Shown piece after piece: positions 1 through 30,470 of a stretch of 30,470 nt of DNA (position 1 is its first letter; the number at the start of each line of letters is the position of its first letter). Source of the DNA: a virus. The translations under genes were made by a program, and so were the position numbers. The stretch covers positions 1 to 30,470 of IMG/VR virus record IMGVR_UViG_3300030085_000899. The stretch is one strand, 5' to 3'. The notes under the pieces are model-generated. The model did no database searches. It was not told the DNA's origin and saw nothing but the letters and a program-made list of their open reading frames with translations.

Positions 1-114
1 ACCCTCGTCATCGAGATCCTCATGCGGAAGTACGCGGATCTCCCATGTGCCACGAGTGTATCTGTTAGGATATGGGTTGATGTACTCGCGGATATGCTCT
101 TGTAGCATGTTCAT
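1..114 (-). CDS. Hypothetical protein, partial, runs off the left edge
   Basis: An open frame begins with ATG at 114-112 and stays open for 38 codons to base 1, so only the N-terminus is in the window. The protein begins MNMLQEHIREYINPY and continues through a TWEIRVLPHEDLDDEG segment. The start overlaps the TGA of the upstream gene in an ATGA arrangement, the translational coupling seen between its two upstream neighbours. A second ATG two codons in (108-106) is an alternative start. I do not recognise the family. It is the third gene of the short operon driven by the sigma70-like promoter near 641-669. Confidence 0.7.
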   Translation of the reverse strand, partial: MNMLQEHIREYINPYPNRYTRGTWEIRVLPHEDLDDEG

Positions 115-368
115 TGTAATACCTCGTTGATTTGTCCTTGTGCAGTAAAGATCTTTTGCCAGTAATTATACCAGATTTTGCCTTCAGCACGCATCGCATC
201 AATCATATCACGAACAAATGGTCCGTCAATGAGATCATCCCGATCAAGTTTGTCAGCATCATCCCAATCAATAGAACCATCATCATTCACGACTGTCAGC
301 AAAAACTCACCGTCAGTATAAGCGTAAGCATAACCGTCAGCAACGGTATAATACGTGGGAGTGTTCAT
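111..368 (-). CDS. Small hypothetical protein, tandem paralog of the gene at 365-610
   Basis: This 85-residue acidic protein has no signal peptide or membrane segment. Its first 15 residues contain a YTVADGYAYA motif followed by a DG turn and DGSIDWDDAD. The neighbouring upstream protein has the same layout (YIVADGNAYA, DG, DGTPDWDVSY), so the two look like a tandem duplication that has since diverged. The start ATG (368-366) overlaps the neighbour's TGA in an ATGA junction, and its own TGA overlaps the next start the same way. Function is unknown. It is a cytoplasmic accessory protein by inference, probably expressed early because a host-type promoter precedes the operon. Confidence 0.85.
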   Translation of the reverse strand: MNTPTYYTVADGYAYAYTDGEFLLTVVNDDGSIDWDDADKLDRDDLIDGPFVRDMIDAMRAEGKIWYNYWQKIFTAQGQINEVLQ

Positions 369-610
369 TTTACAAATACCTCACTGTTGTTGAATTCTGT
401 AGTAAGATCTGCTGCTTGCTTGAGCAGATTGCAGATATGAATAACATATTCTGCTTCATTATCACTCATACCACGCTCGAAGTCAAAGTCGTATGATACA
501 TCCCAATCGGGAGTACCATCCATCTTGACAGGAGCACCGAACATATAACCATCTTCTTCCATTGCATATGCGTTGCCGTCAGCAACGATATAGAAACTAG
601 GAGCAGTCAT
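365..610 (-). CDS. Small hypothetical protein, tandem paralog of the gene at 111-368
   Basis: This 81-residue acidic protein begins MTAPSFYIVADGNAYAMEED. It shares the VADGxAYA motif and the DGxxDWD motif with the downstream 85-residue protein, while the C-terminal halves differ. It is the first gene of a three-gene string with ATGA overlaps. The start ATG (610-608) lies 30 bases downstream of the -10 element of a near-consensus sigma70 promoter. The bases just before the ATG (CCTCAATC) are a poor ribosome binding site, so initiation may be weak or leader-dependent. I do not recognise a family. Confidence 0.87.
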   Translation of the reverse strand: MTAPSFYIVADGNAYAMEEDGYMFGAPVKMDGTPDWDVSYDFDFERGMSDNEAEYVIHICNLLKQAADLTTEFNNSEVFVK

Positions 611-640
611 GATTGAGGAAAAGTAATTGGATCTGAATTA

Positions 641-669
641 AGTATAGTATGTATAGGGGAGAGTGTCAA
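641..669 (-). promoter_or_regulatory. Near-consensus sigma70 promoter for the 610-to-1 operon
   Basis: Read on the minus strand, TTGACA (669-664) is followed by a 17-base spacer and TATACT (646-641). That is a full-match -35 and a five-of-six -10 at optimal spacing. It occupies the short intergenic gap after the TGA of the gene at 672-1118 and before the gene starting at 610. Promoters of this host type are known from early genes of T4-like cyanophages. Assigning early timing here is inference. Confidence 0.85.
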
Positions 670-671
670 CC

Positions 672-1118
672 TCATTTGTAGAGGTAACCACCCGCCCAAT
701 CACAGTTCTCCAATACCCACTCACGCTGACTAATGATGCGAAGATCGAAGCGAACATCCTTAGCAGGTGCTTTCCATGATGCTGGTTTGTACAGTTCACC
801 AGTATTCTTGTCAACAAATGCATGGACACTCTGACTACCATCAGTGCATGTCTGAACAACCTTGTGATACTTACGACCAGTCACAATGCTGAACTTGTAG
901 AGATCTTTGCCTTCTTTGTACTCAGCAATACGCTCTTCCCAGTATTGTGGATTGTCAGAACTAGGCATCAAGAACTGAGCACGCTTGATAGACTGTTCAA
1001 GAAAGTTCTGCTCCAGTGCTTCACAAAGCATTTGAGTATACTTGAGAGCGTTAGCAGCAATCACTTGACGTGCTGCTTGAACTTTCTCGAATTCTTGAAG
1101 GGTCATGGTGGTGGTCAT
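672..1118 (-). CDS. Hypothetical phage protein, 148 aa
   Basis: I place the start at ATG 1118-1116 (MTTTMTLQEFEKVQAARQ). AGGA lies about 8 bases upstream, and an extended -10 promoter lies 25 bases upstream. The frame stays open to 1226, but that extension overlaps the previous gene's end and the promoter. The N-terminal half looks helical (residues 7-60). The C-terminal half is richer in beta-type sequence, with a GRKYHKVVQ segment, an HAFVDKNTGELYKPASW segment, and a run of K and R near the DVRFDLR segment. It resembles small proteins common in cyanophage genomes, but I cannot name a function. It appears to be transcribed as its own unit. Confidence 0.88.
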   Translation of the reverse strand: MTTTMTLQEFEKVQAARQVIAANALKYTQMLCEALEQNFLEQSIKRAQFLMPSSDNPQYWEERIAEYKEGKDLYKFSIVTGRKYHKVVQTCTDGSQSVHAFVDKNTGELYKPASWKAPAKDVRFDLRIISQREWVLENCDWAGGYLYK

Positions 1119-1143
1119 GTGTGTGTCCTGTGTTGATGAACTT

Positions 1144-1152
1144 ATTATAGCA
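1144..1152 (-). promoter_or_regulatory. Extended -10 promoter upstream of the gene at 672-1118
   Basis: On the minus strand TGCTATAAT (1152-1144) is a perfect extended -10 element (TGn plus TATAAT). No consensus -35 lies 16-18 bases upstream, which fits an extended -10 promoter. It sits in the 47-base gap between the TGA at 1166 and the ATG at 1118, exactly 25 bases from that ATG. The context TATAATAAGnnCATC recurs at the same distance before the gene starting at 1381. Confidence 0.65.
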
Positions 1153-1165
1153 AGGGGAGAGGCAA

Positions 1166-1381
1166 TCACACGCTGCCTTGTGCAACTTCTGCAAGTGGCA
1201 CACGCTTGACGGTGAGACGACGCCACCCACGGATGTCACGGATACCCTCAACCACTTGGTTCACCACGTTGTTGTGCTGGCGGTTGAGACCACGCATGGA
1301 CTTGGTAGCAGGACGTGTGATGTAGAAGATGCTGGTGGTCAGATCTTCGTTGCAGATGCTGATTTCGTAAGCGTTGGGCAT
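1166..1381 (-). CDS. Small basic hypothetical protein, 71 aa
   Basis: The start ATG (1381-1379) is preceded by AAGGGA with a 7-base gap, a good ribosome binding site, and by TATAAT 25 bases upstream. The protein begins MPNAYEISICNEDLTTS. It is basic in its C-terminal two-thirds (RPATKSMRGLNRQ, then RGWRRLTVKRVPL), so nucleic-acid binding is possible, but no known fold is visible. Its own promoter and leader suggest it is a separate transcription unit or an internal operon start. I do not recognise the family. Confidence 0.8.
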   Translation of the reverse strand: MPNAYEISICNEDLTTSIFYITRPATKSMRGLNRQHNNVVNQVVEGIRDIRGWRRLTVKRVPLAEVAQGSV

Positions 1382-1386
1382 GGGTG

Positions 1387-1412
1387 GTTCCCTTGACGAT
1401 GTTCTTATTATA
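1387..1412 (-). promoter_or_regulatory. TATAAT promoter element and leader shared with another gene
   Basis: TATAAT (1412-1407, minus strand) is followed by AAGAACATC and the 13-base leader TCGTCAAGGGAAC (1399-1387), which ends 5 bases before the ATG at 1381. The same 13 bases occur at 2011-1999, also exactly 5 bases before an ATG. The leader contains the AAGGGA ribosome binding site, but the identity extends beyond it. No consensus -35 is visible. Confidence 0.55.
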
Positions 1413-1417
1413 AGGGG

Positions 1418-1567
1418 TCAGGAGTGCCCTGGGTGCATCCTGCGGTACAGTTCGTCAACTGTCACCTCCAGTTCAGCAGCGATGCGCTCATCACGCATAA
1501 TATCTTCTTCCTGCTGCAATCCTTCGAGCAGGTAGCGATCAAGCATTACTTCTTCAATAGTAGACAT
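1418..1567 (-). CDS. Very small hypothetical protein, 49 aa
   Basis: This frame runs from ATG 1567-1565 to TGA 1420-1418. The protein begins MSTIEEVMLDRYLLEGLQQE and ends YRRMHPGHS. It starts 4 bases after the TGA of the upstream 60-residue gene, so it fits the packed operon. Its second half, AAELEVTVDELY, resembles the AAELEMSVEEMLL segment at the C-terminus of that neighbour, which suggests the two are duplicated or share a short helical interaction motif. It is acidic and looks fully helical. Function is unknown. It fills what would otherwise be a 190-base gap. Confidence 0.75.
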   Translation of the reverse strand: MSTIEEVMLDRYLLEGLQQEEDIMRDERIAAELEVTVDELYRRMHPGHS

Positions 1568-1571
1568 AGTT

Positions 1572-1754
1572 TCAGAGGTGAGTGTTTTCCATAAGGAGCA
1601 TTTCTTCGACAGACATTTCTAGTTCTGCCGCTTTGAGTTCAAGATGATCACAGCATGTGTCATCATCGTGCATGTCAATCTCTTCGACATCAACCAGTGA
1701 GGTAAGTTTGCCGAAGAGAAAGTCAATGAAATCGTGGTCGTCTTTGCTAAACAT
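1572..1754 (-). CDS. Small acidic hypothetical protein, 60 aa
   Basis: I choose ATG 1754-1752 (MFSKDDHDFIDFLFGKLTSL). A GTG three codons upstream (1763) is an alternative that overlaps the preceding gene. The preceding TGA (1759-1757) is only two bases from the chosen ATG, which suggests coupled translation with no strong ribosome binding site. The protein is strongly acidic (EEIDMHDDD). It has adjacent cysteines in DTCCDH and a C-terminal AAELEMSVEEM helix like the one in the downstream 49-residue protein. No family is recognised. Confidence 0.72.
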   Translation of the reverse strand: MFSKDDHDFIDFLFGKLTSLVDVEEIDMHDDDTCCDHLELKAAELEMSVEEMLLMENTHL

Positions 1755-1756
1755 GA

Positions 1757-1993
1757 TCAGCACATTGCGGGGGAATAGTCTTTGCCAGTGTATTCTTCAG
1801 TGTTGATGCCAGTGACAACAGCACCATTAGCAACATAGTTGCGGACTTCATACTGCATCTCAGTCTTGACTTTGGTAGCGAAGAAGACCATCTCATTGCT
1901 GCAACCAGGGTGCCAAACGACTTTCTTAACGAAACGTTTGCCAGTGCCGACAGGATAGTAATCAATCTTGGTGGCAGAGGTGAAGAGTTGCAT
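1757..1993 (-). CDS. Small hypothetical protein, 78 aa
   Basis: The start ATG (1993-1991) has AAGGGA 7 bases upstream and the same 13-base leader found before the gene at 1381. The protein begins MQLFTSATKIDYYPVGTGKR and ends DYSPAMC. The sequence is mixed, with beta-like stretches (KFVKKVVWHPGC, EMVFFATKVKTEM, EVRNYVANGAVV), so a small beta-rich fold is plausible. No membrane segment or catalytic motif is seen. It probably heads a three-gene unit with the 60- and 49-residue genes. Function is unknown. Confidence 0.82.
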   Translation of the reverse strand: MQLFTSATKIDYYPVGTGKRFVKKVVWHPGCSNEMVFFATKVKTEMQYEVRNYVANGAVVTGINTEEYTGKDYSPAMC

Positions 1994-1998
1994 GGGGT

Positions 1999-2024
1999 GT
2001 TCCCTTGACGACTTCTATAGAATA
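1999..2024 (-). promoter_or_regulatory. Repeated 13-base leader with a weak -10-like element
   Basis: TCGTCAAGGGAAC (2011-1999, minus strand) is identical to the leader at 1399-1387 and lies the same 5 bases from its ATG. At 2024-2019 the hexamer TATTCT stands 25 bases from the ATG, the same distance as TATAAT at the other two sites. It matches the consensus poorly, so the promoter call is weak. The leader repeat is directly visible. Confidence 0.4.
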
Positions 2025-2026
2025 CA

Positions 2027-2209
2027 TCATTCAGGGTGCTGTGGGTCAGTTGGTAGACAGTTCAACAACTGGTTGTAGGTGGCACTGGCGCTGACCTTGT
2101 AATGGTAAGCATACTCATTGGTTCTCCCCATAGGACAACCCATCATCATGTCCATCAGAAAACGGATCTGTGAGGCGCTCAGGGGAACGTTGGCAGTGTG
2201 GTCAATCAT
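2027..2209 (-). CDS. Small hypothetical protein, 60 aa
   Basis: The ATG (2209-2207) overlaps the TGA of the methyltransferase gene in an ATGA junction, so it looks translationally coupled to it. The protein begins MIDHTANVPLSASQIRFLMD and contains a Met-rich MDMMMGCPMGR segment, then a Tyr-rich EYAYHYKVSASATYNQ segment. It is too short for a recognisable domain. Its position suggests it is the last gene of the 5457-to-2027 string, but nothing in it points to a role in DNA modification. Confidence 0.78.
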   Translation of the reverse strand: MIDHTANVPLSASQIRFLMDMMMGCPMGRTNEYAYHYKVSASATYNQLLNCLPTDPQHPE

Positions 2210-3072
2210 AAGTGGTTCAGGACGCTTGTAGACGCTTGTGGAGGGGTCTCAGGCACTGCATCATAGTTCGTGATGTATAGATGCTGGACCTTTGCACCCT
2301 CATGATCCTTATTTTTACCAAATCGCTGAGCATATGTAAAGTCCTTTGTCATGATATTAAAATCTTTGTACTGCTCACGATAGAACTCATTGTCACTGTG
2401 TACTATCATCCATTTGTATGGTGCATCCTTCAACCTACTAACCATTCTACTGTGTACATCATCCCCTCCATCACCACTGTGATACCCAAGGCGATCAAGA
2501 TAAGGAGGATCAAGGAATACGAAGTCATCTGCAGTTGCCTCATTAAGTGCTAGTTCAAAGTCACCATGTAATAGTGTAGATTTATTCAGCATCGATTGAT
2601 ATGCACCACTCGTGCTGTGCTCTAGATTACATGCAAACTTCTTGTAATGTCCGAATGGTACATTGAATTCACCTTTTGCATTGTATCGCTCCATACCAGA
2701 GAAACACAACTGTCGTACAATCACATATGATATTGCTCTACTCCAATAGTTCTGCATCTCAGGATCAAACTCTTGATTGATGTCATTACGAGCATCATAA
2801 AACTTCTCTTCTAGTTCATCATGATCCATTGCCTTCATTCTCTGTGTCTCTTGACATAGACGACGCAATCCTTGATTAGATGATACTTGCCTGTATAGAT
2901 TAATCACATCCCAGTTAGTATCACATAGCACTGCTGGTTTACCAACATGAAAAGACACCGCAGCACCGCCACAGAACGGTTCCACGATGCGATTGAATTC
3001 TTTGGGCATCATGCGTGAGATGATCTTCAACTCACGCGACTTGCCACCTTGATACTTAACTAGCGGTTTCAT
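2206..3072 (-). CDS. dam: D12-class (Dam-like) DNA N6-adenine methyltransferase
   Basis: This 288-residue protein is a SAM-dependent adenine methyltransferase of the D12 class, the class of E. coli and T4 Dam and of DpnM. The SAM-binding KYQGGK motif lies at residues 6-11 and EPFCGG at 31-36. The conserved RYNAKGEFNVPFG segment lies near 129-141, and the catalytic DPPY at 188-191. I choose ATG 3072 because it places KYQGGK at the family's usual position. A GTG 45 bases upstream gives an N-terminal extension with no family match. The gene overlaps the end of the upstream candidate nuclease by 17 bases. The recognition site cannot be read from sequence, and GATC is only the common choice for this class. 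It likely protects phage DNA from the neighbouring nuclease or from host enzymes. Confidence 0.93.
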   Translation of the reverse strand: MKPLVKYQGGKSRELKIISRMMPKEFNRIVEPFCGGAAVSFHVGKPAVLCDTNWDVINLYRQVSSNQGLRRLCQETQRMKAMDHDELEEKFYDARNDINQEFDPEMQNYWSRAISYVIVRQLCFSGMERYNAKGEFNVPFGHYKKFACNLEHSTSGAYQSMLNKSTLLHGDFELALNEATADDFVFLDPPYLDRLGYHSGDGGDDVHSRMVSRLKDAPYKWMIVHSDNEFYREQYKDFNIMTKDFTYAQRFGKNKDHEGAKVQHLYITNYDAVPETPPQASTSVLNHL

Positions 3073-3709
3073 AGATCTTGCTGATGTCAAATCCTTCTTC
3101 AAGGAATACTTTCTCACATTCTACCACAGCACGCTCTTGTCTGCGACGCTCAAGATCAGTGAAGTTGATGTCATAACGATTGTACAGATATTCTTCCGTG
3201 TTGTACACTCGTACACCCTTCTCATTGAGGTAGTGATACACATTCATGCGCGGATCACCAGCATCATACTCATCCTTGAGGATAATATAGCGCACCTCTT
3301 TACCTGGGTACTGTTCTTTGAGCGCAGCAATGTACCACTCATATTCAGAGAGTTCACTATCTTCACTCTTAGTGTTGTTGAATGACTTGCCTTTGCTGTT
3401 GATAGCAGTTACCATGTCCTCATCAACAACAAGAATATCAACATGATGATGTTTACGTTTCTTGTTGGGATTACGAAGAGGAATAGGATGCTCTTGTGTC
3501 ACATTGACGTGCTTCTCACTGTCACGAATTGCCTTGAAGATCTCATCTTGGAAATAGTTTCCACCTTTGATGTTGATGTTCGCGTGTGCAATGCGAGCGA
3601 GTGAGCGTAGAAGTTCGTACTTGTTCAATGTGCTTTGTTTACCTATGGTTATCATAGCGGGGTTGTCACCCTGTTGCACTGGTAGAGTGTACACTTGATC
3701 AACTGTCAC
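3056..3709 (-). CDS. Candidate restriction-like (PD-(D/E)XK-type) nuclease, 217 aa
   Basis: The layout resembles a PD-(D/E)XK fold. A helix with a Glu at residue 56 (NYFQDEIFKAI) is followed by basic KKRKHHH, then the strand VDILVV with Asp91, then VTAINSKGKSF with Lys106. The usual acidic residue of (D/E)xK is replaced by Asn104. A further strand (VRYIILKDEYD) follows. The gene overlaps the adenine methyltransferase, the usual arrangement of a type II restriction-modification pair. The annotated GTG start (3709) overlaps the upstream small gene by 11 bases. ATG 3655 (MITIGKQSTLNKYELLRS) is a reasonable alternative. The coding call is firm and the nuclease call is inference. It could instead be an inactive relative or a nuclease acting on host DNA. 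Confidence 0.7.
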   Translation of the reverse strand: MTVDQVYTLPVQQGDNPAMITIGKQSTLNKYELLRSLARIAHANINIKGGNYFQDEIFKAIRDSEKHVNVTQEHPIPLRNPNKKRKHHHVDILVVDEDMVTAINSKGKSFNNTKSEDSELSEYEWYIAALKEQYPGKEVRYIILKDEYDAGDPRMNVYHYLNEKGVRVYNTEEYLYNRYDINFTDLERRRQERAVVECEKVFLEEGFDISKIYETAS

Positions 3710-3857
3710 CGAAGATAGGGATGATGTTAGTTTTTGCGTGTTGAGTTTTGTTTATGTGCTGCTCCCACAGAGCGGCATCTTCCAAATTGTAAAAGATCGC
3801 TTCTTGGCGCGACGTGCCTTTCTTCTTGTTCCTCATCCACACAACTGCGTACTTCAT
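3699..3857 (-). CDS. Very small basic hypothetical protein, 52 aa
   Basis: ATG 3857-3855 opens a frame that ends with TGA at 3701-3699. The protein begins MKYAVVWMRNKKKGTSRQEA, continues IFYNLEDAALWEQHI, and ends IIPIFGDS. A short strand, a basic turn and an amphipathic helix are plausible, which is typical of small real phage proteins. It lies out of phase inside the tail of the 103-residue gene and overlaps the next start by 11 bases. The protein-like sequence and its fit in the string support it. The competing frame over the same bases is Arg/Ser/Gln-rich and looks less like a folded protein. Function is unknown. Confidence 0.75.
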   Translation of the reverse strand: MKYAVVWMRNKKKGTSRQEAIFYNLEDAALWEQHINKTQHAKTNIIPIFGDS

Positions 3858-4038
3858 GCCAAAAACAGGGATAAACTAAAATGTTAACATAGTGACGACC
3901 CCACCGTGAGTTTGCACTCTTGGGCAATGGGATGTCTTTGAAGCAAATAGTAATGTACTCTTCGCTTATGAAAGAAATATAACCTGTAACATGCCCATAT
4001 GTCACAGGTTGTAGCAATTCAAAATCAATCGACTTCAT
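3727..4038 (-). CDS. Hypothetical protein, 103 aa, with an out-of-phase overlapping tail
   Basis: The start ATG 4038-4036 (MKSIDFELLQPVTYGHVTGY) overlaps the end of the preceding gene by 14 bases. The frame extends to 4098 but would then overlap 74 bases of that gene. Residues 1-60 look like a compact beta-rich domain (GYISFISEEYITICFKDI, then SRWGRHYVNILVY). Residues 61-103 are hydrophilic and lie entirely over the 52-residue gene in another frame. That tail is probably unselected or recently gained. I do not recognise the family. Confidence 0.78.
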   Translation of the reverse strand: MKSIDFELLQPVTYGHVTGYISFISEEYITICFKDIPLPKSANSRWGRHYVNILVYPCFWHEVRSCVDEEQEERHVAPRSDLLQFGRCRSVGAAHKQNSTRKN

Positions 4039-4222
4039 CGAATGCTTTACGATCTTTGTTTTGTGGTTTAGGGAGACGGAACATCTCCTTAAGATCATTC
4101 AACTCATTGATCTGTTTCTGCAGGTTATCAATTTGTGCCTGTAGAATAGAAGCATTGTGATCGTTGTTCTTCTGCAGCATCAGCATGTTCTCTACTGCAG
4201 TTTTAAAATCGTCTTCAGTCAT
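4025..4222 (-). CDS. Small coiled-coil protein, 65 aa
   Basis: The start is ATG 4222-4220, two bases after the TGA of the upstream gene (4227-4225). The protein begins MTEDDFKTAVENMLMLQKNN. It then has a heptad-like stretch, SILQAQIDNLQKQINELNDL (residues 25-44), with I/L at a and d positions, so a short coiled coil and oligomerisation are likely. The tail is charged (KPQNKDRKAFDEVD). No ribosome binding site is obvious, so coupling to the upstream gene is likely. It could be a small scaffold or regulatory subunit, but the role is unknown. Confidence 0.83.
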   Translation of the reverse strand: MTEDDFKTAVENMLMLQKNNDHNASILQAQIDNLQKQINELNDLKEMFRLPKPQNKDRKAFDEVD

Positions 4223-4224
4223 AA

Positions 4225-4476
4225 TCAGAAACGGTTAGGAATTTCTTTGTAGTATTCACGAGAACCATATCCACTCAGTAGATCACGAAGTTCACGAGCA
4301 CGAACATAATGGTTCTCATGATATTTTATCACATCATCGACGCAAGATAGCATCTCTTCATATGCCTGTCTTGGCGATACTTTGTCATCTTGGAGGTAAT
4401 CGTCGATAGCATCTTGCATACGACATAGGCGTTGCTTTTCATAAGTTTTGTCAGGTCCGATGATTGGTGATGTCAC
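4225..4476 (-). CDS. Hypothetical protein, 83 aa, GTG start
   Basis: A GTG at 4476-4474 overlaps the TGA of the upstream gene (GTGA junction). No in-frame ATG lies near the N-terminus, so GTG is preferred. The protein begins MTSPIIGPDKTYEKQRLCRM and looks mostly helical (RMQDAIDDYL, PRQAYEEMLSCVDDVIKYH, RARELRDLLSGYG). It has no membrane segment or recognised motif. It sits in a run of four small genes with minimal spacing (4664 to 4025). Function is unknown. Confidence 0.82.
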   Translation of the reverse strand: MTSPIIGPDKTYEKQRLCRMQDAIDDYLQDDKVSPRQAYEEMLSCVDDVIKYHENHYVRARELRDLLSGYGSREYYKEIPNRF

Positions 4477-4664
4477 GAATTAAACTCCTCGTTACGACGT
4501 TTGTCTAGGTAAGCAATAATTTCACCACGCCATTCTAACAACTCATGATAACATTGTTGATCATGTGCATCCTGGCGCAGTTCATGATCTGGTTTCAACA
4601 CACTCTCATAGAAGATAAAGAAAGCATCCTTGCGTTTCTCATGTTTGGTTGTGTTCCAGTCCAT
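4473..4664 (-). CDS. Small charged hypothetical protein, 63 aa
   Basis: ATG 4664-4662 starts MDWNTTKHEKRKDAFFIFYE. The rest is charged and probably helical (ELRQDAHDQQCYHELLEWRGEIIAYLDKRR). It follows the largest gap in this part of the string, 69 bases containing a hairpin, so it may start a sub-operon. Its TGA overlaps the next gene's GTG. No strong ribosome binding site is visible; the bases before the start are A/T-rich. No family is recognised. Confidence 0.8.
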   Translation of the reverse strand: MDWNTTKHEKRKDAFFIFYESVLKPDHELRQDAHDQQCYHELLEWRGEIIAYLDKRRNEEFNS

Positions 4665-4704
4665 TTGATTTTAACGTGGGTCTAGGTATTTTAGATTGTT
4701 TTGT

Positions 4705-4724
4705 GAGCATATCTGGATATACTC
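4705..4724 (-). other. Intergenic hairpin with 8-bp stem and 4-base loop
   Basis: In the 69-base gap before the gene starting at 4664, the minus strand reads GAGTATAT-CCAG-ATATGCTC. It pairs over 8 positions with one G-U pair. No T-rich run follows on the minus strand, so it does not look like an intrinsic terminator for this operon. It could be an RNA-processing or stability element in the leader of the 4664 gene. Confidence 0.4.
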
Positions 4725-4733
4725 ATGATTTCT

Positions 4734-5003
4734 TTATGATTGAGGTCCCCAACCATCATTCTCGGGTACAACATCGTCATCGTCTACACGATCAACGGAT
4801 GCAATGTCACAAACTGGCACCTCATGCTGTCCACCAATCAAATACCATGGCATAATCTGTCCATGGTATTCTGGATGTGCTTGGAAGTCTTCAGGATAGA
4901 CACGATCACCGATGTACTTTATCTCGCTTTCTGGAATAGCGTGATCGCGTAACATTGCTTGTAGTTGCAAGTGCGTCAACTCTGGTTGCGTGGGTACTTT
5001 CAT
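4734..5003 (-). CDS. Hypothetical acidic protein, 89 aa
   Basis: I choose ATG 5003-5001 (MKVPTQPELTHLQLQAMLRD) because GGAGAA stands 3-8 bases upstream. The frame opens at 5045, but that extension has no ribosome binding site and overlaps the previous gene further. The N-terminal 35 residues look helical (THLQLQAMLRDHAIPESEI). An aromatic middle follows (DRVYPEDF, GQIMPWYLIGG), and the C-terminal tail is acidic (DRVDDDDVVPENDGWGPQS). Even with the later start it overlaps the DUF4385 gene by 98 bases in another frame. Function is unknown. Confidence 0.82.
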   Translation of the reverse strand: MKVPTQPELTHLQLQAMLRDHAIPESEIKYIGDRVYPEDFQAHPEYHGQIMPWYLIGGQHEVPVCDIASVDRVDDDDVVPENDGWGPQS

Positions 5004-5457
5004 TAGTTCTCCATTCTTTGCGTTGTCGTTGATATTCTGCGTCATATGCTACTTTATCCCGAATATTCTTGAATATTTTAGCAGCGGCAGACTTTTCACA
5101 CTGTAGTGCATCTGCCTCCTGAGGTCTAACTTCACCAGTTTCAGTGTATTTCCTGCCGTCATGATGATTTGCATATCTACGGGCGCGAGTAAATCCCATT
5201 TCAAGAAATTTTCGTGCCATGTCCATACCAATGAAGTCTCCAGACTTCTTATAGTTACAGTACATGGAGTAAATCTTATTAGCAGATTTGCTAGCAGCAG
5301 TCTCATTCACAAACCTCCAATGAGCACAAATGTCGTTAGTATAAGGGCGCACCAATAGAACCCCTTGCTCCCCTCTTCCGATCCGATAGAGCGGGCGAGT
5401 GTTAGGGTCTGTGAAATCAAGTTCCTCATAAGGGAGTTCATAGCAAAATTCGAGCAT
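4906..5457 (-). CDS. DUF4385 family protein, 183 aa
   Basis: The protein matches what I recall of DUF4385, a family of unknown function found in phages and bacteria. YRIGRGEQGVLLVRPY (residues 24-39) and ICAHWRF (43-49) are followed by KSANKIYSMYCNYKKSGDF and then MARKFLEMGFTRARRYANH (80-98). The family-like region ends near residue 150 (EYQRQRKEWR). Residues 151-183 are a Thr/Arg/Ser-rich tail lying over the start of the next gene. A possible sigma70 promoter directly precedes the gene, so it may head the accessory string down to 2027. The family has no established activity. Confidence 0.9.
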   Translation of the reverse strand: MLEFCYELPYEELDFTDPNTRPLYRIGRGEQGVLLVRPYTNDICAHWRFVNETAASKSANKIYSMYCNYKKSGDFIGMDMARKFLEMGFTRARRYANHHDGRKYTETGEVRPQEADALQCEKSAAAKIFKNIRDKVAYDAEYQRQRKEWRTNESTHATRVDALATTSNVTRSRYSRKRDKVHR

Positions 5458-5461
5458 GGTT

Positions 5462-5472
5462 CACCACTGGTG
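5462..5472. repeat. 11-bp palindrome in the leader of the DUF4385 gene
   Basis: CACCA-C/G-TGGTG is an 11-bp inverted repeat about an odd central base. It is located 5-15 bases upstream of the start at 5457 and downstream of the proposed promoter. In that position it could be an operator or a small RNA hairpin overlapping the ribosome binding region. It is short enough to be chance. Confidence 0.3.
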
Positions 5473-5479
5473 CTCCACT

Positions 5480-5508
5480 ACCCTAGCATGTATATTGATC
5501 TACGTCAA
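5480..5508 (-). promoter_or_regulatory. Possible sigma70 promoter for the 5457 accessory operon
   Basis: On the minus strand TTGACG (5508-5503) is followed by a 17-base spacer and TAGGGT (5485-5480), with a TGC extended -10 element directly before the -10. The -35 overlaps the TGA of the upstream gene (5507-5505). The -35 is good and the -10 is weak but extended. It marks the boundary between the structural block and the accessory genes. Confidence 0.5.
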
Positions 5509-5846
5509 GCGTTCTCGAAAATGATGTTGGCACCTTGGTCAAAGACCAGCACTCTAAAATAGTGGTCAGCGTCAGGACAGTGTGCTAGTGTTGGAAACCA
5601 CTCAGATGCATTAAGAGTTGCTACTTCCTCACTACTATACTCAACACAGCAGTCTCTTTCACCTTTGATTGCTTCAATAATATCCTCTGGACAATAGTCT
5701 GCTAACCATGTTAGAACTGTTGTCTTCTTAGCATCGTCAAGTGTTGCCCACTTTGCATTCTCAAAATGCAGTAGACATACATTGTTCATTACACAATGAC
5801 TACCTGCTAACTCATATACTGATAGTGTTTCGATAGTAGTGATCAT
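5505..5846 (-). CDS. Hypothetical protein, 113 aa
   Basis: ATG 5846-5844 is preceded by GAGGAGAACCC, the best ribosome binding site in the window, and overlaps the TGA of the upstream gene (ATGA). The protein begins MITTIETLSVYELAGSHCVM. It is acidic, has six cysteines including an RDCCVEY pair, and contains WADYCPEDIIEAI- and FRVLVFDQGANII-type segments. It is the last gene of the fibre block, so it may act in fibre assembly or simply be co-transcribed. No family is recognised. Confidence 0.85.
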   Translation of the reverse strand: MITTIETLSVYELAGSHCVMNNVCLLHFENAKWATLDDAKKTTVLTWLADYCPEDIIEAIKGERDCCVEYSSEEVATLNASEWFPTLAHCPDADHYFRVLVFDQGANIIFENA

Positions 5847-6730
5847 GGGTTCTCCTCATTATCAAGTTTTTCTAATAGTGTATCAAGTTGTGATTTGATA
5901 TTATCTAGATTATCATGTTCAACTTCCCATGCTGTTCCCTGTATCTTCACTGGTGTCTTTTTAGCTGCTTCAATGAATGCTTCAGTGTAAATCTTATCAG
6001 TTAGATCTCTGACACACAAGTAACGTGCCATCTTATCTCTAAACTGAGTGAAGAAGAAAGAACTTAATGACAACCACTGATCTTCATGCTCTAGATATAC
6101 AGCATCAGGATGATTTACTTTATATACTGCTTCAAATGCCTCAGGTGACATTGGGAATTTAACTGCACTGACTTCAATATCAGCAAATGTACTAGGTAAC
6201 TCCCTTAATTTCTGACGATATGTCTGATACATTGCTTTCTTCTCATCAGAGATTGTTACATCACTGCAGAAGACATAATCTGTCTCAGCAAGTAAGAAGT
6301 TACGGGCAAGTCTGATAGATAACCAACTTTCAGTTCTTACCTCACCATACATGCGTCCCATTTCATCTTGGAACTCTTCTCTCTCAATACTTTCAATGTT
6401 AAAGAATACATCTTTAATGAATTCATAGAATGTAGTAGCAGCTGCTACCTCATTCTGTTCCATTTCATAGTCTTTCCATTCATATTGTCCAGTACGGAAG
6501 TTTTTGATATGCTTCCTTCTAGTACAATGATAAGTGTCATTATCATAATAACTGAATTCAACTAGACGATCCTTTTCTGTATCCCATAAAGGATACAACT
6601 TAGGAACAACTTCATCTTGCCAATACTGATCAGGCACGACCTTAACAATGCCTCTAAACACGATCTGACGATCAGCAAGGACTAGTTGTAGTATAATATT
6701 AGGAACATTTGCGTCCGCGACGATACCCAT
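5843..6730 (-). CDS. Tail-fibre assembly chaperone-like protein, 295 aa
   Basis: Residues 140-179 (RLARNFLLAETDYVFCSDV then YRQKLRELP) resemble phage tail-assembly chaperones such as the Phage_tail_APC family, which have R-x3-LLxxTDW...YRQxLRDLP. The position fits, since the gene directly follows three fibre/adhesin genes, where fibre chaperones are usually encoded. The N-terminal 135 residues (WQDEVVPKLYPLWDT, KDYEMEQNEVAAATTFYEF) and the C-terminal Asn/Leu/Glu helix are not part of that family as I know it, so the protein is longer than a simple chaperone. The start ATG 6730 has no clear ribosome binding site. An alternative is a minor virion protein. Confidence 0.72.
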   Translation of the reverse strand: MGIVADANVPNIILQLVLADRQIVFRGIVKVVPDQYWQDEVVPKLYPLWDTEKDRLVEFSYYDNDTYHCTRRKHIKNFRTGQYEWKDYEMEQNEVAAATTFYEFIKDVFFNIESIEREEFQDEMGRMYGEVRTESWLSIRLARNFLLAETDYVFCSDVTISDEKKAMYQTYRQKLRELPSTFADIEVSAVKFPMSPEAFEAVYKVNHPDAVYLEHEDQWLSLSSFFFTQFRDKMARYLCVRDLTDKIYTEAFIEAAKKTPVKIQGTAWEVEHDNLDNIKSQLDTLLEKLDNEENP

Positions 6731-6742
6731 TTTATCAGATTG

Positions 6743-6762
6743 CTACTAGTGCTAGATCTATT
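6743..6762 (-). promoter_or_regulatory. Possible T4-type late promoter motif
   Basis: The gap before the gene at 6730 contains TTCTAAATAG on the minus strand, with a TAAATA core resembling the T4 late consensus TATAAATA and TAAATA-type motifs proposed for cyanophage late genes. It overlaps the TAA of the 1274-residue gene. The match is short and could be chance. Confidence 0.3.
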
Positions 6763-9700
6763 TAGAATGCTTTGATCAGATACTTAACCAGCATGTACGG
6801 TTCAATAAGTGGAATAACCCTATCAGGATCTAATGCTGCAGTAGGTACAATAGGTGTCGAAGATGATAATGTCAATGTACTATCGTTTGCAAATATACCT
6901 GAAATATATGTAGATCCTGTTTCGCCACGAACATCATACTGTTGTACATCGTCAGCGACTGCTATTTTACCAGCACTTGGTACAAATACCAAATTAGTCT
7001 CTGATAACTTCTCAAGTCTAAATTCAATGAGACCAAAGTGATCACTATTACTAGCATTATCATTAGTACCACTAGCAGCAGCTCTGTTCTGTCTGATAGA
7101 GAAACGTGCAGTCTCACTCTGTGCTGCTTCAGGTAAAACAATAGAGTAAGTATACCAATTGGTTGGGTTAGTACCTGTTCCAGTTCCGTCAACATCATTA
7201 TCAACATCAGTTGCGTTTGGAATAGGAACCATCGTGCCAATAAAACCAGATCCTGGGAAATTCAAACTTTCATCTGTATTGTAATACAAGAGAAGTTCGT
7301 CACCACCACCGTCTGGTAGCTCGCCACCGTTTTTATTATTGCCCCTGCATACTTTAACTGTTACTGCATATCCTTCTGATGCATCTATAGTATCAGTTGA
7401 AACAAATCGTGTTGTTTGAGTTCCACCAAATTTTAAATATCTTGATGGTAAATCACTACTGACCAGTGAAAGATTTTCTAAAACACCATTAACTGTATCA
7501 CATTCAACAGTTGCATGGTTTCTTACTCCAACTCCACCATTAATACGAACTCTTGGTGCTTCAGTATATCCAGATCCAGCATTTGTTAGTGTCAATCCTG
7601 TAACTACACCACCACCAATTTGAACAGTTGCAGTAGCACCAGATCCACCACCACCACCAATAAACTCTACTGTTGGCACTTGATTTACTGGTAACTTAAA
7701 TCCACCAGAACTTGTTGTACCAGTACCACTAGCAAAGAAGTTTACACCATTGTCTTGAGTACCAGATCCATCAATGAATACATCTCCAGTAGTTACACCA
7801 GTTGTACCACCTTCATATCCAACAATCTTCTTAAAGGTAATTTTTGCATATCCACCGAAACCATTATCAGAAGTGACACCACCATTTGTTACACCTTGTC
7901 CACCTGAACCAGTGGTAACAGTAACGCTAGATACACCACTCAATGTTGCCCCAGGGATTTCAAAACTAACATATCCTCCTAATCCACCACCACCTGCGCC
8001 AGATGACCAACGTCCTCTATCTTCCACTGTAGTGATCTTAGCATATCCATCACCAGTAACAGTATTTCCTTGAGATAGTGATCCACTGTCAAACCAATCA
8101 GTCTTGATAGCAGAAATACCTCTTCTACCACCATATCCTTCTTCGTGACCACCAGTACCCTCTTGTCCACCACCTTGACCAGATGAACCACCAATACCAG
8201 ATCCAGAAGGACCGCAGCCACCGCCGCCGCCTCCTCCTCCGCCACCAGTACAACCATAGTTACCACCAGTGCCACCTGTACCAGTAAATAGTGAACCAGA
8301 TTCTAGAAGAACATTGTCAGAAGGACTAGTTGCATTTCTGCCATCTTGACCACATGTACCTTCACCAAATCCACCACCGCCGCCGCCACCGCCAGCGCCA
8401 CCAATAATTGTTCCACCAAATTTAAATACAGATGCAGCACCACCGCCGCCACCATCATTATTGTTATGACCATCACCTGCTCTGCCACCTTTACCATTGT
8501 GAGCAGCAGCTGCCTGACCATTATAAGTTCTACCAGATTGTCCCAATTGCATGACAAATGAAGATCCTAGGGTCGCTCTGTTTCCTAGAAGATCTGCTTT
8601 CCAATACTTTCCTTTTCCACCAGTTCCAGCAGTGCCACAACCATTACCACCATAGTTACCACAGTTAGCACCACCGCCACCACCAATTTCCATAGTGACT
8701 TTGGCAAGACCGTAATTACTATTTGTTACTGTTAGTGTATGTGTTCCACCAGGATAACTGTAATTAGATACTACAGTTGCAAGTTCATTGGTAGGAGATG
8801 CTAAACCATTACTACCGCCAGTTCCACCAACCTTTCCACCTTCACCAACGGCATCAGTTGGCATATCTGCTGGATCGTCGCCATCAATTCTAATTTGATT
8901 GTAATAAAATGGACCATCACCACCTTGCTCACCATTACCATTATCTCCAGTAATTTGACCAAGAATTTGTATATTACCCTGCGCGGATCCTGATAAGGTC
9001 AATCCACCGTAAGTACCACCATTTCCACCCTCATTAGTAGAAGCAGCACCACCACCTGTACCACCACCTGCTGTGACAGTAAGGATAGATCCAACACTTA
9101 ATGTAGATCCTGTTCCAGAATTACCTGCTGTAGTGTTTACTCCACCCGATCCAGATCCACCAAAGAATACAACTGTTGCTGTGTTAACTTCATCTGGAAC
9201 TGGTACACTGTATGTACCAGGATTATCGTATTCATATATTTCTTCTGCATAAATTGGAACGCCTTCAGAGATAACTTCTCTTCCACCAATTTGACTGCTG
9301 GAAGTAAATACTTTGTAAGTAGGAGTACCAATGGTCACTCGTTCTTCATAAGAACCAGCATTTGCACCACCAGATGCGAAGTAATAGTTTGTATCATCAC
9401 CAATAATAGTTCCAGATCCTGTATCACCACCTGTCCAATTATAGATGTCATATGTACCAACACTATTATCTAAAAGTGGAGCTTTAGATAAAACGTGAGT
9501 ATGACTGAATGCAATACCGCCTGGTGGATAAAATGTATTAACTTTACCAGTTGATGCTTTGTATGATACTGTATATCTGTCACCAGTTACTCTTCTTCTA
9601 CTACCAGATTCTTCTGGTGCCTCAGAGTGAAATAAGAAATGACTATGTTGTGGAGCACCCGAAAGTTTCTTTTCTTGCAAAGAAACTTGAATTATTTGAC

Positions 9701-10586
9701 CACCAATAATAGATCCTTCTACTGTATCAACGACAGCAGAGTAGTTTGATGTTGTAATGTTACCCAGAGCAAATTGTCCCTTCTGAGTATTCTTGTCCAT
9801 GTACCAATTGCCGTCAATGGTATTAATACCAACACCCAATTGAGAATTACCAACGTTAGGAGTATTGTTACCAAATACAGGACCATTACCTACAATTCTC
9901 TTTGCAATTAGATCAGGAACTTGGAACGTTCCCATGTTTGGATCTGGCCAATGCTCCCATACATTATCTCTGGTGATAGATTGAATTCTACCATCCTTTT
10001 CAGAAATTCTAACAGCAAATGTTGCACCAGTACCACCACCAGTGCTACCAAGAGTAACAGTTGGTGGATTTGATGCATCATATCCTACTCCAGGATCAGT
10101 AACTTCAATTCCTGAAATAGTATTGTTTTGAACTACAACCGTAGCTGTTGCAGTTCTTGGAGTAAGATCTGGAAATATTGCATTGTTACCAGTAGGAGGA
10201 GCACTAAACGTAATAGTGGTTCCCTCAGCATATCCATTACCATTAGTTAATACATCAACACCATCACTTGCTGTCCCACCATATTCATTTCCAATTGCCT
10301 CATATAATTGAGGATAGTCACTAATTTTATATTCAGATCCATCACAATAGATATACCCAGGATATTGATACTCTGGATTATTCTCTGGTTCTGCATCTCC
10401 ACTAACTTCAGTGTATGCTGTAGTGCCACCAGGACCAGGAATTAACGCTGGTTTAAAACTATGATCAAATGATCCTTCAGTAGATTTTAATACCTGTACA
10501 ATAGTACCAATACTCTGAGAATCTGTTTGTTTCTCAGAGTAAAATAGATCTCTAGTATTTCTATACTTGGGATTTAGTGCTACCAT
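6762..10586 (-). CDS. Glycine-rich collar-domain tail fibre / adhesin protein, 1274 aa
   Basis: Residues 75-104 ([11 protein letters not shown] through IGNEYGG) are the first half of a tail-collar domain. FQVPDL (221-226) is its continuation, after about 114 inserted residues carrying GxGY repeats. HSHFLFH (near 313) and SHTHVL (near 358) are HxH motifs like those that bind metal in T4 gp12 and gp37. Two glycine-rich stretches follow (about residues 455-920) with long runs of Gly, as in glycine-rich phage adhesin domains. Another GSGY module is next, and the C-terminus ends KYLIKAF. ATG 10586 has AAAGG just upstream and follows the previous stop by 5 bases. It is probably a host-receptor-binding protein at the tail tip or baseplate. 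Exact placement is unknown. Confidence 0.88.
7815..9220 (-). repeat. Glycine-rich low-complexity coding region
   Basis: The encoded protein repeats GG, GGG and runs of up to nine Gly between short beta-type segments such as [19 protein letters not shown] and [10 protein letters not shown]. On the plus strand the DNA is CCA/CCG/CCT triplet-rich. It peaks near 8217-8243 and 8375-8400, where consecutive GCC/CCG/CCT triplets make tracts prone to replication slippage. Confidence 0.8.
9933..10274 (-). other. Insertion within the collar domain of the 1274-aa protein
   Basis: In the typical collar fold the GG turn is followed within about 20 residues by FxVPDL, as in the 971-aa neighbour (YGG...FRVPN). 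Here residues 105-218 separate EYGG from FQVPDL. They contain [18 protein letters not shown] and a [18 protein letters not shown] module. The insertion boundaries are approximate. Confidence 0.6.
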
Positions 10587-10591
10587 TACCT

Positions 10592-11977
10592 TTAATACTT
10601 AATAAGATATTCCATGATGATATAAGGACCTGTAACCTGATCCAATGACGCTACCTGATCAATTTGCAGTGTTAATGTAGTCTTCAAGTTATCAGGTGAT
10701 AATAACAATGCAGAGGTCTTAATTTTATATGTATGTGTGTTTTGAGTGAGAAGAATTTTGTGTGCGTGGATAGTTGGATCACCATCATTCTGTACTAGTT
10801 CTGAGACTTCAGATAATGCATTGTTAACTTGAGGATATGCAAATGATGTAGCGCCAGTAAGAGTGCTATTCAATGGAACAACATCTACCAAAGATTTCTC
10901 TACACCATTACCATCATTACTTTTTGGAGCATAGTTTTGATCATAAGTTGCAGGAGCTGATCCATTTGCACTCTTAGGACCAGATCCTGACGGACTACAA
11001 AGCACCCATGATTGGAATTGAGGAGTTCCTGAAAAATCTACTTTTTGTAGATCAAACTGAGTACGATTTGTGAGCAAACAGTTGTATCTAAAAGTAGATA
11101 ATCCTGTAGATCCTTTAGCATCCTCACAATAGTTGTAGTAAATAACTTCCGCAAATGTAAGGAAAAAGGACACACTTTCAACTAGTTTACTAGGTGCTGA
11201 ATCTCCAGATGCCATTGCCCAGCATGGCATTTGATTTGTTCCAGGACCCTCACCATTGTAATTAGTATTATCTAACCAATCATCAATAGGAATAGTTGTT
11301 GCAGTTACTCTCCATCCAATACCTTGAGATCTTGGTTCATCATCTGATGCTTCTTGACGTGTTTTAAGTCTCAATCTATTTGTAGTTGAGAAGTGCATGT
11401 GAGAATGCAATGCTAAACTATCAACTGATTCACTATCAGTAAATCCAGTATTACCAGTTCCTTTTGTCCATGCTGGTTTACCCTTCAATGCAATCTCTTG
11501 TGATGGTACAATAAAATTACCAACATAACTAACATCAATGGTGGTAGTATTGCCAGATGTGACACCAACAGCAGCGTTGGATTCAATACCCATACCAGAG
11601 CGTCTTACCTCATTGCCCTGAGCATTTTCAGTTAAGATGTTGACATATGTACCCGCAGCACCACCTGTTGTTGGTTTTAAAAATTTAGAACCTAGATCAG
11701 GGACAACAAATTCTTCAGAAGTTAAGTTATCAATATCCTCACCTTCAGAATTAAGTCTTCTGAACTTACAACCAACACCAGTACCAATAATCTCTGCTAG
11801 TACAGGATAATCTTCAGCAAGATATTTGCCACCATCACATTTCAAATATCCTGCAGGAAGATTTTTAACATTATTAGCATTATTTGGATCTGTGTTTGAT
11901 AATTCAACTGGCCAACAAATAATAGTTCCAGAACCAGAACCAAACTTAGATTTTTCTTTTGAGTAATGTGCTGGCAT
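10592..11977 (-). CDS. Collar-domain tail fibre protein, 461 aa
   Basis: The collar core is visible at residues 40-62 ([10 protein letters not shown] then [14 protein letters not shown]) and EEFVVPDL (88-95). HSHMHF (near 189) and HAHKILL (near 401) carry HxH motifs. The C-terminus, [10 protein letters not shown], is the hydrophobic IK-type ending shared with both neighbours. The ATG (11977-11975) shares one base with the TGA of the upstream gene, so translation is coupled. The protein is much shorter than its neighbours, with no Gly-rich or repeat region between the HxH motifs. It is probably a compact paralog of the same fibre family. Whether it forms hetero-complexes with the other two is unknown. 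Confidence 0.88.
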
Positions 11978-14892
11978 CAGTATGCTTTGATAATGAACGT
12001 CGTAACTAGTGCTGGCATCGCTACCTCTGCAACAATATTTAGGGCATCATCGATGTTTTCAGGTGCAACATCACCCAAACTAATATTGTTTACAGGGAAT
12101 ACTGTAGGGGCAGCAAGTGAACCTATTGTCTGATTCAATTCAAAACTACCATGATTATGTCCAAGGAATGTGCTAGAGTTTGGATCTAACTGATCTGTGA
12201 TATTATTCAATGTAGTAGGATATGTACCATGCTGGAAATTCAAAGTAACTCCGCTGGAAGTACCAGTATTAGTAGTTGTTTGTGATAAACCAATTACATA
12301 CTGATTGCTGCTATTTTTAGAAATGGTAGTAACTTGTGTTCCAGGTCTGATGTCACTTGAAGAGGATAGAACCTCACCACCAGCATATACACCATTTGAA
12401 CTAATCTTAAAGTAACCGTTAAAGTCATTTGGAATAGGACTACTAAAATTCAAGGTCTCACCATTACCATATCCAGATCCAGGATTTACAACACTGATAA
12501 CTTTATATCGTGTATTGATTGGTCGTTGCCCACCAGTTCCTGGAGCACTAGCATCGGTAACTTCAATAACACCACTTGCACCAGAATAAATTTCTACCTC
12601 AGGTAGTCCTAGGTTAATTCTTCTATCAGTATTGAACTTAAATGAAACTCGATCTCCACTTTGATAATCATATCCAGCATCTAGAACCTCTATAACTTTG
12701 TACCTACTATTGCCAGGATATATTCCATCTGCAGTGAGAACTTTTAGAATTCTGTCTGCAGTTCCATCAGCATTGTTCCAACGCGATGTTGTAAGAACAT
12801 CATTTGCTACATAATCATCACCATAACTCGAAATAGAATTAATTCTTATTTTAGTGAAGACGACATCATTACCATTTTCATTCTGAACCACATGTGGTTG
12901 ATATTCAATTTGAACGTTTAGTCCACTACCACTAGCACTACCAGTATTGCTCATGGTAACGTTGTCAATAATAGCAGCACCATTTCCGTCTGACCAATTT
13001 CCTACGTTAGCAACTCTATAAGACCAATCACCAATAGAAGATTCTTTCCAGCTACCAGTTCCACCACCAGTAGGATTACTCTGACCACTAGAATCATAAG
13101 CACCAGTATCTTGATCTCTAAATCGAGCACTCCATCTAAGTGCAAATGTTTGCATGGGTCCACCTGCTGTGAAAGGTTGTGGCCATGCTTCTACTCTTAC
13201 TCTTAAACTCGCTGCTTGACCACTACCACCAGTTACAGCAACTACACCCTCAAAAAAGTCATTTTCATCATTCCAATATTGTCCACCTGATCCATCATCA
13301 ATGTACGCCCATTGATCCAAGTTTCTAGAATAATATCCACTGGTAGTAACATCAGTGTTAGGATTATTTCCCTGTGGTGAAGATGGATCCTCATATAATT
13401 TCATCCCCGAAGCAAAATTGATACCACCAGTAGATGTAGTTGTTCCATCTATAGATCCCCATGGTTCAAATCTCATTCTAAGAACCATACCACTGCCACC
13501 ACCACCAGACATGCTAATATTTTGTTCAATGTCTTGGTTCATGCTACTCCAAAAACCCTCATCCTCACCAATACCAACATATGCCCATTGATTTACCTCT
13601 TTAGCATAATGTCCAGCACTACTTTCAGTTAAATCATCATACAACAGAAAACTACCAGTTGGTTTTAATGCTCCAGCAGTTGCTGTAGTGCCAGAACTAG
13701 CAGATGCATATACCCACATCAAAGGAACAATAGCATCTTGATTTGTTCCTAGGTCAGTACCTGCAGGTAATGTGATGCTGGTTGTTGTTGCTGCAAAATT
13801 CACACCAGTTACTTGGAATGGTGATACTGTATCTGGATTATATCCACTCGCTGGACCGAAATGATTTCTTCTATTACCAGCTTCCATAGGTCTAGGGAAT
13901 ACACCCGTCCATGCTGGTTGTGCATGAGTTTTAACAGGGTTAGTATCGAACGGTTCAGTATATGCACTACCAAAGAATGTATAACTTAAATCAGACGCTG
14001 CTTGTAATCCTGAAGGGTGTGGTCCTGGTGGTGGCCACGATTGTGCAGGAACTTGACCCCAGTATTGAGATCCATCAGCAAAATCATAAAATCTATCTGT
14101 TGTAGGTAATGTATACTCGTGAGTTTCATCACCGTAGTAACTAATCTGGTTGATACCATTCTGCCAAGAATTTGCTGAAGCAGGATCACTAAATTGACAT
14201 TCTGAGTAACCACGACTACCACAGACACCAGCTACTGGACCACCAGTCGCAACTCTGGATGGCGAAAATGGTTCGGGACCAGAGAATTGAGGAGTTGCTT
14301 TACTATATGTTCCTGGGTGTGAGTGTGATGGTGTATGATTGATACCTAATTTTCTATTGACTGTGTAAACAGTTGCAGAAAAATCAGGTGGAGCAATACT
14401 AATGTTAGTCATCTTACCAACCATGACTAGTGTTGCATCTACTGTGAAATCAATATCACAGTTTGCAGGGATACTAGTTTGAATTGGTGTTGTTAAACTA
14501 ATACTTCCAAAACCCTCAACCAATGCACTTCCATCAAAAGGATTAGAAACTAGTTGTTGATATGCATCACTTTGTCCATATTGATATTTTATCTGTTGTA
14601 GGTTGTTTGGTTCCAGGTCAATTGGCATCTTCAGTGTCATGTTTGGAACACGAAACTGTCCAATATATTCTGGAAAAGTACCACCAAAATCATCACTACC
14701 ACCATAACTATCACCAATTTGTGCTGCCAACAATGGATAGTCAGCAGCATCTTTTAATAATCCATCACAAACAATCCACCCTTTAGGAATGTTAGACAGG
14801 GCGAAACCTTCGTTTCCATCCCCTGCCCATGGCATGATAGTGCCAATTTTGGCACTTTTCATGCTTTTGACTGTGCTATAGTTTACTGCCAT
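11977..14892 (-). CDS. Collar-domain tail fibre protein with internal repeats, 971 aa
   Basis: I choose ATG 14892 (MAVNYSTVKSMKSAKIGTIM), 5 bases after the giant gene's TAA. A TTG 27 bases upstream is unlikely. The collar domain is textbook: IGTIMPWAGDG, IPKGWIVCDG (35-44), YPLLAAQIGDSYGG and FRVPNM. HSHPG (near 188) and GHNHG (near 910) are HxH motifs. In the middle, three tandem repeats of about 80 residues contain QWAYV/QWAYI/DWSYR followed by a GGSG turn and an R-x-E-x-W/Y strand. After them come RYKVIEVLDAGYDY and RYKVISVVNPGSGY beta modules. It ends TTFIIKAY. The family is a short-tail-fibre/gp12-like or adhesin protein. The repeats probably form a beta shaft. Confidence 0.9.
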   Translation of the reverse strand: MAVNYSTVKSMKSAKIGTIMPWAGDGNEGFALSNIPKGWIVCDGLLKDAADYPLLAAQIGDSYGGSDDFGGTFPEYIGQFRVPNMTLKMPIDLEPNNLQQIKYQYGQSDAYQQLVSNPFDGSALVEGFGSISLTTPIQTSIPANCDIDFTVDATLVMVGKMTNISIAPPDFSATVYTVNRKLGINHTPSHSHPGTYSKATPQFSGPEPFSPSRVATGGPVAGVCGSRGYSECQFSDPASANSWQNGINQISYYGDETHEYTLPTTDRFYDFADGSQYWGQVPAQSWPPPGPHPSGLQAASDLSYTFFGSAYTEPFDTNPVKTHAQPAWTGVFPRPMEAGNRRNHFGPASGYNPDTVSPFQVTGVNFAATTTSITLPAGTDLGTNQDAIVPLMWVYASASSGTTATAGALKPTGSFLLYDDLTESSAGHYAKEVNQWAYVGIGEDEGFWSSMNQDIEQNISMSGGGGSGMVLRMRFEPWGSIDGTTTSTGGINFASGMKLYEDPSSPQGNNPNTDVTTSGYYSRNLDQWAYIDDGSGGQYWNDENDFFEGVVAVTGGSGQAASLRVRVEAWPQPFTAGGPMQTFALRWSARFRDQDTGAYDSSGQSNPTGGGTGSWKESSIGDWSYRVANVGNWSDGNGAAIIDNVTMSNTGSASGSGLNVQIEYQPHVVQNENGNDVVFTKIRINSISSYGDDYVANDVLTTSRWNNADGTADRILKVLTADGIYPGNSRYKVIEVLDAGYDYQSGDRVSFKFNTDRRINLGLPEVEIYSGASGVIEVTDASAPGTGGQRPINTRYKVISVVNPGSGYGNGETLNFSSPIPNDFNGYFKISSNGVYAGGEVLSSSSDIRPGTQVTTISKNSSNQYVIGLSQTTTNTGTSSGVTLNFQHGTYPTTLNNITDQLDPNSSTFLGHNHGSFELNQTIGSLAAPTVFPVNNISLGDVAPENIDDALNIVAEVAMPALVTTFIIKAY
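12893..13655 (-). repeat. Three tandem ~80-residue repeats in the 971-aa fibre protein
   Basis: Each unit runs from an L/F-x-x-D/E-D-type strand through a YY/HYxxxxxxQWAYV motif, an acidic turn ending in W, an I/V-x-x-x-V/I-T/S-x-G-x-G/S-SG turn and an R/Q-x-E-x-W/Y strand. Units 1 and 2 are clearly alike. Unit 3 (DWSYRVANVGNW) is more diverged. The repeat length is about 240-260 bases. Confidence 0.7.
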
Positions 14893-14897
14893 GAGGA

Positions 14898-17800
14898 TTA
14901 GAGTTCTACGAGCCACCAACCTTGTAGATCGGTTGGAATTTGATTTGCATTTGGATCACCTTGTGCATCAGTACCACCTACGAATACCAAACCGAAAGCG
15001 GCGTTTCTAGTCTGTACAATCATTTCACCACTATCCCACGCTGTAACATTTGGTGCAGAAGAACCAACGTTTGCCTTTGTACCAGTGCTGTCACCTTGAA
15101 TTGGTGTTGCACTAGTGCCATCCTTCTTAGCACGAAGAATGAAATTAGCATTGTAGTTAAGGTTACCACTAATATCTATAAACCTAATCATATCGCCCGT
15201 TTGAGCACCATCACTAGCAGAAGGTAGATAGACAATCATGTTACCACTTGAGGAAGTGTTAATTAGATAATTGCCATTCGATTGTAGTGGATTAGCAACA
15301 ACCTGTCCAAATCCAGTAGAAGATTGCTCAAGATATGTCCAGCGACGACCACCATTAGCATTAAAGTATCTAGAAATACCGAAGGCATCAATAGAACCAT
15401 CTTGATACATCTGGAAGTCTCTTGGACCAGCTGCCAGTGTAGATCCAGCAGAACCAATGTTGTCGATATGGAAGATGCTGGTTGTAGCAGATTGTGTCTC
15501 AAGGATTTGACCCTTATGATAGAAGGATCCACCCATGTCAACAGAACCGTCATTCTTGTCAACTTCAAATACAACCTCATCAGTACATACGCCATTTTCT
15601 TGGCAACTATCATACTTAACTCTTAGGTTGCCATGAATATCTGCTCTACCCTTGAGGTATAGACCTGCTCTACCTGTGATAGGATCAAGAATTGCACCGT
15701 CACCTGGGTGACCATCATCGTTAGCAACAGCAAAGATAAGTGTCTTACTATCTGTACCATACATTCTCATGTTGCCACTGACAACGTTGAGATCATCATG
15801 GATAGTTAACTTACCACCGCCAAAGTATCTTGCGATATTTGCTTCTGGTTGGTTGTTATCAAGAGAACTTCTGATGCTCTTAGGCATCTTGACACCGAAG
15901 GAAGCATCAACGTTACCGTCAATACTATCAGGTAAGAAGAATTCAGATCCAATTCTGATAATCTGATCGTAGTCAAGTTTCTGAGCAACTAGGTTACCAT
16001 TAACAAGTTTGAGGATAATTCTATCAGGACTTGTGTTTGGTGAAGGTGCCTGAGTTCTACCAGTTGCAGGTAGTGCCTCAAGTAGTTTAGTTGTTCTGCT
16101 ATCCTTAAGGATCTTAACTACAACAGCGCCAGCAGTGAATGTCTGTGCAGTTGTACTTTCTTGAGCACGACCGCCGCTTGGATATTGTGCATTGATGCTG
16201 TATGGTAGTTGTGGACCATTGTTACCAGCAGTATCGATGTATGGATCTGCAGTAACTCTAATGATCTCTGCCTTGGTTGTGCCTTCAATAATAGCAACTA
16301 GGTCACCTTTCTGGAAACCAGAGATGCTTCCAACTGTGAATGCCTCATTACCATTACCCTGAGTTTGACCATCACTATGGTTAATAGTTGTAGTGGTAGA
16401 AGGACCATTTGCTTGTGTTGCTTCAGGTGCATAGGTGTATACAAATACATCATCTGTTACAGGGTGTGCAACAGCAGTGCTACCATATACAGACTGTGCC
16501 CAGACCCAACCCCATTCGTTACCAAGTTCTGTGTTACCATTACAGGTATTAACTTCAAACGTGGTAAAGTCTCTGTTTGTTAGAGTTAGTTTGCTATCAT
16601 CAGATGTGTCTTGATCAACATCGAAGATGTTATTAACAATTGGTGTTGCACCACATCCACCCGATAGATTAATTGAACCATAGATGTTAAGAACACTATC
16701 TTGAATAGTCTCGTCACCAATGATGATGTCACCAGTAACACTATCAACAACAAATACATCCTTTTCAGTTGCAGTATCACAACCGCTAGTAACAATCAGT
16801 TTCTTAGCAACTTCATCTAGTGCAGTTCCAACTCTGACAAATTCACCCTGATTAAAGTCACCATCATTATTGGTGTCTTCACGATCAACGATGACATAAT
16901 CACCAACCTTAAGTTGACCACCAAACTGAGATAGGTAGAAGTTATCAACAGGACCAGTAGCATCAATTGCTTGAGTTGTCCAAGTAGCATCGAAGGAGAT
17001 ATTTGCCTTCCAAATGTTGGTTGTATCTGGATGTGTCTCTAAGTAATCTTTAGCAGGAGATAGTTGCTGCAACTTATACTTGGTAAACGAACCAAGTGGA
17101 TGACGCTTAACCTTAATGTAGTAAGGAGCAGATTCTGCACCTTGTAGACCATCTTCAGTAATTCTGACAAGTTCAGGATACTGCTCAGTAGCACCAGATC
17201 CAGTAATAACGGTGTCAATTAATACATAGTCACCTGCTTGGAAGTAAGGAGTTGGTTTGTACTTGAGTGGTACATAGAACTCATCACCAGTGATTGCTGG
17301 TAGATCAGCACCTTCAGCACCTGCTCCAGTCTTACTTTGTTGGAATACTGCGTCACCCCAAGTAGCAGAACCACCAGTATCAATTCTGTTATAACCATCA
17401 GCGATGTTCTGAACAGTTGGATTATTGAAGTCAGCAACTGTAATTCTTAGAACATTAACTAGGTCAATGTTGCTATTGAATGTGTTGTTACCAAGTTCAC
17501 CACTAGCATGAGCGAAGTCATCAGTACCAAGTTGTGCTCTATTTCCTTCAAATGAGTAGGAAGCAAGACCACCACAGAGTTTGATGTCAGCATTGAAACG
17601 TGCATTAGCATCAACAATAAAGTTATTTCTAACCGTTGTGCTACCACCCTGACCACCAATCTTAAGTAGAGATGCATTAGTAGCGAAGTTTAGTGTCTGT
17701 GTCTGAGTGGTGAAGAAGTTAACAACACCTGCTTCAGATCTTAGTGTAACAACCTGAGTTGGATCAGCTTCATTACCACCAATAATCTTATTAGCACCAA

Positions 17801-20800
17801 TTAGAACATCACCAGCAACACTGAATTGCTTAGTACCAACCAACGTGTAAGAGTTGGAGGAGTTGTTATTGTATGCACCACCAAGTTGGATCTTAGAAAT
17901 ATTAGCAGCATCGTCACCAATATCACCAAGGAAGATGTTAGAGTGGTCAGATGCATTACCTAGTCTGAAGAATGTATCTCCAGTTCTTTCGTTACCAACT
18001 CTAATGTCTTCTACATTAGCAGCAAGATTTAGTCTACCTTCAAATGTGGTGTCAGTTACAAGGTTGAATGTGCCAGAAGTCTGAGAAGTTCTGATCTCAG
18101 CAGTTGTGCCATCATCACCATTGACTTCGATGTCATGCTCGAAGCGAGCATCATCAGTAAATCTAGATGTGCCATCAACAACCAGTGCTCTATCAAGTAG
18201 AGAATTAGGTACGTTGATACCAACACGACCACCATTTGTAGTAGCAACACGTAGGACTGCCTCATCGTTAGGAGCAGCACTGTCACCACCAACTAGTAGA
18301 GCGTTGTCTTGTGCTGTCTTATCACGATCAGCGAAGTTGGTGTGATCGAGGAAGTCAGCAGTTGTTCTACCACTAATGAATGTAGTACCAACAACGTCTA
18401 GGTTTGCACGAGGTGTTGTCTCGATGCTTGTCCATGCATTTTCAAGCGCATCATGTGGAGCACGAGCAACAGTGTTAATACCAAGTTTGAAGTCACCAAT
18501 GTTGGTTGTCTCGGTTCTGAGTGCTTCAGCACCAATGACACCAAGTTCTTTCCATACAGAGTTAGAGAATTCAATCTTAGGTTCTACACCAGCACTAGCA
18601 CCGTTAATAATGTCTGTCCAATTGTATGTGATAGCAGAAACGCTATCAACCAATTGAATGTGAACATAGTTGTTGCTCTCGCTGAATACATCTCCCTGTG
18701 GAGAAACAATGTTCCAAGTTCCACTTACAGCAGCGTTGTTGTAGAAATCTACAAGTCTAATCTGAGAAGTATTTGTAATACCAAGTGCAGAGTTAAGAAC
18801 TCCTACACCTGACTGTTCCCAAATAATCTTAGCAATATTTGTGCCATCAAAGATGACTTGCTTAATAGAGTTATTACCAACCTGAGTATATCCATCAGCA
18901 AAGATCCAAGCAACAGATCCTGTGAGATTAGTTGCTTCACCTTTGAATAGGATGTCGCCAGCAGAAGGTAGAACACCACCAAAGTCAGTTAGTTGTAATG
19001 TATCAAGTCTTGTGCCACCTGCAGAATATAGAGGAGTGTTGTTTGGTGTCATGTTAGAACCAAACGCACCAATAGCATGTGTGAAGAACTTATATCCTCT
19101 TGCTCTTGGATATCTGATTGGAGTGATTTCAAATACAGCAGACTTAACTTTGTTCTTACTGAGAGTGATGTCACCAGCAGTAGGAGGAACAAATGCTGTT
19201 CTGTCTAGTCTTTCATCTTGCTCAATAACACCAAGTTTGTTCTCAGTGCTCTCGACAATAGAACGAACAATCAGGGCATCCTTGACCTGCTTGAAGTCAC
19301 CGTCTTGTACAGCAATGATAACAGGAGATTCAAATGTATTTGGTAGAGATCCGTCACCACCAACAACTGTGATATTCTGGTTGAATGTTACAGGTGTATC
19401 GAAGGTAGTAACGAGACCGCCAATTACGTCATCCTCGTCTCCATCATCTGCAAGAACTGCAGCATCGATGAATGTCTCTTCACCAGTAATAGCGTTAATT
19501 CTTCTATTACCAATGTAGAGATCACCCTGGGAGTTAATACCAGTGTAGAAGACGATACCAGCGTCTTGTTTCTTACTTTGTGCATAGAAGTCCTCTTCAG
19601 GTGTTAGGACGACTTCCTGACGTGCTGGGAGACCAGTGGAGTAGTTACCAGGACCGAAACCAAGGTATTCAAACGTGTGGTTACCAGCACGAGCGATAGA
19701 TGGTCTTCTAAGTTCAATGTAATACTTCTGATCTGATAGAACTGTGCTATCACCAGCAATTGGAATACGACGATCTTCAGAACCAGAGGTTGCGTTACCA
19801 TCCTGTGCTTTAATTTGGTTGTCACCAGTGTAAGTATTGAGGATGAATGCAGGGTTGTTAAGTAGATCTTCTACAAGTTCTCTAGTTACAGAGTTCTTAA
19901 AGTCGTTAACTGTAACAAGACCATGTACATAGTTGTCAGCAGCAGAGAATGTCTGTGGTGGGTCAATTAGGTTAGCATAGTAATCTTTCTCTGCCTGAGT
20001 TGTACCAGAGTTCTTGAACCAAAGAGGATCGTTTCTGAAGTTTAGTGGATATAGTTTGCTGACTGGTTGAGAGAACTTGAACTTCTTGAAGTTGTTAGTT
20101 ACACCAGCGCCAGTTGGGAATGGAGAGACGTTACCACGGAGAGCAGTGATATAGTAAATACCATCTTGCTGACCTGCAATTCTGCGTTGTAGTGTCTCAT
20201 ATCCGAAGATATAGAATGTATCTTCGACAACACCAGCATCCTCAACACTATCAACGTAGTATTCAACACCAGCGTCATCTTGAATACGATCACCAGGGGT
20301 GATAGTATAAACGTTAGCGCCGTTTTGCTTGTAAAAATACTCAGGATAATTTTTCTTGATTAGTGTTTTTAGAGGTAGCGATTTGCCCATATCCTGGTCT
20401 TCCAGCATATCAGCAAATACATTGCCTTGAGTAAATCTGGTATTGACATACTCACTATACTCTAGAACACCACCACGGATTGCTTTGATGATTAGGTAAT
20501 GGTCACCACCAACATTGAAGTAACCATGAATGTTACAGTTACCAGAGGAATTACCAGCAAATGTAGCAGCATTTGCATCAAATTGTCCGTTCTGAGTTTT
20601 ATTAGCAACAAATGCACCACCTTGAGGAGCAGTGATCTTAACTGTGGTTAGGATCTCATTGCTTAGACCAGAGAAATCAGTTGTGTTGATTGTGTGGTCA
20701 TAAACTGTCAATTCTAGATACTTGATCGATGCATCTAGAGTATCCTCTACATAACGACCAGACTGAATTGTTGCTTGAATACCAGAGGAGAACTTAGCGT

Positions 20801-23800
20801 ATGCACGCTTATCAACAGCAAGATATGGATCATACTGCTTATCAACGTCAAGACTGTTATCAATAAAGTCTTGAGTTGTGAAACCAATACGCTCACCAAT
20901 TTGTGCTGGGTTCTCGAAACGAGCGCCATATACTGTGCCAGTTACAGGTTTCAGTACAATCTTCTGAGGTACAAGTTTACGGGTGTCGTCAGTTCTTGTC
21001 TTAAGAACGAAACCATTGATAGGATCTCTAGCGTTCTCAAGATACTTAGGAATGACAAAACGGATCTTGTAGGTTCTCTCATCTGCCTCACGAGTATCAT
21101 CTAGACGCTCATACCACATGTCAGTGGATCTTGGGCGATCAGCATAATCAGTTTGATTAATACGCCAGAAGATGCTCTCTTTCTTAACAGCGTCAGACTG
21201 TCCAGTAACTTCATCCTTACACTGGATGTACCACTTACCTGTAGTAGATACAGCATCAGTAAATGCTGGATCAAACTTGAATGGAGAGCGACGCTTGTTA
21301 GCGAAGACTTGGAACTCATTCGACGTTACTTGGAATGTAACTGGGTTAGCATTAGCAATAGCGTTAGCATGAGTTAAGTGAAGAGTAATCTTCTTAGGAG
21401 ATACATATCTCGCATAGAACTCAGTTCTAGGATTAATTCTACCGAAGTTTGCATCGTTAGGATCAGTAACAGCAATGGTAGAATTATTTGCCTGACCAGA
21501 TCCGACTAGAGGTAGTACACCGCCTTCGATTGTTCTAATGAATACTCTCTGTGGTGTAGTAGATGCAGATGGTAAGTCAAATACGTGAGCAACTTCAGTT
21601 TGAATTTCAGTTGCGGTAGCAGTTACAGACTTATAAGTATGGAGATCATACTTGTCATCTAGGACGAACTGATAGAGATCGATCTCAACATCTTGATCAA
21701 TAGCATCAGTCTCAGATGCATAGATGTAGATACCTGCACATGCATTCTCTTTGGAAGTTGCAAGCATCAACTTCGTCTGGTCTACACCATTGAAGAAGTT
21801 AGTACCACTATAATCTTCACCGCCTGCTAGTGTGCTTCTACCAGGAGCGATGACATAGTATGTTCTGTTAGTCTCGAAACCATTAGGTAGTCTGACGAGA
21901 CGCTTATCAACATCGACATACTTACCAGTAACTGGGTCAAAGCGTGGACGTGGAACCAATCTGACTGGTGTACCAGTTTCAAAGTTGTGTGGGTTAGAAG
22001 GACCAGTACCAGTAGTATCAACTGTGAATACAGTTGCTCTGGATGCAAGTTGAGTGGTATCAACTGTCTGTTCCTGTCTAACAACAGAACCAAGACCACT
22101 ATCAATAATGGTAGTAATGACACCAATTAGAGTTTCGATTGCATCAGCAGTACCAGAACACTCTCTGTAAGTAGGAGATGTAAGTGTATCTGCAATGACA
22201 TCAGGTTGAGCAGAAGCAGGACCTACAGTTACAGTAGTAGGTAGTGTGTCTGCCCATACACCCTTGGCATATTCAAAGTGTAGATCAACAGAACTACTTG
22301 TCTGCTGTGCGTTAACAGTTAGACCATTGTCAAGTCTAGAGTTCTCAACACCAATCTCAATTACACTGTTGCTGACAATTCTCTTGACAAATGCACCCTC
22401 AGGAATGTTAGTATAAGTTGGTACAGCGTAAGATTGTAGAACTCCATCTACATATGCAGGAGTATTAGGATCGGAAGCACCTCTTGGATTGAGATACTCA
22501 ACAACACTCATACCAATGACAATGCCACGAGTATCGTTAACATCAATTAGAGCAGAGTTTGCAGTAGTAGAGCAGTTGTATCCAACAACATCGAAGTTAC
22601 GCATTGCTGCGGTTGCCAACTGACCGACATATTTCCATGCGTCAGTTGTCTCTGTTCTTTCACCGTCGATGTATGTTAGACTGTTACCAACGTAGTATGC
22701 TTCACCAGCTTGGATGCTGTTGAGGTTACCGCCAAGTCTAAGGTCATTAACAACAGCGTCAACAATGTAGGAGACATCACGGAAGCACTTCGATGCTTCG
22801 TTGTTGATTGTGAAGTCACCAGTATTAATAGGAGGTAGACCAGCAAGTGTGCCACCACCAATTGCATCAGTAAGAATATCAAATAGTGTTTCAATTGTGG
22901 CACGAACGTTAGCACAATCCCAGAGACCGTTAGAGAGTGGTGGTAGATTGTCTAGGTTACCAGCGTTTAGAGCATCACATACAATGTCAATCAAGGAGTT
23001 GACAGTTGCTAGAACATCAGAGCAGTTACCGTCAGCATATGCAGAAGGTTGATATGCTCTTGCAGCACGAGGATAGGAGTGAGTAGTTACATTCTGATCC
23101 TTAGTGCAAGTAAATGTTAGACTTTCTGTCTTGATCTTGATGCTTCTACCAGCAGATAGACCATGAGCAGCACTGGTTGTGACAACAACGTCACCAGATG
23201 CAGGATCATAGGTTGCGGTAGATACATTGTGCTCAACTAGTGGAGATGTTCCAACGTTGATTGCAAAACTATGTGTTGTAATGTTGCTGATAGCAATGTT
23301 CTGACCAGCGTAAGGATCAATACCAGCACGAGGATAAGACTTCGATGCAGTGTAGTTATCCATTGCACACTTGAATACAATCGAGTTGTCGTCAAGTGAT
23401 ACCTGAGCACCAGTAGATAGTCCATGAGCAGTACCGAAGTACAATGTCATTAGACCAGTTGTAGCATCGTATGTTGCGTTCGTTGGTGTGATCTGAGCAC
23501 CGTTAAGAACATTGACAGAGTTAGCAGCAGCACTCACAAATCTATGATCATAATCACCACCAGATACAATTGCACCAGGCAATGCCTTGACAAATGTATG
23601 TGGATAGACGTGAGTAGATGTGCCAACGTTGAATGTAATAGTATTGGTAGTTACTGCTGTTACGTTAACTGCAGTATCATATGCAGGATCAGCAGGAGCA
23701 CCAGTTGTTCTAGTAGCAGTTAGTGTACCTACGCCACCATCATTACCGATTGCCTGAATGATGATACCCATAAGTGTATCAACTGCAGCAACAGCAGAAC

Positions 23801-26800
23801 CACAACGTGGTAGTAGTTCGCCTGCATCCCAGTCCTCTACAATAGTATTGTCGATCTTCTGAGTGAGAGTATTAGCAGCATCTGTAGTTACAGTTTCATT
23901 CTTGATAACCTGCATTGCGATGTTCTTCGCCTCAAGGAATACCTTGGCAGCTTCATCACGCTCAGCATCGATGAATGTTTCTACAGTAGTACCATCTCTG
24001 TAATCATAGTTGGTGACATATATCTTAGCAGCATCATAAGTCTTGGAGTTTCCACCAAACTTAACGTCCCACATGACTTCCTTAAGGACGCTAACAACGT
24101 CATCCTTACAATCTTGTGCAGTGTTACCAGTAGAAGGAGTGTAAGTAGGATATGCAGCAAGCATACGGAGATATGCTTCTTCTGCAATGAAGTCAACATT
24201 CTCTAGAACCATGTCATGTGCATCACACTCAATGTCACCAACAATAGTTGGATCACCAATCTGATCTAGAGTAATGGTTAGGTCACGGTCATAGTATTGG
24301 TTGTTCAATGCACGCTGCATTAGATCTTCAGCACGCTTGAATGCAGTGATCGAAGGACCGACTTCGTTATCTACACCGTTAAGAATTAGAGAATTACCAT
24401 TGAAGTATTCCTTAGTTGCAGCGATAGTATACTCGTTACCACCAAACCAAACGTCTTGTGCAACAGCGTCAACAATATGTCCAATATCTCTACGGCACTT
24501 AGCTTCACCAGTGATGAATACGCCAGGATTATCAGGAGAGTTCCAGATACCACCAGAAATATTACCATTAGTAATTGCATCAGTAGCGATAAGACCTAGA
24601 GTTTCGATAGCAGACTGAACATCAGAACATGCTGCTGGATCTTGTCTGTCAACAGGAGTAGGAGTTACTTCTACAACAGCATCGGTAGCAGCACTTACAA
24701 ATGTGTGAGGATAGTTACCACCAGATCTTACAGCGCCTGCAGTTGCAGATACAAATGTATGTACAGAGAGTGGACTGTACATGACAGCATCAGTAGCAGC
24801 ACTGACGAATGTATGTGCAGATGTATCGGATGATGTACCTACATTAACAGTGATAGTGGTAGCAGTCTTGGCAGTAATGCTGATAGACTTACCAGCATAT
24901 GGATCAGTTCCAGGACGTGGATATGTATGCTGAGTAGCATTATTATCCAGAGCACATGTGAATGTGAAAGAATTATCCTTAAGAACAATACCCTCACCAA
25001 CATCTAGACCATGGTTTGCACCAAGGGTGATCTCCATGAGACCAGTTACTGGGTCATATGTTGCACCAGATGGAGTGAAAGTGCGGTTAGAATCTACAGG
25101 ACCAACGTTGATTGTAATTGTGTTAGCAGTTACAGCAGTGATAGGTACAGCAGTATCATATACTCTATCTTGCTTCTTCTTGATACCGTTAGTAGTTGCA
25201 CTAACAAATGTGTGTGCAGATGTATCAGAAGAACTACCAACCTGAACTCTAAATCTATCAGCAGTTACATCATAGATTTTGATCCACTTACCAGCGAAAG
25301 GATCAGTTCCTGCGCGTGGGTATGAATGCTGGGTCTGGTTGTTATCAAGAGCACATGTAAATGTAACGGAGTTATTATCAAACTTAACCAAATCTCCATT
25401 CTTCCAACCATGATTTGGAACTGTGCAAGTCATTACACCAGTTACAGGTTCATAGTCAGCAGTAGTGATTGTATCCTGATCAATTAGAGTTCTAGGATAT
25501 GAATGCTGGGTCTGGTTGTTATCCTTAGCACAAGTAAATGTGAGTGATTCGTCTACAAGTTTGATGCTCTCACCAACAACTAGAGAATGATTACCAATTG
25601 TAAGTTCTACATCACCAGTAGAAGGTTCGTAATCAGCAGCAGTAACGTTGAATGGAACAATAAGTGATGTGCCAACGTTAACATCAAATGTATCTGCAGT
25701 TACGTTAGATACTACCATTGCAGTATCGAAGTTGCCATCACCTTGACGTGGATATGTCTTCTGAGAGACATTACCGTCCATGTCACAAGTGAAAGTAAAG
25801 GAGTTATCCTTAAACTTGACTTGATCACCATTGCTTAGACCGTGACCAACAATTGTAATTGTAGAAACACCAGTTGCAGGATCGTATGTTGCATTAGTTG
25901 GTGTACCTACAGCAGTAAAGGCACCACTATAGTTTGCGTTACCTTCAGTGACAGTTAGATCTTTATAATACAGACCATTGTATACTGCCTTTCTCATCTC
26001 TGCGATAGCAGTATTGAATGCAGTTACGCTCTCTGCTTCCTCACCTACAAGACCATTGCTTAGTGGTGTAGTAGCATCAGTGAAATATTGTCTGGTAAAT
26101 TCTTTGGTGTGTCTGTTACCCGCTGTGAACATGTCAACAGAGACAGCATCGATGAAGTAACCGATGTCACGAGCACACTTGCTTTCGCCAGGACCCATGC
26201 CATAACCGTAGTTAACCTCGGTAGGCATAGAGCTGAGGTTACCAGCAGTAAATACATCCTGAACAATAGTGTTGAGGTTATCAATTGCTGCCTGTACATC
26301 AGAGCAGAGGAAGTCCTGAGCATTGAACTGATTTTCAGTGTTGCCAGCAAATGTAATCGCATTAGTAGCAGCACTAACAAATGTGTGTGCAGACTGTGGT
26401 AGATGGTTAACAGCATTAGCTGTAGCACTTACAAATGTATGTGCAGATGTGTCAGAAGATGTACCTACGTTGACTGTAATTGTTGTTCCAGTAACAGCAG
26501 TGATAGGAATAGATCTACCAGCAAAAGGATCTGTTCCAGGACGTGGATATGTATGCTGTGTTTGGTTATTGTCTAGAGCACAAGTGAAGGTGAAGGAGTT
26601 ATCGTCAAGAGTAATACCCTCTCCTACGCTCAATGTATGAGCACCAATCGTGATCTCCATGAGACCAGTTACTGGGTCATAGGTAGCATTAGTTGGACTA
26701 AACTCGACGTTAGGACCAGATGCACCAACGTTACAAGTGATAGTGTCAGCAGTTACAGCATCGATAGCAATATACTTACCACCCCATGTTACTGTAGAAG

Positions 26801-29800
26801 ATTGACCAGGAACAGTGTGTTGTGTGTTATTGCCGTCCATTGCACAAGTAAATGTGATGGAGTTATCAGCAATAGCAATACGATCACCAACACTTAAATC
26901 ATGGTTGGCAATAGAGAATACACATACACCAGTTGCAGGATCATATGCGACATTGTGTGGAGTAAACTGTCTTGTTACCTGTCCATAGTCAGAACCAGGA
27001 GCATTGTCAGCAGTGATGGTAAGATCCATCACATATAGCTTGTTAGTAATCGCCTGCTTCATCATCTCTGCTGCTTTAGCAAATGCAGTCTTGGATGGAC
27101 CTTCTTCTCCTAGAAGACCATCAGAGATTTGAGTGCTGACATTCTCGAAGTATTCTGCACAGAACCTCCAAGTATATACATTACCTCTCTTGAATAGGTC
27201 AAGTGAAACAGCATCAACAAAGTAACCGATATCTCTACGGCACTTAGTTTCACCAGGACCAGCAATGTAAGATGTCTCAGCAGGTAGACCATTGAGGTTA
27301 CCAGCAGCAATCTGTGTAGTAATAATATTTGTTAGCGTGTCAATAGCAGACTGTACGTCATCACAAGCGTTAGTGCTTGTTCTAGGAACGTCTAGACCAC
27401 CGCCACCATATTGTGCAGGACCTTCAGTAACTGTAGTATCAGTAATGCTGAGTTGGTTAGAAACAGCAGATCCCATGAGATCTCTTGCTTGGTTGAATGC
27501 TTCAATGGATGCAGTCTCTTCACCTTGTAGACCACCAGAGATCCAGTTCTGTCCAGTAGCATCAAAGTATTTGGTAATGAACTTACGGGAATACTTGTTA
27601 CCACCAACAAATAGGTCAAGTGATACAGCATCAATAAAGATACCGATATCACGCTTACACTTAGGACCAAAGGTGTTACCATTGTTTCCATCATAGTTTG
27701 GATACAATGCAAGCATATTTGCATATGCTGTGTTGACAATCTCAGTTCTATTCTGTTGGATCAAACGATAACCATCTGCGTATCTAGAACGCTCATCGGT
27801 TTGCTGATCACCAGGGATCCAGAAGTCAGGATGTCCAATGGCAATCTGTGCTAGACCAGCATCAACAATCTGATCTTTGTTCTGTTGAATGAGACGGTAT
27901 GCATCAGCATATCTAGAACCATCATCGGTCTGATTATCACCAGGAATATAGAAATCAGGGTGATTTAGTGGGATAGAAGCAAGTGCCTTGTCTCTAATCT
28001 CAGAGGAGTTACGACGGATTAGACGGAATGCATCAGCAAGTCTAGACTGTTCATTAGTTTGGGTGTCACCAGGAATGTAGAAGTCAGGATGATATACACT
28101 TACCTCAGCAAGTGCTGCGTCGAGGATGAACTCTCTATTGGCGACAATTCTGTTACGTGCATCCTTATTTCTACCAGCAGGATCTTGAATACCAGCAGGA
28201 TCATAAGTTACACCGTTAGTTGTTAGTCCTGCTTCTTCTGCTGCAGAACCAGTATATCCTTTACCAGCAATTAGTGAAGGATACTTGTTAGTATTACCAT
28301 TGAAGAAAATACTATTAGGATCAGGATCGTAGATGTCTGCCTTTACATCGAGCAAGTTAGCAATTGCTTTCTTACATAGATCTTTTGCTCTATTGAATGC
28401 AAAGATAGATGGATTTTCCTCACCTACGAGACCATTGCTTAGTGGTTGACCAGCGCCATCGAAGTATCTCTTAGTTGCATCGATGATGTTTGCGTTACCA
28501 CCATCTCTAAGATCTTCTGCAACAGCATCAACGATTAGACCGATATCACGCTTACACTTACCATCATTACCTGCGCCCTGAATTGCACTGAGACCGAAGG
28601 TCTCAACCATCTGATCATATGCTTCATTGACAATCTGTTGTCTGTTGTCAAGGATCAGGTTACGTGCATCAAAGTATCTGTTACCAGCAGGATTTAGACC
28701 AGGGTTGACATAAGAAATGTTCTGAAGTCTAGGATACTTCTCTAGAATATAACCGAAGACTTCCTCTTGGATCATGCGACGGTTGCTTTCAATCAAGTTA
28801 GCAGCATCAGCATAGACACTGTTAACAACACCGCCAGTTGGGTTTAGGATAGAACCCTTAGCAAGATACTTGACAAAACCTGTTGGTTCTAGTTCTGCAG
28901 AGAAGAACTCGTCTGTACCAGATGCTGGATCTAGTTTAACATATAGTCTTTCATTAGACTTAGCACCCAATCTGAAACCATCAATGGTAGCAGCAGGACG
29001 ATCAGTAGGTAGAATAATATCATCACTACCTAAGAACAACTTGGTATAGTTATTAGTTCCTTGTAGCGAACCTTGAATATCAATCGTATAGTAATTAATC
29101 CTCTTGGTATTGACAGCACTATCAATAACTTGCTTAGGAGGAATAATGTCAGTAATGTAACCACCCTTATCTTGGTTAAAGGCGAAACCTTTGAAACCAA
29201 TAGCATGTAGAGATGTGTTACCAAAGTTGGAGTTAGAGTTGGTGATCGACATATCACCACCACTTTCCATTAGGAAGTGATCAGCGAAACCAACAGCGAA
29301 GATCGAAACGTTCTGGATGAATGCATCTTCAGATGCACGAACGTGGAAGTTTCTCCACTCGTCTTTCCAATAACTATCACCCTTGGTGTGGTAAGGAACA
29401 GTAGCAAATGCGTCTACTAGTGATGCTCTGTTCCAAGTGTTAGAATACTCATCATATCGGATGAATGCTCTATCATCTTTCTGTAGCGAAACACCCGTGT
29501 ACTGAGCGATAACCATCGACTTAAAGCCTGTTGCCTTAAGACCGTTTGCCCAGATACCACAAATACCCCAAGTAGATCTGATCGATACGTTGAAGACATA
29601 TGGAGATGCAGATTCTACACTATCAACTTCTGCTAGTGTCTGTGCGTTAGCACCTAATGTAGGTTGAGTAACAGTCTCACCATTAGATAGACCGCTACCG
29701 ATAGCACTTACAACGAACGGAACTTGATATGTAAACTTACGAGGATCGTTCTGATCAATCGATACGATTGGGAAGATACCCTCAAGAACATCATCAATTT

Positions 29801-30470
29801 CAGTGTTAGCAATAGCAACGAACTGACCTTGGAAGTAACCATGGTCAACCTTAGTTGTTACAGTGATCTCAGATGTAGATGCAGGAATGTCTGGTCTATT
29901 ACCATCTGAGTTATCAGTTAGAGTTAGACTTTCAATAACTCTACTATCAGATAGAGGTCCAACAATTCTGTTCTCTTGAATTCTAAAGTCGAATTCACCT
30001 GGGTCAACAATTGTAGGTTGATACTTTTCAAATGCTTTAGCAATCTTTCTGTAGAACAGACCTAGTTCTTCCTGATCTGCATATTCAAATACAGTCAGTT
30101 TGTGGTGAGAATAGTTAGGTGCTGCAAGTTTAGTAAAGTCATTTGGATCGTAGTAGACTTTACCAGTTCCTGCTGCTGTATCATACAGAGGAGATTCTGA
30201 TGTGGTTTGACCATCTTTGATGGTGAACTGCCAGAAGTAACAACCACCAGTTACGTTAAAAATAGCAGAGCGAGGGATCTCTCTTTCCGTTGTTGCAGGA
30301 TCAGGAACATAGAGAGGTCTGATTGTAGTTCTTCTTAGGTCATAACCTACGAGGGAAGAACCTCTAGGAATGATAGCACCACCCTCAGTGTTGTTAAACT
30401 TGTAGAGAACGTTATCTGGGTTAGAGATATCGAGGATGCTGTTATCAGTCCAAGCATTAGTTGCTTGATA
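14898..30470 (-). CDS. Giant repetitive virion (tail fibre-like) protein, 5' end outside the window
   Basis: The frame ends with TAA at 14900-14898. It is open without a stop from there to the right edge, 5,190 codons. An ATG at 29516 is internal: the 318 codons upstream are open and continue the same protein (for example RSTWGICGIWANGLKATGF directly before that Met). The mass in view is roughly 0.55 MDa. In order come a beta-helix-like region (FGNTSLHAIGFKGFAF, DKGGYITDI); 43-residue tandem repeats; a super-repeat of Cys-bearing helical-looking and beta modules; a region with VFDLPSAST and baseplate-like beta segments; fibre-like repeats (GINVPNSLLDRALVVDG); and a C-terminal domain ending QGWWLVEL. 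Such giant structural proteins are known in cyanophages and are thought to be host-contacting fibres. The exact virion location is inference. Confidence 0.93.
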   Translation of the reverse strand, partial: YQATNAWTDNSILDISNPDNVLYKFNNTEGGAIIPRGSSLVGYDLRRTTIRPLYVPDPATTEREIPRSAIFNVTGGCYFWQFTIKDGQTTSESPLYDTAAGTGKVYYDPNDFTKLAAPNYSHHKLTVFEYADQEELGLFYRKIAKAFEKYQPTIVDPGEFDFRIQENRIVGPLSDSRVIESLTLTDNSDGNRPDIPASTSEITVTTKVDHGYFQGQFVAIANTEIDDVLEGIFPIVSIDQNDPRKFTYQVPFVVSAIGSGLSNGETVTQPTLGANAQTLAEVDSVESASPYVFNVSIRSTWGICGIWANGLKATGFKSMVIAQYTGVSLQKDDRAFIRYDEYSNTWNRASLVDAFATVPYHTKGDSYWKDEWRNFHVRASEDAFIQNVSIFAVGFADHFLMESGGDMSITNSNSNFGNTSLHAIGFKGFAFNQDKGGYITDIIPPKQVIDSAVNTKRINYYTIDIQGSLQGTNNYTKLFLGSDDIILPTDRPAATIDGFRLGAKSNERLYVKLDPASGTDEFFSAELEPTGFVKYLAKGSILNPTGGVVNSVYADAANLIESNRRMIQEEVFGYILEKYPRLQNISYVNPGLNPAGNRYFDARNLILDNRQQIVNEAYDQMVETFGLSAIQGAGNDGKCKRDIGLIVDAVAEDLRDGGNANIIDATKRYFDGAGQPLSNGLVGEENPSIFAFNRAKDLCKKAIANLLDVKADIYDPDPNSIFFNGNTNKYPSLIAGKGYTGSAAEEAGLTTNGVTYDPAGIQDPAGRNKDARNRIVANREFILDAALAEVSVYHPDFYIPGDTQTNEQSRLADAFRLIRRNSSEIRDKALASIPLNHPDFYIPGDNQTDDGSRYADAYRLIQQNKDQIVDAGLAQIAIGHPDFWIPGDQQTDERSRYADGYRLIQQNRTEIVNTAYANMLALYPNYDGNNGNTFGPKCKRDIGIFIDAVSLDLFVGGNKYSRKFITKYFDATGQNWISGGLQGEETASIEAFNQARDLMGSAVSNQLSITDTTVTEGPAQYGGGGLDVPRTSTNACDDVQSAIDTLTNIITTQIAAGNLNGLPAETSYIAGPGETKCRRDIGYFVDAVSLDLFKRGNVYTWRFCAEYFENVSTQISDGLLGEEGPSKTAFAKAAEMMKQAITNKLYVMDLTITADNAPGSDYGQVTRQFTPHNVAYDPATGVCVFSIANHDLSVGDRIAIADNSITFTCAMDGNNTQHTVPGQSSTVTWGGKYIAIDAVTADTITCNVGASGPNVEFSPTNATYDPVTGLMEITIGAHTLSVGEGITLDDNSFTFTCALDNNQTQHTYPRPGTDPFAGRSIPITAVTGTTITVNVGTSSDTSAHTFVSATANAVNHLPQSAHTFVSAATNAITFAGNTENQFNAQDFLCSDVQAAIDNLNTIVQDVFTAGNLSSMPTEVNYGYGMGPGESKCARDIGYFIDAVSVDMFTAGNRHTKEFTRQYFTDATTPLSNGLVGEEAESVTAFNTAIAEMRKAVYNGLYYKDLTVTEGNANYSGAFTAVGTPTNATYDPATGVSTITIVGHGLSNGDQVKFKDNSFTFTCDMDGNVSQKTYPRQGDGNFDTAMVVSNVTADTFDVNVGTSLIVPFNVTAADYEPSTGDVELTIGNHSLVVGESIKLVDESLTFTCAKDNNQTQHSYPRTLIDQDTITTADYEPVTGVMTCTVPNHGWKNGDLVKFDNNSVTFTCALDNNQTQHSYPRAGTDPFAGKWIKIYDVTADRFRVQVGSSSDTSAHTFVSATTNGIKKKQDRVYDTAVPITAVTANTITINVGPVDSNRTFTPSGATYDPVTGLMEITLGANHGLDVGEGIVLKDNSFTFTCALDNNATQHTYPRPGTDPYAGKSISITAKTATTITVNVGTSSDTSAHTFVSAATDAVMYSPLSVHTFVSATAGAVRSGGNYPHTFVSAATDAVVEVTPTPVDRQDPAACSDVQSAIETLGLIATDAITNGNISGGIWNSPDNPGVFITGEAKCRRDIGHIVDAVAQDVWFGGNEYTIAATKEYFNGNSLILNGVDNEVGPSITAFKRAEDLMQRALNNQYYDRDLTITLDQIGDPTIVGDIECDAHDMVLENVDFIAEEAYLRMLAAYPTYTPSTGNTAQDCKDDVVSVLKEVMWDVKFGGNSKTYDAAKIYVTNYDYRDGTTVETFIDAERDEAAKVFLEAKNIAMQVIKNETVTTDAANTLTQKIDNTIVEDWDAGELLPRCGSAVAAVDTLMGIIIQAIGNDGGVGTLTATRTTGAPADPAYDTAVNVTAVTTNTITFNVGTSTHVYPHTFVKALPGAIVSGGDYDHRFVSAAANSVNVLNGAQITPTNATYDATTGLMTLYFGTAHGLSTGAQVSLDDNSIVFKCAMDNYTASKSYPRAGIDPYAGQNIAISNITTHSFAINVGTSPLVEHNVSTATYDPASGDVVVTTSAAHGLSAGRSIKIKTESLTFTCTKDQNVTTHSYPRAARAYQPSAYADGNCSDVLATVNSLIDIVCDALNAGNLDNLPPLSNGLWDCANVRATIETLFDILTDAIGGGTLAGLPPINTGDFTINNEASKCFRDVSYIVDAVVNDLRLGGNLNSIQAGEAYYVGNSLTYIDGERTETTDAWKYVGQLATAAMRNFDVVGYNCSTTANSALIDVNDTRGIVIGMSVVEYLNPRGASDPNTPAYVDGVLQSYAVPTYTNIPEGAFVKRIVSNSVIEIGVENSRLDNGLTVNAQQTSSSVDLHFEYAKGVWADTLPTTVTVGPASAQPDVIADTLTSPTYRECSGTADAIETLIGVITTIIDSGLGSVVRQEQTVDTTQLASRATVFTVDTTGTGPSNPHNFETGTPVRLVPRPRFDPVTGKYVDVDKRLVRLPNGFETNRTYYVIAPGRSTLAGGEDYSGTNFFNGVDQTKLMLATSKENACAGIYIYASETDAIDQDVEIDLYQFVLDDKYDLHTYKSVTATATEIQTEVAHVFDLPSASTTPQRVFIRTIEGGVLPLVGSGQANNSTIAVTDPNDANFGRINPRTEFYARYVSPKKITLHLTHANAIANANPVTFQVTSNEFQVFANKRRSPFKFDPAFTDAVSTTGKWYIQCKDEVTGQSDAVKKESIFWRINQTDYADRPRSTDMWYERLDDTREADERTYKIRFVIPKYLENARDPINGFVLKTRTDDTRKLVPQKIVLKPVTGTVYGARFENPAQIGERIGFTTQDFIDNSLDVDKQYDPYLAVDKRAYAKFSSGIQATIQSGRYVEDTLDASIKYLELTVYDHTINTTDFSGLSNEILTTVKITAPQGGAFVANKTQNGQFDANAATFAGNSSGNCNIHGYFNVGGDHYLIIKAIRGGVLEYSEYVNTRFTQGNVFADMLEDQDMGKSLPLKTLIKKNYPEYFYKQNGANVYTITPGDRIQDDAGVEYYVDSVEDAGVVEDTFYIFGYETLQRRIAGQQDGIYYITALRGNVSPFPTGAGVTNNFKKFKFSQPVSKLYPLNFRNDPLWFKNSGTTQAEKDYYANLIDPPQTFSAADNYVHGLVTVNDFKNSVTRELVEDLLNNPAFILNTYTGDNQIKAQDGNATSGSEDRRIPIAGDSTVLSDQKYYIELRRPSIARAGNHTFEYLGFGPGNYSTGLPARQEVVLTPEEDFYAQSKKQDAGIVFYTGINSQGDLYIGNRRINAITGEETFIDAAVLADDGDEDDVIGGLVTTFDTPVTFNQNITVVGGDGSLPNTFESPVIIAVQDGDFKQVKDALIVRSIVESTENKLGVIEQDERLDRTAFVPPTAGDITLSKNKVKSAVFEITPIRYPRARGYKFFTHAIGAFGSNMTPNNTPLYSAGGTRLDTLQLTDFGGVLPSAGDILFKGEATNLTGSVAWIFADGYTQVGNNSIKQVIFDGTNIAKIIWEQSGVGVLNSALGITNTSQIRLVDFYNNAAVSGTWNIVSPQGDVFSESNNYVHIQLVDSVSAITYNWTDIINGASAGVEPKIEFSNSVWKELGVIGAEALRTETTNIGDFKLGINTVARAPHDALENAWTSIETTPRANLDVVGTTFISGRTTADFLDHTNFADRDKTAQDNALLVGGDSAAPNDEAVLRVATTNGGRVGINVPNSLLDRALVVDGTSRFTDDARFEHDIEVNGDDGTTAEIRTSQTSGTFNLVTDTTFEGRLNLAANVEDIRVGNERTGDTFFRLGNASDHSNIFLGDIGDDAANISKIQLGGAYNNNSSNSYTLVGTKQFSVAGDVLIGANKIIGGNEADPTQVVTLRSEAGVVNFFTTQTQTLNFATNASLLKIGGQGGSTTVRNNFIVDANARFNADIKLCGGLASYSFEGNRAQLGTDDFAHASGELGNNTFNSNIDLVNVLRITVADFNNPTVQNIADGYNRIDTGGSATWGDAVFQQSKTGAGAEGADLPAITGDEFYVPLKYKPTPYFQAGDYVLIDTVITGSGATEQYPELVRITEDGLQGAESAPYYIKVKRHPLGSFTKYKLQQLSPAKDYLETHPDTTNIWKANISFDATWTTQAIDATGPVDNFYLSQFGGQLKVGDYVIVDREDTNNDGDFNQGEFVRVGTALDEVAKKLIVTSGCDTATEKDVFVVDSVTGDIIIGDETIQDSVLNIYGSINLSGGCGATPIVNNIFDVDQDTSDDSKLTLTNRDFTTFEVNTCNGNTELGNEWGWVWAQSVYGSTAVAHPVTDDVFVYTYAPEATQANGPSTTTTINHSDGQTQGNGNEAFTVGSISGFQKGDLVAIIEGTTKAEIIRVTADPYIDTAGNNGPQLPYSINAQYPSGGRAQESTTAQTFTAGAVVVKILKDSRTTKLLEALPATGRTQAPSPNTSPDRIILKLVNGNLVAQKLDYDQIIRIGSEFFLPDSIDGNVDASFGVKMPKSIRSSLDNNQPEANIARYFGGGKLTIHDDLNVVSGNMRMYGTDSKTLIFAVANDDGHPGDGAILDPITGRAGLYLKGRADIHGNLRVKYDSCQENGVCTDEVVFEVDKNDGSVDMGGSFYHKGQILETQSATTSIFHIDNIGSAGSTLAAGPRDFQMYQDGSIDAFGISRYFNANGGRRWTYLEQSSTGFGQVVANPLQSNGNYLINTSSSGNMIVYLPSASDGAQTGDMIRFIDISGNLNYNANFILRAKKDGTSATPIQGDSTGTKANVGSSAPNVTAWDSGEMIVQTRNAAFGLVFVGGTDAQGDPNANQIPTDLQGWWLVEL
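22530..27370 (-). repeat. Super-repeat of Cys-bearing modules (D-B-C) in the giant protein
   Basis: Three module types recur in order. Type D is a helix-like CSDVQSAIxTLxxII segment (near 27370, 26310, 24640, 23800, 23030, 22915, 22160). Type B begins KC-RDIG-x-VDAV-xx-D-xxx-GN. Type C is a beta-like ATYDPVTG...FTFTCALDN...YPR module. Order within the main stretch is D, B, several C, then D again, repeated at least three times. Copies have diverged but keep one Cys each. Confidence 0.8.
23040..26960 (-). repeat. Eight copies of the FTFTCALDN beta module (type C)
   Basis: The core FTFTCA-x-D-N/G is encoded near 26840, 26585, 25785, 25530, 25355, 24955, 23370 and 23105. Each copy has an upstream AxYDPVTG segment and a short turn. 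Most then continue YPRPGTDPFAG, ITAVT-x-x-x-ITVNVGTSS and HTFVSA. The copies near 25530 and 23105 are shortened after YPR. Two pairs of copies share long identical DNA: 26 bases (25321-25346 and 25498-25523) and 32 bases (25027-25058 and 26650-26681). Confidence 0.85.
27705..28091 (-). repeat. Three 43-residue (129-base) tandem repeats in the giant protein
   Basis: Each unit starts HPDFYIPGD or HPDFWIPGD, then QT-x-x-x-SR-x-AD-x-x-RLI-x-x-N, then a helical I-x-x-x-A segment, and is exactly 43 residues long. Units occupy 28091-27963, 27962-27834 and 27833-27705 on the minus strand. Weaker copies of the LI-xx-NR-xx-I segment flank the array. Confidence 0.9.

Follow-up and report, generated by a model that had tools for sequence, protein, structure and literature searches.

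A Dam-family methylase gene and an exchangeable nuclease-fold gene as a putative restriction-modification pair in a T4-like marine Synechococcus phage

The DNA analysed here (IMG/VR record IMGVR_UViG_3300030085_000899, positions 1 to 30,470; hereafter the window, 30,470 nucleotides in all) is a fragment of a T4-like marine Synechococcus phage, with S-WAM2 as its best DNA match and other T4-like phages of Synechococcus among the remaining matches. About half of the window is occupied by an ORF of 4872 aa on the minus strand (14898-29516) with matches to families of short tail fibre and virion structural proteins (phrog_4527, 3920 bits). After it come more large ORFs of tail-fibre-like type (980, 461 and 1274 aa). 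A DUF4385 protein, whose function is not described, is encoded on the same strand at 4906-5457 (PF14328, E=1.5e-51; phrog_5325). Downstream of the very large tail-fibre gene and the DUF4385 gene, and also on the minus strand, lie the two genes of this study. They had been reported in a first-pass annotation as ORFs at 2206..3117 (303 aa) and 3056..3709 (217 aa), and both are present, the latter with a GTG start at 3709. The overlap reported between them is also present, but its length of 62 nt had been counted from a GTG at 3117. Methylase homologues start at the position matching the ATG at 3072 (MKPLVKYQGGK...), which is likely the true start as judged from these alignments; the methylase would then be 288 aa long (2206..3072) and the overlap probably 17 nt (3056..3072). 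In the window and twelve relatives, the two genes overlap by up to 17 nt or are separated by up to 34 nt, overlaps of 4 nt or 8 nt being common, and this tight spacing suggests translational coupling.

The downstream gene had been called a D12 adenine methyltransferase, and this is confirmed. The protein matches Pfam PF02086 (E=5e-44, 151.3 bits against a cut-off of 22 bits) and NCBIfam TIGR00571 'dam' (184.6 bits against a curated cut-off of 114.85), and PADLOC assigns it to MTase_II. The N-terminal GGK and EPFxGG motifs and the catalytic DPPY are present, and the catalytic and SAM motifs are conserved: residues K6, G9-K11, E31-F33, G35/G36 and D188-P-P-Y191 are invariant among 11 aligned sequences. 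Among solved structures, the nearest is that of DpnM, the methylase of DpnII (2dpm, E=2e-32). The stretch RYNxxGxFNVPFGxYKK, conserved in this methylase lineage, is common to E. coli Dam and in part to DpnM; as a target-recognition stretch it is suggestive, and only suggestive, of GATC methylation. Deduced from the methylase family alone, the target is most likely GATC.

For the 217-aa protein, a PD-(D/E)XK-like layout had been proposed from the sequence, and a non-nuclease fold had been set beforehand as the finding that would count against it. The prediction did not bear out such a fold: the AlphaFold model (pLDDT 82.6, from an eight-row alignment) is a PD-(D/E)XK core, in which the elements H30-63, E69-76, E88-95, E99-104, H116-133 and E138-145 follow the order alpha-beta-beta-beta-alpha-beta. 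The best fold matches in the PDB are mostly PD-(D/E)XK enzymes (top Z 9.2 over 121 residues), including Card1, Can2, EndoMS/NucS, McrC and the R2 endonuclease, and among them are the restriction enzymes BspD6I, BstEII, FokI, SdaI, EcoO109I and Bse634I. Single Z values are middling, and it is the consistency of the list that argues for a nuclease fold. A search of a viral-structure library with the same model placed a 205-aa protein of Salmonella phage STML-198 at rank 2 (TM 0.52/0.54) and a 187-aa protein of Synechococcus phage S-CAM8 at rank 30. Both of these, matched by organism and length, are direct upstream neighbours of homologous Dam genes, and the agreement is strong because the search was blind to gene neighbourhood. 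We describe the 217-aa product as a protein of predicted PD-(D/E)XK fold with putative cleavage activity.

By sequence, the protein belongs to no described family, and profile searches gave no match above a curated cut-off to any characterised restriction enzyme. The best weak profile matches of its family, which we call type A, are all to models of type II restriction enzymes and all below the curated cut-offs: UpaP162 in 4 of 8 members (best E 0.0045), BanI in 3 of 8 (0.015) and MTES_1575 in 2 of 8 (0.0063). Neither MutH nor Sau3AI is among the profile or PDB structure matches listed for it, although the listing alone is no proof of absence. PDB sequence searches returned chance matches only. 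Relatives in 50,697 phage records were absent even at E=10; with the diverged relative L031 as query, there were none in plasmids and one chance-level match in phages. Two short peptide patterns for each of type A and type B (the family found in most related loci, see below) recovered no relatives from a bacterial and archaeal genome collection, where distant ones are still possible. Viral contigs were the only source of type A relatives, with identities of 94-99, 82-88, about 60 and 46-50%, and in each relative whose contig extends far enough the type A gene is followed by the methylase gene.

A linked nuclease had been regarded as not the usual pattern for a phage Dam gene, and here the first-pass annotation does not hold, since within this Dam lineage linkage is usual. 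In the best 80 Dam loci in viral contigs, not all of which are independent because some are near-copy contigs, a nuclease lies directly upstream of Dam in 55 (48 of type B/D and 7 of type A) and downstream in some others, while several of the others end before the upstream gene. In two loci at first recorded without an upstream nuclease (L027 and L035), one of type B lies downstream instead. Other upstream neighbours, or none, are seen in a sizeable minority of the 80. Halogenase-like or 2OG oxygenase-like neighbours, with no recognised nuclease at the upstream position, were seen in nine loci (L105, L107, L109, L110, L113, L114, L116, L121 and L124), and Dam loci with such neighbours may be true orphans. 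In two long contigs (L058 and L059, 2497-2973), Dam is preceded by a 158-aa HNH endonuclease-like protein, possibly a further nuclease type at this position. Relatives preserve the pair down to identities of 46% for the nuclease and 42% for the methylase, and the adjacency of the two genes is therefore no chance arrangement; type A and Dam occur together in four divergent lineages spanning 46-100% identity.

The nuclease gene is exchanged while its partner stays. Upstream of homologous methylases stand nucleases of different families: type A in the window, type B/D in most loci and type C in T4-like phages of Klebsiella and Salmonella. The type of nuclease is discordant with the methylase tree, where at least four changes, all on well-supported branches, are needed to account for type A. 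In three phage pairs the methylases are 75-98% identical and the flanks alike, while exactly the nuclease gene has been replaced. L031 (type A) and L029 (type B) have methylases of 98% identity, and their DNA is 93% identical on the upstream side and 89% on the downstream side; the one block that differs is the nuclease gene. Likewise, between L032 (type B) and L034 (type D) only the nuclease gene is replaced between similar flanks. In the comparison of the window with S-WAM2, similarity ends at 3079 and returns at 3699, with flanks of 74-80% identity (2263-3079 and 3699-3862); the intervening block, 3080..3698 on the minus strand by the blastn boundaries, shows no DNA similarity to S-WAM2, whose slot holds a type B nuclease of another sequence family than the type A of the window. 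The nuclease gene is thus a swap slot beside a constant methylase. The whole pair also moves, because the Klebsiella and Salmonella pairs sit elsewhere in the genome, near rIIA/rIIB and topoisomerase.

The active site of type A departs from the canonical D...(D/E)xK triad. In eight aligned sequences, D91, N104-S-K106, E116/D117 and E56 are all invariant, and N104 occupies the (D/E) position in 8 of 8. Because NxK replaces (D/E)xK, activity of type A is not guaranteed; judging from the alignment, catalysis may need another acidic residue or may be lost. The candidates are E116 and D117, with which the helix after NSK begins, and E56, on the first helix. Enzymes of the Cfr10I/Bse634I type have an acidic residue supplied by the following helix, and by analogy E116/D117 or E56 could stand in for the missing one. 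Type B keeps D...ExK in 48 of 48 aligned copies, and its model likewise has a PD-(D/E)XK fold; an hhalign comparison of type A with type B was not significant (probability 0.7%), though D91 pairs with D79 and NSK with ESK.

Since Asn invariably occupies the acidic position, there is some room, though we consider it improbable, for type A being a relative of a former restriction enzyme, either catalytically dead or DNA-binding, that serves as a regulator or targeting partner, with Dam alone guarding the phage from host restriction; solitary methylases are indeed the common pattern among phages (PMC4176335). However, the catalytic Asp, the Lys, the downstream E/D and the surrounding residues are invariant, and the type B proteins, which occupy the same slot, retain the full motif. 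Lost catalysis would moreover be expected to relax the site, but dN/dS is 0.04-0.16 in the nuclease gene and, outside the overlap, 0.13-0.24 in the methylase gene (small counts in the closest pairs in both cases), and both genes are under purifying selection.

We consider it probable that the overlapping genes constitute a type II-like restriction-modification pair of the phage, in which the nuclease, whose activity, site and target we infer, is exchangeable. A pair of this kind had been proposed in the first-pass annotation, and the proposal is supported by the conservation of the pair and by the exact nuclease swaps beside a conserved Dam, which together strongly support a functional nuclease-methylase unit. 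The overlap of the genes and their linkage across divergent phages correspond to the linked-gene arrangement of a type II restriction-modification system. In such a system, the Dam-type enzyme would mark the phage's own DNA by adenine methylation, with GATC as the most likely site to judge from the enzyme's family, and the upstream PD-(D/E)XK-fold protein, presumed to be an active nuclease recognising the same site, would cut DNA that lacks the mark. The DNA cut would be the host chromosome, if unmethylated, and/or that of competing phages, and the choice between the two depends on GATC methylation of the host. Phage DNA would already be methylated on leaving the previous cell and would thus be safe on entry. 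The nuclease gene sits in its exchangeable slot; related phages retain the methylase and flanks and differ in the nuclease.

A partner for nicking or repair is another conceivable role for a protein of this fold. MutH has the same superfamily fold and works at GATC together with Dam, and the mismatch endonuclease NucS/EndoMS is among the structure matches (Z 7.9-8.5), so the 217-aa protein could act at hemimethylated or unmethylated GATC and guide mismatch repair or packaging, with Dam giving the mark. We regard this as quite unlikely, as such repair requires MutS/MutL, none of which was noticed beside the pair, and a repair nuclease is not expected to be swapped repeatedly for other families while Dam stays. 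Least likely of all is a modification-dependent or non-specific nuclease that degrades host DNA by another rule (for example, by cutting methylated host DNA) beside an incidental Dam: T4-like phages do degrade host DNA, and the PD-(D/E)XK domains of McrC, Can2 and Card1 are among the structure matches, but overlapping or tight spacing to the methylase is seen in nearly all relatives examined, including enterobacterial T4-like phages with the pair at another genome position, and a nuclease directed at m6A would cut the phage's own DNA.

Base composition was considered for the restriction-modification reading as well. GATC occurs repeatedly in the window, as had been pointed out for positions 150 and 242, and 202 occurrences were counted. 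This number exceeds that in dinucleotide shuffles (120.8 +/- 10.2), yet it equals the window's own trinucleotide expectation (1.03x), and the excess therefore carries no signal. Avoidance of GATC was sought in the window (1.03), S-WAM2 (0.91) and S-RSM4 (0.93) and was found in none of the three. GATC composition thus gives no support for or against GATC as a restriction target. As a separate observation, CCGG is absent from the window, S-WAM2 and S-RSM4 (0 seen versus 11, 28 and 37 expected), AGCT and GGCC are under-represented in the same three sequences, and GTAC is also low, most so in S-WAM2 (0.09); this suggests avoidance of host restriction sites.

More tentatively, the pair may be one instance of a 'restriction cartridge' in marine T4-like phages, in which a constant Dam is combined with nucleases of different families that would cut the same Dam-protected site, and in which the exchange of one nuclease for another perhaps serves to evade inhibitors produced by hosts or rival phages. 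The nuclease of the window would then have a new, N-x-K version of the active site. Whether or not that wider idea holds, the nuclease-methylase pair recurs in marine cyanophage-like viruses and has been hidden by the 'hypothetical' annotation of the nucleases, and the exact gene swap is a natural experiment on the turnover of nucleases but not of methylases. If the pair is active, phage Dam genes seen as 'protective' become half of a weapon, and there is a ready test of how lytic Synechococcus phages tell their own DNA from that of the host or a rival. We found no description of a nuclease-Dam pair in cyanophages in the open-licence literature, and an earlier report elsewhere is possible.

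Complete restriction-modification systems are rare in phages, one survey counting nine in 831 genomes versus 143 solitary methylases (PMC4176335), and in a survey of 22,673 gut phages most type II systems were without a nuclease (PMC10711547). The orphan Dams of phages such as T4 and ACG-2014f resemble the methylase of the window in being Dam-family enzymes of T4-like phages; the ACG-2014f Dam is, however, distant (27% identity), and the gene upstream of it encodes a hypothetical protein of 433 aa, with no small overlapping ORF there. The Klebsiella phages KP179 and KP182, Salmonella phage STML-198 and Synechococcus phages S-WAM2 and S-CAM8 share with the window the gene order, the methylase family and an upstream PD-(D/E)XK fold or motif, although their upstream proteins belong to other families (types B and C) with an intact D...(D/E)xK; these pairs are mostly deposited as a 'hypothetical protein' and a methylase. 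GATC systems of the DpnII/MboI type are similar in having a linked nuclease, and their methylase DpnM is the closest solved structure, whereas the nucleases described here show no sequence match to a known GATC restriction enzyme and several families occupy the slot. The nearest functional parallel is CviAI of chlorella virus PBCV-1, which carries the restriction-modification systems CviAI (GATC) and CviAII (CATG); M.CviAI makes G-m6A-TC, and the virus packages its restriction enzymes into the particle (PMC7248222). As proposed for the window, a lytic virus of a photosynthetic host carries an adenine methylase together with a restriction enzyme; PBCV-1 is, however, a eukaryotic virus.
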